This document shows positions 1-64,000 of a stretch of DNA of 64,000 nucleotides, piece after piece; position 1 is the stretch's first letter; every line of letters starts with the position of its first letter. Origin of the DNA: Thiotrichales bacterium (lineage in GTDB: Bacteria; Pseudomonadota; Gammaproteobacteria; Beggiatoales; Beggiatoaceae). The stretch is from NCBI GenBank assembly GCA_016744475.1, contig JADGEH010000010.1, forward strand, positions 1 through 64,000, in the 5' to 3' direction. The notes beneath the pieces were generated by a model, which saw only the letters and a program-made list of their open reading frames with translations, was not told the DNA's origin and ran no database searches. The translations under genes were made by a program, and so were the position numbers.

Positions 1-149
1 GAAGATGGGGAATCGAAGCGAAAATGCGCCATTTTGAGGCAGGTTTTTCGGTTTTTTAAGGCGAATAGCGGGCTATTTGTTGATAAAAAGCGGAAAACCG
101 GGCCAAAAGGGCGGGTTTGCAGCCGATTATCCCGTTTTCGTATAGGCTC
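1..149 (+). repeat. Family 1 MITE-like element, copy A (left 10 bp cut by window edge)
   Basis: The copy matches the 159-bp element at 61621-61779 from its base 11 onward and ends in GTATAGGCTC, followed by TGA. Flanking bases of the TNA type agree with the 3-bp duplications of other copies. The element is continuous with the toxin reading frame. Confidence 0.9.
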
Positions 150-285
150 TGAGCCTTTGAGTTCAAATTTAGCAGGTTTGTATAAATTAAGAGTGGGTGA
201 CTATCGTGTTGTTTATGAAGTCTTTGCAGAAGAACACTACTTAGTTATTCACAAAATTGGACATCGGCGAGAAGTGTATCGTTGA
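1..285 (+). CDS. RelE/ParE-type toxin, C-terminal part, with in-frame repeat insertion (5' end outside window)
   Basis: Frame 1 is open from the first base to the TGA at 283-285. Residues encoded after base 150 match the end of the RelE/ParE toxin fold: LAGLYKLRVGDYRVVYEV, then a closing IGHRREVYR. Family members of this type cleave mRNA or inhibit gyrase and are paired with an antitoxin; no antitoxin gene is visible here. The residues before base 150 come entirely from a family 1 repeat, which is open in the same frame. The normal N-terminal helices must lie upstream or be lost. A TTG at 34 inside the repeat could act as a start, but reading through from upstream is more natural. The fused product may be inactive. 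Confidence 0.7.
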   Translation, partial: EDGESKRKCAILRQVFRFFKANSGLFVDKKRKTGPKGRVCSRLSRFRIGSEPLSSNLAGLYKLRVGDYRVVYEVFAEEHYLVIHKIGHRREVYR

Positions 286-529
286 TTCAATGAGGAGAAT
301 AGTGAGTAGGGTGGAATAGGCGCGACGGGTATTGGGTGTTTAACTCAGGCTTTATCGCGCTGTATTCCACCAGGTAGATGCAGCCATTTTTATAAACTTG
401 TCCCGAATGTTTCACAAGCCCATCCTTTTTCATAATCCCAGACTTATGATGAGCAATGCTGTAGCCACTTTGAATACTTTTTTAATTTTTTGGACGGCTT
501 TTGCCCACCCTACGATGAGGTAAACAACC
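286..529. repeat. Gap before rnfE with a short inverted repeat
   Basis: No gene is seen. GTAGGGTGG at 306-314 is answered by CCACCCTAC at 505-513, which suggests a decayed short mobile element between the toxin and rnfE. The right end lies 16 bp upstream of the rnfE start. Confidence 0.4.
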
Positions 530-1234
530 ATGACCAGCTTAAGCTATACCCGCATTGCCAAAGACGGCATTTGGGACAATAACATTATTTTTGCGCAGGC
601 TTTGGGCTTGTGCCCGCTGCTGGCGGTGACGAGCAATGCCAGTAATGGTTTGGGCATGGGCTTGGCTTCCACGGCGGTGTTAGTGGCTTCTGGCGCTTTG
701 ATCTCGGTGTCGCGGGACATTATTAGTCCGCAGGTGCGCATTCCGGTGTTTATTTTGATTATTGCCACATTAGTGACTTTAGTGGATTTAGCGATGAATG
801 CTTGGGTGCATGATTTGTATAAGGTGTTGGGTTTGTTTATTCCGCTGATTGTAACGAACTGCGCGGTATTAGGCCGCGCTGAGTCTTTTGCTTCGCGCAA
901 TTCGGTGTTGCCTGCGGCCTTTGATGGTTTGATGATGGGTTTAGGTTTTACGATGGTGCTGGTGGTGTTAGGCGCGATGCGGGAGATGCTCGGTACGGGG
1001 ACTTTGTTTGCTAATGCAGCACTCTTGTTGGGCGATTGGGCGGCCTTTTTGGAATTGACTTTGATTCCTGATTATAAAGGATTTTTGTTAATTATTTTGC
1101 CGCCCGGTGGGTTTATGGTGCTGGGCTTTTTGCTGGCAGGTAAACGTATGATTGACCGCAATGCGGAGCTAAAACGAGCGGCGGCGGCTGAAGCAGAAGC
1201 GGATGAAGCATTGTTCTCAGCCACCACTGCGTAA
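530..1234 (+). CDS. rnfE: Electron transport complex subunit RnfE (RsxE)
   Basis: RnfE is an integral membrane subunit of the Rnf complex, which couples ferredoxin:NAD oxidoreduction to ion movement across the inner membrane. The 234-residue protein has about six hydrophobic segments. Typical family motifs are visible: GIWDNN at residues 13-18, ALGLCPLLAVT near 25, the Rnf/Nqr-type segment GLFIPLIVTNCAVLGRA near 105-121, and REMLGTG near 150. The C-terminal tail is charged and Ala/Glu-rich. rnfH follows after 17 bp. The upstream rnfABCDG genes are not in this window; a toxin fragment and repeats lie where rnfG would be expected. Confidence 0.95.
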   Translation: MTSLSYTRIAKDGIWDNNIIFAQALGLCPLLAVTSNASNGLGMGLASTAVLVASGALISVSRDIISPQVRIPVFILIIATLVTLVDLAMNAWVHDLYKVLGLFIPLIVTNCAVLGRAESFASRNSVLPAAFDGLMMGLGFTMVLVVLGAMREMLGTGTLFANAALLLGDWAAFLELTLIPDYKGFLLIILPPGGFMVLGFLLAGKRMIDRNAELKRAAAAEAEADEALFSATTA

Positions 1235-1251
1235 AAACGGAGGAAGCCATC

Positions 1252-1515
1252 ATGAATGTAGGTATTGCTTACGCGGATAAATTTAAGCAATTGTGGTTAA
1301 AGCTGGAAGTGCCTAATGAGAGTACGGTGCAAGATGTGATTGATCACTCAGGTATTTTGGATAAGTTTCCTGAGATTGATCTGGACACGCAGAAAGTGGG
1401 TGTTTTCGGCAAAGTGACTAAACTATCTGCCAAGGTTGCAGACGGTGCCAGAGTGGAAATTTATCGAGAAATTACGGCTGATCCTGAGTTGGTCGAGCGC
1501 CGAGATACGGAATAA
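1252..1515 (+). CDS. rnfH: RnfH family ubiquitin-like protein
   Basis: This 87-residue protein belongs to the RnfH (UPF0125) family, which has a beta-grasp ubiquitin-like fold. The family opens with an IAYA motif and carries a KVGVFGK segment, seen here at residues 4-7 and 48-54. A GGAGG ribosome site lies 8 bp before the ATG. Close spacing behind rnfE supports co-transcription with the Rnf operon. The biochemical role of RnfH is not settled. Confidence 0.92.
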   Translation: MNVGIAYADKFKQLWLKLEVPNESTVQDVIDHSGILDKFPEIDLDTQKVGVFGKVTKLSAKVADGARVEIYREITADPELVERRDTE

Positions 1516-1564
1516 TGACACCTGCGTGACCTATTGGCGGTCACGAGGCTTAAGGAGTCCATTT

Positions 1565-2173
1565 TTAAGGTGGAAAGACGGACATGGGGCGGGACATTTG
1601 GTTGACGTTGTGCCCCATCTGACCTACCGCTGAGTTTAAGTCGATAAACTTGGCATTCATCTGTTGCATATCGCTACGCATCACTTGCATTTGTTGATCA
1701 ATGGTGCTCATGTTGCCTTCAATCTTTTGCATGTAGACATCCATTTTTTTCATGTCTTGCCCCATGCCAGCCACTGATTCATTCATATTGGGCATGGTGG
1801 CGACATATTGCCGCATAGCACCGACTGAATTTTCCATGCCCTGCATGTGGTTCGCAATGAGTCCAAAATCTTGATGCATTTGTTTCATGTTGGTGAGCAT
1901 ATTCTCCATGCTGCTGGTGATACCCCCCATTTTTGAGGTGAAGGTATTAACTAAAAACAGCATGGCAATGATTAGGATGACCAAACCAATCATGGTAAAG
2001 CGCACAATCTGCGTAGTGCGCCGACCAATGCGTATAATCACTTGTTCTTGATGGGTGAAAAGTTGTTCAAAGCTTGCCATGATGTTGCAGGCAATCTTTT
2101 CTAATTGGGCTTCGTGGGTATCGCAATGATCTGTGTTTTCAGTCACTTCTGACTCTGTATCTGATGCAGGCAT
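1565..2173 (-). CDS. Met-rich single-pass membrane coiled-coil protein
   Basis: Function not recognised. The 202-residue protein has a cytosolic N-terminal part of about 60 residues, one transmembrane segment (roughly residues 60-80, MIGLVILIIAMLFLV) and a long Met/Gln-rich heptad region to the end. The C terminus is SRPMSVFPP. It is a paralogue of the gene just upstream (2206-2796), with the same layout and a similar ending, SRPARMMPFNW. The two are 32 bp apart and close the run that begins at yceI. A structural or partner role for the membrane sensor proteins encoded upstream is a guess. Confidence 0.75.
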   Translation of the reverse strand: MPASDTESEVTENTDHCDTHEAQLEKIACNIMASFEQLFTHQEQVIIRIGRRTTQIVRFTMIGLVILIIAMLFLVNTFTSKMGGITSSMENMLTNMKQMHQDFGLIANHMQGMENSVGAMRQYVATMPNMNESVAGMGQDMKKMDVYMQKIEGNMSTIDQQMQVMRSDMQQMNAKFIDLNSAVGQMGHNVNQMSRPMSVFPP

Positions 2174-2205
2174 GAGTATCCTTGCTCCTTGAAAATCCTT
2201 GTGGC

Positions 2206-2796
2206 TTACCAGTTAAAAGGCATCATGCGGGCTGGGCGGCTTAAGGTGTCTACATTATGTTGCATGAAAAAGACGGATTGATTCATCTGTGAAAAGACAT
2301 GATTCATGCTGCCCACATTCTGCGTTATCGTCTCCATGCTGCCAGTCATATTCCCCATATTGCCATCCATGTTTTGCATCGTCTGGGTCATTTCGCTCAA
2401 TGTTTGTCGCATCTGGCTAACGCTGTTGTCGATAGCGGGCAAACTGGCTACATCTTGGCTCATCACTCCCACATCGCTTTGCATTTGATCGACATTGAGT
2501 GTGACGCGGTCAAAATTTTCGCGCATGGCATACATATGCTCATCCATGCCTTGCATCATGTTCCTGATTTTCGACATATCAAATGTCAGGGTATAAATCA
2601 TAAAAAACAAAAAAGGGGTCAAGATGATAGCGGAGATAAAGGAAACGCGAATAATCAGGTTAGTCGTCATCGTAATGCGCTGACTGGCGGCACTGGTTTG
2701 ACTAAATTTTCCAGCTACGTCATGAGTTTGCCGTTCTATGATTTGGAAGGCGAAAACAATACGGTCAAGATCGCTATCGTTTGATGTTGAATTCAT
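2206..2796 (-). CDS. Met-rich single-pass membrane coiled-coil protein, paralogue of 1565-2173
   Basis: Function not recognised. It has 196 residues, with a hydrophobic segment near residues 50-70 followed by a coiled coil unusually rich in Met, Gln and Asn. Repeated MxxMxxN-type heptads run to the C terminus. The gene lies 34 bp after the diguanylate cyclase on the same strand, so it is probably in the same transcription unit. The sequence and layout of the pair point to a local duplication. Confidence 0.75.
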   Translation of the reverse strand: MNSTSNDSDLDRIVFAFQIIERQTHDVAGKFSQTSAASQRITMTTNLIIRVSFISAIILTPFLFFMIYTLTFDMSKIRNMMQGMDEHMYAMRENFDRVTLNVDQMQSDVGVMSQDVASLPAIDNSVSQMRQTLSEMTQTMQNMDGNMGNMTGSMETITQNVGSMNHVFSQMNQSVFFMQHNVDTLSRPARMMPFNW

Positions 2797-2830
2797 GATG
2801 CGGGTTCCAGGTTAAAAGAAGAGGGGTATT

Positions 2831-4342
2831 TTACCCTTGTCTGAAGGTATTTTTGCCTGCTTTTTTCGCATCATACAAAGCATGATCGGCACGTCGAAAA
2901 GCACGGTCGTCGTTTTCTTCGGGGTTTTCACCGTCAATAAAGGTAAAGCCAAAGCTTAATGTGCATTGAGGATATTGCGCGAACTGTTGTTGCTGGCCTT
3001 GCATAAAGTCGTTGCGCACCCGTTCTAACCATTGAGTAATACGGGTGTGCTGTGTATTAAACAAGATGCAGGCAAACTCATCTCCGCCTAAGCGGGCGCA
3101 AAATTCTGTTTGTGGGTTGTGATGCTTGAGTAAAATCCGCGCCAGCAATTTGAGGATTTCATCACCGACAGGATGTCCGGCGGTGTCATTAAGCAATTTA
3201 AAACCATCTAAGTCGAGCAAAATCAAGGCAATGGACATACCGTCTCGCGCCTCCGTCATGGCTTGCTGGAGGGCATTTTGATAAGCACGGCGATTGGCTA
3301 ATTGAGTCAGTTCATCAGTGCGGCTTAAATGTTCAAGTTCTTGATGGGCTTGTTGAATTTTTTCTGCGGTAGGACGAATAGCCGCCAGCATTTTAGCGGT
3401 TTCTTGTAAGCGCGGTGCCAATGCGAAATCTTGTACCGGACGCGATTCAGCAATATGGCTGACCAGTTCTTTGAGCGCTTCAAAATCCGATAAATAATCA
3501 CGCATCAATAGGCGTTGAGTGACAGCGACTACACCGATGGTGAGTAGAAACCCTGCACCGAGAGAAATTAAGACAATAATGAGTTGGCTATGGTCGGTTT
3601 CATGGATTTGGCGAATTTCTAATTGCCAATGACTCGGATAAACACGAATGCGGCGCGTGAGTTGCCATTGTTGTTGAGCGTTGTTTTTGGTATGGCTACG
3701 GGCGGCATAAATGAGTTGCTCTCGCCCATCCATCACTCGTACTTGAAGGCTGCTTTGTGTAGGCAAGTATAATTGCTTGAAAGTGTCCTCTAATAATTTC
3801 AAACTAATGGTGAGATATAGAACGCCTAAGACCTGTTCTTTATCTTGAATCAGAGTGTAGAGATCAAAATGTTTTTCTTGACCATTGGGTGAAGAGTGCA
3901 ACCGTGCAGGCATAGGGTGTTTGTTTAAATAGTCTATATCCGACAAGCGTTCCATTTGAGCTTGGCATTGCGGTAATAAGGTGGCGGGCACCGTGTCCAA
4001 CCATTGCCCCTGTGCATTTTGTATATTTAACGCTAAAACATGAGGTAATGATGCGCGGTGAGAAGCTATCCATTGCAGAGCAGTGTGGGGAGCGGGATGT
4101 TTTAATAATTGGTGTAGCGATGTTTGTTGTGCCCAATGTTCTAGGATGTTTTGGTAGGTTTTCAGGCGTTCGGCTATCAGTTGTGCATCTTGATGAGCCG
4201 CTTGCACTAAGCTATCTCCCGCATCTTGGTGATGAATGGTGTATAAGGACCAACTGTTGTAAAGCATGGTAGCAGCGAGTAAACAACTAATCAGTGCTGC
4301 AACAGCGTAAATCACTGGACGGACAAAGCGGGAATGCGGCAT
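2831..4342 (-). CDS. Membrane GGDEF diguanylate cyclase
   Basis: The predicted activity is synthesis of c-di-GMP from two GTP. The 503-residue protein has an N-terminal transmembrane segment (about 10-30), a periplasmic sensor region of about 220 residues (dCACHE-like in size), a second transmembrane segment near 256-278, a short linker helix and a C-terminal GGDEF domain. The catalytic motif is RLGGDEFACIL, and DLDGFKLLND is the usual nucleotide-binding segment. The allosteric RxxD site is absent at its normal place before GGDEF, so product inhibition of that kind is not expected. The start lies 6 bp after the stop of the SLOG/SLATT gene, which suggests translational coupling. Confidence 0.93.
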   Translation of the reverse strand: MPHSRFVRPVIYAVAALISCLLAATMLYNSWSLYTIHHQDAGDSLVQAAHQDAQLIAERLKTYQNILEHWAQQTSLHQLLKHPAPHTALQWIASHRASLPHVLALNIQNAQGQWLDTVPATLLPQCQAQMERLSDIDYLNKHPMPARLHSSPNGQEKHFDLYTLIQDKEQVLGVLYLTISLKLLEDTFKQLYLPTQSSLQVRVMDGREQLIYAARSHTKNNAQQQWQLTRRIRVYPSHWQLEIRQIHETDHSQLIIVLISLGAGFLLTIGVVAVTQRLLMRDYLSDFEALKELVSHIAESRPVQDFALAPRLQETAKMLAAIRPTAEKIQQAHQELEHLSRTDELTQLANRRAYQNALQQAMTEARDGMSIALILLDLDGFKLLNDTAGHPVGDEILKLLARILLKHHNPQTEFCARLGGDEFACILFNTQHTRITQWLERVRNDFMQGQQQQFAQYPQCTLSFGFTFIDGENPEENDDRAFRRADHALYDAKKAGKNTFRQG

Positions 4343-4348
4343 GTAGTT

Positions 4349-6400
4349 TTAGGCTTTTATGTCTGACGGCAAAGGCTTAGCCGTCTTATCAGAGGATGAA
4401 TCCACGGGTACGGCAAGTGTTTTTGTTGGCAACGAAGGCGGGTTGTTCTTTGTAGCCACCACATCCCCTTGTTGCTCTAACTGTTTCAATGCTTCAGCCT
4501 GTTCCTCGCGTAACTCAGTAAAGGCTTCTTGCATATCCTGCATCCAACCACTGAATTCACTGTAAAGAATGCGCTCAGTTTGTTGTACTAACATATCAAT
4601 ATTGATTTGTTCTTCTTGCTCAGCCGCTGATAAAGCAATCCACCAACTGCGAACATTCGACAACTGTGTCGCCGCTTGATTATGGGTGAGTAACGTGGCC
4701 TCTATTTGTTGATATTCAAGGTAAGTGCCTAATGCAGCCACCAATGATCCGGTTAAAGCAATCCATAATTCTAAACCGAGTGCAGCGAGTAAGGTACCTA
4801 CCCCACCAAAGAGATAAATCAACCATTGTAAGTGTTTTAATCGACGTTCTAGTTTTTGTGTTTTAGATCGATAGTAGTTGTATTGATCATCTAAACGATA
4901 GGTAAGGTATTGTTCTGGGTTTAAGCGGCTTAGTCCATCATCGTTGTCTGCGGTGCTATATTTGGGCGGTAAAACACCTTTGTAATTATTCAACGCAGAA
5001 ATATTGACTTCAGTTTGCATTAAACGGGTGCTAATGGTTTGTAATTGTTCAGCCAGTTTTACTTCACGGGATTTTTTAGGTTGATGGGTATTTTGCGCAT
5101 TATAAATTTCAGCCTTAGCTCGATAGCGAAAAATTTCTCGTTTGACCGCTTCTGCACTGCCTCGCAATAACAACCATTTAGAACCCGCATTAAAACGAGT
5201 GGCGGCAGCCAGTAGCATAGTCACAAGAATGGGAATAATGATGATGATATATCTTAATAATTCACTGGTTAAATTGAAAATATCACCCCAACGTTCTGTG
5301 CTGAATAAACCTTTTAACGGTTCTATCATTTCCTTGGGAAACACTGATTTATGCACTGCCAGTTCTACTTGACCGCTATTAGCATTAGCTAATAACAACA
5401 TTTCATTAATACTTGATTGTGAGAGCGCACAAAAAGTACCGAGCACGCCTAGAATTAAAATAGAAAATTGAATTTTTTTGAAAGCCTTTTGATGGCGATT
5501 AGCATTAGCGTCATACAATGCAAAACGTTCCCAGGCGAGATGCAAAGTAGAATCACCGCGCAATAAGCGACGAATCATGCGTTGTAGTTCTTCTACCCGC
5601 GCATCCACTGGAAATAAAAATAAACGTCCATCATTAATGATTTCTGCCAAACGCGGATCAGCAATAAAATCAGGTCGCTCTTGATGCAACTGACTGATTT
5701 CATCCGCCAAACGTCCGCTGCCTGAGACCACAATAATCGGCCAACCCATGCGCACGCTGTGCAACACTTCATTGCAGGCTAAATCACCGCCATTCACCAA
5801 CACCGTTAAGACCGGGCGATTAGGCGCGAGCGCCGTGGCTAATTCATACATCACCTCGGTTTCGCCGCCCCAACGCGGGGTATCAACCAACACAAAATGT
5901 GAATGATGCGGTTCTAACTCACAGGCTTCTGCTTGAAGGGCAGGCTCAATCTCAGGGCCGCCGGGATAGCGCACTAAAGGACTCGGTGCCACCCCGATTA
6001 AACGCGATTTAGAACCGCGATCCGCCACCCCTTGTCCCATCATCGCCATCACGCCAGAATCCGAGCCACCATCGATCAAATCCGCCCCAATTTCTGCCGC
6101 AGTACGGGCAATACCGCGACTAAATAACTGCATCAGGCGTTTATCCAGATGGACATCCAGATCACGGCTTTGATCCAATAAGCTGGCTCCCCCCGAAATC
6201 ATGATCAACGCCTTTGCCGGCTGCTCAAAGCCCAATGCCTGCAATATATATTCAGCTTGAGCATCAGCCGTGACTTCAACGGCTGTGGCGTGATGATGCT
6301 CAAATTCAATCGGGATCAAAGAAGATACACCGGTTGATTGATCCATCGAGTGCTTCACTGTTGTTGAACTATTGAGCGGGGCGGCATGGGCATCGGTCAT
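4349..6400 (-). CDS. SLOG (LSDAT, TRPM-like) sensor fused to SLATT/DUF4231-like membrane region
   Basis: The 683-residue protein has two parts. Residues about 60-290 look like the prokaryotic LSDAT branch of the SLOG superfamily, related to the N-terminal region of TRPM channels. The supporting motifs are LIDGGSDSGVMAMMGQ (108-123) and VLVNGGDLACNEVL (200-213), followed by PIIVVSGSGRLADEI. These families are proposed to bind nucleotide-derived ligands. Residues 311-330 and 384-402 are transmembrane. A further helical hairpin follows at about 524-562, within a region of SLATT/DUF4231 type (WLLLRGSAEAVKREIF, then a conserved WW near 586). SLATT proteins are proposed pore-forming effectors. The gene overlaps galU by 4 bp and is followed after 6 bp by a diguanylate cyclase. 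Domain names are from memory of motifs. Confidence 0.82.
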   Translation of the reverse strand: MTDAHAAPLNSSTTVKHSMDQSTGVSSLIPIEFEHHHATAVEVTADAQAEYILQALGFEQPAKALIMISGGASLLDQSRDLDVHLDKRLMQLFSRGIARTAAEIGADLIDGGSDSGVMAMMGQGVADRGSKSRLIGVAPSPLVRYPGGPEIEPALQAEACELEPHHSHFVLVDTPRWGGETEVMYELATALAPNRPVLTVLVNGGDLACNEVLHSVRMGWPIIVVSGSGRLADEISQLHQERPDFIADPRLAEIINDGRLFLFPVDARVEELQRMIRRLLRGDSTLHLAWERFALYDANANRHQKAFKKIQFSILILGVLGTFCALSQSSINEMLLLANANSGQVELAVHKSVFPKEMIEPLKGLFSTERWGDIFNLTSELLRYIIIIIPILVTMLLAAATRFNAGSKWLLLRGSAEAVKREIFRYRAKAEIYNAQNTHQPKKSREVKLAEQLQTISTRLMQTEVNISALNNYKGVLPPKYSTADNDDGLSRLNPEQYLTYRLDDQYNYYRSKTQKLERRLKHLQWLIYLFGGVGTLLAALGLELWIALTGSLVAALGTYLEYQQIEATLLTHNQAATQLSNVRSWWIALSAAEQEEQINIDMLVQQTERILYSEFSGWMQDMQEAFTELREEQAEALKQLEQQGDVVATKNNPPSLPTKTLAVPVDSSSDKTAKPLPSDIKA

Positions 6401-7287
6401 TTGCAGAATTTTCCTTTACACAGTGCTTCCAAATAACTATGAAAAGCTTCTCGTAAATTAGGATGTTGCAAAGCAAATTCAGTCGTGGCTTTCAAATAAC
6501 CCAATTTACTGCCGCAATCAAAACGCTTACCGTTAAATTCATAGGCCAGCACCGTGCTGTCATGTTTGATTTGTTCAGCAATCGCATCGGTTAATTGAAT
6601 TTCTCCGCCTGCACCTTTAGGAATCGTCTGTAAATGCTCAAAAATATCAGGGTTTAAGATATAACGTCCCACCACAGCTAATTCCGAAGGCGCTTTATCC
6701 GGTGCGGGCTTTTCAACAATCCCGGTTAAACCACTCACTCGCTCATACATCGGCTTAGGCGACACAATGCCGTATTTGCTGGTTTCTGCACGTTCCACTT
6801 TCTCCACGGCTAAGACACCCGCTTCATGTTTTGCATACACATCCACCATTTGTCCTAAACAACTTTGTTCACCCCCATCAATTAAATCATCGGCGAGAAT
6901 CACTGCAAAAGGTTCATTGCCCACCGCAGGTTGAGCACACAACACTGCATGGCCTAAACCCAGTGCTTCAGGTTGGCGGATGTAAATACAAGATACACCG
7001 TCAGGTACCAAGTGACGAATCATATCTAGCATTTCAAACTTACCGCGACTTCGCAGTTCATTTTCCAACTCCGTGTTGCGATCAAAATGATCTTCAATCG
7101 CTCGCTTACTGCTGCTAGTGATAAAAATCATTTGCTCAATGCCCGCATCTAGCGCTTCTTCCACGGCATATTGAATCAAAGGTTTATCAACAACAGGCAA
7201 CATTTCTTTAGGACTGGCCTTAGTAGCAGGTAAAAAACGAGTACCTAGACCGGCGACAGGAAATACAGCGGTGCGGATTTTTTGCAT
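6397..7287 (-). CDS. galU: UTP--glucose-1-phosphate uridylyltransferase
   Basis: GalU makes UDP-glucose from UTP and glucose 1-phosphate, feeding envelope polysaccharide and glycolipid synthesis. The 296-residue length is typical. The nucleotidyltransferase signature is clear: AVFPVAGLGTRFLPATKASP at residues 7-26, with LPVVDKPLIQYAVEEA after it, and later GIVEKP and GGEIQLTDAI. The stop overlaps the start of the SLOG/SLATT gene by 4 bp (ATGA type), so the two are translationally coupled. yceI ends 10 bp upstream. Confidence 0.97.
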   Translation of the reverse strand: MQKIRTAVFPVAGLGTRFLPATKASPKEMLPVVDKPLIQYAVEEALDAGIEQMIFITSSSKRAIEDHFDRNTELENELRSRGKFEMLDMIRHLVPDGVSCIYIRQPEALGLGHAVLCAQPAVGNEPFAVILADDLIDGGEQSCLGQMVDVYAKHEAGVLAVEKVERAETSKYGIVSPKPMYERVSGLTGIVEKPAPDKAPSELAVVGRYILNPDIFEHLQTIPKGAGGEIQLTDAIAEQIKHDSTVLAYEFNGKRFDCGSKLGYLKATTEFALQHPNLREAFHSYLEALCKGKFCK

Positions 7288-7297
7288 CAGAAAGTCC

Positions 7298-7885
7298 TTA
7301 CTGCTTAAAGATTAAAACAAAACTCACAGGTACCGCCATGCTGATACTTGGCAAACCTGCTAATTCACGCAATTTTTCAATACCTTGTGCTAATTGAAAA
7401 TGCCGTGCATCGACGACTAAAGGCGCATAGCTACTGACTTGCAAGGTCTGCTCATTGAGCTTACTCACAGCTAATTCCGCAGGCATTTTTTGTTCGATAC
7501 CGTGCAGGCTAAAAGTGCCTTCCACCGTTAAAGTGAGCATTGCACCCACCGCCAACTGCTCTAGCTTATCTACTTCCAGTTGCGCAGAAAATTCAGCCGC
7601 TGGAAAAAGGTTAGTTTTAAATAAAATGTCGCGCATCCGTTGATCACGGATATCCACCTGAGTTTTCACGCTACCCAGTTGAATACTCAAAGTCGCCTGC
7701 CCTTTATCATCGACTTCACCGCTTAATGTCGTAAAGTGATTAATTTCAGCAATATCCCCCTTTTTAATCGAAATATAGCTCAAACGTGACTGAGCGTTAT
7801 CCAATTGCCAAGCCGCTTGAGCGGCGAGGCTGCTGAGGCTGAAAATGACGGCTAAACTAGCCGTTTTGAAAAAATTTAAACGCAT
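7298..7885 (-). CDS. YceI family periplasmic lipid-binding-like protein
   Basis: YceI proteins are secreted lipocalin-like barrels that bind isoprenoid-type lipids. The start at 7885 gives a signal peptide (MRLNFFKTASLAVIFSLSS, cleavage near AQA-AW) and has an AAGGAA ribosome site 8 bp upstream. A longer reading to 7945 would run into repeat sequence and is rejected. Family features include an early SRLSYISIKKG strand, the central MRDILFKTNLFPAAEF, and TLTVEGTFSLHG. It is the first gene of a run continuing with galU. A repeat begins 40 bp upstream of the start. Confidence 0.88.
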   Translation of the reverse strand: MRLNFFKTASLAVIFSLSSLAAQAAWQLDNAQSRLSYISIKKGDIAEINHFTTLSGEVDDKGQATLSIQLGSVKTQVDIRDQRMRDILFKTNLFPAAEFSAQLEVDKLEQLAVGAMLTLTVEGTFSLHGIEQKMPAELAVSKLNEQTLQVSSYAPLVVDARHFQLAQGIEKLRELAGLPSISMAVPVSFVLIFKQ

Positions 7886-7973
7886 AGCATGATTCCTTAA
7901 ATTGTGATCACATGAAAAAAAGCCTAGGAGGCTGTCCGAAGACAAGGCAGTGTAGCGAAGAACGCTTCACTAA

Positions 7974-8132
7974 GAGCCTATACGAAGATGGGGAATCGAA
8001 GCGAAAATTTGCCATTTTGAGGCAGTTTTTTCGGTTTTTTAAGGCGAATAGCGAGCTATTTAACGAAAAAAAGCGGAAAACCTGACCAAAAGGGCGGGTT
8101 TGCAGCCGATTATCCCATTTTCGTATAGGCTC
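7974..8132 (+). repeat. Family 1 MITE-like element, copy B (159 bp)
   Basis: The element is complete from GAGCCTATACGAA to TTCGTATAGGCTC, with TAA on both sides as a 3-bp target duplication. It sits inside the larger nested block upstream of yceI. Confidence 0.92.
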
Positions 8133-8247
8133 TAAACATTCAATATCGGGCTAGATTACCTCAATCACCCAAGTGCCTCAATTGCCAAGCGCATTAGAAC
8201 TAGGACAGCCCTAGGCTCTGTTGACATTTGCAGGCAGCAGCTTTTAA

Positions 8248-8568
8248 CTCGTTCCCATGCGGCGCATCACTGCCATTCAGTGAAGCCCAGTAGCATTGCA
8301 AGCAGTTGATTTTATTCCCCCTCCTCGAAGGAGGGGGCTAGGGGGTGGTGAACAATAGCAGCCTTCTTTAATGTATTTTTAAGGAATGTTGCCTTTCATC
8401 ACCACCCCTCAATCCCCTCCTTGAAGGAGGGGACGCTCACCGCTTAAATTCAAAGTCTTTTTTCTTAAGTTAATGGCGGTGGGGCGTTGCCTTGAGCCAT
8501 ATGGATGCCTCCTCGTTGGGGCTAAAAATCCTTCACTGAATGGCAGTGATACGGCGCATGGGAACGAG
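8248..8568. repeat. Palindromic element with CTCGTTCCCATGCG ends
   Basis: The left end CTCGTTCCCATGCGGCGCAT is answered by its imperfect complement ending at 8568, and CACTGCCATTCAGTG is part of both ends. Inside are two GGAGGGG-type hairpins (near 8310-8335 and 8408-8432) that are also inverted copies of each other. Related elements occur at 43498-43935 and 52793-53031. Confidence 0.7.
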
Positions 8569-8835
8569 GGACAGTACATTAGACTTATCCGGTTCCATCG
8601 GACAGCCTCCTAGTATAACGGGTTTACCAATAGCACCTGAAACGATACGCTATTGGCAAAACCGAGGTCTTAACAAAGACCTCGAAAAGTGCGACACTGA
8701 TTTTCTTTGGTGAGGTCATTATCACTTAAAAGGCCAATAGTGATTCTATGTGTCAATGATAAACCTGACATCAACTTCATTCCGTGTTTTCATTCTTCCT
8801 TCCCTTTCATCACACAAGTGCTCCTTTAAAAGATT

Positions 8836-10464
8836 ATGGAACTCCTCGACTTCTTTCGTAAAGAATCAAAAATCCCTATTAGCCGCTTAGTCTGGGTATC
8901 TGCGGTAGCAGGGATTTCAAATAGCCTATTGTTAGGCGTGATTAATATGGCGGCTGAAAATGTCGCCAATCAAGTGATTGAAATGCACTTGTTCTTAATC
9001 TATCTCGTCGCCTTTGTCATGTACGCCTATTCCCAGCGTTACGTCATGTTGAATATGACCTTGAATATTGAACGCATGGTGCGGGATATGCGCATTCGCA
9101 TTGCCAATAAAATTCAAAAAGTAGAACTCCGTTATTTAGAAAATACAGGGCGCGAAGCACTCTACTCTACATTGCAACAACAAACCAACTTTATCGCCCA
9201 AATGGCCTTACAACTCAGTATCACGATTGGCGCTTTTTTCCTCCTCATCGTGACCATGATTTATCTAGGCATTATTTCCGTGTCTAGCTTGCTCATGGTG
9301 ATTGTAGGTTTAGCGATACTCCTACCTTTTCATATACGCAATAATTACCGGGCACATAAAAAGCTAAATCAATCCATTAAACAACAAAACCACTTGTTCA
9401 CTGGTATTAATCATTTGTTGGAAGGATTTAAAGAAGTTAAATTCAGCCATGTGAAAGCCAAAGCGATTGAAGAAGACTTGGATAGAATGGCCACAGAATC
9501 TTTGAATTCTCGTTTGGATGCGGCTGAATTAGAAATCACTGTCTTTACCTTTATTCGTTTAGCTTTCTTCGTATTATTAGCGCTGTTAGCTTTTGTTTTA
9601 CCTGCCTTTACTCCAGCTTATGCGGATCAGATTTATAAAATCGTAGCCACCATGTTATTCATCATGGCTCCGTTAAATATGATGGTGGCTTCCGTGCCCA
9701 TCATTAATCGTGCTAACACTTCTGTGACTTTATTATATGACTTGGAGCAAGAGTTAGATTTAGCACGAGAAACCTATTCCACAGAAAAACCACCTTCGTT
9801 TGCTCCCTTTAAACAGATTAACTTAAACGATGTTGAGTTTGAATATCGTTCTGTAGAAGATGAAGTCTTGTTTTCTATTGGCAAGCTCAATCTTGAGATC
9901 AATCAAGGAGAGATTTTGTTTATTGTGGGGGGGAATGGGAGTGGTAAATCGACCTTGTTAAAAGTTCTATCCGGTTTATACCAGCCCACATCAGGCCAAT
10001 TGTTTGTCGATGATAATCTCATTTCCAAGCAAACCGTGCAATCATACCGAGAGTTATTTGCCACAGTGATGACCGATTTTCACTTGTTTGATCGTTTATA
10101 TGGCATAGGTGATGTCGATGAAGAACAAATCCAAGCACTGCTAAAAGAAATGGAATTGCAACATAAAACCCAATTTGTTGATGGGCGATTCACCAATATT
10201 TCTTTATCTTCTGGGCAAAGAAAGCGCTTAGCTTTTATTGTGGCCTATTTAGAACATAAACAAATTTATATGTTTGATGAATTTGCCGCCGATCAAGACC
10301 CACATTTCCGCCAGTATTTTTATGAAGTCGTCTTGCAACGTTTAAAGAAAGAAGGCAAATCAGTGATTGCCGTCACCCATGATGATAAGTATTTCAACTG
10401 GGCAGATCGCGTAGTGAAAATGGATTATGGACAATTAGTGCCTTATGAAGACCATTTGCATTAA
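8836..10464 (+). CDS. Cyclic-peptide-type export ABC transporter (PvdE/SyrD family)
   Basis: This is a half transporter of 542 residues: six transmembrane segments in the first 310 residues, then a nucleotide-binding domain. Walker A is GGNGSGKST, and the signature region is SLSSGQRKRLAF. Walker B reads IYMFDEFAADQDPHFR, the wording typical of the PvdE/SyrD branch that moves non-ribosomal or cyclic peptides across the inner membrane. A late His (AVTHDDKYF) is the switch histidine. No peptide synthetase, precursor peptide or outer membrane partner is near. About 220 bp between the repeat block and the start probably hold its promoter; none is assigned. Confidence 0.9.
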   Translation: MELLDFFRKESKIPISRLVWVSAVAGISNSLLLGVINMAAENVANQVIEMHLFLIYLVAFVMYAYSQRYVMLNMTLNIERMVRDMRIRIANKIQKVELRYLENTGREALYSTLQQQTNFIAQMALQLSITIGAFFLLIVTMIYLGIISVSSLLMVIVGLAILLPFHIRNNYRAHKKLNQSIKQQNHLFTGINHLLEGFKEVKFSHVKAKAIEEDLDRMATESLNSRLDAAELEITVFTFIRLAFFVLLALLAFVLPAFTPAYADQIYKIVATMLFIMAPLNMMVASVPIINRANTSVTLLYDLEQELDLARETYSTEKPPSFAPFKQINLNDVEFEYRSVEDEVLFSIGKLNLEINQGEILFIVGGNGSGKSTLLKVLSGLYQPTSGQLFVDDNLISKQTVQSYRELFATVMTDFHLFDRLYGIGDVDEEQIQALLKEMELQHKTQFVDGRFTNISLSSGQRKRLAFIVAYLEHKQIYMFDEFAADQDPHFRQYFYEVVLQRLKKEGKSVIAVTHDDKYFNWADRVVKMDYGQLVPYEDHLH

Positions 10465-10871
10465 CCAAAGAAATTGTCAAAGTATCCGGTTCCCACTGTC
10501 TCCGTGGGAATCAGAAAAGAGTGTGGGTTGAATTTCCACAACACAACACAACAAGGCAAGACAACGACACTGTATTACATCGTTTGATATTTGCTTTGAG
10601 GGATGTGTGTTGTTTGTGGAGGGGGGCTTCGCAAAAAGACGCTCAACCCAACCTACAGCTTACAGCCCAACTGACTGCGTTTAAAAATATAAATTAAGAG
10701 CCTATACTGACGTTGAGTCGTTATACGGTTTATGTAATGGCTCATGACTTTAATCCTCATGTTTCTACAGCACGATTACTTTCTTTGTGCCATTGAACTA
10801 CCTTAACAGGGCTGGAAATATTACCTAAAGAATGAGATATAACAAAGCCCTAATCTTGGTTGGCATGAGCC
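10465..10871. other. Intergenic region without a recognised gene
   Basis: The region shows short palindromes, for example GGTTCCCACTGTCTCCGTGGG near 10489-10509. There is also a solitary family 1 left end (AGAGCCTATAC near 10698-10708) without a partner. Nothing else is supported. Confidence 0.4.
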
Positions 10872-10931
10872 AAAAAAAATGCCGCAAAGAAGGCTTTGCG
10901 GCAGGAAAAGTGACCCGAAAAATCGGGTCAC
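10872..10931 (-). terminator. Two hairpins downstream of the small membrane protein gene
   Basis: GCCGCAAAG/CTTTGCGGC (10881-10902) is preceded on the plus strand by eight A residues, so on the minus strand the stem is followed by a U run, as in an intrinsic terminator. A second stem, GTGACCCG/CGGGTCAC (10910-10931), lies before it in the direction of transcription. Both serve the minus-strand gene ending at 10957. Confidence 0.75.
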
Positions 10932-10956
10932 GTACAGAAGCTCGGTGAGGAGATGA

Positions 10957-11241
10957 TTAATATATTTGAGCGAGATCAGAGCATTTATGAAAAGCTGTGT
11001 TTTTCGACTTTTTTACGGTCTCACTGCGTCCCTCCTTGTCCGCAGTGTGAGCGTGATAAACAAAGAACAGTGCCATACTCACCGCAACAAATTTGACCAG
11101 TAATACGCCATAAAATTCGTACCGCATCGCCATTGAAAGGCTATCTTGTAATTCAAAATTCCACGTTGCCATCCCCACTAACAACAAAGTCAGTATCCAG
11201 ATTAAAACTAAAGCGGTTTTCACTAAAATTTGCAGGTTCAT
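10957..11241 (-). CDS. Small two-helix membrane protein, unknown function
   Basis: Not recognised. It has 94 residues, with hydrophobic segments at about 8-26 and 43-62, then a hydrophilic tail of about 30 residues. A well-formed hairpin terminator follows, which supports it being a real transcription unit of its own. The start is the first ATG with an uninterrupted first helix. Confidence 0.6.
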   Translation of the reverse strand: MNLQILVKTALVLIWILTLLLVGMATWNFELQDSLSMAMRYEFYGVLLVKFVAVSMALFFVYHAHTADKEGRSETVKKSKNTAFHKCSDLAQIY

Positions 11242-11587
11242 GGTTCAATCCTTGGTTGATGTCAATGTTCTTTGCGTTTTTCTAAAGCATATTTAATACC
11301 ACTTTTTAAACGCTATAAAAATCAATCTCTAATAATAATGTTCTGATTTTTACAGGCGTTTTTTTAAGACGAAATTGCGAATTGCAAAGCAAAGCGAAAG
11401 GCTCATATCCACATCTTTATTTGTCACAAAACGTCAACAATGCCCCTTGCAAGCAGTCTAATATTAGAATTACAGCGTATGGTTTTTGTGGGGGAAATCT
11501 GCGGGGCTTCCATGCTAAAGTAGAGCCTATCAACAACATATTTGTGAAGCAGGTGCTCATTGAGCTTGTACCTGTGTCACATTATTA

Positions 11588-11658
11588 GACTTGTCCAGGT
11601 TTAAGACACCGACTACAAAACAGTGGGTATTGGCGCTTTTCCCCAGCCAGGACAAGTC
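11588..11658. repeat. Family 3 short derivative (71 bp)
   Basis: It begins GACTTGTCCAGG and ends GGACAAGTC, flanked by TA on both sides. It lacks most of the interior seen in the full copies at 26241-26396 and 63225-63381. Confidence 0.75.
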
Positions 11659-11674
11659 TATTGACTAACGTTAC

Positions 11675-11732
11675 GCAAAGGCTTCTTTTTGATGCTTAAA
11701 TTACAGACTTAAGCGTCAAAAAAAGCCTTTGC
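11675..11732. repeat. Long imperfect hairpin upstream of argB
   Basis: GCAAAGGCTT at 11675 is the complement of AAGCCTTTGC ending at 11732. The arms continue inward through TTTTTGA/TCAAAAA and GCTTAA/TTAAGC around a short loop. It lies about 97 bp before the argB start and could be a terminator-like or leader structure, or a solitary palindromic repeat. Confidence 0.5.
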
Positions 11733-11753
11733 TTCATACCTGAGTTTACATAG

Positions 11754-12722
<969 letters not shown>

Positions 12723-12796
12723 CGTCTAGCCACACCGCCTTAAAATCCTTTGCTACACGCCATAAACAGCTCTACTAACATCACAGGGTCAACAGC

Positions 12797-15610
12797 ATGA
12801 GTAAACAAAAACTCTTGCAATTATTTGCACTGGAATCGCAGGAAACTTTGCAGCAAATGGAAGATGCTTTGCTGCAATTGGAAAATACGCCTGCGGATAA
12901 AGAAACCATTAATGTGGTGTTTCGTGCTGTGCATACGGCAAAGGGTTCAGCCGGTGTGGTGGGTTTGGAAGTGGTGTCAGCCTTTGCGCATAACATTGAA
13001 AATGTGCTGGATAAAGCTCGCAGCGGCAAATTAAAAATCACTCCAGAAATGATTCGTTTATTGCTCAATTGTCGGGATCATTTGGGACATTTGATCAGTG
13101 CCTATACGGAAAGCGATAGCGAATTTGATAAGCAAGCTTTAGATCAGCATAGTGAAGAATTGGTGACGCAACTTCAAGCTATCCAAAAAACCACCGCCCC
13201 TCCTGCGGCGACTGCGGCAGAAGCTCCAAAGGCCGTAGCTGATGCGCAATCCCCTGCAACGCCTGCACCCGCCGCGCCTGCGCTGCAAAAACCCAGCAAA
13301 TTACAAAATATCTTTTTGATGGAATCCCGCGATATTTTGGGGCGCATCAATAATGAATTAAATGTGCTGGAAAATCGCCCTCAATCTACGGATGCCTTGA
13401 ACAATTTGTTCATGTCTATTCATACGATCAAAGGCTCTTCGGGCTTAGTCAAAGCTGATCATGTGGCGAAATTTTCACAGGCGTGTGAAGGTTTTTTGCA
13501 ACAGTTTCGCAATGGTACACATGCCACAGATGCGCGTTTTCATGAGCTCATGACACAGTGTTCGCAATATATGGAGCAACTGCTGGATGAACTCAGTAGC
13601 GGGCAAGTCCAGGCTACTTTGCATACGGATATTGAACAATTCGTCTCGCATTTAAAAGCTTACCCCCAGGTGTCTGCCGCCGTCACACCTGCGCCCACAC
13701 CCGTACCATCAGCCCCGCCTCAAGTTTCAGCACCTCCCCCGGTTTCTCCACCGCCACCTACGCCTGTGCCTGTCGAGGCGGATACCGCCGAAGTGGTGCG
13801 TTTGGACAATGCGGTGGAAGGCGATCAGCAGTGGCATATTTCTTTACGTTTCCATGCTGGTGCTATGTGTAATGGAATAGAACCTATGGCGACGCTGCAA
13901 CACTTAAAAACCATCGGTCACATTGTTCATTTGAATACTTTATTTGATGCCATGCCTGTGGCTTCACAAATGAATCCAGAACATTGCTACCTCGGTTTTG
14001 AAATTGAATTTCAATCATCAGCGACTAAAGCCGAGATTGAAAGCGTATTTGAATTGGTACATAACGATTGTGACGTGCGTATTTTACCGCCGCATAGCCA
14101 AGCGTCTGCATACATTGCTTTGATTCAAGAATTACCAGAAGACACAGAGAAACTGGGAGACATGCTGATTGAAAGCGGCACTTTAACCCGGCGTGAATTA
14201 GACACTGGATTGAATCTACAACAAGCTCCTGCTGCTGAAGGGGATGAGCAATCTCTGGCTGTCCCAGAACAAGCGTCGCGTAAAATTGGAGAAATCCTGG
14301 TTAATGAAGGCATGGTGCAGCAAGATGTAGTTAATGCTGCATTGAATAAGCAACAACAAATCCGTGATAGTAAATCACGAGTACAAAAGAATATTCAAGT
14401 CAATGCTGAAAAACTCGATCAATTAATTAATCTGGTTGGCGAATTGGTGATTACCAATGCAGGGATGAATTTATTGCTACAAGGCATGACCGATGCGGAT
14501 GGTTTGCGCGAAAATGCGTCGTTAATGTCGCGTTTAGTAGAGGACATTCGTAATAGCACTTTAAGTATGCGCATGGTGCAGATTAGTTCTACATTTAGCC
14601 GTTTCCGTCGCTTAGTACATGATCTCAGTCAAGATTTAGATAAAAAAATTGAACTCAGCATCAGTGGTGCAGAGACCGAATTAGACAAAAGCATGGTGGA
14701 AAAAATCACCGATCCTCTGACACATTTGGTACGCAACGCCATTGATCATGGGATTGAATCGGCTCAAGAACGTTTAGCATCTGATAAATCAGACATGGGT
14801 AGCGTGTATCTACATGCTTATCATGATTCTGGCAGCATCGTGATTGAAGTGGGTGATGATGGTAAAGGATTGGATTTACAAAAAATTCTGGATAAAGCAG
14901 TGAATCAAGGTTTGGTCTCTGCTGAGCAAAACCTAACCGAAGAAGAAGTGTTGCGGCTGATTTTTGAACCCGGCATTTCCACCGCTGAGCGCGTCACCCA
15001 ACTGTCTGGACGTGGGGTGGGGCTGGATGTGGTCAAGCGTGATATTAATGCTCTAAATGGCACAGTTGATGTCATTAGCGAACAAGGACAAGGCACCACC
15101 TTTCAGATTTATTTGCCACTGACTTTAGCCATTATCGATGGATTTTTGCTCAGTGTAGGGCATTCTTCGTTTGTGATTCCCTTGGATCGTGTGGTCGAGT
15201 GCGTGGCCTACAAAGCGGCAGAACAAAACATCGAACAAGGTTATTTAAGTTTACGTGGCAAAGTTTTACCTCTACTGCATATTCACAGTTTATTTGGCAT
15301 TGATTTAGATGAATCCCGCAGCGCACAGTCAGAAGATAAACATCGGGCTAATATCGTGGTGGTGCATTATGGCAATCAGGAAGCGGGTTTAGTCGTCGAT
15401 GCTTTACTCGGTGAATTACAAGCCGTGATTAAACCCTTGGGACGCATGTTTGAAAATTTACCCGGTGTGAGTGGAGCGACGATTTTAGGCAATGGTGAAG
15501 TGGCTTTGATTTTGGATGTACCCGCATTAGTCCAGCGTTATGCTCATAAAGAACGCCATAGCAGTCGCTCAAACACCGTGCAAAATACAGCCTTGCAGCC
15601 CACGCATTAA
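12797..15610 (+). CDS. CheA-like hybrid histidine kinase with two Hpt domains
   Basis: The 937-residue protein is a chemotaxis-type kinase. The first Hpt domain (about 1-110) has its phosphate-accepting His at 46 (HTAKGSAG), the second (about 168-275) at 209 (HTIKGSSG). A Pro-rich linker follows, then a region of unclear type (about 340-450), the dimerisation helices (LINLVGELVITNAGM), the ATPase domain (VRNAIDHGIES, DDGKGLD, GRGVGLDVVKRDI) and a C-terminal CheW-like domain. No CheY, CheW, CheR, CheB or receptor gene is adjacent, so its partners lie elsewhere. It may serve motility, as in type IV pili or gliding systems. Confidence 0.9.
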   Translation: MSKQKLLQLFALESQETLQQMEDALLQLENTPADKETINVVFRAVHTAKGSAGVVGLEVVSAFAHNIENVLDKARSGKLKITPEMIRLLLNCRDHLGHLISAYTESDSEFDKQALDQHSEELVTQLQAIQKTTAPPAATAAEAPKAVADAQSPATPAPAAPALQKPSKLQNIFLMESRDILGRINNELNVLENRPQSTDALNNLFMSIHTIKGSSGLVKADHVAKFSQACEGFLQQFRNGTHATDARFHELMTQCSQYMEQLLDELSSGQVQATLHTDIEQFVSHLKAYPQVSAAVTPAPTPVPSAPPQVSAPPPVSPPPPTPVPVEADTAEVVRLDNAVEGDQQWHISLRFHAGAMCNGIEPMATLQHLKTIGHIVHLNTLFDAMPVASQMNPEHCYLGFEIEFQSSATKAEIESVFELVHNDCDVRILPPHSQASAYIALIQELPEDTEKLGDMLIESGTLTRRELDTGLNLQQAPAAEGDEQSLAVPEQASRKIGEILVNEGMVQQDVVNAALNKQQQIRDSKSRVQKNIQVNAEKLDQLINLVGELVITNAGMNLLLQGMTDADGLRENASLMSRLVEDIRNSTLSMRMVQISSTFSRFRRLVHDLSQDLDKKIELSISGAETELDKSMVEKITDPLTHLVRNAIDHGIESAQERLASDKSDMGSVYLHAYHDSGSIVIEVGDDGKGLDLQKILDKAVNQGLVSAEQNLTEEEVLRLIFEPGISTAERVTQLSGRGVGLDVVKRDINALNGTVDVISEQGQGTTFQIYLPLTLAIIDGFLLSVGHSSFVIPLDRVVECVAYKAAEQNIEQGYLSLRGKVLPLLHIHSLFGIDLDESRSAQSEDKHRANIVVVHYGNQEAGLVVDALLGELQAVIKPLGRMFENLPGVSGATILGNGEVALILDVPALVQRYAHKERHSSRSNTVQNTALQPTH

Positions 15611-15703
15611 GACTCTATATAACGTATGGTTTCAAGCTTTTTGCAAAACCCAGGTCTTTCAGGCACTATCAAAAAATCAATGCACCACATAGCGGCGGGT
15701 TTA

Positions 15704-15790
15704 GAGCCTATACGAAGATGGGGAATCAAAGCGAAAATTCGCCATTTTGAGGCAGGTTTGCAGCCGATTATCCTGTTTTCGTATAGGCTC
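15704..15790 (+). repeat. Family 1 MITE-like element, copy C (87-bp deletion derivative)
   Basis: Both inverted ends and a TTA duplication are intact. The interior is lost between two GGTTT direct repeats of the full element. It lies between the cheA-like gene and hda; the rest of 15611-15884 has no recognisable gene. Confidence 0.9.
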
Positions 15791-15884
15791 TTAACCTGCC
15801 ACAGAATCAAGCTCTGCCTGACACCAGACATTTACCGAGGTGTTATTAAGATGAATAACACCGAAACCCCGATGTAAAATATTT

Positions 15885-16601
15885 ATGCCTGCACAACTCC
15901 CTCTCTTATTTAATTGGCAAGTGCCCACTTATTCATTTAGCAATTTTTATGAAACAGAACAGAATCAATGCGCTTACCAATCACTATTACAATTATTACA
16001 AGGCGATGGCGGGCAGTGCTTATATTTGTGGGGTGAGGTGGATACCGGAAAAAGCCATCTTTTACAGGCCGCTTGCAAATTCGTCGCGCAAAATAACGCC
16101 ACTCCGGTGTACCTCCCTTTTGTAGAATTATTGGAATATTCCCCCGAAGTGCTGGAAGGGGTAAATGAACGCGACTTAGTCTGTATTGATGATATTCACT
16201 TAATTGCGGGATTAGAGTTGTGGGAAAGAGCTGTATTTACACTTTTCAATCAATTACGTGAAGTTCAGGTGCCTCTCGTGATCAGCAGTCTGGTAAGTCC
16301 CAAAGCTTTAGGATTGAAATTACCTGATCTTGCTTCACGCTTGGCCTGGGAGGGGGTTTTTATGTTAGATACCCTGCCCGATGAGAGCAAATTGCGCGTA
16401 TTACAACGCTATTCAGCCGATTTAGGCATGGAATTACCAGAATCCGTGGGTGAATATTTACTCAAGCATTGTTCCGAGAATTTAAAAGCCTTAATGTCTT
16501 GGTTAGAAAAGCTGGATTATGCTTCTCTTGCCAATAAACGGCGTTTAACGGTGCCTTTTGTACGCGAAGTGCTCAATGCTCGCGCGTCATCGCCGACTTA
16601 A
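15885..16601 (+). CDS. hda: DnaA regulatory inactivator Hda
   Basis: Hda binds the DNA-loaded sliding clamp and stimulates ATP hydrolysis by DnaA, which prevents re-initiation. The 238-residue protein has a clamp-binding peptide at the extreme N terminus (QLPLLF, residues 4-9). Its AAA+ domain is close to DnaA: WGEVDTGKSHLLQAA as Walker A and LVCIDDIHLIAG as Walker B, with SRLAWEGVF as sensor region. It lacks the DnaA DNA-binding domain, as expected. The start is fixed by the clamp motif. rimI follows after 23 bp. Confidence 0.95.
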   Translation: MPAQLPLLFNWQVPTYSFSNFYETEQNQCAYQSLLQLLQGDGGQCLYLWGEVDTGKSHLLQAACKFVAQNNATPVYLPFVELLEYSPEVLEGVNERDLVCIDDIHLIAGLELWERAVFTLFNQLREVQVPLVISSLVSPKALGLKLPDLASRLAWEGVFMLDTLPDESKLRVLQRYSADLGMELPESVGEYLLKHCSENLKALMSWLEKLDYASLANKRRLTVPFVREVLNARASSPT

Positions 16602-16624
16602 ATGTTCTTGCTGATAAACCCACT

Positions 16625-17089
16625 ATGAGCGCTGTTTTAAACACCCCATTCAATTGTTTTATACCCATGTGTGAAGCTGATTTAGATGCTGTTTTACACA
16701 TTGAATACCAAGCCTACCCGCATCCCTGGACACCTAGCATTTTCCGCGATTGTCTTACATCAGGCTACGCCTGTTGGCTGCTAAAACAAGATGAAGACAT
16801 TCTAGGATATGGTGTGATGAGCGTAGCCGTCGGTGAAGCGCATATTCTTAACCTATGTATTCATCCACAATATCAAGGGCAAGGCTTAGGGCTTGCGCTC
16901 ATGGAGCATCTGCTGCGTTTAGCGCGTCGCCATCATGCCAATACAATGTTTCTGGAAGTGCGTCCTTCTAATGTGGCGGCTTGTGCTTTATATGAACGTT
17001 TGGGTTTTAATGAAGTGGGTTTGCGGCGCAACTATTATCCCGATAATAATGGTCGAGAAGATGCATTGATTTTGGCTTTGGAACTGTAG
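16625..17089 (+). CDS. rimI: Ribosomal protein S18-alanine N-acetyltransferase
   Basis: This is a GNAT acetyltransferase of 154 residues. RimI acetylates the N-terminal alanine of ribosomal protein S18 using acetyl-CoA. The motif for acetyl-CoA binding is visible as IHPQYQGQGLGLALMEHLL (residues 79-97), followed by LEVRPSNVAACALYERLGF, which is characteristic of RimI. YPHPWT near residues 31-36 is the usual substrate loop. It follows hda closely and probably shares its transcript. Confidence 0.93.
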   Translation: MSAVLNTPFNCFIPMCEADLDAVLHIEYQAYPHPWTPSIFRDCLTSGYACWLLKQDEDILGYGVMSVAVGEAHILNLCIHPQYQGQGLGLALMEHLLRLARRHHANTMFLEVRPSNVAACALYERLGFNEVGLRRNYYPDNNGREDALILALEL

Positions 17090-17109
17090 AAACTGTAAGG
17101 AGATATTCA

Positions 17110-17529
17110 ATGAAACTTAAGATATTACTAGGATTGAGTGTACTATTTAGCAGCGTTTCTGCGGAAGTGGCACACATTGATAACCAACAATTGCAACAAT
17201 TACTGGCCAACAAGGTTCCGATTATTGATATTCGTCGTGCAGAAGAATGGCGACAAACAGGTGTGGTTGAAAACAGCCATTTATTGACCTTTTTCGATAA
17301 GAAAGGAGGCTATAATTTACCCAAATGGCTGACTACTTTGGATAGTATTATCCAAAAAGATAAACCCTTTATTCTTATTTGTCGTACAGGTAATCGTACC
17401 CATGTTTTGAGTCAAGCCCTAGATAAACAACTGGGTTATAAACAAGTCTATAATGTCAAAAAAGGTATTACTGATTGGAAACGCAAAGGTTTACCGGTTG
17501 TTTCTATTCCCTATCAAAAACAGCAGTAA
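17110..17529 (+). CDS. Exported single-domain rhodanese-like protein
   Basis: The 139-residue protein has a short signal peptide (MKLKILLGLSVLFSSVSA) and a rhodanese fold. The active-site loop is CRTGNRTH with the sulfur-carrying Cys, after VPIIDIRRAEEWRQTGVV. Rhodaneses transfer sulfane sulfur. A periplasmic location fits a sulfur-oxidising lifestyle, but the substrate is unknown. A TAAGGAG ribosome site precedes the start. It lies 20 bp after rimI and 50 bp before the DUF4139 gene. Confidence 0.88.
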   Translation: MKLKILLGLSVLFSSVSAEVAHIDNQQLQQLLANKVPIIDIRRAEEWRQTGVVENSHLLTFFDKKGGYNLPKWLTTLDSIIQKDKPFILICRTGNRTHVLSQALDKQLGYKQVYNVKKGITDWKRKGLPVVSIPYQKQQ

Positions 17530-17579
17530 ATTATTTTCAATGAAATACGCTACTCACTTCATCAATAGGTAGAACCCAT

Positions 17580-18992
17580 ATGAACCGCCATACACTATCT
17601 TTTCTATTTGGATTATGGGTTGCCTTGTGCAACATCCCGGTGATGGCTAACAATATTGATTTATCCACCGTGCCTCCACGAGAAGCGGTGCAACTCACTA
17701 TTTATAATACAGAAGATTTAACTTTAGTCCGCGATACCCGCACCGTCAGCGTGCGTAAAGGCTTAAATCCTTTGCAGTTTTCTTGGGCTAATACATTAAT
17801 TGATCCCACCTCTGTGACGCTACGCTTTGTCACTCAAGCCGATCAACTAGAGTTATTAAATACCACTTTTCCTCATGATAAATCACAAATGTTGTATTGG
17901 CAGGTACACAGTGATTATGTCGGTAGTGTGCAAATTGAAATCAGCTATTTTACTTCAGGTATTCATTGGCAAGCTGACTATACAGCGATGGCTAATCCAG
18001 AAGAAACCGAAGTTCAATTAGACAGTTTTGTGCGCATTACTAATCATTCTGGGGAAGACTATGATCAGGCGCAAGTACGATTGGTCGTTGGCACACTTCA
18101 TTTAGTAGAAAACATTGCCCAATTAGCTCAGAAACGCCCCCCAAAACGAGAAGATTTTGTAAAAAAACGAGGTGTCGAAAAAGCCATGCGTAATATCGAC
18201 GCTTTACAAGAAGGACAATTTGACAACTTAATGATGATGTCTGCCCCTGCCGCTGCCAAACAAGTCCTTAAAGAACGTTTAAGTGAATATTTCCTGTACA
18301 CCATTGAGGGAACAGAAAGCATCCCTAATGGTTGGTCAAAACGCCTACGCAGTTTTAAAGCTGAAGCGATTCCTCTCAGCATTCAATACCGTTATTATCC
18401 ACAAGAATATGGTGAGAAATTAATGCGCTTTTATTTGCTGCGCAATGATGTGGACTCTCATTTAGGCAAAACCCCTTTACCCAATGGAACGATACGCATC
18501 TTTCAACTCAATGAACAAAAAAGTCTTAAATTTTTAGCCCAGCAAAGCATTCAATATGTTCCCATTGGCGATAAGCTAGAACTCAATCTAGGTCATGATC
18601 CTTCAGTCATTTTTGAACGTATCCCTTTAAAAGCTTGGCGAGATGAGATTTTATTCAAAGTGCGAGGTGTGGAAGTGTATCGAAAATTGGACGGCGGCTT
18701 TCAATTTGATACGAACAGCCGCGTGGCGGGTTGGAATGAACATCGGCGTTATACGCAACGTATTTGTAATGACACCCGCAAATCCATAGCTGTGGCAGTA
18801 CGCCATAGTTATGCAGGAGATGTGGTTTTTCGCGGTGCATTCCCGGCTAAATTGCACAATTACAATACGGTTGAATTTACCGCAGAAATGGAAGCGGGGG
18901 AAAAGTTAGATTTGATTCATGAAGTGAGCACTCGAAAAGGCAAGAATGCTAAAAAAGACAATGTGGAATTAGGTGCTCAACTGACACCATAA
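17580..18992 (+). CDS. Exported DUF4139 domain protein
   Basis: It has 470 residues with a signal peptide (cleavage near VMA-NN, residue 23). The rest resembles the DUF4139 family: an opening VQLTIYNTEDLTLVRDTR, then VSVRKGLNPLQFSW, and a middle block with YFTSGIHWQADYTA. The function of the family is not established; some members are linked to mucoidy or envelope traits. The gene ends 22 bp from the convergent xthA gene. Confidence 0.8.
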   Translation: MNRHTLSFLFGLWVALCNIPVMANNIDLSTVPPREAVQLTIYNTEDLTLVRDTRTVSVRKGLNPLQFSWANTLIDPTSVTLRFVTQADQLELLNTTFPHDKSQMLYWQVHSDYVGSVQIEISYFTSGIHWQADYTAMANPEETEVQLDSFVRITNHSGEDYDQAQVRLVVGTLHLVENIAQLAQKRPPKREDFVKKRGVEKAMRNIDALQEGQFDNLMMMSAPAAAKQVLKERLSEYFLYTIEGTESIPNGWSKRLRSFKAEAIPLSIQYRYYPQEYGEKLMRFYLLRNDVDSHLGKTPLPNGTIRIFQLNEQKSLKFLAQQSIQYVPIGDKLELNLGHDPSVIFERIPLKAWRDEILFKVRGVEVYRKLDGGFQFDTNSRVAGWNEHRRYTQRICNDTRKSIAVAVRHSYAGDVVFRGAFPAKLHNYNTVEFTAEMEAGEKLDLIHEVSTRKGKNAKKDNVELGAQLTP

Positions 18993-19014
18993 ATCAATGG
19001 GGGAAGATGAGTGT

Positions 19015-19782
19015 TTATAGTTCGTAATCAATGATGAGCGGTGCATGATCAGAAAAACGCTCATCTTTATAGATAGACGCTGCTTGCACCTTATCTTTTA
19101 AGCCGGGTGTAACAATCTGATAATCAATTCTCCAACCTACATTTTTTGCCCATGCTTGTCCTCGGTTACTCCACCAAGTGTATTGCTCTTCCTCTTGATT
19201 TACTGCACGAAAGGCATCCACAAACTGGGCATCACCTAATAACTCATCCATCCAAGCGCGTTCTTCAGGTAAAAAACCTGAATTTTTTTGATTACTTTTC
19301 CAGTTTTTCAAATCAATATTCTTATGCGCAATATTCCAGTCACCACAGAGTACATAGTCTTTTTGGCTGTGGTGCAAACGACGTAAATAAGGCATAAAAT
19401 CATCCAGAAAACGAAATTTAAGCTGTTGACGCACTTCGCTGGAAGAACCTGATTGCAAGTACAATGAAACAACGCTGAGATGTTCAAATTGTACTTCTAA
19501 ATAACGACCTTCTTGATCTAAATAAGGTAAACCTAAGCCGTATTTAACTTGTAGCGGTTCATGGCGAGAATACACCGCAACACCGCTGTACCCTGGCTTT
19601 TGGGCATCATGATAGTAGCAGTGGAAACCCGCAGGATGAAATATCGCATCATGCAATTGATGAATCTTGGCTTTGGTTTCTTGCAAGCACACCACATCGG
19701 CTTGTTGTTGTTCCAACCAAGTAAACAAACCTTTTTTAGCAGCGGCACGAATACCATTGACATTTATGGAGATAATACGCAT
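19015..19782 (-). CDS. xthA: Exodeoxyribonuclease III
   Basis: It is an AP endonuclease and 3'-5' exonuclease in base excision repair. The start at 19782 (MRIISINVNGIRAAAKKG) matches the family; the longer frame to 19824 enters the panD terminator and is rejected. The 255-residue length is typical. Catalytic motifs include VVCLQETKA, the YSGVAVYSR segment, LCGDWNIAH, and the terminal SDHAPLIIDYEL with the catalytic Asp-His pair. Confidence 0.95.
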   Translation of the reverse strand: MRIISINVNGIRAAAKKGLFTWLEQQQADVVCLQETKAKIHQLHDAIFHPAGFHCYYHDAQKPGYSGVAVYSRHEPLQVKYGLGLPYLDQEGRYLEVQFEHLSVVSLYLQSGSSSEVRQQLKFRFLDDFMPYLRRLHHSQKDYVLCGDWNIAHKNIDLKNWKSNQKNSGFLPEERAWMDELLGDAQFVDAFRAVNQEEEQYTWWSNRGQAWAKNVGWRIDYQIVTPGLKDKVQAASIYKDERFSDHAPLIIDYEL

Positions 19783-19797
19783 TAGAAGGGACACAAT

Positions 19798-19833
19798 AAA
19801 AAAGGATGCATGGGTTTTGACCACCCAGCATCC
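19798..19833 (-). terminator. Intrinsic terminator after panD
   Basis: On the minus strand the stem GGATGCTGGGTGG.../...CCCATGCATCC is followed by six U residues (plus-strand A run at 19798-19803). It lies 17 bp after the panD stop and just before the xthA start. Confidence 0.85.
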
Positions 19834-19849
19834 TTAAACAAGAAAAGCA

Positions 19850-20230
19850 TTAAGCCGCTTGAACAGGAATGGAATGACTTGAACCTGTCACCTCATTATG
19901 TTCATTGAAATAAATTAAGGTGGGATGATGAACACTGATTTCTTGTTGAGTCATCTCGCTATAGGTACAGATAATCACCCGGTCTCCAGGGCTGGCTTTA
20001 TGCGCGGCAGCACCATTGACAGAAATGATGCGGGAACCTTCTTCTGCTTCAATCGCATAAGTGGTAAACCGCTCACCATTGGCAATATTGTAAATTTGTA
20101 TTTGTTCATACGGATAGATATTCGCCAATTTCATAAAATGGCGATCAATCGCGCAAGAACCTTCATAGTCTAATTCTGCGTGAGTTACGCAGGCACGGTG
20201 CAGTTTGCTTTTCAACAAGGTGTGTTGCAT
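19850..20230 (-). CDS. panD: Aspartate 1-decarboxylase proenzyme
   Basis: PanD makes beta-alanine for pantothenate and coenzyme A. The start at 20230 ([20 protein letters not shown]) gives 126 residues, the normal size. The self-cleavage site is present as YEGSCAID, with Gly24-Ser25; Ser25 becomes the pyruvoyl group. [19 protein letters not shown] is the other conserved block. A longer open frame to 20314 has no family support. The gene stands alone with its own terminator. Confidence 0.97.
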
Positions 20231-20493
20231 AGCACAGTTTTCCTCGCTTGTTGGTGAACGCCAAATCATGGGCGATAAAAAAAAGATTATGCGGCACTTT
20301 AAGTAATGTTGCAATGCAGCAAAACAAATTTAATCAATCATTCTAACAAGAAATTTGTTGTCATGTTAAATAATTTTGACTACTTAATGACACATTAAAT
20401 AGGTGATTATTTTAAATCCTAGCATTCATGATTGAGTCGATATTGACAAACTTATATTCTTAACAAAATTTTATTTTTACTGGGTTTTAATCG

Positions 20494-20871
20494 ATGACAT
20501 TACAACTTTTGGTGATTGCCGCAGGAGGGGCTTTAGGTGCCCTATTACGCTTTGCTGTGTCTTCTGGGGTGTATTCCTGGTGGGGGCGTGATTTTCCCTA
20601 TGGCACATTGAGCGTGAATCTTATTGGCTCGTTTTTAATGGGTTTTTTGAGCTATCTGATGTTGGAGCGTTTACAGCTTAGCACTGAATGGCGTATGGCT
20701 GTTTTAGTTGGTTTTTTAGGCAGTTTTACGACTTTTTCAACCTTTTCTTTGGATACATTGAATTTATTTTTAAGCGAAGCGTATTTAAAGGCTTTGGTGA
20801 ATATGCTGTCTAGTGTCATTTTGTGTCTGCTAGCCACGGGTATAGGCTTATGGTTAGCGCGACAATGCTAA
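20494..20871 (+). CDS. crcB: Fluoride channel CrcB/FluC
   Basis: It is a small dual-topology membrane protein of 125 residues with four helices that exports fluoride. Family motifs are AAGGALGALLRF near the N terminus, GTLSVNLIGSFLMGFL in helix 2, and GFLGSFTTFSTFS with the Phe residues lining the pore. No fluoride riboswitch consensus was found in the AT-rich 20315-20493 leader. Confidence 0.96.
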   Translation: MTLQLLVIAAGGALGALLRFAVSSGVYSWWGRDFPYGTLSVNLIGSFLMGFLSYLMLERLQLSTEWRMAVLVGFLGSFTTFSTFSLDTLNLFLSEAYLKALVNMLSSVILCLLATGIGLWLARQC

Positions 20872-20976
20872 ATAGACTGGTTGCAAGGGGTATTCATCGC
20901 AACAAGTCTAATAACCCACCTTACGCACACAGCGTAATGTCAGTCGATAAACCCACTGTGGTCAAAAGGTTGTTTC

Positions 20977-21738
20977 ATGAATGAAAGTTTAGAACGTAGT
21001 CACCGCCACATTTCTCGACAATTTAATGCGGAGTTACAGTTGCTGCATCAACATGTTTTAGAGATGGGGGGCTTGGTGCAACAACAATTGGAAAATGCCT
21101 GCCTATCGTTAATCCACAATGATGAAGCATTAGCTGACACCGTGATCAGTCATGATCATCAGGTCAATGCGATGGAAGTGGGCATTGATGAGGCTTGCAC
21201 GCAAGTGTTGGCTCGTCGCCAACCTGCCGCAGGCGATCTGCGCATGGTGATGGCGGTGATAAAAACCATTACTGATCTCGAACGCATTGGTGACGCAGCT
21301 GAGCGTATTGCCCGTATGGCGGCGCATAAATCAGGTCATACGCAAGATTCTAGTTCTACCGTTTTGCCACGAGTATTGGTGGGGATTGAGCACCTGAGTG
21401 AATTAACTCGTTCGATGTTGCAACAAGCTTTAGATGCTTTTGCGCGTATGGATGTGGAACTGGCATTACAGGTGGCACGACAAGATGCCAAGGTGGATGA
21501 AGAATATGACGATATTATTCGCCAAGTCATGACTGATATGAAGGAAGATTCAGACGTGATTCCTGTGGCATTGGACATGATGTGGGCAGCGCGTTCTTTA
21601 GAACGTGTGGGGGATCGAGCCTGTAATATTTGTGAATACGTGATTTATTTTGTGCAGGGTAAGGATGTGCGGCACATTGACTTAGAACAAGTACAACATG
21701 ATTTAAACGCAGCGGCTCCTCTCACACAAGAGGTGTGA
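20977..21738 (+). CDS. phoU: Phosphate signalling complex protein PhoU
   Basis: PhoU links the Pst phosphate transporter to the PhoR sensor and represses the Pho response. The protein has 253 residues with two PhoU helical domains. Typical segments include VISHDHQVNAMEVGIDEACT, RMVMAVIKTITDLERIGDAAERIA and, in the second half, MMWAARSLERVGDRACNICEYVIY. The pst and phoBR genes are not adjacent. A family 1 repeat begins 19 bp after the stop. Confidence 0.95.
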   Translation: MNESLERSHRHISRQFNAELQLLHQHVLEMGGLVQQQLENACLSLIHNDEALADTVISHDHQVNAMEVGIDEACTQVLARRQPAAGDLRMVMAVIKTITDLERIGDAAERIARMAAHKSGHTQDSSSTVLPRVLVGIEHLSELTRSMLQQALDAFARMDVELALQVARQDAKVDEEYDDIIRQVMTDMKEDSDVIPVALDMMWAARSLERVGDRACNICEYVIYFVQGKDVRHIDLEQVQHDLNAAAPLTQEV

Positions 21739-21756
21739 AATGAAGCCATCATTGTA

Positions 21757-21843
21757 GAGCCTATATGAAAATGGGGTAATCGGCTGCAAACCCGCCTTTT
21801 TGGTCAGGATTTTCGCTTCGATTCCCCATCTTCGTATAGGCTC
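21757..21843 (-). repeat. Family 1 MITE-like element, copy D (87-bp deletion derivative, inverted)
   Basis: Terminal repeats are present, flanked by GTA and TTA. The internal deletion joins different points from those in copy C (between CGAAAA and CGGAAAA), so the two short forms arose independently, yet both are 87 bp. A family 2 end (GGCTCTGTTGACAC) follows directly at 21847. Confidence 0.88.
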
Positions 21844-21904
21844 TTAGGCTCTGTTGACACCTAAAGCAAACACCTCAGACAATTAAATCGCAGGCATAAA
21901 AAAA

Positions 21905-21924
21905 GGCGCGACGTATGTCGCGCC
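21905..21924. terminator. GGCGCGAC/GTCGCGCC hairpin
   Basis: It is a perfect 8-bp GC-rich stem with a four-base loop, preceded by a run of A on the plus strand. In minus-strand sense it looks like an intrinsic terminator, but no minus-strand gene leads into it. It is followed by AAAGGAGGATGGAGGAG without a clear open frame. The remaining gap to 22201 is AT-rich and probably carries the promoter of the next gene. Confidence 0.45.
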
Positions 21925-22201
21925 AAACCACCAAAGGAGGATGGAGGAGTCTGTGATTCATCAGTAGTAAGGCGTTTTTCATCCCCGCCACTCAATGCAA
22001 TCGATGGAGCGTATTGTGCCTAAACTTTGAATATTAGTCAATGCTAATTTTCTAAAATTCGAATAATCGCCACTTTATTTTTTGAAATATTTTGTTATAA
22101 ATACCTTTGATAAAGACTTGAAATGGTATATCTTCAAGACTATAAAGATATTTATAAGCGTCTGTTTATATCAAAATATTACATAAAAATGAGGTCTCAC
22201 C

Positions 22202-23086
22202 ATGCACCCTGCAGGCACGCAAAATCCATCCACCAAAACCCATCTGCACTTCTTTAATTTATTATTTATCAGTCTGTTATGCTTTCCTGCATGGGGTTTG
22301 CAAGCCAAAGACACCCTGATACTCGGTGTACATCCCTATATCACCGCACAACAAATTATAAAAAAATTTACACCACTAGCCGATTACTTGGGTTCAGCCC
22401 TAAACAAAACCGTAGACATTCATGTTGCTAAAGATTATGCAGCACATATTGAGTCCATCAAACAAGAGCAGATAGACATTGCCTACATGGGGCCCTCTCT
22501 TTATGTTGAACTATCGGCTCATCAAGATAATCCCTTACTGGCTCGCTTAGAAATTAACGGTAAATCCACATTTAAAGGCGCTTTAATCATGGGAGCGCAA
22601 CATCATTTTCAACAACTGGGAGACCTAAAAGGAAAAAGTTTTGCTTTTGGTTCACCCCATTCAACCATGAGTCATTTAGTCCCGCGTTATCAGCTGCATC
22701 AGGCAGGTGTCACCACTAAGGACTTAGCGACACACGAATTTTTAGGTAATCATGATAATGTGGCTTTGAGCGTATTAATGGGTGAATTTGATGCGGGTGC
22801 GGTGAAAGAAGCGGTATATTTTAAATATCAAGCACAGGGTTTGAAATTATTACAATGGACCCCCGACATCTCTGAACATTTATTTGTTGCCCGTAAAACA
22901 TTGCCTGCCTCAGAAGTTGAAGCTTTACGTACTGCCCTGCATACACTGAGCAAACAACCACAAGCAGCATTGATCTTACAATCCATTAAAAAAACGGTCA
23001 CCGGTTTGGTACCTGTAGAACCTGAAGATTATGCCAATTTACGAGACATTTTAAATACTTTAAAACAGCAAGGTATTCCTGAGTAG
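22202..23086 (+). CDS. PhnD-like phosphate/phosphonate-type periplasmic binding protein
   Basis: The 294-residue protein has a signal peptide (hydrophobic core LLFISLLCFPAWG) and a PhnD/SsuA-type solute-binding fold. Visible family features are LILGVHPYITAQQIIKKF, ADYLGSAL, IDIAYMGPSLYVEL, and GKSFAFGSPHSTMSHLVPRY. No permease or ATPase gene is near. The next gene, 110 bp on, is a membrane SpoIIE phosphatase. In such pairs the binding protein is likely to act as a sensor input rather than for import; this is inference. Confidence 0.88.
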   Translation: MHPAGTQNPSTKTHLHFFNLLFISLLCFPAWGLQAKDTLILGVHPYITAQQIIKKFTPLADYLGSALNKTVDIHVAKDYAAHIESIKQEQIDIAYMGPSLYVELSAHQDNPLLARLEINGKSTFKGALIMGAQHHFQQLGDLKGKSFAFGSPHSTMSHLVPRYQLHQAGVTTKDLATHEFLGNHDNVALSVLMGEFDAGAVKEAVYFKYQAQGLKLLQWTPDISEHLFVARKTLPASEVEALRTALHTLSKQPQAALILQSIKKTVTGLVPVEPEDYANLRDILNTLKQQGIPE

Positions 23087-23196
23087 TCAATAGATGTCAG
23101 GCACAGTCGATGAAATAGACATGATAACAATACACCTCTACTCAATAGACTGGTTGCCAGTCTAATGACGGGTATCACAATAAAACGGAGACCAGC

Positions 23197-24552
23197 ATGA
23201 ACTTGTGGCAACGTTTCTGGGAGATTCTAATGCCTGATTCCACTCTTGCACGTCAGCGTCGTCTACTGATTTTATTTATGATTATTCTGCTGTTTTTTAT
23301 GGTAATAGCAGGCACCCTCATTGCTTCTCATCAGCGTCATTTATTAATTGCAGATGAACATAAACGAGCTCAGTTAGAACTCGATTTGATTTCACAATTT
23401 GTTTCTGAATCTTTTTTAAAACGCGACTATGCAACGGTGAGCCAGTTTTTACGTAACTGGAGCGAACAACGCACACATATTGTCAGCATGAGCGCTACCT
23501 TAAAAAATGGCTTTGAATTACTCAGCTATCAACGTAAAACCCCCGCCCTCAAAACTTTTCCAGTACAACAAGCTTTAAGTTTTTCTGGAGAAAATACCGT
23601 TACCTTGTCAATTAGTAATGACATGGCGGCTATTGAAATCATCGTCACTGAATTAAACCAACAATTAGTCATGGTGTTTATTGCCATTGTGGCTTTACTG
23701 GGCGTGGCTTTATGGTTAGCACTCACACGAATTGCACTTAACCCGATGAGTTTAGAAATTCTCCAACGCACGGGGCAATTGAATGAGGCGATTTCTCACA
23801 ACATACGTATGAGCGCAGAGTTGCAAGTGAGTCGTCGTTTGCAACAAATGCTATTACCTTCTCAGCAAGAATTAAATGCTGTAAAAGAGTTAGATATTGC
23901 CAGTTTTATGGAACCCGCAGAAGAAGTCGGTGGGGATTATTTTGATGTTCTTCAGCATGAAGATGGTCGAGTCAAAATAGGTATTGGAGATGTGACAGGG
24001 CATGGCTTGGAAAGCGGTGTATTAATGCTTATGGTACAAATGGCGGTACGTACTTTACTGGCTAATGGAGTAACCGACCCTTCGGTGTTTATGCGCGTAT
24101 TAAATGATGCAGTGTTTGATAACGTCAAGCGCATGAATTCAGATAAAAACATGACGCTCGCTTTGCTTGATTATTGTGCGGGACACTTAGAATTTACTGG
24201 GCAACATGAAGAAATTTTAGTAGTGCGTGCCAATCGTCAAATTGAACGCATTGACACGATTGATTTAGGTTTTATGGTGGGGTTAGAAAAAGACATCAGT
24301 CAATTTGTGGCACATTCTAAGTTGTTTCTTCATCCAGGAGATGGCATCGTGTTGTATACCGATGGTTTAACTGAAGCCCGTAATAGCGATAAGAAACATT
24401 ACGGTGTTGAACGTCTATGCACATTGGTGAGTGAGAACTGGCACTTACCGGCTAAATCAATACAACAAGCCGTGATTAGCCACTTATATCAATTTATTGG
24501 CGAACAAAAGTTGATGGATGATGTGACCTTACTCATCATTAAACAAAAGTAA
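23197..24552 (+). CDS. Membrane PP2C/SpoIIE-type serine phosphatase
   Basis: The 451-residue protein has two transmembrane segments (about 24-45 and 150-172) around a periplasmic sensor region of about 100 residues. A linker helix leads to a C-terminal SpoIIE/RsbU phosphatase. Metal-binding motifs are EEVGGDYFDV, GIGDVTGHGLESG, DGIVLYTDGLTEARN, and the final LMDDVTLLII. Such enzymes dephosphorylate anti-anti-sigma (STAS) proteins. No STAS or anti-sigma gene is near. Pairing with the PhnD-like protein suggests ligand-controlled signalling. A strong terminator follows. Confidence 0.9.
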   Translation: MNLWQRFWEILMPDSTLARQRRLLILFMIILLFFMVIAGTLIASHQRHLLIADEHKRAQLELDLISQFVSESFLKRDYATVSQFLRNWSEQRTHIVSMSATLKNGFELLSYQRKTPALKTFPVQQALSFSGENTVTLSISNDMAAIEIIVTELNQQLVMVFIAIVALLGVALWLALTRIALNPMSLEILQRTGQLNEAISHNIRMSAELQVSRRLQQMLLPSQQELNAVKELDIASFMEPAEEVGGDYFDVLQHEDGRVKIGIGDVTGHGLESGVLMLMVQMAVRTLLANGVTDPSVFMRVLNDAVFDNVKRMNSDKNMTLALLDYCAGHLEFTGQHEEILVVRANRQIERIDTIDLGFMVGLEKDISQFVAHSKLFLHPGDGIVLYTDGLTEARNSDKKHYGVERLCTLVSENWHLPAKSIQQAVISHLYQFIGEQKLMDDVTLLIIKQK

Positions 24553-24589
24553 AAAAATTGTCTGCCTATAGACAACTTATCTGAGCATT

Positions 24590-24620
24590 AAAAAACACCG
24601 CTAAGAGCGGTGTTTTTTTG
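24590..24620. terminator. Bidirectional intrinsic terminator
   Basis: ACACCGCT/AGCGGTGT forms an 8-bp stem with A and T runs on either side. It lies between the phosphatase gene and the convergent ankyrin gene and can serve both. Confidence 0.9.
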
Positions 24621-24644
24621 TTCTACAACGGATTAGAATCCCAT

Positions 24645-26033
24645 CTATTTTTTGAGTGAATCAAATCCCCCTAGTACGTCAATAATGTTTTTCGCATTGT
24701 CTGCCATTTCTTGATTGCGTTTATCTTCAGAAATCGATTCTATAGCCCCCCAATTGGCAAACGCATGTTGCAGTACCGTGCGGCCTGATGGGTGCAAGCG
24801 GGTGTCGAGTCCTTTATCGAGCAAGAACTTCACATTGTCGTAAGAATTGGCCGAAATCGCAGAGAAAATAGCAGTGACTTGATGTTCGTCAGGCTGGTTG
24901 ACATCGGCTCCATGATCCAGCAGAAGTTGCATCATATCCGTGGTTTTCTTGCACATGGCGGCATAAAACAAGGCGCGTGTTGACACCATATCCACACCAT
25001 ATTTGAGCAAGCATTCAACCATTTCTAATGCCCCTTGTTTGGCGGCAATGCCAATGGGGGTCATGCCTTTATCGGCTTGTTGGTTCACATCCGCTCCGCT
25101 TTTAAGCAAAATTTCCGTCAGCAGTGCGTGATTATTGGCTGCGGCTAGATGCAGGGGGGTTTGGTTTTGCTTTTGAACGGCTTTGATATTGGGATCGGCT
25201 TTGTGTTTGAGCAGCACGATAGCAATGTCAGCGAGGGCTTTTTCTTTTTCTGGGCTGTCTAGCAAGGGCGCGGCGGCAAGATAATGCAAAGCGGTGTAAC
25301 CCGGCGTGTTGTCGCAAGTATTGGGCTTTGCGCCTTGTTCGAGCAAGAAGTGAATGAGTTTTTTATTTTTGTTATAACGCGCCGCTTGTAACAAGGGCGT
25401 GCGCCCATTAAATGGGGAGTCAGGAGCATCAGGCACTTGGGTGCATTCGTTGACATCAGCCCCTTGCTTGAGCAAGAAACCGACTAATTCTGTGTGTCCT
25501 AGACGCACGCTCATATGTAAAGCGTTTTCGCCTTTATCGTTGACGGCATTGAGTGTGGCCCCGTGTTTGAGTAATGCGCCTACGGTACCAATGCGGCTTT
25601 TTTGATGTTGTGCGTAGTCGATGCTTTTTTTCTTGGTTTTAACCCAAGCCGGCGTGGTGCTGATGCAGCAGTGCAGTGGCGGGTGTTCTTTGTATAAGGT
25701 GTTGGGATCGGCTTCGTGTTGTAGTAGCAATTCAACAATCTCTGCATGTGCGTATTCTGCGGCACGGTGTAGCAAAGTATTGTCTTCCCAATCGCGGCAT
25801 TGAGCATAGGCTGGATTAAAAGCGAGATATTGGCTAATGGTGTCTCGGTCACCGAGATTGACGGCATGGAGGGCTTTGACAAAGGTATATTGAGGTGGAT
25901 CATCAATATCTTCAGGGGAAATGCCGTCATCTGTATCATCATATTCTTCTTCATCGTCGTATTCGTCATAGTCATCTTCGTCGTAGCCACGACGTTGATC
26001 AATCATATCTTTGATTTTATTAAAAAGTCCCAT
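24645..26033 (-). CDS. Ankyrin repeat protein
   Basis: The 462-residue protein starts with MGLFNKIKDMIDQRRG and a strongly acidic Asp/Glu/Tyr stretch (residues about 17-40), followed by about ten ankyrin repeats (patterns such as NTLLHRAAEYAHAEIVELLL, GENALHMSVRLGHTELVGFL and TPLHLAAANNHALLTEILLK). Ankyrin repeats mediate protein binding; the partner is unknown. There is no signal peptide. The start at 26033 is preferred over 26039 because AAGGGGG then lies 7 bp upstream. A family 1 repeat sits 45 bp upstream of the start. Confidence 0.9.
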   Translation of the reverse strand: MGLFNKIKDMIDQRRGYDEDDYDEYDDEEEYDDTDDGISPEDIDDPPQYTFVKALHAVNLGDRDTISQYLAFNPAYAQCRDWEDNTLLHRAAEYAHAEIVELLLQHEADPNTLYKEHPPLHCCISTTPAWVKTKKKSIDYAQHQKSRIGTVGALLKHGATLNAVNDKGENALHMSVRLGHTELVGFLLKQGADVNECTQVPDAPDSPFNGRTPLLQAARYNKNKKLIHFLLEQGAKPNTCDNTPGYTALHYLAAAPLLDSPEKEKALADIAIVLLKHKADPNIKAVQKQNQTPLHLAAANNHALLTEILLKSGADVNQQADKGMTPIGIAAKQGALEMVECLLKYGVDMVSTRALFYAAMCKKTTDMMQLLLDHGADVNQPDEHQVTAIFSAISANSYDNVKFLLDKGLDTRLHPSGRTVLQHAFANWGAIESISEDKRNQEMADNAKNIIDVLGGFDSLKK

Positions 26034-26078
26034 TGTCATTCCCCCTTGTTGTTGTCAGCCGTGGTGAGTAGGGTATTA

Positions 26079-26237
26079 GAGCCTATACGAAGATGGGGAA
26101 TCGAAGCGAAAATTCGCCCTTTTGAGGCAGGATTTTCGGTTTTTTAAGGCGAATAGCGTGCTATTTTACGAAAAAAAGCGGAAAACCTGACCAAAAGGGC
26201 GGGTTTGCAGCCGATTATCCCATTTTCGTATAGGCTC
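26079..26237 (+). repeat. Family 1 MITE-like element, copy E (159 bp)
   Basis: It is complete, with TTA on both sides. The right-hand TTA also supplies the TA flank of a family 3 element that begins three bases further on, so the two are directly abutted. Confidence 0.92.
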
Positions 26238-26240
26238 TTA

Positions 26241-26396
26241 GACTTGTCCGGGTTTAAAACACCGACTGCAAAACAGCGGATATGGGCGGTTTTCCCCGTT
26301 CCTTTTCGTTACACGAATGACTATTCGCCTCAAATGAACGAAAAAAAAACCTCAATCCCGCTGCTTTTCGCTACGGCGTTTAAACCCGGACAAGTC
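26241..26396 (+). repeat. Family 3 element (156 bp)
   Basis: Ends GACTTGTCCGGGTTTAAA and TTTAAACCCGGACAAGTC are perfect inverted repeats, flanked by TA on each side. The interior TTCGTTACACG...CTATTCGCCT resembles the core of family 1 copy F. Confidence 0.9.
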
Positions 26397-26398
26397 TA

Positions 26399-26757
26399 TT
26401 GAGTATGAAGAAAATGAGCGTTGTCATGGGTAGCTCTTGCAACATACCCGCAAAAACCGTACAAAACAGTAGAAAATTAAACCCAGTCTATGTCTTTAAG
26501 TATTTGTTTTAAGGGACTGATACTGTCAGCCGGATAGTTTTTTAGTTCCTGTTAAAGCCAGTTTAACAGAAAACCAATAATACACGGTTTTACACCATCA
26601 ACCCGCATGGCGGTTGAGTGTCAATGGATACGTATTGAAAGAATTTCAGGTTTTTGCGGTCATAGGTTTTAATCACTGTCCTCATTCATAAGCGTTGAGT
26701 TCACTCGCGCTTGTACCCACTATTAACTTCTCATTTTCATCATCTCTATTATCCACT
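26399..26757. other. Leader region upstream of the cobB/dsrN gene
   Basis: No gene is seen. Two modest stems occur: GTTAAAGCCAGTTTAAC near 26550-26566 and CAACCCGCATGGCGGTTG near 26599-26616. No cobalamin riboswitch core was found. Confidence 0.35.
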
Positions 26758-28140
26758 ATGCCGCATTTACTGATGTCCGCTGCCCATAAATCTTCGGGTA
26801 AAACCACCCTGAGCATTGGCCTGTGTGCCGCCTTGCACGAACAAGGACTCCGCGTTCAGCCGTTTAAAAAAGGCCCGGATTATATTGATCCGCTATGGCT
26901 AGGACAGGCTGCGGGGCGGCCTTGTTATAACTTAGACTTTTACACCATGAGCCATGACGAAATATTGCGTGATTTCGTTTGTCATAGCCGTGGTGCGGAT
27001 ATCAGCCTGATTGAAGCCAACAAAGGTTTGTACGATGGGTTGGATATTGAGGGCAGTAATAGTAATGCGGCTTTGGCGCATTTGCTGGGTGCGCCTGTGG
27101 TGTTGGTGCTGAGTACAGTAGGCATGACACGCGGTATTGCCCCGCTTATTTTGGGCTATCAAGCCTTTGATCCGGCTTTGAATATTGCGGGCGTGATTTT
27201 GAATCAAGTGGGCGGTGCTCGGCATGAAACTAAGCTGCGAGCCATTATTGAGCATTATACGGATGTCAAAGTATTGGGTGCCGTGCATAAGGATGCGCGG
27301 CTGGCGATTGATGAGCGTCATTTGGGTTTGATGCCGAGTAATGAGAATACGCAAGCCCAGGAAAAAATTGAAGATATTAGGCAGTTAGTGGCGGCTCAAG
27401 TGGATGTGCAGTCATTATTAGTGGTGGCTGAAGTCGCACCACCAGCCGTTATAAAATGCCCCGAAGTGATGCGACCGCGTGCTCATGTGCGCTTAGGCGT
27501 GTTACAAGATGCCGCTTTTGGCTTTTATTATCCGGGCGATTTAGAAGCGCTGACCGCCGCAGGTGCTGAGTTAATTCCGATTAACGCGCTCACTGATACG
27601 CATTTGCCCGCGCTAGATGGGTTGTTTATCGGTGGCGGTTTTCCTGAAACACAGGCTCCAGCGCTCAGCGATAACGTCAGTTTGCGGGGTGATATTCGCC
27701 AAGCCATTGAGCAGGATTTGCCCGTGTACGCAGAATGCGGCGGGCTGATGTATTTAGGACGGCATTTGCATTGGGGCGATCAGAGTTACCCAATGGTCGG
27801 TGCTTTGCCTTTGGATACGCGAATGCAGGATAAACCTCAAGGACGAGGTTATGTGCATTTGCAAGAAACAGGGCAGGGTTTATGGCCGTTATACAGTGAA
27901 GCAGGTGAGCCGCTGTCTTTTTATGCGCATGAGTTTCATTATTCAGCCATAGAGAATGTGCAATGGTGTGAAGAGATGCGTTTTGCTTATCGAGTGTTGC
28001 GGGGGCATGGCATTGATGGCGAGCATGATGGCTTGGTCTATCGCAACACTTTGGCTTCTTATGTACACTTGCGCGATGTCAATGCTAATCATTGGACGCA
28101 ACGCTTTGTTGCTTTTGTCCAACAAGCCAACAATCGATAA
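26758..28140 (+). CDS. dsrN: Cobyrinate a,c-diamide synthase-like glutamine amidotransferase, probable DsrN
   Basis: The start at 26758 (MPHLLMSAAHKSSGKTTLSI) gives 460 residues of the CobB/CbiA family. The N-terminal part has the ATP-binding SSGKTT loop. The C-terminal class I amidotransferase has its Cys in YAECGGLMYLG and its His in FYAHEFHYS. In sulfur oxidisers such as Allochromatium, a CobB-like protein, DsrN, is encoded in the dsr locus and is thought to amidate sirohaem of dissimilatory sulfite reductase. The next gene looks like dsrR, which favours dsrN over a cobalamin gene; no other cobalamin gene is near. Confidence 0.85.
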   Translation: MPHLLMSAAHKSSGKTTLSIGLCAALHEQGLRVQPFKKGPDYIDPLWLGQAAGRPCYNLDFYTMSHDEILRDFVCHSRGADISLIEANKGLYDGLDIEGSNSNAALAHLLGAPVVLVLSTVGMTRGIAPLILGYQAFDPALNIAGVILNQVGGARHETKLRAIIEHYTDVKVLGAVHKDARLAIDERHLGLMPSNENTQAQEKIEDIRQLVAAQVDVQSLLVVAEVAPPAVIKCPEVMRPRAHVRLGVLQDAAFGFYYPGDLEALTAAGAELIPINALTDTHLPALDGLFIGGGFPETQAPALSDNVSLRGDIRQAIEQDLPVYAECGGLMYLGRHLHWGDQSYPMVGALPLDTRMQDKPQGRGYVHLQETGQGLWPLYSEAGEPLSFYAHEFHYSAIENVQWCEEMRFAYRVLRGHGIDGEHDGLVYRNTLASYVHLRDVNANHWTQRFVAFVQQANNR

Positions 28141-28151
28141 AAGGAGTTTTT

Positions 28152-28463
28152 ATGTTCAAAATCACTCAGGCTGCCGCAAAACAAATTCGTCAATCGGCAA
28201 TTGACGGACAAGTAGAAGACATGCCACTGCGCATTGCGGCTAAAAAGAATGCTGATGGCAGCATTGAATACGGTATGGGGTTTGATAAGCAAGCTGAAGA
28301 AGATCAACTGATTGAGTCAGAAGGCGTGACTTTGATCATTGCTGCGGTGCATTTAGCTTTATTAGAAGGCACTATGATGGATTATGTTGAAATGGAACCG
28401 GGTCAATTTGCTTTCATTTTCTTAAACCCCAATGATGCCAATTACACCCCACCCACTGAATAA
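28152..28463 (+). CDS. dsrR: IscA-like protein lacking cysteines, probable DsrR
   Basis: The 103-residue protein belongs to the A-type (IscA/HesB) scaffold family: MFKITQAAAKQIRQSA at the start, then LRIAAKKNADGSIEYGMGFD. It has no cysteine at all, whereas true IscA proteins have three that bind the cluster. That loss is a known hallmark of DsrR from purple sulfur bacteria, where dsrR follows dsrN as here. DsrR is reported to act in control of dsr expression. AAGGAG lies 8 bp upstream of the start, and dsrN ends 11 bp before it. Confidence 0.88.
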   Translation: MFKITQAAAKQIRQSAIDGQVEDMPLRIAAKKNADGSIEYGMGFDKQAEEDQLIESEGVTLIIAAVHLALLEGTMMDYVEMEPGQFAFIFLNPNDANYTPPTE

Positions 28464-28477
28464 TAACGGATAGCCTC

Positions 28478-28939
28478 ATGAAGACCTTCAAGGATTTGAT
28501 TAATGATTGTTTACAGGATGTAAAAGAGCTGTTTCCTTGGGATTTAGCCGAAACCCTAGAACAAGGTGCAACCCCTTTATTATTAGATATTCGTGAGCCT
28601 TATGAATTTGAACGTTTTCATATCGCAGGTTCTATTAATATTCCGCGTGGGATTTTAGAATCAGCTTGTGAATATGGCTATGAAGATACCTGTCCTTTAT
28701 TAGCCGCAGGACGAGAAAAGAATATCATCGTGATTTGCCGTTCAGGTCAGCGTAGCGTGTTAGCGGCTTACACCCTGCAGTTAATGGGGTTTCAATCCGT
28801 CACTTCTTTAAAAACGGGTATTCGCGGCTGGAATGATTTTGATCAACCGATGCAGGATCATTTAGGCTGCATTGTGGATGTAGATGAAGTGGATACGTTT
28901 TTGAATTTACCGATTCCTAAAGAACTGTTAGGAGCTTAA
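28478..28939 (+). CDS. Cytoplasmic single-domain rhodanese-like sulfurtransferase
   Basis: It has 153 residues and no signal peptide. The rhodanese domain (about 30-125) holds LLLDIREPYEFERFHIAGS and an active-site loop CRSGQRS with the sulfur-accepting Cys. A short C-terminal extension ends LPIPKELLGA. It occupies the place of dsrS in the Allochromatium dsr order and lies 14 bp after dsrR. A role in sulfane sulfur delivery to the cytoplasmic oxidation pathway (TusA/DsrE type) is likely but not shown. Confidence 0.9.
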   Translation: MKTFKDLINDCLQDVKELFPWDLAETLEQGATPLLLDIREPYEFERFHIAGSINIPRGILESACEYGYEDTCPLLAAGREKNIIVICRSGQRSVLAAYTLQLMGFQSVTSLKTGIRGWNDFDQPMQDHLGCIVDVDEVDTFLNLPIPKELLGA

Positions 28940-28941
28940 AC

Positions 28942-29685
28942 GTGAACCCCAAGATGAGTGCATTGTATCGTTACCCTTTCAAAGGTATGAGTGCTGAACC
29001 CTTGCAAAGCATTAGGCTCACACCGGGTGAGACGATACCTTTAGATAGACGATTTGCTTTAGCTCATGGCACCACGGAATTTTCTCCGCAACATCCACAG
29101 CATTTGCCTAAAACCAAATTTCTAATGCTAATGAAGAATGAAGCGTTAGCGGCATTAAAAACCACTTATGATGATAACAGCGGTGTGTTTAGCGTTCATC
29201 ATCAAGGGGTTTTAAAAGCCAGTGGTGATTTAAATAGCCTTGAAGGACGATGCAATATTGAGGCTTTTTTGCAGGATTATCTGGGAGATGAAGTGCAAGG
29301 ACAGGCGAGAATTGTAGAAGCCCCTGGGCATAGTTTTTCTGATGTACCTAATAAGGTGTTGTCTTTTATTAATCTAGCCAGTGTGCGTGCTTTTGAACAA
29401 GTGTTGGGTACGACACTCGATCCACTACGATTTCGCGCTAATGTTTATATTGAAGGTGTACCTGCTTGGGCAGAATTTGAATGGCAACATTTGCACATTG
29501 GCGACGTTGTATTCAAAGCATTGAAACCCACGGCACGTTGTGCGGCGACCAATGTCAATCCTCAAACAGCACAACGTGATCAAACCCTGCCGCAGATGTT
29601 ATACAAAACCTATGGGCATAGAAACATGGGCATGTACATGAGTGTTGAACAAGGTGGAGAACTAGCCGTTGATATGTCTTTCTAG
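28942..29685 (+). CDS. MOSC domain protein
   Basis: The 247-residue protein has an N-terminal beta-barrel (MOSC_N-like: ALYRYPFKGMSAEP, LDRRFALAHG) and a MOSC domain with the conserved Cys in KPTARCAATNVNP. MOSC proteins bind molybdenum cofactor and are involved in sulfur transfer to it or in reduction of N-hydroxylated compounds. The start is GTG with AGGAG 7 bp upstream; ATG at 28954 is the alternative. It follows the rhodanese by 2 bp, so the two are coupled. Confidence 0.85.
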   Translation: MNPKMSALYRYPFKGMSAEPLQSIRLTPGETIPLDRRFALAHGTTEFSPQHPQHLPKTKFLMLMKNEALAALKTTYDDNSGVFSVHHQGVLKASGDLNSLEGRCNIEAFLQDYLGDEVQGQARIVEAPGHSFSDVPNKVLSFINLASVRAFEQVLGTTLDPLRFRANVYIEGVPAWAEFEWQHLHIGDVVFKALKPTARCAATNVNPQTAQRDQTLPQMLYKTYGHRNMGMYMSVEQGGELAVDMSF

Positions 29686-29688
29686 GCT

Positions 29689-30825
29689 TTATTCAAATTT
29701 CAACAAAATATAATCAATAGATTGTTGAATAACATCCCCTTTTTCTACTGTTTGTAAGGCCACCAAAGGACGTTCTGCTACCACATTGTTTTGCAATAAG
29801 AGCTTTAATACACCGTGCTGGCTGCCTGCTTCAATCGGTGCTGTGATGCGTGGCAGTAAGGCTAATTGCGGTTTTAATTGCTGATATTGACCACGCGGAA
29901 TTGTGATGTATAAAGGTTCTTTTAACCCTAACCCCACTTCTTGTGCAGCACCTTGCCAGACTCTCTGCATTTTCAGCGGTTTTTGTCCAGGATAGACTTT
30001 ATGAGTTTCATAAAAACGAAAACCATAATTCAGCATTTTCTGACTTTCTGCCGCCCGCGCTTTTTTACTGCTCGTCCCCATGACTACAGAAATTAAACGC
30101 ATTCCTTCGCGCTCAGCCGAGGCGATCAAGCAATACCCCGCTGCCTGTGTATAACCGGTTTTCATGCCATCCACACTGGGATCACGCAATAATAATAAGT
30201 TGCGGTTTTGTTGGGTTATCTTGTTGTAAGTAAAGTTTTTTTCTGAATACAGTTGGTAATATTCAGGAAATTCTCGAATCAATGCCGAAGCCATTTTTGC
30301 CATATCGCGGGCTGAAGTGATATGACCTTCCCCCGGCATTCCGGTGCTGTTCACATAAAAAGTATGTTTAAGCCCTAGGCGTTGAGCAAATTGATTCATC
30401 ATGCCCGCAAAAGATTCTTCACTACCCGCTAAATGTTCCGCCAGTGCCACGCTGGCATCATTGCCAGATTGCACAATCATGCCACGCAGCAAATCAATAA
30501 TTTGCACTTCACTATCCAGCTTGACATACATTTTTGAGCCGCCCATACGCCAAGCTCTTTCTGTCACGCGGACTTTATCTTCAAGCTTTAAACGCCCCGA
30601 TTTAAGTTCATTAAACACCACATAGGCCGTCATCAGTTTGGTGAGGCTGGCGGGTTCAACGGGTTGATCCGCGGCTTTTTCCATAATCACATGACCGCTA
30701 TGAAAGTCTTGCAAAATGTAGGAATTGGCTTCAATCGCAGGAATCGGCGGTGGACGTAAGGGGGGTGCGGCAAAGGTAGAGAGATGAAGACACATCAAGA
30801 ACAACATAAAACCGTGTTTAAGCAT
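29689..30825 (-). CDS. dacA: D-alanyl-D-alanine carboxypeptidase (PBP5/6 type)
   Basis: It removes the terminal D-Ala of peptidoglycan stem peptides. The 378-residue protein has a signal peptide (MLKHGFMLFLMCLHLSTFA). The serine peptidase motifs are complete: SLTKLM (SxxK, about residue 60), SGNDAS (SxN) and DGMKTGYTQAAG (KTG). A C-terminal beta-domain and an amphipathic end follow, as in PBP5. rlpA and mltB lie upstream on the same strand, the usual cell-wall gene order. symbol dacA rather than dacC is a convention. Confidence 0.95.
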   Translation of the reverse strand: MLKHGFMLFLMCLHLSTFAAPPLRPPPIPAIEANSYILQDFHSGHVIMEKAADQPVEPASLTKLMTAYVVFNELKSGRLKLEDKVRVTERAWRMGGSKMYVKLDSEVQIIDLLRGMIVQSGNDASVALAEHLAGSEESFAGMMNQFAQRLGLKHTFYVNSTGMPGEGHITSARDMAKMASALIREFPEYYQLYSEKNFTYNKITQQNRNLLLLRDPSVDGMKTGYTQAAGYCLIASAEREGMRLISVVMGTSSKKARAAESQKMLNYGFRFYETHKVYPGQKPLKMQRVWQGAAQEVGLGLKEPLYITIPRGQYQQLKPQLALLPRITAPIEAGSQHGVLKLLLQNNVVAERPLVALQTVEKGDVIQQSIDYILLKFE

Positions 30826-31023
30826 AATGATTAACCAAATTGAGAATATGAGGGCGCTTTGAATTTAAGAAGCAGTCTGCTCAATAGCCGTCGTAGCGAA
30901 GTGAAGCTGATTTGAGCCAGATGATTTCAAGATTTGAGGCCAGTCGTTCGTGTCACGAAAACCTTGGAATAAGAGAGTCTAGTTGGCTTGACTTCAGTCG
31001 ATGTCTATTGTCAGACACCGCGT

Positions 31024-31776
31024 CTAAGGGATGACAGGCACTAAAAAGGCACTGTTGACATCATATTGTGGTAACTGCATCAATAACTGGCGTGCTTGCT
31101 GGTGCGGTAAAGGGCCGAGTTGCACGCGGTATAGACCTTGCCCAGGTTGGATGCGTATAGAGTGGGGAAGTGTACCGAGTTGTTGTCCTAATTGCTGTGC
31201 ATTCTGTGCAGAACGAAAGGCTCCCGCTTGGATGTAGTACATAGCCTCAATCTTTGGATTTACAAGCGGCACGCGCAATGAAGTTTTGCTCGGCGGTGTT
31301 GTGGCTAAGGCTTGATACAGCATGGTGCTGGAGGTGCCGGGAGATAAGCCCAGTTGTTGAGCGGCTTGGCGAGACACACGCAATGCTGTGCCATCACTGA
31401 GACGATCATTAATGCGTACTACGACTTGCCGACGTTGTTGCAGGTCTTTGGCGCTGACATAAGTGCCCATCGGCCAATGTGAATGCGCCGCAGTCAGCGC
31501 ATAAACATCGTAAGTGTCGCCGCTGTGTGTGAGGCGACCGTGTTCGCTAAACTCGTACTGGGTGATGCGACCGCGTTGCTGATGAGTATCCACGGGCATG
31601 GTAGGAAAAGTCGGTGTCTGTATGCTAGGTACAGTAGTGTCAGGCAAAAGGGGGGCATCTGAGGCTATCGGCCTATCAATCGGGCTGTTTGCTGATTGAT
31701 GAGGAACGGGTTCTGTGCTGCAACTGAGCAATCCTATGAGCAATGTCCCTGCTGCCCATCTGTGTAGATATTTCAT
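31024..31776 (-). CDS. rlpA: RlpA-like septal ring lytic transglycosylase with SPOR domain
   Basis: It is a predicted outer-membrane lipoprotein of 250 residues (lipobox LLSCS near residue 19). The double-psi barrel domain (about 65-150) shows the family pattern around TYDVYALTAAHSHWPMGTYV and VVVRINDR. The C-terminal SPOR domain (YYIQAGAFRSAQNAQQLGQQ) binds denuded septal glycan. The central GxA(S)WYG-like opening of typical RlpA reads GRITQYEFSEHGRLTHSG, a variant form, so catalytic activity is uncertain. It is 1 bp from mltB. Confidence 0.85.
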   Translation of the reverse strand: MKYLHRWAAGTLLIGLLSCSTEPVPHQSANSPIDRPIASDAPLLPDTTVPSIQTPTFPTMPVDTHQQRGRITQYEFSEHGRLTHSGDTYDVYALTAAHSHWPMGTYVSAKDLQQRRQVVVRINDRLSDGTALRVSRQAAQQLGLSPGTSSTMLYQALATTPPSKTSLRVPLVNPKIEAMYYIQAGAFRSAQNAQQLGQQLGTLPHSIRIQPGQGLYRVQLGPLPHQQARQLLMQLPQYDVNSAFLVPVIP

Positions 31777-31777
31777 G

Positions 31778-32758
31778 TTAAGACCCTCCCTGCTGCATCA
31801 CGATGTGCAGATGCTTAATCGCTTCAGCCAGTTGAGTTACTGCCATCGCATAACGGCGGCTGTGGTTATAACGGGTAATCACATAAAAATTATCCAAAGC
31901 CAACCAATAAGCTGGGCCTAATTTAGTTTTTAACATGACGACACTGCCTAACGTATTGGCAGGCAAACGTCCAGCAAAACGTAAACCTTGTTGTTGAAGT
32001 TGTTGCACGCTGTATTGAGGTTTGAGTCCTAAAGCCACAAGCTCGTCGGCTTTATCGGCTTGCACTTGAGTGGCAATAATAATCTCTTGTCCGCGTTGCC
32101 AGCCAAATTGTTGTAGATAATGCGCCACACTGCCAATACTGTCGGCAATTTCCCACAATTTACGTTTGCCATCTCCATCAAAATCAACTGCATAACGCAA
32201 AAAACTGCTAGGCATAAATTGCCCTAAGCCCATTGCTCCCGCGTAAGAACCTTTAGGTTGAAGAGGGTTTAAGCCTTCTTGCCGGGTCATGAGCAGAAAG
32301 TTTTCTAATTCACTGCGAAAAAAATCAGCCCGTTTAGGGTAATGAAAGGCCAAGGTGTAGAGCGCATCCAGTACGCGAAAGCTTCCGGTATTTTTACCAT
32401 ATAAGGTTTCTACGCCGATAATGGCGGTGATGATCTCTGCGGGCACACCGTAAGTCTTTTGCGCTTTTTGCAGTAATGTTTGATGCTTTTGCAAAAACTT
32501 CGCGCCATTGCTGATTCTCGATGCCGTGAGAAAGATGTTTCGATACTCATACCAGGGCTTAGCTTCGCCGGGACGCTTCATCGCTTTAATAATGCTTTTT
32601 TTAAGCTTGGCTTGTCCTAGTAAAGTCTGCAAATGCTCCACAGAAAAACCATGCTGTTGATGCATGTTTTGAATAAATGCTGACTCAGAGACCTGTTTTG
32701 CATAGACGGGTTCGAGCAACGGAATCGTTAGTAATACAACAAAAAATAGTGCTTTCAT
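31778..32758 (-). CDS. mltB: Membrane-bound lytic murein transglycosylase B
   Basis: It cleaves glycan strands of peptidoglycan to 1,6-anhydro ends. The start at 32758 gives a signal peptide (MKALFFVVLLTIPLLEPVYA); the longer frame to 32809 spoils it. The catalytic Glu lies in ITAIIGVETLYGKNTGSFRV. Other family blocks are KGSYAGAMGLGQFMPSSF and DFDGDGKRKLW. The signal peptide lacks a lipobox Cys, so the protein may be soluble in the periplasm. rlpA follows at once. Confidence 0.94.
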   Translation of the reverse strand: MKALFFVVLLTIPLLEPVYAKQVSESAFIQNMHQQHGFSVEHLQTLLGQAKLKKSIIKAMKRPGEAKPWYEYRNIFLTASRISNGAKFLQKHQTLLQKAQKTYGVPAEIITAIIGVETLYGKNTGSFRVLDALYTLAFHYPKRADFFRSELENFLLMTRQEGLNPLQPKGSYAGAMGLGQFMPSSFLRYAVDFDGDGKRKLWEIADSIGSVAHYLQQFGWQRGQEIIIATQVQADKADELVALGLKPQYSVQQLQQQGLRFAGRLPANTLGSVVMLKTKLGPAYWLALDNFYVITRYNHSRRYAMAVTQLAEAIKHLHIVMQQGGS

Positions 32759-32877
32759 GAAAGTCTCGGTGCTTGAAAAGCGGTTGTGATGGGTCGGTAG
32801 CCACAGCATTTTGTCCTCTCTTCAACATCTAGTGCTTAACTTTTAGGATGAATGTTCAGCACGGAGATATGACAAAG

Positions 32878-33567
32878 CTAGGTTTTACAACGTTGATAAG
32901 CTAAATCCCAAACAGGGTGCCCTAAGCGTTGTCCACGCCGTTCAAACTTAGTCAGCGGGCGTTCTGGATGGCGTGGAGCAAATTCTCCCGTGCCACTTAA
33001 ATTCACAAAATGCTCGCTATGATCTAAAACATTCAGCATTTGCATCGCGTAATGTTGCCAATCAGTCGCTAAATATAAATAAGCGTCAGGTTTTAGCACT
33101 TGTGCCAATAATTTGACAAATTCAGGCTGAATTAAGCGGCGTTTGTGATGGCGTTTTTTCGGCCAGGGATCAGGGAAATAAATATAGACAACATCTAGGC
33201 TGTGTACGGGGAGTTGTTCACTTAAGACTCGAATAGCATCGTCGCAACACACGCGCACATTGCGAATCTCACATTTTTCTAGTTGTGAGAGCACACGCCC
33301 CACACCCGCTTTGTGGACTTCTATGCCTAAATAATCATGTTCGGGATGGGTTTGAGCCATTGTCCAAAGGGTTTCCCCCATACCGAAACCAATGTCCAGA
33401 TGGCGTTGTGTCTGTTGTATACCCTCACGCGGAAAAGCGCTGTTCCAATCGATAGCTTGGTTTTCAGCTAGGACATAAGCATCCCACAGTTGTTCTAGGG
33501 CTTGTCGTTGGGATTGGGTAATGCGCCCGGAGCGACGCACAAAACTGTGAATAGCGTTTAAGTTCAT
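32878..33567 (-). CDS. trmB: tRNA (guanine-N7-)-methyltransferase
   Basis: TrmB methylates G46 of tRNA using S-adenosylmethionine. The 229-residue protein has the SAM-binding motif [12 protein letters not shown] and the hallmark [18 protein letters not shown]. Earlier, [18 protein letters not shown] matches the family N terminus. Its start overlaps the end of radC by 4 bp, so the two are likely translated together. Confidence 0.96.
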
Positions 33568-34235
33568 AATAATCCTCGCTCAGAAAACGAGGTGGCGGCA
33601 TCGCCGATGATGAAGTGATCCAATACTTGTACTTCGACCAAAGCGAGCGCTTTTTGTAAGCGTTGAGTGATACCAATATCAGCTTGGCTGGGTTCAGCAA
33701 TGCCGGATGGATGATTGTGGGCAAAAATAACCGCCGCCGCATTATGCTGCAAAGCACGTTTGACCACTTCGCGTGGATAAACGCTGGCTGAATCTATACT
33801 GCCATAAAATAATTCATCAAAACTCAGCACATGATGATGGCGATCTAAAAATAAGCAGGCGAACACTTCTTGAGTATGGTGGCGTAACTGCTGGCTCAGG
33901 TATTGGCGGGTGATGTCTATATCACACAAAGGTTCTCCCCTTTGCAGATGTTCAGATAAATAACGTCGGCTCAGTTCTAAGGTGGCTTGCAATTGTGTGT
34001 ATTTAGCCTCGCCTAAACCTTTGGCTTGACAGAATTCTGCTTGCGAAGCGCTGAGTAAACCCCGTAAATCATGAAAATAGTCGAGTAATTCTCTGGCTAA
34101 ATCTAATGCGGTTTTACCTTTAACCCCGGTGCGAAGAAAAATGGCTAATAGTTCTGCATCAGACAAAGCGTGTGCGCCTTGTTGTAATAAGCGCTCACGA
34201 GGACGTTCGTCTTCCGGCCAGTCAGTAATGGGCAT
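33564..34235 (-). CDS. radC: RadC family JAB domain protein
   Basis: The 223-residue protein has an N-terminal helix-hairpin-helix part ([22 protein letters not shown]) and a JAB/MPN metal-binding domain with HNHPSG and the following Asp (SQADI). The RadC role is unclear; links to repair were questioned. The opening [17 protein letters not shown] fits the family start. trmB overlaps its end. Confidence 0.95.
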
Positions 34236-34305
34236 GGTGTTATTACGCTATCAATGCTGCAACAAACTTGTTGCAAGCGGTATTTATCACTGCAATACGT
34301 CTCAT

Positions 34306-34329
34306 AAAAAAGGGAAGCAAGAGCTTCCC
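34306..34329 (-). terminator. Intrinsic terminator after the DUF697 gene
   Basis: GGGAAGC/GCTTCCC is a 7-bp stem with a four-base loop, followed on the minus strand by six U residues. Confidence 0.88.
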
Positions 34330-34356
34330 TCTACAAGCAGACTGATATTAGGTTAA

Positions 34357-34887
34357 TTAATCCACTTTCTGGTTCATTTCTTTAGCAATGTTTTTGCCTT
34401 CTTTCATTTGCTCGTCAAAGTAAGCGCGCACTTGTTCAGGATCAAACGTCAAGAAAGTACCGCCTGATTCAAAGTGCTGCACGAATACTTTGCCCACAGC
34501 ATAGGTGGAAGCACCACTGAAAACAGGTAAAGTCGCATAGGCCAGACCTTGACCAATGAAGGGGATAAATTTTGCGAGGCTGGCAGAAGCAGGGCCTGCA
34601 AAATGTAACGGTAAAGAACTACCTAATAAACTAGAAACGGCTGATTTTGCCAGGTCTTTTGAGAAAGGAACGTCATACAGTTTGCTTAAGCTGTGTAACA
34701 TTTTTAATTGAACGGCTGTCATACCGGCTAAATCAACTAAAGGTAAGGGAATAGCACCCATAGCCACGTTGCCCAAAGAATAATTACGGATCACTTTACC
34801 CGCTTGGGTTAAACGGTCTTCTTCTGGGGTAGCGCTGTCTGCGGTGGTATCTTCAACGACAGCTTCTGTTTCTGCTGCTTCGGTCAT
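34357..34887 (-). CDS. DUF697 family membrane-associated protein
   Basis: The 176-residue protein shows the DUF697 pattern, a domain often attached to or encoded near GTPases of the YcjX/YcjF or Era-like types: IRNYSLGNVAMGAIPLPLVD, then LHSLSKLYDVPFSKDLAKS and a hydrophobic IGQGLAYATLPVFSGASTYA. An acidic N-terminal tail of about 30 residues precedes it. AGGAG lies upstream of the ATG. No GTPase gene is adjacent. Function unknown. Confidence 0.78.
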   Translation of the reverse strand: MTEAAETEAVVEDTTADSATPEEDRLTQAGKVIRNYSLGNVAMGAIPLPLVDLAGMTAVQLKMLHSLSKLYDVPFSKDLAKSAVSSLLGSSLPLHFAGPASASLAKFIPFIGQGLAYATLPVFSGASTYAVGKVFVQHFESGGTFLTFDPEQVRAYFDEQMKEGKNIAKEMNQKVD

Positions 34888-34967
34888 GGTGTATCTCCTA
34901 AAAGGTAATGGGGGGGGATCAAGTCAAACAGGTGGATTACAGCGATCCGTATCAACAAGGTATTATT

Positions 34968-35156
34968 TTAATCGTCATCATCTTCTTTTTTAGGTATGCG
35001 CGGATCGGAGGCGATCACTAACACCATGCCGATTAACGGTGTGAAAATGATACAGGCTAAAAAATAGCCCCAAAATGTGAGTTTCCGATGACGACCAATA
35101 AGGGCTATCACAAGGCATAACAGTAAGTATAGTGAAATATGCACAATAAAATGCAT
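34968..35156 (-). CDS. Small two-helix membrane protein
   Basis: Function unknown. It has 62 residues: two hydrophobic helices (about 5-21 and 27-49) joined by RHRKLTFW, and an acidic tail ending KKEDDDD. The layout resembles small PLDc_N-like or transporter-helper peptides. GGAGA lies 7 bp upstream and directly abuts a family 2 repeat, so the ribosome site is formed at the insertion boundary. Confidence 0.6.
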   Translation of the reverse strand: MHFIVHISLYLLLCLVIALIGRHRKLTFWGYFLACIIFTPLIGMVLVIASDPRIPKKEDDDD

Positions 35157-35169
35157 GTTAAATCTCCTA

Positions 35170-35328
35170 GGCTCTGTTGACGTTTGGGGCTGATTGGATT
35201 TTTAGCTATATTTTTGAGCTGACAAGACGTTTTTTTCGTAGCAATGCACTCCATTGGTAGAAAAAAACAACGCCGTCAGCACAGAAATGGGGCAAAAAGC
35301 CGCCAGTCTCCAAATGTCAACAGAGCCT
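35170..35328 (-). repeat. Family 2 element (159 bp)
   Basis: Ends GGCTCTGTTGAC and GTCAACAGAGCC are inverted repeats with TA on both flanks. It lies 13 bp upstream of the small membrane protein start. Confidence 0.9.
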
Positions 35329-35390
35329 AAGCCTCTCTTAACCAATGATCACATAAAAATGGTGCTGGATTATAACAAGCCACCCATTAA

Positions 35391-35426
35391 AAAAGCCACT
35401 TCTTAAATTTTAAGAAGTGGCTTGAT
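35391..35426 (-). terminator. Intrinsic terminator after the CHASE histidine kinase gene
   Basis: AAGCCACTTCTTAAA/TTTAAGAAGTGGCTT forms a long perfect stem; the minus strand continues with a U run. It lies 25 bp after the stop codon. Confidence 0.9.
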
Positions 35427-35450
35427 AAAACGCTATATAAAGCGATCAGA

Positions 35451-37289
35451 TTAAACGTTATGTGCTGGAATTTTAAGGATATAAGTGGTGCCTTTACCGG
35501 ATTCCACTTCAATATCAAATTTACCATTCATCATTTGCCAGAAATGTGAACTAATGGCTAAACCTAAACGTACTGATTGCTCACCACCGCTGGCATGGGG
35601 ATCAGAATGGGCTAACGCTTTCAACAACCATTCACGACGTTCTGGAGGCATACCGCCGCTTTGATCTTTAATTGAAAAACGAATCCATTCTTTACCACTT
35701 TCTGTTTCACGCGCAATATCCATGTGCATCTCACCGTTTTCAGTCGAATCAGAAGCATTGTTTAATAAGTTAAACAACACTTGATGTAGACGTGTCACAT
35801 CGGTCTGCATGGTGCCAATATCAGGAGGACAATTCACCACTAATTTATTGCCATTTTGTTTAGCTAAAACGTTGGCAATACTTTCTACTTCTTCTACTAA
35901 ATGGGTGATTTTGCACGTTTCAGAATGCATTTCAATGCGTCCTGATTTGATTTTTGACAAATCCAGAATACCATCGCTGAGAGATAACAAGTATTTCGCT
36001 GAGATATAGATTCTTTCTACATCTCCGGTCAAGGCTTCATCTTGTAAATCTTCCGCTTCTTCTTGCAATAACTCACTGTAACCAATGATGGCATTGAGTG
36101 GAGTACGAAGTTGATGGCTCATATTGGCTAGGAATTTAGATTGTGCAATATTCGCTTCTTCAGCTATTTCAGCCATGACATAAGCATGACGCATGGCATT
36201 GTAGAAATAGGCGGCTAATAAGACGGTGACTAATAAGCCTAATAACAATACCGCAGTCGCTTGCCAACCGCTGCCAGTAGTGAGGTGATAACCAGGGGCT
36301 GGGGTACAGATAACAGACAATTTACGTCCAGCAATAAAGAATTCGCGGGTGATTTTAAATTCTGCATCATCAATATCTTGGGACAGTTCTTCGTCATTTA
36401 ATTGATCCAGAATGTCTTCATCGACTTGACCCGGCATAAAGTGCAGAAAGCGAGCGTCATCAGAGGTTTCTGGTGATAAATCAAATACACGAATATCAAT
36501 CGGACGCGGTTCTAGTGTTTGCATCGCATTGTCTAAGACCTCACCGATCAAGAAAACCCCCATCACAAAACCTGCAAAAGCTTCACGACGTTGAGCAATG
36601 GTTTGAATCGGCATACCGTTGGTGTAAACGGGTAAAAACAACACTGAACCATGCTGGTTCGCAGTATCGGGGACTAATGTGACATGGGCGATAGCTACCG
36701 GTTGATTATTATCCCGTGCTTCATGAAGCATGTGTCGCCGTTGTTTATCCGCTGAAATATCAAAACCCACAGACACTTCATTACCTTCTATAGGTTGCAC
36801 ATAATACAAAGGCAAATAACTGTTTCTTTGTGCCGAGGTGACGATAGTGTTGTCGGCATTGAGCTCTGTAATCTGAAAATCAGGATATAACATTTGTGCC
36901 GTAGCAATAAACTCCGCACGCTTATCAGCACGTACATAAGGAATCCATTCTAAGGCTTGAATGGAAAGGTCCTGAGTAATAAAGGGCATGACATATTCTT
37001 TAAAAACATCAGGTTTAACATCAGTACCCACAGCCTGAAAAAAGGCCGTCATGGCGTTAAAGGTTTCCATTTTATGGGCTAATGCACGTTGAATAGAGAC
37101 CGCACGATCTTCAGCTGCATCATCAAAAGTGCTACGGATACGCTCACTTTCAGATGATTGAACGAAGAAGTACAAACCCACGGACACTAGGAAACCAACA
37201 GTAAGACTTAAGACAATGGGCAAATAACGTTGCCCAAAAGATGCGTTGCTAGCCATATTTGACTTATTAGCGGATGCCATACGTTCCAC
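35451..37289 (-). CDS. CHASE domain membrane sensor histidine kinase
   Basis: The protein is about 612 residues. A transmembrane segment (LPIVLSLTVGFLVSVGLYFF) leads into a periplasmic CHASE domain (typical MPFITQDLSIQALEWIPYV), then a second transmembrane segment. The HisKA domain has the phosphorylated His in ANMSHQLRTPLNAIIGYSEL. The ATPase domain has a usual N box (FNLLNNASDST), but the G1 box reads DQSGGMP instead of DTGIGI. No receiver domain or regulator gene is adjacent. The GTG at 37289 is preferred because AGGAGG is well placed before it; ATG at 37280 is also possible. Confidence 0.9.
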   Translation of the reverse strand: MERMASANKSNMASNASFGQRYLPIVLSLTVGFLVSVGLYFFVQSSESERIRSTFDDAAEDRAVSIQRALAHKMETFNAMTAFFQAVGTDVKPDVFKEYVMPFITQDLSIQALEWIPYVRADKRAEFIATAQMLYPDFQITELNADNTIVTSAQRNSYLPLYYVQPIEGNEVSVGFDISADKQRRHMLHEARDNNQPVAIAHVTLVPDTANQHGSVLFLPVYTNGMPIQTIAQRREAFAGFVMGVFLIGEVLDNAMQTLEPRPIDIRVFDLSPETSDDARFLHFMPGQVDEDILDQLNDEELSQDIDDAEFKITREFFIAGRKLSVICTPAPGYHLTTGSGWQATAVLLLGLLVTVLLAAYFYNAMRHAYVMAEIAEEANIAQSKFLANMSHQLRTPLNAIIGYSELLQEEAEDLQDEALTGDVERIYISAKYLLSLSDGILDLSKIKSGRIEMHSETCKITHLVEEVESIANVLAKQNGNKLVVNCPPDIGTMQTDVTRLHQVLFNLLNNASDSTENGEMHMDIARETESGKEWIRFSIKDQSGGMPPERREWLLKALAHSDPHASGGEQSVRLGLAISSHFWQMMNGKFDIEVESGKGTTYILKIPAHNV

Positions 37290-37537
37290 AATTTCCCTCC
37301 TCAAAGAAGTATCCCAAATTCGGTTTCATAAAAACATCAAACAAATCAGCAGATAATCAATATCCGTGCCGAAGCGGACAGTCTCCTAGTGGCATCAACC
37401 ACAAAGAGTAGATGTTCTAAACGGCAAAAAAGAGTAACACTATGTAGCATTTGACTCCACCTTTTATGCTAGAAAATTCCGCGTATTCCTACCTATGGCC
37501 TTTATTGCGCAAGCCTCTAGCAGTACTAACAGATTTA

Positions 37538-37694
37538 GGCTCTGTTGACATTTGGAGGCTGGCGGCTTTTTGCCCCATTCCCGTGCTGACAGCGTTATTT
37601 TTTCTACCAATGGAATATATGGCTACGAAAAAAAGGCCTTGTCAGCCCAAAAATGGCGCTAAAAATCCAATCAACCCCAAATGTCAACAGAGCC
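37538..37694 (+). repeat. Family 2 element (157 bp) with an end-to-end open frame
   Basis: It runs from GGCTCTGTTGAC to GTCAACAGAGCC with TA on both sides. One frame is open across the whole element, reading GSVDIWRLAAFCPIPVLTAL and onward. The gap 37290-37965 holds this element, copy F of family 1 and no gene. Confidence 0.9.
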
Positions 37695-37716
37695 TAGAAG
37701 TTGTCTGGCAGCTTTA

Positions 37717-37874
37717 GAGCCTATACGAAAACGGGATCATCGGCTGCAAATCTGCCCTTTTGGTCAGATTTTCTGCTTTTTTTCGTTACACGCCTGCTAT
37801 TCGCCTTAAAAAACCGAAAAATCGGCCTCAAAATAGCGAATTTTCGCTTCAATACCCCCTCTTCGTATAGGCTC
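37717..37874 (-). repeat. Family 1 MITE-like element, copy F (158 bp)
   Basis: Both ends are present with TTA duplicated. It is one base shorter than the standard form. Confidence 0.9.
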
Positions 37875-37965
37875 TTAGCGGACTACAACAAATAGCACAA
37901 ATTTTTTCTATGGTCTTTTATACTGGGCTGATGTTATCAGTGTTTTAACCACCAACAAGGAGAAG

Positions 37966-38973
37966 ATGATGCCTCATTTTAATGCGCTGTGGGTCACAGA
38001 AACCCCAGAAAAAACCTATCAACGACAGATTATTCAACGTAGTGTCAGCGACTTACCCGCAGGTGATGTGCTGATTCGCGTGAGCTATTCTTCGCTAAAT
38101 TACAAGGATGCTTTATCGGCTTCTGGCAACAAAGGCGTGACACGCAATTATCCTCACACACCCGGCATTGATGCCGCAGGCATTGTGGAACACAGCGATA
38201 GCCCAGCCTTTCAAACTGGGGATGCCGTGGTAGTGACAGGTTTTGATTTAGGTATGAACACCGCTGGCGGTTTTGCGGGCTACATTCGTGTACCCGCTGC
38301 GTGGGTGGTCAAATTACCCGCCGGTATCAGCTTGCGCGATAGCATGGTCTATGGCACCGCAGGTTTTACTGCCGCTTTGTCTGTTTTCAAATTAGAACAT
38401 GCGGGTTTACGCCCCGAACAAGGTGAAGTGCTGGTAACAGGAGCCACAGGAGGGGTGGGCAGCATTGCTGTAGCCATACTGAGCCAGTTGGGATACCGCG
38501 TAGTGGCAGGGAGCGGCAAAAGCAGTGCGCAAGATTTTCTCAAACAATTAGGTGCCACTGAAACTTTATCGCGTGAAGATTTACAAGATGAATCTAACAA
38601 ACCTCTACTGAAAGGGCGTTGGGCAGGGGTCTTAGATACGGTAGGCGGGAAGATTCTAGGGACTGCACTGAAAACCTTGCAATACGGCGGCAAAGCCTCT
38701 TGTTGTGGCTTAGTGGCCTCACCAGAGTTACAGACCACGGTATTTCCATTTATTTTGCGCGGTGTTGATTTACTCGGTGTCGATTCTGTTGAATGCCCGA
38801 TGGAAACACGCCTAATTTTATGGGATAAATTAGCCAATGATTGGAAAATTCCTTCACTGGATACGCTGATGACTGAGATTAGCCTAGAAGAGCTGGAATC
38901 CGTTTATCTGGATAAAATTCTACGTGGACAAGTACAAGGCCGTGTTGTCGTGCGCTGTGAAGCCTTGGCTTAA
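37966..38973 (+). CDS. acuI: YhdH/AcuI family NADPH-dependent acryloyl-CoA reductase-like protein
   Basis: It is a medium-chain dehydrogenase/reductase of 335 residues without the structural zinc loop. AcuI reduces acryloyl-CoA to propionyl-CoA with NADPH. Family features: SYSSLNYKDALSASGNKGVT near residues 44-63, PHTPGIDAAG, and the nucleotide-binding VTGATGGVGSIAVAILSQLG. AAGGAG lies upstream of two consecutive ATG codons (37966 and 37969). The gene stands alone between repeats and the mrp remnant. Confidence 0.9.
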   Translation: MMPHFNALWVTETPEKTYQRQIIQRSVSDLPAGDVLIRVSYSSLNYKDALSASGNKGVTRNYPHTPGIDAAGIVEHSDSPAFQTGDAVVVTGFDLGMNTAGGFAGYIRVPAAWVVKLPAGISLRDSMVYGTAGFTAALSVFKLEHAGLRPEQGEVLVTGATGGVGSIAVAILSQLGYRVVAGSGKSSAQDFLKQLGATETLSREDLQDESNKPLLKGRWAGVLDTVGGKILGTALKTLQYGGKASCCGLVASPELQTTVFPFILRGVDLLGVDSVECPMETRLILWDKLANDWKIPSLDTLMTEISLEELESVYLDKILRGQVQGRVVVRCEALA

Positions 38974-39130
38974 CATCAATTTATAAATCAATAGTTTAGT
39001 CCTCATTAATTTCATCTTAAAGGTCTAGCCTAAGATGGGATTAATGAAGCCTTTGACATTTAAGCCATTGATTCATATAAGCCAAAACGGTCCTAACCCC
39101 TGGCTTATACGAAAGCTTTCTAAACAATCA

Positions 39131-39418
39131 CTACTTAGACTCTGCTACTCCCGCTCCCGCCAACGCATGAGAAGCCAGCGGCAAGGTGATAAATAGCAAC
39201 ACCACAATCGCCAATAAACGCCAAATCCATTCCCAGCCCCAACCTGAAGCCAGCGTAAATAACAATAAGGCCATGGCGAATAAGGTCACCGCCAAGGTTG
39301 CAGCCTTGGTCGCTGCGTGTTGATGGCTCAGTGCATCAGGCAAGCGCAAAATACCCAGCGCGGCGATAAGCAAGATACCAATAGCTAAAGTGGCGAGTAG
39401 CGCGGCAAGAATGCTCAT
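39131..39418 (-). CDS. mrpG: Mrp/Mnh cation:proton antiporter subunit G
   Basis: It is a 95-residue membrane protein with three helices. LGILRLPDALSHQHAATKAAT is close to the family core (usually RLPDxxxRxHAATKxxT). The start at 39418 overlaps mrpF by 4 bp. MrpG works only as part of the multi-subunit Na+/H+ antiporter, whose large subunits A, C and D are missing nearby. Confidence 0.88.
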   Translation of the reverse strand: MSILAALLATLAIGILLIAALGILRLPDALSHQHAATKAATLAVTLFAMALLLFTLASGWGWEWIWRLLAIVVLLFITLPLASHALAGAGVAESK

Positions 39419-39696
39419 GACGATGCCTTTGATGGACTGATTGTTTGAGTTTGAATGAATCGCGCCCAAGACAGAGTGGCGACGAAGCCTGTCAATGCCA
39501 GTCCCAGTGTCACATCTAAGTACACCATGCTTTGTGCCAGCCAAGCCGCGATAAAACAAAAAATAATCGCCATCGCAAACAGTAAATCCAAACCCATCAC
39601 GCGATCCGTGGCCGTCGGCCCGACAAATAAGCGATACGCACCAGCCAATGCCGCAAGCCCCGCCGCGACAACTAATAGCATTAAGTAATAGGTCAT
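39415..39696 (-). CDS. mrpF: Mrp/Mnh cation:proton antiporter subunit F
   Basis: The 93-residue membrane protein has three helices. The family signature is present as RLFVGPTATDRVMGLDLLF (residues 22-40). It overlaps both neighbours by 4 bp, the normal E-F-G arrangement. Confidence 0.9.
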   Translation of the reverse strand: MTYYLMLLVVAAGLAALAGAYRLFVGPTATDRVMGLDLLFAMAIIFCFIAAWLAQSMVYLDVTLGLALTGFVATLSWARFIQTQTISPSKASS

Positions 39697-39968
39697 GTAC
39701 GTTCTCCTGCCAGGACGGCCAGCAGTGCGACAAAATCGCGGCGAATCGTGTCTAACGTCATTTCACCTTGACTTAAGTCGAGCAAATGCAACACAAATTC
39801 ATTTTTTTCGAGATCGATGCTGACGACTGTAGTACCTGGCGTGAGCGTCACCATCGCCGCCAGCGTACTCGCTCCAGCGGGTGTGAGTGGCAGATAATCC
39901 ATGCGTGTCAAACCACCGACATGATGGGCATCATGCAAAATAAACCGCGCCGTATCCCAACCTGACAA
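39693..39968 (-). pseudogene. mrpE: Mrp/Mnh antiporter subunit E, 5'-truncated remnant
   Basis: The open part encodes the C-terminal half of MrpE, including MVTLTPGTTVVSIDLEKNEF and FVLHLLDLSQGE. Complete MrpE proteins have about 160 residues, with two N-terminal helices that are absent here. The frame continues without stops to about 40030 (for example LSGWDTARFIL), but no ATG or credible ribosome site is seen, and the upstream subunits are missing. The break probably occurred near 40020. If transcribed, F and G would lack partners. Confidence 0.72.
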
Positions 39969-40239
39969 CAGTGCGTTTTTGCTGAAGTTGAAAACAAGTT
40001 GTGGTAGTCCTGTATTTATAATGTTTGCTACTTATTATCGTCCCGATAAATGATAACCGGACAAGCTTGAATTCTAGATGCGGACAGTTCTCTGAGGGTA
40101 TTGCACGCCTGGATAACAAGCTTGCGAAGAGATATGTGGTAGAGCCAAGCAGATGGAAACCGTCGTTTCATTCATTTAAGGTGAATAGTGATTCTATGGT
40201 TCACATCAATCGGCGGTAGATGAGCAATAACACGGCTTA
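39969..40239. other. Gap with degenerate repeat sequence
   Basis: Its proximal part may be the lost start of mrpE. CCGGACAAGCTTG near 40057 and TTCATTTAAGGTGAATAGTG near 40171-40190 resemble family 3 end and core sequences. An open frame of 64 codons (40025-40219) has no recognisable content. Confidence 0.4.
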
Positions 40240-40240
40240 A

Positions 40241-40398
40241 GAGCCTATACGAAAATGGGATAATCGGCTGCAAATGCGCCCTTTTGGTCAGGTTGTCCGC
40301 TTTTTTTCATTAAATAGCCCGCTATTCGCCTTAAAAAACCAAAAAACCTGCCTCAAAATAGCGAATTTTCGCTTCGATTCCCTATCTTCGTTAGGCTC
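40241..40398 (-). repeat. Family 1 MITE-like element, copy G (158 bp)
   Basis: TAA flanks both ends. One base is missing in the right terminal repeat (TTCGTTAGGCTC). The right edge coincides with the stop codon of the RDD gene. Confidence 0.9.
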
Positions 40399-40865
40399 TA
40401 AAGCGACTTTTCAAACTGAACAGGTTCTGGAGTTTTATTTCTAATCACAACCGTGCCAGCCAGTTTGTCATGCCAGCCTTGTTTACGTTTATCAAAAGCC
40501 ACCCATATCATTCCCAGAAAAAAAGGGATGACGGAAACATAATAGCCCAGGTAGCGAGCCACAAATTGACCCGTAGAAGGTTTTTCACCGGTTTTTGCAT
40601 CAACAATGCTTAATTGAGTGGCTATTTTTCCAGGTGTTGCAGATTTATATATCCAGAAGATAATCACAGCAATGGCAGGTAATACGTAACTCAGCAATAT
40701 ATCCCAAACACCTAAAACCATATAAGAGCCTGGGTTATCCCAATATTTTTCACCATAAATCATGTTTAGTATGGGTAAAGTCATGATGAGTATGATGGCT
40801 GAATCAATGATTGAAGCCCCTGTTCTAATCCAAAATCCAGCATACTCCACTTTATTTTCATTCAT
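40398..40865 (-). CDS. RDD family membrane protein
   Basis: The 155-residue protein has an opening YAGFWIRTGASIIDSAIIL, where the RDD family usually has R and two D residues in the first helix; here the third position is altered. Later SATPGKIATQLSIVDAKTGE and KRKQGWHDKLAGTVVI are clear family segments. Family members are proposed transporters or antiporters. The stop codon TAG uses two or one bases of the TAA/GAG boundary of the adjoining repeat, so the C terminus may have been set by that insertion. Confidence 0.85.
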   Translation of the reverse strand: MNENKVEYAGFWIRTGASIIDSAIILIMTLPILNMIYGEKYWDNPGSYMVLGVWDILLSYVLPAIAVIIFWIYKSATPGKIATQLSIVDAKTGEKPSTGQFVARYLGYYVSVIPFFLGMIWVAFDKRKQGWHDKLAGTVVIRNKTPEPVQFEKSL

Positions 40866-41004
40866 GTTTTTTCTCTCCGTTTATCTTATCCCTATGTAGA
40901 GCAGAAGATAAAAAGCTGCCTGGTCAATAGACTGCGGCGAACCGCGCTACAACTTCTATTAACCAGGCAGCTTTAAAACATCACTACGCAATAAAATTTA
41001 GTTT

Positions 41005-42837
41005 TTAGCTGGTGCTGGTTGATTCCGTGCCTCTCGATGCTCTTTTACGCTCGTGTTCTTTTAAGAAACGTTTGCGAATACGAATGTTTTTCGGAGTGAC
41101 TTCAACCAATTCATCATCATCAATGAACTCTAGCGCTTGTTCTAAGGTGAGATCAATCGGTGGGGTTAAGACAATGTTTTCATCGGTGCCCGCAGCGCGA
41201 ACATTGGTCAATTGCTTAGCTTTGAGAGGATTGACGGTTAAATCATTGTTGCGTGCATGAATGCCGATGACCATGCCTTCGTACACTTCTATGCCGTGAC
41301 CGAGAAATAAGCGTCCGCGTTCTTGTAAGTTAAACAACGCATAACCCAAGGCTTTACCTTGTCCGTTGGCAATCAGTACGCCGTTGTTACGGGTGCCGAT
41401 ATTACCGGGTTTTGCTACGTCGTAGTGTTGAAAGACGTGATACAGCAATCCGGTGCCAGAAGTAGCGGTGAGGAATTCGGTACGAAAACCGATTAAACCG
41501 CGTGCAGGAATGATGAAATCTAAGCGCACACGACCTTTGCCATCGGGTTCCATGTTGGATAATTCAGCTTTGCGCTCGCCTAAACGTTCCATGACGGTAC
41601 CTTGATGTTGTTCTTCGACATCAATGGTCAGTTGTTCGTAAGGTTCGTGTTTTTCTCCATCCACTTCTTTATAGATCACTTGCGGACGGGATACGCCAAG
41701 TTCATAGCCTTCGCGGCGCATGGTTTCAATAAGAATGGATAAGTGCAATTCACCGCGTCCAGAAATAAGAAATTTATCAGGATCGTCGGTATCTTCTACG
41801 CGCAAGGCCACATTGTGCAGCAGTTCTTTATCCAAGCGTTCACGAATTTGGCGCGAAGTGAGGTATTTGCCTTCTTTACCTGAAAAAGGCGAATTATTAA
41901 CTTGAAACATCATGCTGACGGTCGGTTCATCCACCACTAATGGGGGCAAGCCTTCTACGGCGTTGGGGTCGCACAAGGTGTCGGAAATCAGCAGAGGTTC
42001 AATACCCGTAAAACAGATAATGTCACCAGCTCTGGCTTCAGGAAATTCAACTCGCTCAAGACCATGAAAACCAAAGATTTGTAAGAGCCGTCCTGAGCGT
42101 TTTTTGCCTTCGGCATCAATGATAGTGATCGCAGTATTGGTTTTGATGCGCCCACGGTTAATGCGCCCAATACCAATCACGCCGACATAGCTGGAATAAT
42201 CCAAGGCGCTGACCTGTAATTGAAAAGGTGCGTCGGGATCAACATTGGGGGCGTGAACGTGGTTGACGATGGTTTCAAACAACGGGTCCATGTCGCCTTC
42301 GCGATCATCAACGTGCAGGCTGGAGTAACCATTTAAGCCGGAGGCATAAACAACGGGGAAATCGAGTTGTTTGTCATTGGCGCCTAAGCGGTCGAACAGA
42401 TCAAAGGTTTGATCTAACACCCAATCAGGGCGCGCGCCGTCGCGGTCGATTTTATTAATCACCACAATGGGTTCTAGGCCACGGGCTAAGGCTTTTTCGG
42501 TGACGAAACGGGTTTGTGGCATCGGGCCTTCTACGGCATCGACCAATAGCAACACGGAATCCACCATGCTTAACACGCGCTCCACTTCGCCGCCAAAGTC
42601 AGCATGTCCGGGGGTGTCTACGATGTTGATGCGGTAGTCTTGCCATTGCAGCGAGGTGTTTTTGGACAGAATGGTGATGCCACGTTCTTTTTCTAAATCA
42701 TTAGAGTCCATCACACGTTCGGCAGGTTCGGCACGGTCGCCTAAAGTGCCGGATTGTTCGAGCAGTTTGTCAACCAATGTGGTTTTACCATGGTCAACGT
42801 GGGCAATAATGGCAATATTGCGCAATTTATTAATCAC
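41005..42837 (-). CDS. typA: Ribosome-associated GTPase TypA/BipA
   Basis: BipA is a translational GTPase helping ribosome assembly and stress adaptation. The start is taken as GTG at 42837 ([20 protein letters not shown]), giving 610 residues, the normal length; the 53-residue upstream extension in the same frame has no family counterpart. G motifs are AHVDHGKTT, the RGITI switch, [12 protein letters not shown] and NKIDR. The C-terminal domain carries [25 protein letters not shown] lies about 10 bp before the GTG. Confidence 0.96.
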
Positions 42838-42958
42838 TAGGGATTTTTCCTTAAAAGCAATGAAAACAAGCGGTGAAGCAGATAATGAGTCTACAAATTC
42901 AACATTGAAAGTGGCGCGCACTCTAGCCGAAAAGTCACGTAAAAACAACTTTATGCCA

Positions 42959-43450
42959 TTATTTACGCAACGCCCAAGTCGGTTCCCCTGTGGCATTTAA
43001 CAATCCTTCGGCCTGTAACCACTGGCGTGCATCTTCGGCATCCTGCTCAAACCATGTCTGCGCAGCTCCTAGGCGGAAGCTGTAACCCCAAGCGTCCATA
43101 TCTGCCCACATGCGAGCGCGTCCCATCTCGGATAAATACCCCGCCAACACGATTTGCAGGTAGCACACGCCATTTTCTTCGGCATAGTCACCCGCTGCGT
43201 CAGTGTGCAGTGCAGCACGGCGCTGAGTGTCCATACAGATGTAATGACAGGCTTCATGCAGGGCTGAATGGATGGGGGTATCTGGGCGTAAATACAGGCG
43301 GTTAGCGATGATACCCGCTTCTTCGTCGCCCCAATAGGAGCCTGGAATGTTCTCACCAGGAGTCACCTGGATAATGTCTAATTGATACGGGGCAAGCAGG
43401 CGTTGCAAGCTGTCTAGCGGAAGGTCTTGAGTGAATAAAATAGAAGGCAT
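42959..43450 (-). CDS. Conserved hypothetical protein with HExxH motif
   Basis: The 163-residue protein has HEACHYIC (about residues 65-72), which fits a zincin HExxH site. A later acidic region includes [19 protein letters not shown], where a third ligand (Glu or Asp) could lie. It has no signal peptide or membrane segment. It may be a small metallopeptidase, but no family name is recognised. The stop lies 121 bp before the typA start on the same strand. A repeat block begins 47 bp upstream. Confidence 0.7.
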
Positions 43451-43497
43451 AAAGCGGTGTCTCTAGTATTTTTGGTGCTAACGAATGCTTGGTTTGC

Positions 43498-43935
43498 CTC
43501 GTTCCCATGTGCCGCATCACTGTCATTCAGTGAAGGATTTTTAGAGCCTATACGAAGATGGGAAATCGAAGCGAAAATTCGCCATTTTGAGGCAGGTTTT
43601 TCGGTTTTTTAAGGCGAATAGCGAGCTATTTAATAAAAAAAAGCGGAAAACCGGGCCAAAAGGGCGGGTTTGCAGCCGATGATCCCGTTTTCGTATAGGC
43701 TCTTAGCCCCAACGGGGCGGCATCCATATAGCCCAGGGCAACGCCCTGGGTTTAGTCAACGATACCCACCCAGCCCTGAAAGGGCGCAATAATATGTCGC
43801 CCTTTCAGGGCTGAGCCTCTTCTATCCGTTTAACCTAGGGCGTTGCCCTAGGCTATAGAGATGACGCCCCTTTGGGGCTTCACTTAATGACAATAATGCA
43901 CCGCTAATGGCAATAATGTACCGCATGGGAACGAG
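43498..43935. repeat. Palindromic element with CTCGTTCCCATG ends, interrupted by family 1 copy H
   Basis: The ends match those at 8248-8568. The interior after 43705 holds AGCCCCAACGGGGCGGCATC, CCAGGGCAACGCCCTGG and AGCCCTGAAAGGGCG palindromes, with complementary versions at 43798-43880. A related stretch occurs at 53225-53305. No gene lies in 43451-43947. Confidence 0.7.
43544..43702 (+). repeat. Family 1 MITE-like element, copy H (159 bp)
   Basis: It is complete with TTA on both sides. It is inserted inside the larger palindromic element, so it arrived later. Confidence 0.92.
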
Positions 43936-43947
43936 GTAAGTGAGGAC

Positions 43948-44949
43948 TTAAAGCGAAAGAAATTGCTCGGTCATGGCGTATTGTTGAGCGCTGTTGTCGA
44001 TGCGGTTGACGCGCTGGCGAAACGCATTGCTATCGCGTAAGTGTTTGGTGTACCAAGATAAATGCTTTCGAGCCATGCGCACGCCTGTGTATTCGCCATA
44101 AAAACTGTACAGGCTTTGTAAATGCTCTAGCAGGGTGTCTCGAATCTCGGCTTGCGTCGGCGGCGGCAGCTTTTGTCCGCTGTGTAAAAAGTGAGCTATT
44201 TGCTGAAAAATCCACGGATGGCCTTGTGCTGCACGCCCAATCATGAGGGCATCGGCTTGGGTGTAGTTGAGCACAAATAAGGCTTTTTCTGGGCTGTTAA
44301 TATCGCCGTTGGCGATAACGGGGATATTGACTGCGGCTTTGATGGCGCGAATGGTGTCGTATTCGGCTTCGCCTTGATAGGCGCAAGCGCGGGTGCGACC
44401 GTGTACGGCAAGGGCTTGAACGCCACTGTCTTCAGCAATGTGAGCAATGCGCACGCCGTTGCGCTCTTCGGGGTTCCAGCCTGTGCGAATTTTCAACGTG
44501 ACAGGGATTTCAACTGCATCGACTACGGTGCTTAAAATCTCTCCGACTAACACTTCATTTCTTAACAAGGCTGAACCTGCCATCACTTGACAGACTTTTT
44601 TGGCGGGGCAACCCATGTTGATGTCGATGATTTGAGCGCCGTTATCTTGATTAAAACAGGCTGCTTCCGCCATTTGCTGCGGATCGGCTCCGGCTATTTG
44701 CACGCTGCGTGGCTCAGTTTCGCCTTGATGGTTAATCCGGCTGCGGGTTTTGTGGCTGCCCCATAGCAAGTTATTGGATGAAATCATTTCACCCACGGTC
44801 AGCCCTGCGCCTTTGTTTTTACATAATTGTCGAAACGGGCGATCCGTCACTCCTGCCATCGGGGCTAATACCAAACGGTTGCGCAGGGCAAACGGCCCTA
44901 GTTGCCAGCCGATGCTGTCATGCGGGAGAAGCGCGGTCTCAGATGCCAT
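43948..44949 (-). CDS. dusB: tRNA-dihydrouridine synthase B
   Basis: It is an FMN enzyme that reduces uridine in tRNA to dihydrouridine. The 333-residue protein has the family start [45 protein letters not shown] with the catalytic Cys region, VTLKIRTGW, and [10 protein letters not shown]. The usual downstream fis gene is absent. Its start overlaps pyrE by 11 bp. Confidence 0.95.
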
Positions 44950-45580
44950 ACAGGTTGCGGTAGGCTTGTATTTCTTTCAGGCAATGTTGCATGTCGGGTT
45001 GTTGACTGAGATAAGTGATGATGTTTTCTAATTGGGCAATGCTGACCACTTGCAACGCTTCATCGCGTTCTAATTCTTGAATCGCGGACAAGTCACCTCG
45101 GCCTTTTTCTTGTCGATCCAAAGCGATGACCACGCCGACAGGCTCGGCACCTGCTGCGCGAATCAATGCCAGCGCTTCTCGCACCGCAGTGCCCGCGGTG
45201 ATGACATCATCGATCAACAACACTTTGCCGACTAAAGGCGCACCGACTAATTGCCCGCCTTCGCCGTGATCTTTGACTTCTTTGCGATTAAAACAGTAAG
45301 GCAAGTCGAGTTGATGTTGTTCAGACAAAGCGATGGCTGCGGCAGACACCAAGGGAATGCCTTTGTAAGCCGGGCCAAATAACATATCAAAAGGCACGTT
45401 TGCGGCTTGAATCGCCTGCGCATAAAAATGTCCCATCTGCGCCAGTTTTAACCCCGTGTTAAACAATCCGGCATTAAAAAAATACGGACTATGCCGCCCG
45501 GATTTCAGGGTAAATTGCCCAAAACGCAGCACCTGATGCTGAATGGCAAACTGGAGAAACGCTTGTTGATAATCTTGCAT
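44939..45580 (-). CDS. pyrE: Orotate phosphoribosyltransferase
   Basis: PyrE joins orotate and PRPP to form OMP in pyrimidine synthesis. The 213-residue protein shows [40 protein letters not shown] and the PRPP loop [17 protein letters not shown]. It is coupled to dusB by overlap. The 259-bp gap upstream, towards the divergent coiled-coil gene, holds a short palindrome (GTGAGGGTTTTAACCCTCA near 45673-45692) and presumably both promoters. Confidence 0.96.
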
Positions 45581-45839
45581 GGTGCTTGTCCATTGGAAGG
45601 GGAGGGCGGTGTGATGACGCTGACCAACAAAACCCCTTGGTTAAAAACTCACTGTACACAGTTCGTTCGTAGTGAGGGTTTTAACCCTCATTGCGAGGAC
45701 TCAAGTCCCCACTACAAACTGACCCTGAAAATGAGATGAATACCGAATATAAGAAGATGTTAATATTCCCGCGCTACTCGGCGAGAAAATGTGACGCTGA
45801 GCGATTTGCTGCATAGCACAAAAACTTCAGGAATTTACC

Positions 45840-47390
45840 ATGTTACCCATGATTGTCAATTCTCCCGCCGCGCCCTTGCTGTTGATGTTCCTATTTTTAT
45901 TGCTGGCGGTGTTCTTATTCTGGCAAATCTATCGCAAACGTCACCTGCAACCGATACTACAAACCCTAGAAGCCATACGTGATGATTTAAATCAACTGCG
46001 CGAGCATCCCACCGATACCGACATACTGGCGCAATTAGACGTGCTGGCGGCTCGCCAGCCGAATTTACAACGCGCATGGCAAGCCTATCGCAGCCAATTA
46101 CTTCCCGATCAACAAGGTCACTTACGCGGACAATATCCCGCCGCACATTGGTTTGGACAAGAAAACTTTGCCACCAATCTCCCTCCGCTGGGCTTAATGA
46201 CTTTTTTATTGCCCTTGTTTGGCACCTTATGCGCACTGGCTTGGTGGCTGTTTTCAGCGGGCGTATCACTCAGCGATTGGCATGGCATGTTAGGCGCTTT
46301 GCAGTCCCGCAATGCGGGGGCGCTGGGCTTAGTCTTCGCCGGCTTTTTGGCGATGGGCTGGTTAGCGCGGCGGCGTACACAAGCCGGAGACAGCATCGAA
46401 CAACAGATTAAAATGTTAGCGCAAGAACTCGATGCGTGCTTCCCGTTAGGCGCTTTAGCCAGCCGCTTAGAACACAGCTTAAACCAGCAAATGTCGCAAT
46501 GGCTAGGACACAATCTCTTCAATACTTGTGTGTTAGCCAATGCGCTGCAAGCCTCCGCTCCCGCCGCTGATGAATCCCCGTTACAAGCTCATTTAGATAA
46601 TTTATCCCGCCTGCTTGAACAACAGCAACAGCACTTGCAAACCCAGCTTGCAGAGATGCAGACCATGATGCAAACCGATTTTCAACAACGCGACGCGCAA
46701 CAAAACACTTTTAATGCAAACCTCAAACAAGCCGCCAGTGCCTTACATGATTTTGTCGAAATGCTTGGATACCTCAACAAAATTGTGCCTGAATATCTGC
46801 ACAAATCAGGAGAAGCCTTGCAACATCAAGTCTTTGAAGCGGGGCAAGCATGGCAAGCACAATTGTCTCAGCCCCTTGAGAGCTTGCAACACGAGGGGCA
46901 ACAATTTGCGCATACACTGCATCAAGCGGGAGAAACGCTGAGCACTCGATTAGACGACATTGCTCAAAGTTTAGACACCATGCAGCAAAAGCTACAACAC
47001 ACCACAGAACAACTCCAATATCAGCAGCCCCCTTTAGATCAAGCCGTTGAACGTTTCACGCAGATGTTACCCCACTTGCATGAACACAGCAGCATGGCTC
47101 ATGACAGCATTCAACAGATTGAAAACATCGCGCTGGCTTTGCAAAAAACCGTTGATCAACAAACCCAAGCCTTAGACCGTTGCGTAGAACAACAGCAATT
47201 ATTGAATCAGCAATTTGATAAGCATCAGAAATATACTGATGGATTGACGGAACGTTTAATTAATACCAGCAAAACCTTAAACTACGTCGCCAGTGAATTA
47301 CAAGAACGCACCAATATTGTTCAACATGCCGTCATTGAAAGTGCAGAAATAGTGACACGCTTAGAAAATTGCTTGCGCAATAAAGTATAA
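45840..47390 (+). CDS. Membrane protein with MotA/ExbB/ZorA-like layout and long coiled coil
   Basis: Not assigned to a family with certainty. The 516-residue protein has a first helix (about 12-30) and a cytoplasmic part. A pair of hydrophobic stretches follows (about 117-142, LGLMTFLLPLFGTLCALAWW, and 158-176, GALGLVFAGFLAMGW) and then RRRTQAGDSIEQQIKMLAQE. About 300 Gln-rich coiled-coil residues make up the rest. Three helices, the last flanked by positive charge, with a long cytoplasmic tail resembles the MotA/TolQ/ZorA superfamily, ZorA having such a tail. No partner (MotB, ExbD or ZorB type) is adjacent, and the key channel residues were not verified. Confidence 0.6.
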   Translation: MLPMIVNSPAAPLLLMFLFLLLAVFLFWQIYRKRHLQPILQTLEAIRDDLNQLREHPTDTDILAQLDVLAARQPNLQRAWQAYRSQLLPDQQGHLRGQYPAAHWFGQENFATNLPPLGLMTFLLPLFGTLCALAWWLFSAGVSLSDWHGMLGALQSRNAGALGLVFAGFLAMGWLARRRTQAGDSIEQQIKMLAQELDACFPLGALASRLEHSLNQQMSQWLGHNLFNTCVLANALQASAPAADESPLQAHLDNLSRLLEQQQQHLQTQLAEMQTMMQTDFQQRDAQQNTFNANLKQAASALHDFVEMLGYLNKIVPEYLHKSGEALQHQVFEAGQAWQAQLSQPLESLQHEGQQFAHTLHQAGETLSTRLDDIAQSLDTMQQKLQHTTEQLQYQQPPLDQAVERFTQMLPHLHEHSSMAHDSIQQIENIALALQKTVDQQTQALDRCVEQQQLLNQQFDKHQKYTDGLTERLINTSKTLNYVASELQERTNIVQHAVIESAEIVTRLENCLRNKV

Positions 47391-47399
47391 GAAACTGTT

Positions 47400-48020
47400 T
47401 CATTCACTGATCAACAACCTCAGCGCTAAGCCTATAAACACCACGCCTGCTATGCGATTCATGAGCAAAGGCGCACGGGGTGAAGCTTTAAACCATTCTC
47501 GAATAAACCCCGCACCCCACACAATCAAACTAAACACCCACATCCCTGCGATCATAAACACGCCCCCCAACATGAGCATTTGTAAACGAATAGAACCATA
47601 GCTGGGATCGGTGAATTGCGGCAAAAAAGCTAAAAAGAAAATCGCCACTTTTGGATTGGTGATGTTCATGATGACACCTTGAACATAAAGTTGATGTCCA
47701 TTCATACAGGTATCGTCGTCATCCAATGCACTGGCACGCGCTTGAAAGGCTTGCCACGCTAAATACAATAAATACACCGCACCGGTGATTTTCAATACAT
47801 GAAAGGCTAAAGGAGAGGTTTGAAACACAGCAGCCACGCCTAAAGACACAGCAGTGGTATGCACGATTAATCCTGAACATAAACCCAGCATGATCAGCAC
47901 ACCAGCTTTGTATCCATAACGTGCAGATTGGGTTAAAACAAAAATATTATCAGGCCCTGGAGCCAGAGCTAATGCAATAGAAGCTGCAAAGAAAATGGAT
48001 AGAGTATGAAGCGGTATCAT
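47400..48020 (-). CDS. LysE/RhtB family amino acid exporter
   Basis: The start at 48020 (MIPLHTLSIFFAASIALALA) gives 206 residues and about six helices. The family signature is PGPDNIFVLTQSARYGYKAG, followed by LGLCSGLIVHTTAVSLGVAA. LysE/RhtB proteins export amino acids or related small molecules; the substrate cannot be read. The gene begins 7 bp after the end of tamA, on the same strand, so it is probably co-transcribed. Confidence 0.93.
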   Translation of the reverse strand: MIPLHTLSIFFAASIALALAPGPDNIFVLTQSARYGYKAGVLIMLGLCSGLIVHTTAVSLGVAAVFQTSPLAFHVLKITGAVYLLYLAWQAFQARASALDDDDTCMNGHQLYVQGVIMNITNPKVAIFFLAFLPQFTDPSYGSIRLQMLMLGGVFMIAGMWVFSLIVWGAGFIREWFKASPRAPLLMNRIAGVVFIGLALRLLISE

Positions 48021-48027
48021 TATTGAG

Positions 48028-49851
48028 CTACAAATCCGGTCCCATATTGATGTGTAAACGAATCCCGCTATCTTCATCATTCAAAGCAAACGCCACATCC
48101 AAGCGAATCGGGCCTATCGGTGAAATCCAATGAATACCTACGCCCGCCCCGTGTTTCAATTCAAAATCTTTATTATCAAAAGCATTACCCACGTCATAAA
48201 ACACCGCAACATCCCATTGTTCAAACAGCCGATAAGTGTATTCCAAGCTGGCACTGAATAAATGCTGTCCACCAATAATATTGCCGCTGCTATCACGAGG
48301 GCCGAGGGTATCAAAATCATAACCGCGTACACTTTTATCACCGCCTGCAAAAAAGCGCATGGAGGCTGGGACTTCATCAAAATCAGGCATATAGCTAAAA
48401 CCTAATTCGCTGCGCGTGAGCACCCGACTTTTACTGCCTAGTGGAAAAATATAAGCCGCTTTGAGTTGGCTTTGCAAAATACTGGTGTCCGAAGCCATAT
48501 CTTTGACCGCGCCTTTAAAGCCTAAAGACAGTCGATAACCGCGCCGCGTGTAAGTGGGGTCATCGGCTTTTAAGTAGCTCCAGTTGACACCGGGCACCAA
48601 AAGTTTGCTGGTGACTTCGGCTTGGGTGCCAAGTTGATAGGTTTCATGACGGTATTCGAGCGATAAGTTTTCTCGTAAATGTCGAGCAAATAGATTGCGC
48701 AGATGCGTTTTCGTCACCCCGACTAATAGCAAGTCGCTGTTTTTTTGATCTAAGTTTTCAGTTTTATAACCGAATTTAAAAGACAAAGAATCCGTGCGCG
48801 GATCGCCTGTGGGAATGCCATACAGCGCAGAAAAATCGCTGCTTTTTTGCGCCAGCGTTAAGTCTAATTTATAAAAATGTCCGAACCGCCCACGATAGCG
48901 CCGTTCCCAACCTAAACCGCCGCGTGCGCCCGTGTCGGTACCGTACCCAACGGAGGCGCTGTAGCGATTCGGCTCTTGGGGTTCTAAGTGGACTTCAACA
49001 GGAATGTCGAGGCTGAGATTTGGGCGAAAACGCTCGGCTTGAATGTCTACTTTGGAAAAATAACGGCTATTGGACAAATCGCGGCGGACATTGAGCAAGG
49101 TTTTATTGTCGTAAAAATCGCCGGATTTGAAATTGAGATAACGGCGTAAAAAACGCTCATCAAAGGTGTCCTGCACAAATTTAATCTCTCCAAAACGGTA
49201 GCGCTCGCCCGTGTCTAAATGCAGATGTAGGCTGGCTTTGCCTTCTTCGGCCTCGACGCGAATTTCTTTGCGCGTCAAGGTGGCTTTAAAATAACCGCGT
49301 TCTTGTGCTTGGCGCAGCAAACTGGCTTTGCCGCTTTCGTATTGACTGTGTACCAACACGCTGCCGACTACGAGAGGAAAGCTTTTCACCCGCGCTTGCA
49401 GGGTTTCATCCTCTTGACCCGCGCCTAAAATTTGCACATCGACCGTGCTAATTTTAATCGGCTCACCGAGTTCAATACTGTAAGTCACTGCCCATAAAGG
49501 CTGTTCAGTGGGCGTGTCTGCGCTCTCTTCCGTGTCGTCTGCTGCAGGCTTCTCTAAAGATTCCACGCTGATCTTGACCTGCGGTTGGTAATAACCAAAC
49601 GGTGCCAAAGCCGTTTTAATCTCTTCTAGTGCCGTTTGATTTAGCAACTTAATCCGCGATAGATTTAAACGCGGATGATCTTTTTGCGCATACACACTTA
49701 AATGGTTGAGCACATTTTTTTGCAGCGCACCGTCTACGCCTTCCACCTTAATTTTTGCCCGCTCAGCCGCATACAGCGTAGAGCAGGTCAGAAAAATGCA
49801 AAGGAGAAACAAACGGGTGAACAGTGAGCGAGAAAAAGTGGGCATTATCAA
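48028..49851 (-). CDS. tamA: Autotransporter assembly factor TamA (Omp85 family)
   Basis: TamA is an outer-membrane barrel that works with TamB in membrane protein insertion and lipid transport. The 607-residue protein has a signal peptide (cleavage near YAA-ER). Three POTRA domains follow in the first half (RFGEIKFVQDTFDERFLRRY is typical of POTRA 3). The C-terminal 16-strand barrel has RFFAGGDKSVRGYDFDTLGP and a final GPIRLDVAFAL...GPDL. No tamB gene follows; a LysE exporter does. Confidence 0.94.
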   Translation of the reverse strand: MIMPTFSRSLFTRLFLLCIFLTCSTLYAAERAKIKVEGVDGALQKNVLNHLSVYAQKDHPRLNLSRIKLLNQTALEEIKTALAPFGYYQPQVKISVESLEKPAADDTEESADTPTEQPLWAVTYSIELGEPIKISTVDVQILGAGQEDETLQARVKSFPLVVGSVLVHSQYESGKASLLRQAQERGYFKATLTRKEIRVEAEEGKASLHLHLDTGERYRFGEIKFVQDTFDERFLRRYLNFKSGDFYDNKTLLNVRRDLSNSRYFSKVDIQAERFRPNLSLDIPVEVHLEPQEPNRYSASVGYGTDTGARGGLGWERRYRGRFGHFYKLDLTLAQKSSDFSALYGIPTGDPRTDSLSFKFGYKTENLDQKNSDLLLVGVTKTHLRNLFARHLRENLSLEYRHETYQLGTQAEVTSKLLVPGVNWSYLKADDPTYTRRGYRLSLGFKGAVKDMASDTSILQSQLKAAYIFPLGSKSRVLTRSELGFSYMPDFDEVPASMRFFAGGDKSVRGYDFDTLGPRDSSGNIIGGQHLFSASLEYTYRLFEQWDVAVFYDVGNAFDNKDFELKHGAGVGIHWISPIGPIRLDVAFALNDEDSGIRLHINMGPDL

Positions 49852-50076
49852 TAAACTCCAAGACTGATTTTTGTGAAATGTTCAATCGAATTTTGTTAGC
49901 ATGTCTACGTCAGCCCCGTTATAACATAGCCACATAAGACGGGTGACACGGGGGTAGACGTTGTATCGAAAAGCAAGCAGTCTATTACGTGAAATAAAGA
50001 TGAGAACATCCTTGTGACATTCGCATTTTCATTCCCCAACATCATAAACCCACCCTCTCGTTGAGAATGGCCGTTC

Positions 50077-51555
50077 ATGTCTAAAAAAACACACCGCAGT
50101 GCTTTACCCGCCGATTTTACGCTACACGAGTATCGTATCGACGCCGTGATTGGGCATGGTGGTTTTGGCATCACCTACCGCGCTTGGGATGCACAACTTG
50201 AGCTATGGGTGGCGATTAAAGAATATCTTCCCAACGAATTAGCCGTGCGCGAAGGCGTGAGCACCGTGTACGCCAAATCCAGCACCGATGAAGAAGCCTT
50301 TGACTGGGGCTTACAGCGTTTTATCCTCGAAGCCCGCACCTTAGCGCAATTTAAACACCCCAATATTGTCCGCGTTTTGCGCTTTTTTGAAGCACACCGC
50401 ACCGCTTACATGGTGATGGAATATCATGATGGCGAAAACCTATCCGCCTTGCTCAAGCGCGGAGCCTTAGAAGAAAAGCGCCTGCTAGACATCGTGCAAC
50501 CCATTATGGACGGTTTACAGGAAGTCCATCAAACCGGATTTTTGCACCGCGACATCAAACCCGCCAACATCATTATCCGCAAAGATGGCACGCCTATTTT
50601 ATTGGATTTTGGCGCCGCCCGTTTTGCCATCGGACAAAGAAGTGCCAGCCTCACCAGCATTGTCACCCCCGGTTACGCCCCCTTTGAACAATATGACAGC
50701 AAAAGCGAACAGGGCCCCTGGACCGATATTTACGCCTTGGGCGCGGTCATGTATTACGCCGTCAGTGGCAGTGCGCCCAATGAAGTCGTAGGTCGCTTAA
50801 AACGCGACGACATGCCGCGAGCCGTCGAAGTAGGCAATGGACAATATCGGCGTGAAATTCTACGTGCGATTGATTGGGCATTAGCACTCGACGAAGAAGC
50901 CCGTCCACAAAGCGTGCAGGAATGGCGCGAAGCCATGCTCGCTCCCCCGCTAGAAATTTTGCCGCAAACCGCCATTCCCACGCAGTCCAAAACGCCCATC
51001 AACCAAGACCGCTGGTACAACCTATTCATCGGACTATTAGTCGTGTTAGTGGTGGGCGTGCCGGGTGCTTACTTGCTCTATCAAGAATACCAACAGCCCG
51101 GTTCCTTCAATGCCTTACTTTCCGGCGAATCCTCTCCTACCATCCAACAAGCTGAAGTCGAAATTTTAATTGGTCGCTATTTTGCTGCTAACAGCGAAGC
51201 CGATATTGACAAACTCATTGATTTTTACAGCGAATGGGTGGACTACTACGGCTGGGGACTGGTACGCAAAACCGCGATAGGTGACGACAAGCGCAGCTTT
51301 TTTGCACGCTGGCCCAAAGTACGCTACACCCTGGCAGGTTCCGTAGAACTATTTGATACCGAAAAAAGCAACGAAAAACATGTCATTTTTGATTTAACTT
51401 TTAATGCTCGCAACCCCAACCATGAAGACGGCGTGCGTGTTAGCACCGGCAAAGCCAAGCAAGAATGGCGATTGCGCCGTGAGCCAGAAGGCTTAAAAAT
51501 CGTCTTTGAACGACAAACCATCTACCGACGCGAACACAGTCATACTGATGAATAA
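50077..51555 (+). CDS. Membrane-anchored Ser/Thr protein kinase with extracytoplasmic NTF2-like domain
   Basis: The 492-residue protein has an N-terminal Hanks-type kinase. The glycine loop is IGHGGFGITYRA (25-36), the ATP-binding Lys is K48 in AIKEYLP, the catalytic loop is HRDIKPANI (Asp159), and the metal site is DFGAAR. The kinase looks active. A transmembrane helix lies near 315-334. Beyond it is a domain of about 140 residues of NTF2/SnoaL-like type (KLIDFYSEWVDYYGWG, FFARWPKVRYTLAG). The next gene encodes a second version of this domain and overlaps the stop. Confidence 0.92.
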   Translation: MSKKTHRSALPADFTLHEYRIDAVIGHGGFGITYRAWDAQLELWVAIKEYLPNELAVREGVSTVYAKSSTDEEAFDWGLQRFILEARTLAQFKHPNIVRVLRFFEAHRTAYMVMEYHDGENLSALLKRGALEEKRLLDIVQPIMDGLQEVHQTGFLHRDIKPANIIIRKDGTPILLDFGAARFAIGQRSASLTSIVTPGYAPFEQYDSKSEQGPWTDIYALGAVMYYAVSGSAPNEVVGRLKRDDMPRAVEVGNGQYRREILRAIDWALALDEEARPQSVQEWREAMLAPPLEILPQTAIPTQSKTPINQDRWYNLFIGLLVVLVVGVPGAYLLYQEYQQPGSFNALLSGESSPTIQQAEVEILIGRYFAANSEADIDKLIDFYSEWVDYYGWGLVRKTAIGDDKRSFFARWPKVRYTLAGSVELFDTEKSNEKHVIFDLTFNARNPNHEDGVRVSTGKAKQEWRLRREPEGLKIVFERQTIYRREHSHTDE

Positions 51556-52126
51556 AATAAACGCGATACACCCCACCTCCCTCCCGCTTTGGCGCTGGCT
51601 GCTGCCCTTGTTTGGCGCACTCACGCTGATATTTACCAGCCTGTGGTATCTCACCGGCGCTCAACCCATTTCCCAGGCTCATGCGGAATCCACTGAGACC
51701 GAGAAGCGCCAACAGCTATCGCCCTTAGAGAGCGAGATACAAAGCTTTACCGAAGACTATTTTCAAGTGCTAGGCAGCGGGCAAGTCGATCAACTAATGG
51801 ATTTTTACGCCGATCAAATTGATTACTACACCTGGGGTTTAGTCGATAAAGTGATTGTCGCGCAAGAAAAACAGGATTATTTCGCACGCTGGCCCAAGGT
51901 AGAACAACAGCTCATCAGCGCCATTAAAATCACCCCTGCGAAATCCTCAAAAGACCTGCAAGTGACCTACTTGCTCAGTTTTACCGTTGAAAATCCACAG
52001 CAAAAAGAAGGCCCTAAGCGCATCAGCGGACAAGCCCGCCATAGCTGGCGCTTAACCCCGCACGCCCAAGGCTGGAAAATCATTGGAGAAAAGCAGCGCG
52101 TGCTATCCCGACAACGGGATTATTAA
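51548..52126 (+). CDS. Membrane-anchored NTF2-like domain protein, relative of the upstream kinase C-terminal domain
   Basis: The start at 51548 overlaps the kinase by 8 bp and gives 192 residues. One N-terminal helix (WRWLLPLFGALTLIFTSLWY) anchors an extracytoplasmic domain whose key phrases repeat those of the kinase: LMDFYADQIDYYTWGLVDK against LIDFYSEWVDYYGWGLVRK, and YFARWPKV against FFARWPKV. Overlap and shared domain point to tandem duplication and joint function, perhaps by pairing of the two domains outside the membrane. Confidence 0.85.
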   Translation: MNKINAIHPTSLPLWRWLLPLFGALTLIFTSLWYLTGAQPISQAHAESTETEKRQQLSPLESEIQSFTEDYFQVLGSGQVDQLMDFYADQIDYYTWGLVDKVIVAQEKQDYFARWPKVEQQLISAIKITPAKSSKDLQVTYLLSFTVENPQQKEGPKRISGQARHSWRLTPHAQGWKIIGEKQRVLSRQRDY

Positions 52127-52537
52127 GCCGCTACCTGATTAGCGATAGAACGTGCGGTAATGCGGCGCGGTTGAATACAACCAATTAGCCGCGCCGCGCC
52201 CCCGCCCGCCAGCAGATTTCGGCAATTACGTGGTTTTGCCCGAACCCGCCTCCCCCGCGACCACCACCACTTGATGCTCTCAAATGACTTGTGCAATCGA
52301 CTCGCACTGCATGGGCATCGGCAATTCTTCAGGAAATTCTGGCTGCGGACACTGCCGCTTGCGCTGTTGACGGCGTTCACGAGAGGCTTGTATATCTGCC
52401 TGCAATGGCTCCAATGCAGGCTGAATATCCGCTGCATTTTTGCGCTTGAGGTTTTGCAAGCGGCGATAAAACGGACAAAAACCCGCTCGCATGATGTGCT
52501 TTAAGTGACGCGACAGGGTTTCGACTTTTATGGACAT
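52127..52537 (-). pseudogene. hrpA: ATP-dependent RNA helicase HrpA, decayed 5' fragment
   Basis: The first 85 codons (52280-52537) resemble the HrpA N terminus, ending QPEFPEELPM. The frame then meets TGA (52280-52282) where the family has Arg before EHQVVVVAGE, passes through an intact Walker A GEAGSGKTT, and meets TAA (52226-52228) where TTQLPK is expected. A frame change follows, after which LIGCIQPRRITARSIANQVA is readable. Sequence coding for the rest of the 1,300-residue helicase is absent. Both stops fit C-to-T changes (CGA to TGA, CAA to TAA). Confidence 0.88.
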
Positions 52538-52585
52538 GTGTTTGATAGCTAGTTGACAAAAGAAAGGATTTTAACGGTTCGTCTA

Positions 52586-52743
52586 GGCTCTGTTGACATT
52601 TGGGGCTGATTGGATTTTTAGCCACATTTTTGAGCTGACAAGACGTTTTTTTCGTAGCAATGCACTCCATTGGTAGAAAAAAACAACGCTGTCAGCACGG
52701 AAAAGGGGAAAAAAGCCGCCAGCCTCCAAATGTCAACAGAGCC
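52586..52743 (-). repeat. Family 2 element (158 bp)
   Basis: GGCTCTGTTGAC and GTCAACAGAGCC ends with TA flanks; closely similar to 35170-35328. It is followed at once by a TAGGAGGCTGTCGGA end like that at 7925. Confidence 0.9.
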
Positions 52744-52792
52744 TAGGAGGCTGTCGGAGAATAGAAGTCGTAGAGAGACATCAGGGTTTCCC

Positions 52793-53031
52793 CTCGCTCC
52801 CAAGCGGCACTTCACTGCCATTAAGTGAAGGAAAAAAACTTAGAATTCAAGCTGCTCGCTTCCCCTCCTCGCAGGAGGGGATTGAGGTGGTGATTAAAGG
52901 TATTTATTCCTTAAAAACAAGCTAAGGTGGTTTTTGTTTCCCCCTAGCCATCCTTGAAGGAGAGGTAATAAAATCAACTGCTTGCAACACTACTAGGCTT
53001 CACTGAATGGCAGTGAAGCACCGCTTGGGAA
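52793..53031. repeat. Palindromic element with CTCGCTCCCAAGCGG ends
   Basis: CTTCACTGCCATTAAGTGAAG and its complement near 53000-53020 lie at the ends, and a CCCCTCCTCGCAGGAGGGG hairpin lies inside. It is the third member of the group at 8248 and 43498. Confidence 0.65.
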
Positions 53032-53092
53032 TACTGTCTTGACCGCGTTGCGGTCTGTGATTTGACAGCCAGCAACGCTCCCTTGTTCCCAC

Positions 53093-53214
53093 GCGCTTGA
53101 GGCTGTAAAAAAACCTCGATTTTGCTGTATTCGATAACGAAGAATCAATAACTTACGAGCAAAAAAATGGCGTTTTTGGGCGTTCTTTTACAGCCTCGCT
53201 TGCGTAGGAACGAG
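53093..53214. repeat. Palindromic element ending in GGCTGTAAAA arms
   Basis: TTGTTCCCACGCGCTTGAGGCTGTAAAA is matched by TTTTACAGCCTCGCTTGCGTAGGAAC. The remaining 53215-53469 holds a diverged relative of the 43705 interior and the leader of the next gene; no other gene is seen in 52538-53469. Confidence 0.6.
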
Positions 53215-53469
53215 AAGGGTTTTTAGCTCCAACAGGGCGGCATCCCTATAGTCTAGAGCAACGTCCTGGGGATGATCGATAATATCGACCCTGCCCTGAA
53301 AGTCGGCACAGCGTTTTTCAGTCCGTAGGTCGGGTTAGGCGCTAGCCGTAACCCTAAGGACAAGGATGTCCGTGAACACCTCTTAAACGATGCGAGACAC
53401 CACTCAATATCCTCACACATTTCTGCTGATTGAAATATACTCAGCGCTTAGTTTTCCAGGAGAAATAGA

Positions 53470-56400
53470 ATGAGAATCCCCTTCAAGCCGATGCTTTGCC
53501 CTATCTCATCAATGCCGTTAAATCAAATAATTGAACATACACGGTGCTTTGTATCGTTATTTGGCAGAACACCATCGTTAGATTTTAAGCCGTTAGCGGT
53601 GTTCAGCTTGTTATTCATGGCTTATATGAATCAGGCTTTTGCGCAAACCTGCGTCAGTACAATAGAACCGAATAACCCCGACTCGGAGTTTACTATTCAC
53701 AACGACGGCACAGTGAGCCACTCGGATACGGGCTTGATGTGGGATCGCTGTACTTGGGGACAAACGGGGGCGAATTGTGACAGTGGCAGCGTAAGCACAT
53801 ACACTTGGGAGGATGCGCAACAACAAGCAACCATTGCCAATCAACAAGCCTATAAAGGCTATAGCGATTGGCGACTGCCGACTAAGCGGGAATTACAGTC
53901 TTTGGTGGAGTACCAGTGTTATGAGCCTGCGATTAATACGGTGGCATTTCCAGCCATGCCTTCTACGCCTCTTGCCTCGTTTTGGTCAGGCTCACTTCAT
54001 GCCAACTCTTCAGACTACGCGTGGATCATGTACTTTAATTATGGTTACGTCAGTGACGGCTATCTTAATTACGAGACCTATTATGTCCAATTGGTGCGCG
54101 GCGGACGGTCTTTTAGCCCTTTGCCTAACCAAGCCTCACAAAGCTGCAATGCAGGAGCCGCCGCACTGGATGCAGAATTTGATATTCATACTGATGGCAC
54201 GACCACCCATGCGCGTACCGGCTTAATCTGGGATCGCTGTGCTTGGGGGCAAATGGGAGCAGATTGTGCAATGGGTTCTGCAGATAAATACACTTGGGAT
54301 CAAGCTCAACAGCAGGCTCAATTAGCTAATCAACAAAACTATAAAGGCTACAGCGACTGGCGTTTACCTACGATAGAAGAACTGGTCACCTTCGCTGAGG
54401 AAATGTGTATAGTTCCCACCATCAATACCACTGCGTTTCCTGCCACGCCTTCTAACTATTTTTGGTCAGACTCGCCTCATGCCAGCAGTTCTGGCAACGT
54501 GTGGGGCGTGCATTTTGGTAATGGTGACGACTACGCCAATCTTCCTGGCAACGCCAGCCACGTTCGGCTGGTGCGCGGCGGACAGTCTTTTGGCCCTTTA
54601 CCTGCTGTCCCAATAGCCTTGTTTGAAGTGTCCAGTTCAGATTTAAGCCTCACGGTTACAGCTAACATAGTGGAAGGCAATGCCAGCTATGCTTGGGAAA
54701 TGGTGCATAAATACGACCCCAATGATCGTTACACAGGCGCAGGGCAAAGCACGAGTTTTCAAGTCTCCAGCGCAGGCGAGTATGACATCACGCTCACGGT
54801 TGCCAACCGAGCAGGCAACGATACTTTGACGCAAAGCGTCACGCTCATCGAAGCAGCAAAGTTGTTTTCTTTGAGCTTGACTCAAATAGGCGAAGGTGCA
54901 GTTAGTGGCTCGGGTGATTTTGCAGCAGGAGCTAATGTGACTTTAAGCGCAACACCCGCTGTAGGACATGGCTTTGCAGGCTGGTCGCCTGCCCCTTGTG
55001 CCAACAGCTTTGTTATGCCTGCTAATGAATTAAGCTGTACGGCTACCTTTTCTCCGCCTGCCCCGCAAGCTTTCTCGCTCACCTTGATGCAAACAGGCGA
55101 CGGCACGATCAGCGGCGCGGGTGATTTTATAGCAGGTGCACCTGTGACTTTAACCGCAACACCGGCTGTGGGACATGGCTTTGCAGGCTGGTCGCCGACA
55201 CCTTGTGCCAACAGCTTTGTCATGCCTAGTAATGCGTTAAGCTGTACAGCCACCTTTTCTCCGCCTGCTCCGCAAGATTTCTCACTCACCTTGACGCAAA
55301 CAGGTGAAGGCACGGTCAGTGGCGCAGGTGATTTTGCAGTGGGAAACTATGTCAATTTAAGCGCCACCCCCGCAACGGGTTATCGCTTTGCAGACTGGTC
55401 GCCAGCACCTTGCCAGGAGAGCTTTGCGATGCCTGCCAGTGATTTAGCCTGTCTTGCCACTTTCGAGCTGATATCGACTTCTGGCTTAGGCAAAGCCATC
55501 ATCATCACCGCTTCGGGTTCACACAAAGAAAATACGCTGTTCTCGCGCAGCGAAGAACTCACGCGCAACATGTACCGTACTTTGTATCAACGCGGTTTTG
55601 AACATGAGGATATTATCTGGCTGAACCCGAAAACTTGGCAAGATATCAATGGCAATGGAGCCGATGACGGCGTGGTGGATAATGATTTATTTGATCCAGA
55701 AGCCGCGCTCAATCAGGCGTTTGATACCATGCGCAATTTACAGGCGGGACAGCAGTTTGTGCTGCATATCCATGGTCATGCCTTGCAAGACCAATTAAAA
55801 ATCACCCGTGATTATTGGCTGCCCGCCACTCAGCTTAAGACTTTACTGGATAAAGTACCTACTGGCGTACAGCAAATCGTGATTGTGGATACTTGTTATT
55901 CGGGTTCGTTTTTGGATGAATTGCAGGGTCACCCTGATCGCATTGTGTTGACCGCTTCAGATGCGCAAAGCACGGCTTGGAATGCGAAATATGCGACTTT
56001 TTCCGGCAAATTGATTGAAACCCTGCGGCGTGGCGGTCATGTGGGGGAGGCGTTTCAAGCGACTGAAAACATGATGCGCGACACACCGAAAGTGTTTGGT
56101 GCTCAACGTCCGCAATTAGACGATAACGGCGATGGTGTGTTTTCTTCACAAGATGGCACGCGCGCTGCGCAAGTCGTCATCGGCAAAGACGGATTGCGTG
56201 CCGCAGATGCACCGGAAATAGTGCGAGTGCATGAGCGTTTATCTTTATCTAGTGCTGAAGCGGTGTTGTGGGTGAAAACCTCACCGACAGGCGAACAGGT
56301 GCGCAAAGTACGGGCGACCTTAATCCCGCCGACGTTTGCCGCCGATCATTATGCAGGAGAAGACACCGATTTCGGACGCATTGAGCTGGACATGGGCTAT

Positions 56401-56907
56401 AACTCAGTGCAAGCCCGCTTTGAAGCCGTGCAGCCTTTTAATCAAGCGGGGTTGTGGAAAGTGTTATATCAAGCACAAGGCTTAGATGGCACTTGGTCAG
56501 AACAAGTGAACGGTGAAGTTCAACTCGCCACCCTTAAAGCCGTCAGCATCCAAGCGGTATTGAATCAATCTATTTATCGCGTCGGCGAGCAACTGCGCTT
56601 TGATGTGCAATTGAACGCGCTGGATGACACGACTTATGATGTCTATGCCGCGATTATTTTTCCCGCTGGCTATTTTGTCACCCTGCGCTATCCACTTGAA
56701 TTTAGTTTGCCAGGAACGATTATTCCCTACCAAAGCGAATTGTCTTTTAATCCTTCCAAGCATTTAAATATGATGGATTTAGCCCTGCCACCTGGATTAC
56801 AACCGGGCACTTATAGCGTCTGCGGCGCCCTCAGTCCCGCTGGCAATGATCCTTGGGACATGGCGGCCTGGGTAGATTTTCATTGTGCGGATTTTGATTT
56901 AAAGTAG
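53470..56907 (+). CDS. Secreted multidomain protein with caspase-like (clan CD) cysteine peptidase
   Basis: The 1,145-residue protein has an unusually long leader, with the hydrophobic core near residues 38-57 (cleavage near AFA-QT). Then come two DUF1566/Lcl-type domains (HSDTGLMWDRC...YKGYSDWRLPT), a PKD-like segment, and three InlB-type repeats (GFAGWSPAPCANSFVMP). The peptidase domain (about 675-910) has His768-Gly769 in LHIHGHA and Cys809 in IVDTCYSGSF, the clan CD dyad of caspase, legumain and gingipain types. A C-terminal Ig-like region follows. A GGAG site precedes the start. The substrate is unknown. Confidence 0.85.
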   Translation: MRIPFKPMLCPISSMPLNQIIEHTRCFVSLFGRTPSLDFKPLAVFSLLFMAYMNQAFAQTCVSTIEPNNPDSEFTIHNDGTVSHSDTGLMWDRCTWGQTGANCDSGSVSTYTWEDAQQQATIANQQAYKGYSDWRLPTKRELQSLVEYQCYEPAINTVAFPAMPSTPLASFWSGSLHANSSDYAWIMYFNYGYVSDGYLNYETYYVQLVRGGRSFSPLPNQASQSCNAGAAALDAEFDIHTDGTTTHARTGLIWDRCAWGQMGADCAMGSADKYTWDQAQQQAQLANQQNYKGYSDWRLPTIEELVTFAEEMCIVPTINTTAFPATPSNYFWSDSPHASSSGNVWGVHFGNGDDYANLPGNASHVRLVRGGQSFGPLPAVPIALFEVSSSDLSLTVTANIVEGNASYAWEMVHKYDPNDRYTGAGQSTSFQVSSAGEYDITLTVANRAGNDTLTQSVTLIEAAKLFSLSLTQIGEGAVSGSGDFAAGANVTLSATPAVGHGFAGWSPAPCANSFVMPANELSCTATFSPPAPQAFSLTLMQTGDGTISGAGDFIAGAPVTLTATPAVGHGFAGWSPTPCANSFVMPSNALSCTATFSPPAPQDFSLTLTQTGEGTVSGAGDFAVGNYVNLSATPATGYRFADWSPAPCQESFAMPASDLACLATFELISTSGLGKAIIITASGSHKENTLFSRSEELTRNMYRTLYQRGFEHEDIIWLNPKTWQDINGNGADDGVVDNDLFDPEAALNQAFDTMRNLQAGQQFVLHIHGHALQDQLKITRDYWLPATQLKTLLDKVPTGVQQIVIVDTCYSGSFLDELQGHPDRIVLTASDAQSTAWNAKYATFSGKLIETLRRGGHVGEAFQATENMMRDTPKVFGAQRPQLDDNGDGVFSSQDGTRAAQVVIGKDGLRAADAPEIVRVHERLSLSSAEAVLWVKTSPTGEQVRKVRATLIPPTFAADHYAGEDTDFGRIELDMGYNSVQARFEAVQPFNQAGLWKVLYQAQGLDGTWSEQVNGEVQLATLKAVSIQAVLNQSIYRVGEQLRFDVQLNALDDTTYDVYAAIIFPAGYFVTLRYPLEFSLPGTIIPYQSELSFNPSKHLNMMDLALPPGLQPGTYSVCGALSPAGNDPWDMAAWVDFHCADFDLK

Positions 56908-56951
56908 TTTTTAGTTTGATATTTTAATGAATACGACATAGGAGAATCTGT

Positions 56952-59900
56952 ATGCAAACACATAAACTTATTTTACCCTTTGCTGTTTATTGTTGTACTT
57001 TTCTAGTTTTTCCTGCTTATGCACTAGAAGACAACACCCCTCCTGTATTACAGTCCATTAGCATTACTCCAAATACAGTAGTTGATGAACAGACAGTGGA
57101 TATTTCCGTCAAAGCAACTGATGATTTAGCAGGGATTAAAAACATTTATTTGTTTATTCATAACCCCAATGGACAAGGTGAAAGAAGTGTCTCACCTTTA
57201 AGTTTTAATTCAGCCACTCAATCTTATGAAAGAACTTTTACAGTACCAAAATATGCATTATCAGGGCAATGGTATATTTATCAAATTCAGTTGCATGATA
57301 ATGCTGGAAATGTAAATACCTTAAATCATGGAAATGGCATTAACTCAATATTTCAAGTTAATTCTCGTCAACCTGATAGTACATTACCTGCACTACATGA
57401 TATTCAAATAACGCCTGGTGTCGTCGCCCCTGGACAAACAGTACGAGTTTCTATTCAAGCTTCAGATGATTTATCAGGTATAGATCGAGTAGTTTCTTTT
57501 ATTAATAATCCAAATGGAGATGGTGAACGTTCTGCATCATCAATGACATTTGATAGTGTAACACAGCGTTATATTCGAGATTTTGTCGTGCCTGATCAAG
57601 GTATGTCAGGGCAATGGTATGTACATCAAGTACAAGTCTATGATAATGCGTGGAATACTATTTCACTTGATTATCCTCATGGTATTAATGCAACGTTTAA
57701 CGTCAACTGTGCTGTTCCTTCTGCTTGTGACTCGACTCGCCCTACTTTACATGGAATAGAAATAACGCCTAATGTAGTTTCAGATAATGAGTCAGTGACT
57801 ATTTCTGTGCAGGCAACGGATGATTTATCGGGCATTGCTCGCGTGACATTATTTGTCACTATGCCAAATGGGGATGGAGAGCGTCATACTTATCCTTTGA
57901 CATTTGAAGAAAATACACAACGCTATGTGCGAGTTTATGAAGTGCCTCGTTTTGGACAATCAGGAGAATGGTATATTAGCCAGATTCAAATAGAAGACAA
58001 TGCAGGTAATGAATTAATTTTGCATCATAACAGCGGTATAAATGCGACATTCCAAGTCGGTGAATCGCGCTTAGCAGAAACTATTACAGATACAACAGAA
58101 CGTGAGGAATTAGTCAATGCTGAACGTGCTGCCATTCTTATTTATCCTCGTGGGCAAGGTACTGGTTATAAACAAGAGGTTTCAATTGAGTTTATGGCCG
58201 CCCATATTTACCGCACACTGAAAATGCGTGGTTATAGTAATGAAGAAATCTACTTCTTATCACATAAACCAGATATGGACATCAATGCTGATGGCTTTAT
58301 TGATCGTGACGTAGTTGATGGTCCAGTGACTGTACCTGATTTATCTGTGCCAGGTACAAACCCTAGGGATTTAACCATTGCTGATGTTGAACAGGCATTT
58401 AACTGGGCTAAGCAACAAGGTAGTTTAGATCACCCCTTATTCGTCGCATTTGTGGATCATGCCCTGCCTGAGCAATTGCGGCTAGACCCCTTTAGTGAAA
58501 TGCTGACGGCAACAAAATTAGATGCTTTATTAGATGATTATCAACAAGCAACAGGCAATACAGCCATTGTTTTATTGGAAGCCTGTCATACAGGAACTTT
58601 TTTAGAACAACTGAAGGGTGCTAACCGCATTATTATTAGTGCAACAGATAATCAACTCGCTTACTATGATAACTTAGGTGCTTTTTCTTTTAGTAAATTT
58701 TATTTTGACCACTTACGCAGAGGCGAAGATTTATTCACTGCATTTAATTTAGTCGATCAACGCTTACCTACTTATGGTTACCCATTTGATAAACAATCAC
58801 CTCAATTAGATGATGATGGCGATGGTTTAAACACTTCGCGTGATGGTGTTTTATCTGCTAAATATTGCTTAAATGGCTGCTTTGGTGCTTTATCAGGAGA
58901 AATGACTTTAGAAGTACTAACTACTTCTGCAACTTTAGCATCAGGTCAAAGCATGACACTTAAAACAAAAGTCGGTATTACAGAAGGAAGCATTGCTAAA
59001 GTCTGGGCTTTAGTAATGACACCTGAATCAGCTTCTGAACGTAATGACCAAGGCTTTTCTTTAGCGGCTACACCTATGATAGAAATGCAAAAAAACACTA
59101 ATGGAGAATGGCACGGTCTATTTTCTGGTTATACAACAGCAGGTCATTATGTAATGACCTTCATGGCTCAAGATGATGAAGGCTTTATCACAGCAGCTAA
59201 CCCTATCACATTAACCATGACTGGTGATTCTACTCCATTCAATTCCCCTAAGCTGACTAATATCAGTACACGCTGCTATATCCAAAAAAGTCCTGACAAT
59301 GCCATTGCAGGCTTTGTTGTTGAAGGGACAGGGCAAAAAAAAGTACTGCTACGAGCCATTCGTAGCGGCATTGAAACCAATCCCAATTTTGATTTGTCAT
59401 TAGAGTTATTGCAATTAGTTAATGGCGCATGGAAAAGCCTAGAAACTAATGATAATTGGGGGCAAAGTAGTGATGCCACAGAGATCGGTAGTCTTAGTAC
59501 AAACCTTGTACCCAATAACCTCTACGATGCCGCGTTGATTGTAGCGCTTTCTCCAGGTACTTATACCGCGATAGCGTCACCTTCTAGTAATAACGTATTT
59601 GGTATAGGCGTTGTTAGTGTTGACGACTTAGAACCACAAAGCTCAACCATGCTGACCAATATCAGTGGACGTTGCAAGGTACAAGCAGCGCCGCACAATG
59701 CTGTTGCAGGCTTTGTCGTGAGTGGTGAAGGCTCCATGAAAGCATTGTTACGCGGTATTCGCAGCGCGGCTGATACCAGTGGTTCATATGATCCCAAATC
59801 AGACCTCTATAAAATCACTACCAGTCCTCAACTGCTAGAAAGCAACCAAAGCTGGCAAAGCCATCCACGCGCTCAAGAAATGGCTGCATTGCCCAGCAAT

Positions 59901-60026
59901 CTTGTGCCTGACTATGCAACAGATACGGCTGTTTTACGCGATTTAACCGCAGGCGTGTACACCATTGAAATAAAACCTGAAAGTAATTTTGGAATTGGTG
60001 TAGTAAGCGTGGATGTACTGGACTAA
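56952..60026 (+). CDS. Secreted protein with Ig-like repeats, clan CD peptidase domain and two C-terminal repeats
   Basis: The 1,024-residue protein has a signal peptide (cleavage near YAL-ED). Three tandem repeats of about 110 residues follow (VKATDDLAGI, VQATDDLSGI; SGQWYIYQIQLHDNAGN). The peptidase domain (about 390-630) has His503 in FVDHALPEQ and Cys545 in LLEACHTGTF; the usual Gly after His is Ala, so activity is less certain. Two repeats of about 120 residues close the protein (NAIAGFVVEGTGQKKVLLRA, then FGIGVVSVDDL). The body is visibly more AT-rich than these end repeats. It lies 44 bp after the preceding secreted peptidase gene. Confidence 0.84.
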   Translation: MQTHKLILPFAVYCCTFLVFPAYALEDNTPPVLQSISITPNTVVDEQTVDISVKATDDLAGIKNIYLFIHNPNGQGERSVSPLSFNSATQSYERTFTVPKYALSGQWYIYQIQLHDNAGNVNTLNHGNGINSIFQVNSRQPDSTLPALHDIQITPGVVAPGQTVRVSIQASDDLSGIDRVVSFINNPNGDGERSASSMTFDSVTQRYIRDFVVPDQGMSGQWYVHQVQVYDNAWNTISLDYPHGINATFNVNCAVPSACDSTRPTLHGIEITPNVVSDNESVTISVQATDDLSGIARVTLFVTMPNGDGERHTYPLTFEENTQRYVRVYEVPRFGQSGEWYISQIQIEDNAGNELILHHNSGINATFQVGESRLAETITDTTEREELVNAERAAILIYPRGQGTGYKQEVSIEFMAAHIYRTLKMRGYSNEEIYFLSHKPDMDINADGFIDRDVVDGPVTVPDLSVPGTNPRDLTIADVEQAFNWAKQQGSLDHPLFVAFVDHALPEQLRLDPFSEMLTATKLDALLDDYQQATGNTAIVLLEACHTGTFLEQLKGANRIIISATDNQLAYYDNLGAFSFSKFYFDHLRRGEDLFTAFNLVDQRLPTYGYPFDKQSPQLDDDGDGLNTSRDGVLSAKYCLNGCFGALSGEMTLEVLTTSATLASGQSMTLKTKVGITEGSIAKVWALVMTPESASERNDQGFSLAATPMIEMQKNTNGEWHGLFSGYTTAGHYVMTFMAQDDEGFITAANPITLTMTGDSTPFNSPKLTNISTRCYIQKSPDNAIAGFVVEGTGQKKVLLRAIRSGIETNPNFDLSLELLQLVNGAWKSLETNDNWGQSSDATEIGSLSTNLVPNNLYDAALIVALSPGTYTAIASPSSNNVFGIGVVSVDDLEPQSSTMLTNISGRCKVQAAPHNAVAGFVVSGEGSMKALLRGIRSAADTSGSYDPKSDLYKITTSPQLLESNQSWQSHPRAQEMAALPSNLVPDYATDTAVLRDLTAGVYTIEIKPESNFGIGVVSVDVLD

Positions 60027-60076
60027 CCAAAGGATAGCTTCTTATAGTTTTTCAGATAATTAATGCCCCAAATCAA

Positions 60077-60105
60077 GACTGGCAGTCCTTGAAGAACTGC
60101 CAGTC
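60077..60105. terminator. Perfect 10-bp inverted repeat after the peptidase gene
   Basis: GACTGGCAGT and ACTGCCAGTC enclose a 9-base loop 50 bp after the stop. No U run follows directly, so it may be a Rho-type or protein-bound site rather than an intrinsic terminator. The rest of 60106-60361 shows nothing recognisable. Confidence 0.45.
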
Positions 60106-61620
60106 CTACGGAATGGTACGGTATTTATTTTTCTGAAAATCTATAACGATATGAACTGAGTTATACGACACACTTTTTTTTGACGGTTAACTTTTCAGAC
60201 ATCATATCAATCTGCCTCGTACAACTGACTTATGATCCCTATATATGTTGCATGAGCATACGAGTTTGAATGCATGTGTATTGACCGCAATGGTCAAAAT
60301 GGCATATGAGAACAAGGTACACTCACAGCGCAAAACAGATTCACAAAATGGAGAAAACAGATTGAGAATCCCATCTAAGCCCTCTACTGGCTGATAGCTC
60401 TTGCACCTCCCCTCACTTATAGCGCAAACCTGTGACAGTTCAATAGAACCCAATAACCCCGACTCGGAATTTAGTATTCACAACGACGGCACAGTGAGCC
60501 ACTCGGACACAGGCTTGATGTGGGATCGTTGTACTTGAGGACAAACGGGGGGGAATTGTGAAAGTGGTTTTGCGAGTAGATACACTTGGGAAAATGCGCA
60601 ACAACCCGCACAACTCGCCAATCAACAAGCCTATAAAGGCTACAGCGACTGGCGTTTACCGACGATAGAAGAACAGGCTACCCTCGCTGAGGAAACCTGT
60701 TTTAACCCAGCCATCAATACCACTGCGTTTCCTACTACACCTTCTGACTGGTTTTGGTCGAGTTCGTCCTCTGCCTATGCTTCTCACCCCGCGTGGGGCG
60801 TGGGTTTCGAGAGTGGTAGCGACCACGGCTTAGGTAGTTACTCCAATAGTCACGTTCGTTTGGTGCGCGGCGGACAGTCTTTTGCCTTTTTACTGAGATT
60901 ACAACAAACAAGCAATGGCACAATCAGCAGCAGCAACAGTGCTTTCTTTGCAGGCGCAACAGCCAATCTCACCGCCACGCCCAACCGAGGATATGTTTTA
61001 AGTGGTTGGTCTCCCGCCCCCTGTGCTGCCTCGTTCACCATGCCCGCCAACGGTTTAACCTGCACCGCCACGTTCACCAAAAGCATCAAAGCCCATTTCT
61101 CTTTAACCCCTTCGACAGGCGCACCACCGCTGACAGTCCGTCTGGATGCCAGCGAAGCCTCTGATCTTGACGGATACATCACAGGTTACCGTTGGGCCGT
61201 CGAAAGGCGAACGCTGGCAGGCATGATTAGCGGTCATACCTTTACTCAAACGGGTGATTACACGGTATCTCTCACCGTGACTGACAATGAAGGTTTTACC
61301 GATACCCAGCAGCACAATATTCGTGTTTCACTGCCGTTAAAGGCTCAATTTTCCATGACACCCGCTCAAGGGTCTGCGCCATTGTCTGTGGCCTTGGATG
61401 CCAGTGCTTCTACAGGGTTAAACATGGCCAGTTATGCGTGGCGCAGTTCTGATGGGCAGCAAGCCCGTGGACAGCAGGCTATTTTGACTTTGACCCAAGG
61501 TGGCACACAGACGATCACTTTAACAGTGACAGACGACCAAGGTGCTACTCACAGTGTGCAGCGTTCTGTGGTGGTGGACAGTCATACACCGCCCAATGCG
61601 GTTTTTTCGCTATCGGCTAA

Positions 61621-61779
61621 GAGCCTATACGAAGATGGGGAATCGAAGCGAAAATGCGCTATTTTGAGACAGGTTTTTCGGTTTTTTAAGGCGAATAGCG
61701 GGCTATTTAACGAAAAAAAGCGGAAAACCGGGCCAAAAGGGCGGGTTTGCAGCCGATTATCCCGTTTTCGTATAGGCTC
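61621..61779 (+). repeat. Family 1 MITE-like element, copy I (159 bp), in frame inside a PKD domain
   Basis: It has perfect terminal repeats and TAA on both sides. It adds 54 codons including the duplication. Removing it restores VFSLSANSGAAPLTVSADAS, a canonical PKD opening. The element contributes a basic peptide including VFRFFKANSGLF and KKRKTGPKGRVCSRLSRFRI. Confidence 0.96.
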
Positions 61780-63224
61780 TAACAGTGGCGCCGCACCTTT
61801 GACGGTAAGTGCGGATGCCAGCGCTTCTTCAGATAGCGATGGCAGTGTGGTGCGTTATGTGTGGCAAAGTTCACATGGGCAAACCGCCAACGGCCCGAAA
61901 CCCACGTTCAATTTTACCGCCCCCGGTAGCTATACCCTGACGCTGGCAGTGACCGATGATGGCGGCGCAAGCCGTAATACTTCGCAAATCATTCAAGTAC
62001 ACAGCAGCAACGCAGGCGATGGGCATTGCATCGCCATCGTGCCTGTGGTGAAAAACTTTGGTGCCGTGGTGCCTAATAAAAGCTCTTTTCCAGAAAGCTT
62101 TAACCTATTGAACACCTGTCAAACCGACACCCAAGTGAAAAGCATTTCGATAGGGGGCACTCATCCTGGACAATTTGAGTTATTGAGCAATGATTGTTCA
62201 GGGACGCGCTTGGCTTATCAAAAAAGCTGTGCCGTGAGCATGGCGTTTAATCCTTCCAGTTTGGGCGATAAGCAAGCCCGTTTGACCGTGATGTCTGGTG
62301 CAAATAATCATTTACTGGAAACGCCGCTGACTGGACGCGGCGCGGTGGCACCGCCGACCGCTTGCATTACACGCATTGCGACGAATAGTTTAAGCGCTAC
62401 ACCTGATGTTCGTTGTTCCAGTGACAGCGATGGCTCGATTGTGCGTTATGACTGGGCTATCAGCAGTGCCGTCGGCCCCACGGAGCATTGTCTGGAATGC
62501 AGCTTAAACCACACCTTCCATTTCTCTGCACCGGGTATCTATACCGCGACCTTGACCATCACCGATAACGACGGCAATAGCACCCACACGAGTCAGACTT
62601 TTGAACTCAGCTATGGCAGCCTTCGTTTGAGCAACATCAGCGTGCGCTGTCATGTTCAGCCTAACCCTAAAACAGCGATTGTAGGTTTTGTGATTGAAGG
62701 TACAGGCACGAAAAAAGTGTTGCTGCGTGGCTTAGCCGTGCCGTCCATGTCGCCTGGTTTAGACTTGCATATCAGTCTTAATAGATTCATCAACAACACC
62801 TGGCAAGAAATCCTCAGCAACGACAACTGGATGCAAAGCTCGCGTGCCAATAAAATGACCGCCTTACCCAGTCACTTAGTACCGCGCTCAAGCAACGATG
62901 CCGCTTTACTGGTTGATTTAAAACCTGGGGTGTATACCCTGATTGCAGCGCCTCAAGGCGCCAGCGGTATCGGCGTGGTGAGCGCAGATGATTTAGATGA
63001 AATGAATCCCAGCAGCCGTTTAGTCAACATCAGTGGGCGCTGCTCTGTTGAAGACGGCAACGGCAATGCGATTGCGGGTTTTGTCATTGAGGGCGATGGC
63101 AGCTTGCAAACGCTGTTACGCGGTATGCGCACTGCCAGCATGGACTTATCAGGATCGCTCAACCCACGTTTAGAACTGATGCAGATATACCCTGGCAACC
63201 CCGTGGCGGATGCTTTAGACAATA

Positions 63225-63381
63225 GACTTGTCCGGGTTTAAACGCCGTAGCGAAAAGCAGCGGGATTGAGTGGTTTTTTTCGTTCATTTGAGGCGAATAG
63301 TCATTCTATTTAACGAGAATGAACGGGGAAAACCGCCAATATCCGTTGTTTTGTAGTCGGTGTTTTAAACCTGGAGAAGTC
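63225..63381 (+). repeat. Family 3 element (157 bp) disrupting the secreted-protein pseudogene
   Basis: It runs from GACTTGTCCGGGTTTAA to TTTAAACCTGGAGAAGTC with TA on both sides. With the TA duplication, 159 bp are added, which keeps the host frame on both sides in register, but TAA at 63239-63241 stops translation. Confidence 0.9.
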
Positions 63382-63627
63382 TAATAATAACAACTGGGAA
63401 GACCATCCACGGGCAGGGGAGATTTTAGGATTAGCCTCGAATCTACAAGCCCGCGATGACCGCGACAGTGCGATTTTGCGTGATATGCCAACGGGTGTGT
63501 TTACGGTATTGATGAAGCCCAATGGTGCGCAGGGTATCGGCGTGGTGAGCGTGGATGCGGTGAAATAAAGCATTTGTTGAACAGTGCAACATTCTTTTTT
63601 TATATGTGACACAAAGGAGTAGCCATC

Positions 63628-64000
63628 ATGCGACATTTAAAATATTACTTATTACTGAGCACTCTCAGTTTACTGTATACGCTGGCTAATCCAAGCTGGG
63701 CGGTGACTTTTAAGCAAGTCAGTGCGGGGGATTACCATACCTGTACGGTGTTGAAAGAGGGCGAAGCCGTGTGCTGGGGGAATAATAATAAAGGACAGGC
63801 TTCGCCGCCCTTGGATTTGATGAGCGAAGTGGCTGTGGGGGATGAACACTCTTGCGGTATTAAAAAAGCTGATCATCAAGTGATTTGCTGGGGAGATGAT
63901 AGTCGAGGACAAAAAACGCCTCCTAGCGGTGCTTTTCTTCAACTCGTTGCCGGTACTGATTATACCTGCGGTTTAAAATCTGATGGCAGCATCGCGTGTT
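63628..64000 (+). CDS. Exported RCC1-repeat protein, 5' part (continues beyond window)
   Basis: ATG at 63628 has AAAGGAG 9 bp upstream. A signal peptide (YYLLLSTLSLLYTLANPSWA) is followed by RCC1-type beta-propeller repeats: VSAGDYHTCTVLKEGEAVCW, VAVGDEHSCGIKKADHQVIC and VAGTDYTCGLKSDGSIAC, each with a Cys pair. In bacteria such propellers are usually surface or secreted binding proteins. The reading frame is open to the last base. Confidence 0.88.
   Translation, partial: MRHLKYYLLLSTLSLLYTLANPSWAVTFKQVSAGDYHTCTVLKEGEAVCWGNNNKGQASPPLDLMSEVAVGDEHSCGIKKADHQVICWGDDSRGQKTPPSGAFLQLVAGTDYTCGLKSDGSIAC

Follow-up and report, generated by a model that had tools for sequence, protein, structure and literature searches.

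Adjoining genes for putatively exported, legumain-fold peptidases with exchanged N-terminal modules in a Beggiatoaceae bacterium

The window analysed here, 64,000 nucleotides at the start of contig JADGEH010000010.1 from a Thiotrichales bacterium (Beggiatoaceae; assembly GCA_016744475.1), contains two adjoining open reading frames, P1 and P2, each with an AGGAG ribosome-binding site shortly 5' of its ATG (Table 1). The initial annotation had described them as neighbouring exported proteins with a clan CD peptidase domain, joined to DUF1566 and InlB repeats in P1 and to Ig-like repeats in P2. We recovered this layout at the same coordinates, and Pfam matches confirmed the accessory modules. The PKD match in P1 was weak and lay under the Pfam cut-off. 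The His/Cys motifs and the DDNGDG and DDDGDG stretches were also found where they had been placed, except that the catalytic histidine of P1 is not His768: in its HGH motif, the invariant, aligned residue is His770. AlphaFold2 modelled P1 with a mean pLDDT of 89.5; in the first 370 residues of P2, ten-residue blocks mostly scored 84-98, with three blocks at 72-82, while the CTD2 part was mostly below 40 and showed no resolved fold. A link to a diversity-generating retroelement through Lcl_C was considered and dropped; all eight RVT_1 matches in the genome lie off the contig of the window.

Table 1. Coordinates of P1, P2 and their parts within the window.
Feature	Position	Strand	Remarks
P1 gene, 1145 aa: signal-like segment, two Lcl_C, PKD, three InlB repeats, C13 peptidase, Ig-like, CTD1	53470..56907	+	
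P1 hydrophobic export-signal-like segment, ending AFA	53596..53643	+	
P1 two Lcl_C (DUF1566) domains	53707..54591	+	PF07603, 2.5e-64, two stretches
P1 three InlB B-repeats	54865..55473	+	PF18998, three stretches
P1 C13 (legumain-fold) peptidase domain	55480..56184	+	Pfam, family profile, model; His770 55777-55779, Cys809 55894-55896
P1 first acidic EF-hand-like loop (D725-D732; residues 725-737)	55642..55671	+	
P1 second acidic loop DDNGDG, EF-hand type	56119..56136	+	
P1 Ig-like beta-sandwich after the peptidase	56185..56532	+	all-beta in model; approximate boundaries
P1 CTD1, a domain seen solely at the protein C-terminal end	56533..56904	+	
P2 gene, 1024 aa: signal peptide, three Ig-like, C13 peptidase, Ig-like, two CTD2	56952..60026	+	
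P2 three Ig-like repeats	57030..58061	+	Pfam DUF7743, Big_7, Big_3_2
P2 C13 (legumain-fold) peptidase domain	58113..58910	+	Pfam, model; His503 58458-58460, Cys545 58584-58586
P2 first acidic loop (residues 443-456)	58278..58310	+	
P2 second acidic loop DDDGDG	58809..58826	+	
P2 tandem C-terminal domains CTD2a and CTD2b	59244..60023	+	

Both proteins matched Peptidase_C13 (PF01650) above its gathering cut-off of 22.8 bits (P1, 26.9; P2, 23.6), with partial matches (about 79 of 258 positions) near that cut-off. Of 43 relatives that were scanned, 36 also matched this family (E<=1e-4), and a family profile compared with PDB sequences ranked asparaginyl endopeptidases/legumains first (3.4e-6). The predicted structures of P1 and P2 aligned with legumain/AEP at Z 23.2 (rmsd 2.7, 218 aligned) and Z 22.1 (rmsd 2.6, 220 aligned), respectively, above metacaspases and caspases (Z about 17-20). 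Both models contain the caspase-like sheet that the initial annotation had proposed to look for; its clan CD assignment is supported, but legumain-like (C13) is a better description than “caspase-like” by fold and sequence. No match to PF00656 (metacaspase, C14B) was obtained in P1 or P2 by Pfam at E<=1, P1 reached only 31.3 bits against NF047832 (Caspase, EACC1-associated; curated NCBIfam cut-off 140), and gingipain C25 appeared neither in the Pfam search of the two proteins nor among the structural matches listed, an absence that does not count against it. After the peptidase, the P1 model is nearly all beta, in place of the C-terminal activation peptide and helical LSAM domain of legumain. 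Nothing indicated Arg/Lys cleavage, for which an assay had been proposed, over Asn/Asp cleavage. An acidic residue precedes the cysteine by two positions in 92% of intact domains, a feature common to Arg/Lys- and Asn/Asp-cutting enzymes.

Alignment of 123 near-full homologous domains, 106 of which retain the His-Cys dyad, indicated that the observation in P1 and P2 is not due to chance. His770/Cys809 of P1 and His503/Cys545 of P2 align to invariant columns in the order His then Cys, in agreement with the intact pair predicted earlier for both proteins. The acidic stretch that follows the dyad has the form of an EF-hand-type 12-residue loop (loop 2, DDxGDG), and an additional EF-hand-like loop (loop 1) lies earlier in the domain. 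Loop 2 was retained in 80/106 intact and 13/17 dyad-broken domains, and a stricter 12-residue pattern fitted just 48/106 and 7/17. Loss of loop 2 together with the catalytic cysteine, hinted at by the dead paralogues C208 (Cys to Ser) and C8 (Cys to Ala) of the same genome, was ruled out by these counts over the 123 domains. Loop 1 was present in 78/106 intact versus 7/17 broken domains, a difference that was not significant across independent pairs (8 pairs, median p 0.25). The loops suggest that P1 and P2 bind Ca2+; since dead domains keep loop 2, an ion bound there would be structural and no proof of a Ca2+-activated enzyme.

Signal-like N-termini were found in 73 of 85 family ORFs versus 62 of 1700 internal control stretches, using a hydrophobicity test that is a proxy for export and not a signal-peptide predictor. 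Among 42 genomes from the order, 27 carry the family, with up to 14 matches in one genome; it is large in Beggiatoaceae and much enlarged in giant and filamentous sulfur bacteria. Adhesive modules, which the initial annotation had noted in both proteins, are the minority among the 43 scanned relatives, where beta-propellers are usual (Reg_prop in 21/43, WD40 in 11/43). The closest relative of P1 (L038/L067), 63% identical across peptidase, Ig and CTD1, has WD40 repeats in place of the DUF1566, PKD and InlB repeats, and the nearest relatives of P2 carry Reg_prop propellers as their N-terminal partner. The peptidase part is kept, and the putative target-binding N-terminal part is swapped from gene to gene.

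We propose, with a probability of roughly 0.6, that P1 and P2 are Sec-exported, Ca2+-binding cysteine endopeptidases of the C13 (legumain) fold aimed by swappable binding modules. The N-terminal part (DUF1566 and InlB in P1, Ig in P2, beta-propellers in most relatives) would attach to a target located on the sheath of the cell itself, on its neighbours or in the surrounding medium; protein held in this way would then be cut by the His-Cys domain.

All 14 multi-domain ORFs combine at least one intact with at least one broken dyad, exactly one being intact in 13/14, and 60 regions with 73 peptidase ORFs between them contain eight same-strand neighbour pairs. Together with the copy number per genome and the exchange of N-terminal modules between close catalytic relatives, this would suit exported sensor-effectors for self/non-self recognition or conflict, in which the swapped modules pick the target, the protease acts on it and copies with a broken dyad control those with an intact one. 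Such proteins would parallel, outside the cell and without an NTPase, the propeller-caspase systems of multicellular bacteria. We regard such a role as rather unlikely, however, given that no linked NTPase, toxin or immunity gene was found, that P1 and P2 matched no family of PADLOC-DB (anti-phage defence) at E<=1, that each has one peptidase domain, and that ordinary surface proteins commonly shuffle modules. Export and binding modules are also consistent with nutrient-scavenging or predatory extracellular proteases, the latter suggested by the initial annotation. Sequence does not separate these from a targeted C13 endopeptidase, but none of the neighbouring genes examined pointed to lysis or uptake, and we consider this role improbable.

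The C-terminal domains bear on a further alternative. In 84/84 distinct cases CTD1 lies no more than 25 residues from the C-terminus, and in 72/84 no more than three; 15 of the 18 ORFs carrying CTD2 lack a peptidase. Such an arrangement could reflect transpeptidases or sortases that cut C-terminal domains such as CTD1 or CTD2 and fix proteins to the surface, in the manner of the C13 enzymes GPI transamidase and peptide asparaginyl ligase or, in function, of type IX system PorU; the best structural matches do include ligases and GPI transamidase (Z 18.5-23). Hydrolytic legumains score equally, though, and CTD1 is borne by the peptidases themselves in 72/84 cases with weaker matches elsewhere, so that a general sorting signal is only a minor idea and a transpeptidase role very unlikely.

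The residue after the catalytic histidine is Gly in 65 and Ala in 38 of the 106 dyad-intact domains. Because P1 shares Ala with P2 and these relatives, this residue does not set P2 apart, as had been supposed. Intact His-Ala domains fall in two separate clades of trees computed with FastTree only and containing long branches. According to PMC4357240, Gly beside the catalytic His is conserved across all clan CD families; with Ala in its place, P1 and P2 are, on sequence grounds, C13-like and not classical legumains. That both serve only in binding, with little or no catalytic activity, as this substitution and the dead paralogues C208 and C8 might imply, is highly improbable, given the recurrence of Ala alongside an intact dyad in two clades and the backbone NH that Ala still provides.

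C13 peptidases are known chiefly from eukaryotic legumain, plant ligases and GPI transamidase, and an open-access literature search using terms such as “bacterial legumain” retrieved no publication on bacterial members of the family. In the largest and the filamentous sulfur bacteria, a bacterial branch with numerous exported copies in each genome would offer targets for enzymology (His-Ala function, Ca2+ need, residue cut), and its intact and dead copies a natural series for pseudoprotease control. Quite unlikely as a whole is a Beggiatoaceae repertoire of exported sensor-proteases, uniting a legumain-type effector whose oxyanion-side residue is altered (His-Ala) and freely exchanged recognition modules under the control of dead sister domains or paralogues, within or between chains; if real, such a repertoire would be the analogue, in multicellular bacteria, of caspase-8/c-FLIP-like or inflammasome-like control, acting outside the cell and without an NTPase. 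The abundance of caspase-like proteins reported for Thiomargarita has been related by its authors to programmed cell death; should part of that set be exported C13 enzymes, this interpretation would change.

Among known systems, P1 and P2 most resemble legumain/asparaginyl endopeptidase (MEROPS C13, PF01650), with which they share the fold, the His/Cys order, an EAC/DTC-x-SG motif, the top structure and profile match, and predicted export. Unlike legumain, they have Ala after His, two EF-hand-like loops and large N-terminal binding modules, and Ig-like and CTD domains replace its death-domain-like LSAM. Legumain owes its Asn/Asp specificity to a zwitterionic S1 pocket (Arg44, Ser216, Asp231). 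The catalytic subunit of GPI transamidase (PIG-K/GPI8) belongs to the same family (Z 18.5-21.5 to the two models), but P1 and P2 are bacterial and, as far as seen, without a membrane complex. Prokaryotic metacaspases/orthocaspases (C14B, PF00656) share clan CD and expansion in filamentous bacteria; WD40 partners (PMC3501461) and 59 “metacaspases” in Thiomargarita nelsonii (PMC4853749) have been reported. P1 and P2 differ from them in lacking a PF00656 match and in their closer structural similarity to legumain. Gingipain R (C25) is secreted and comprises two half-domains within one enzyme, in contrast to the one peptidase domain, lacking a C25 Pfam match, of P1 and P2. As described in PMC4357240, it contains Ca2+ and an Ig-like domain after the peptidase; P1 and P2 likewise have an Ig-like domain in this position and putative Ca2+ sites.

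Structural comparison of AlphaFold2 models of P1 residues 671–1145 (mean pLDDT = 89.5) and P2 residues 388–1024 (first 370 residues mostly good, CTD2 part poorly modelled), covering 993 and 1000 chains, respectively, ranked asparaginyl endopeptidase/legumain first for both (P1: Z = 23.2, rmsd 2.7, 218 aligned; P2: Z = 22.1, rmsd 2.6, 220 aligned). GPI transamidase scored Z = 18.5–21.5, metacaspase 9 reached 19.7 against the P1 model, and caspases about 17–18. Because asparaginyl endopeptidase/legumain tops this ranking, above metacaspase 9 and caspases, the predicted structures identify P1 and P2 as C13-like peptidases. The initial annotation had proposed a clan CD fold, to be checked by structure prediction, and both models bear this out; its “caspase-like” label holds only in the broad clan CD sense and gives way, more narrowly, to legumain-like. 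A profile built from 42 homologous sequences likewise found asparaginyl endopeptidases and legumains as best matches among PDB sequences (3.4e-6), and Peptidase_C13 (PF01650) was the Pfam match in both proteins, slightly above cut-off.

The two genes are separated by 44 bases on the same strand. P1 comprises an export-signal-like segment terminating in AFA, two Lcl_C (DUF1566) domains, a weak PKD domain, three InlB B-repeats, the peptidase, an Ig-like domain and the C-terminal domain CTD1. P2 consists of a signal peptide terminating in AYA, three Ig-like repeats, the peptidase, an Ig-like domain and two tandem copies of a second C-terminal domain, CTD2, a part with no Pfam match over cut-off.

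Coordinates of P1, P2 and surrounding features (window positions unless a contig is named)
Feature	Position	Strand	Remark
Ser/Thr kinase gene and overlapping next gene	50077-52126		similar C-terminal part (WGLV...FFARWPKV)
P1 gene	53470-56907	+	AGGAG site ahead of ATG
P2 gene	56952-60026	+	AGGAG site ahead of ATG
CTD2 of P2	59244-60023
Third gene of the row	60539-63241		Lcl_C, InlB, PKD, CTD2; broken
161-base element	61620-61780		20-base terminal inverted repeats
CTD2	62624-63238
RCC1-repeat protein	63628 to contig C121 about 68600		directly behind cluster
CTD2	C121:67729-68595

An in-frame stop lies where the third gene begins, a short mobile element sits within it, and the CTD2 with which it ends is disrupted. 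The element is MITE-like, with at least about 40 genome copies at ≥95% identity (83 matches with both orientations counted), a lower bound from scoring 40 of 619 first-look candidates. The large RCC1-repeat protein also has PKD-like, Lcl_C-like and CTD2 parts, and the C-terminal parts shared by the kinase gene and its neighbour look as if duplicated.

Of 148 non-redundant hits in the fetched loci, 25 spanned <170 model positions and were left out; the catalytic His/Cys dyad was intact in 106 of the remaining 123 near-full domains, which we aligned. The invariant His corresponds to His770 in P1 and His503 in P2; His768, previously taken as the catalytic His of P1, is not conserved. In the 106 intact domains the invariant His is followed by Gly (65), Ala (38), Ser (2) or Leu (1); a passage of one review states this Gly as conserved across all clan CD families (PMC4357240). 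On a FastTree tree, Ala occurs across the P1 clade and in part of the P2 clade, with 8 changes by parsimony. The tree places P1 and P2 in different clades (42 and 15 rows), which marks them as old paralogues, not a recent tandem duplicate.

Both acidic loops of P1 (725–732 and 884–889) match the EF-hand loop pattern D-x-[DN]-x-D-G. Loop 1 tends toward intact domains (78/106 vs 7/17 dyad-broken), a bias that was non-significant when tested by independent pairs. Loop 2 is equally frequent in both classes (80/106 and 13/17), and Arg824 is conserved in 105/106 and 17/17; we read both as having a structural role.

The domain profile detected P1, P2 and five close paralogues in the window's own genome (contigs C19, C45, C208, C8 and C22), plus weaker copies on C91 and C181. 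In the latter (L023, L035), which are FG-GAP-like (DxDxDGDxD) repeat proteins, the peptidase domain is only distantly related and is missing both catalytic residues. At 1e-10, 27 of 42 genomes of the order had a match (maximum 14 per genome). Across the class, matches occurred in 24 of 370 genomes, 21 of them outside the family; among these 21 only G232 had matches over 100 bits, and top scores in the other 20 were 44–70 bits. The named relatives (45 loci) were Thiomargarita, Ca. Parabeggiatoa, Ca. Marithrix and Thiotrichaceae MAGs, and scattered Desulfobacteraceae, Sumerlaeota, Omnitrophota, Hydrogenedentes and Verrucomicrobia MAGs. A hydrophobic start of the signal-peptide kind was present in 73/85 ORFs (≥450 aa) vs 62/1700 internal control stretches. 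In a same-genus genome (G003, contig C64, L157), a P1-type gene is split over two ORFs and has probably decayed.

Among 43 full-length relatives, picked by size and lineage from 94 listed, 36 matched Peptidase_C13, 21 Reg_prop and 11 WD40. The closest P1 relative (63% identity across the last 475 residues) has WD40 repeats in place of the Lcl_C, PKD and InlB repeats, and another, L042, has Lcl_C; in four P2 relatives, Reg_prop propellers replace the Ig repeats. CTD1 lies ≤25 residues from the C-terminus in 84/84 distinct cases (≤3 in 72/84) and matched weakly at the C-terminal end of P2 relatives L089, L097, L099 and L065; P2 itself has CTD2. CTD2 (about 130 aa) is C-terminal and tandem in 15/18 ORFs, and its carriers are mostly large non-peptidase proteins of the window's own genome.

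Most likely, P1 and P2 are exported and would fold with structural Ca2+, after which the N-terminal module would bind a target and the C13 domain, judging by dyad and fold, would cleave it; a role of the C-terminal domain in anchoring or sorting is possible.

In the open-access library searched, we found nothing direct on bacterial legumain or C13 peptidases. Passages of earlier reports mention 59 “metacaspases” in Thiomargarita nelsonii (PMC4853749), a survey of prokaryotic metacaspases including ones with WD40 or signal-like helices (PMC3501461), and conflict systems in which multicellular bacteria combine propellers, caspases and NTPases (PMC7159879, PMC10907252); the terms “legumain” and “C13” are absent from the main text of PMC7159879.

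His or Cys was lost in 17 of the 123 domains, via 10–11 changes on the tree. Two dead paralogues of the window's own genome (Cys to Ser in C208, Cys to Ala in C8) still have long open frames and full architecture. Fourteen ORFs contain more than one peptidase domain, two or three each (L060, L080, L081, L083, L096, L098, L101, L102, L104, L105, L108, L178, L179, L180). All 14 mix at least one intact and at least one broken dyad, with exactly one intact in 13; the domains of L178–L180 and six further partial domains were scored by eye. Since several share a genome or MAG (L178–L180; L102/L108; L098/L101), these are not 14 independent events. Intact and broken domains within one ORF bring to mind the pairing of c-FLIP with caspase-8, and by this analogy dead domains might hypothetically exert control here.
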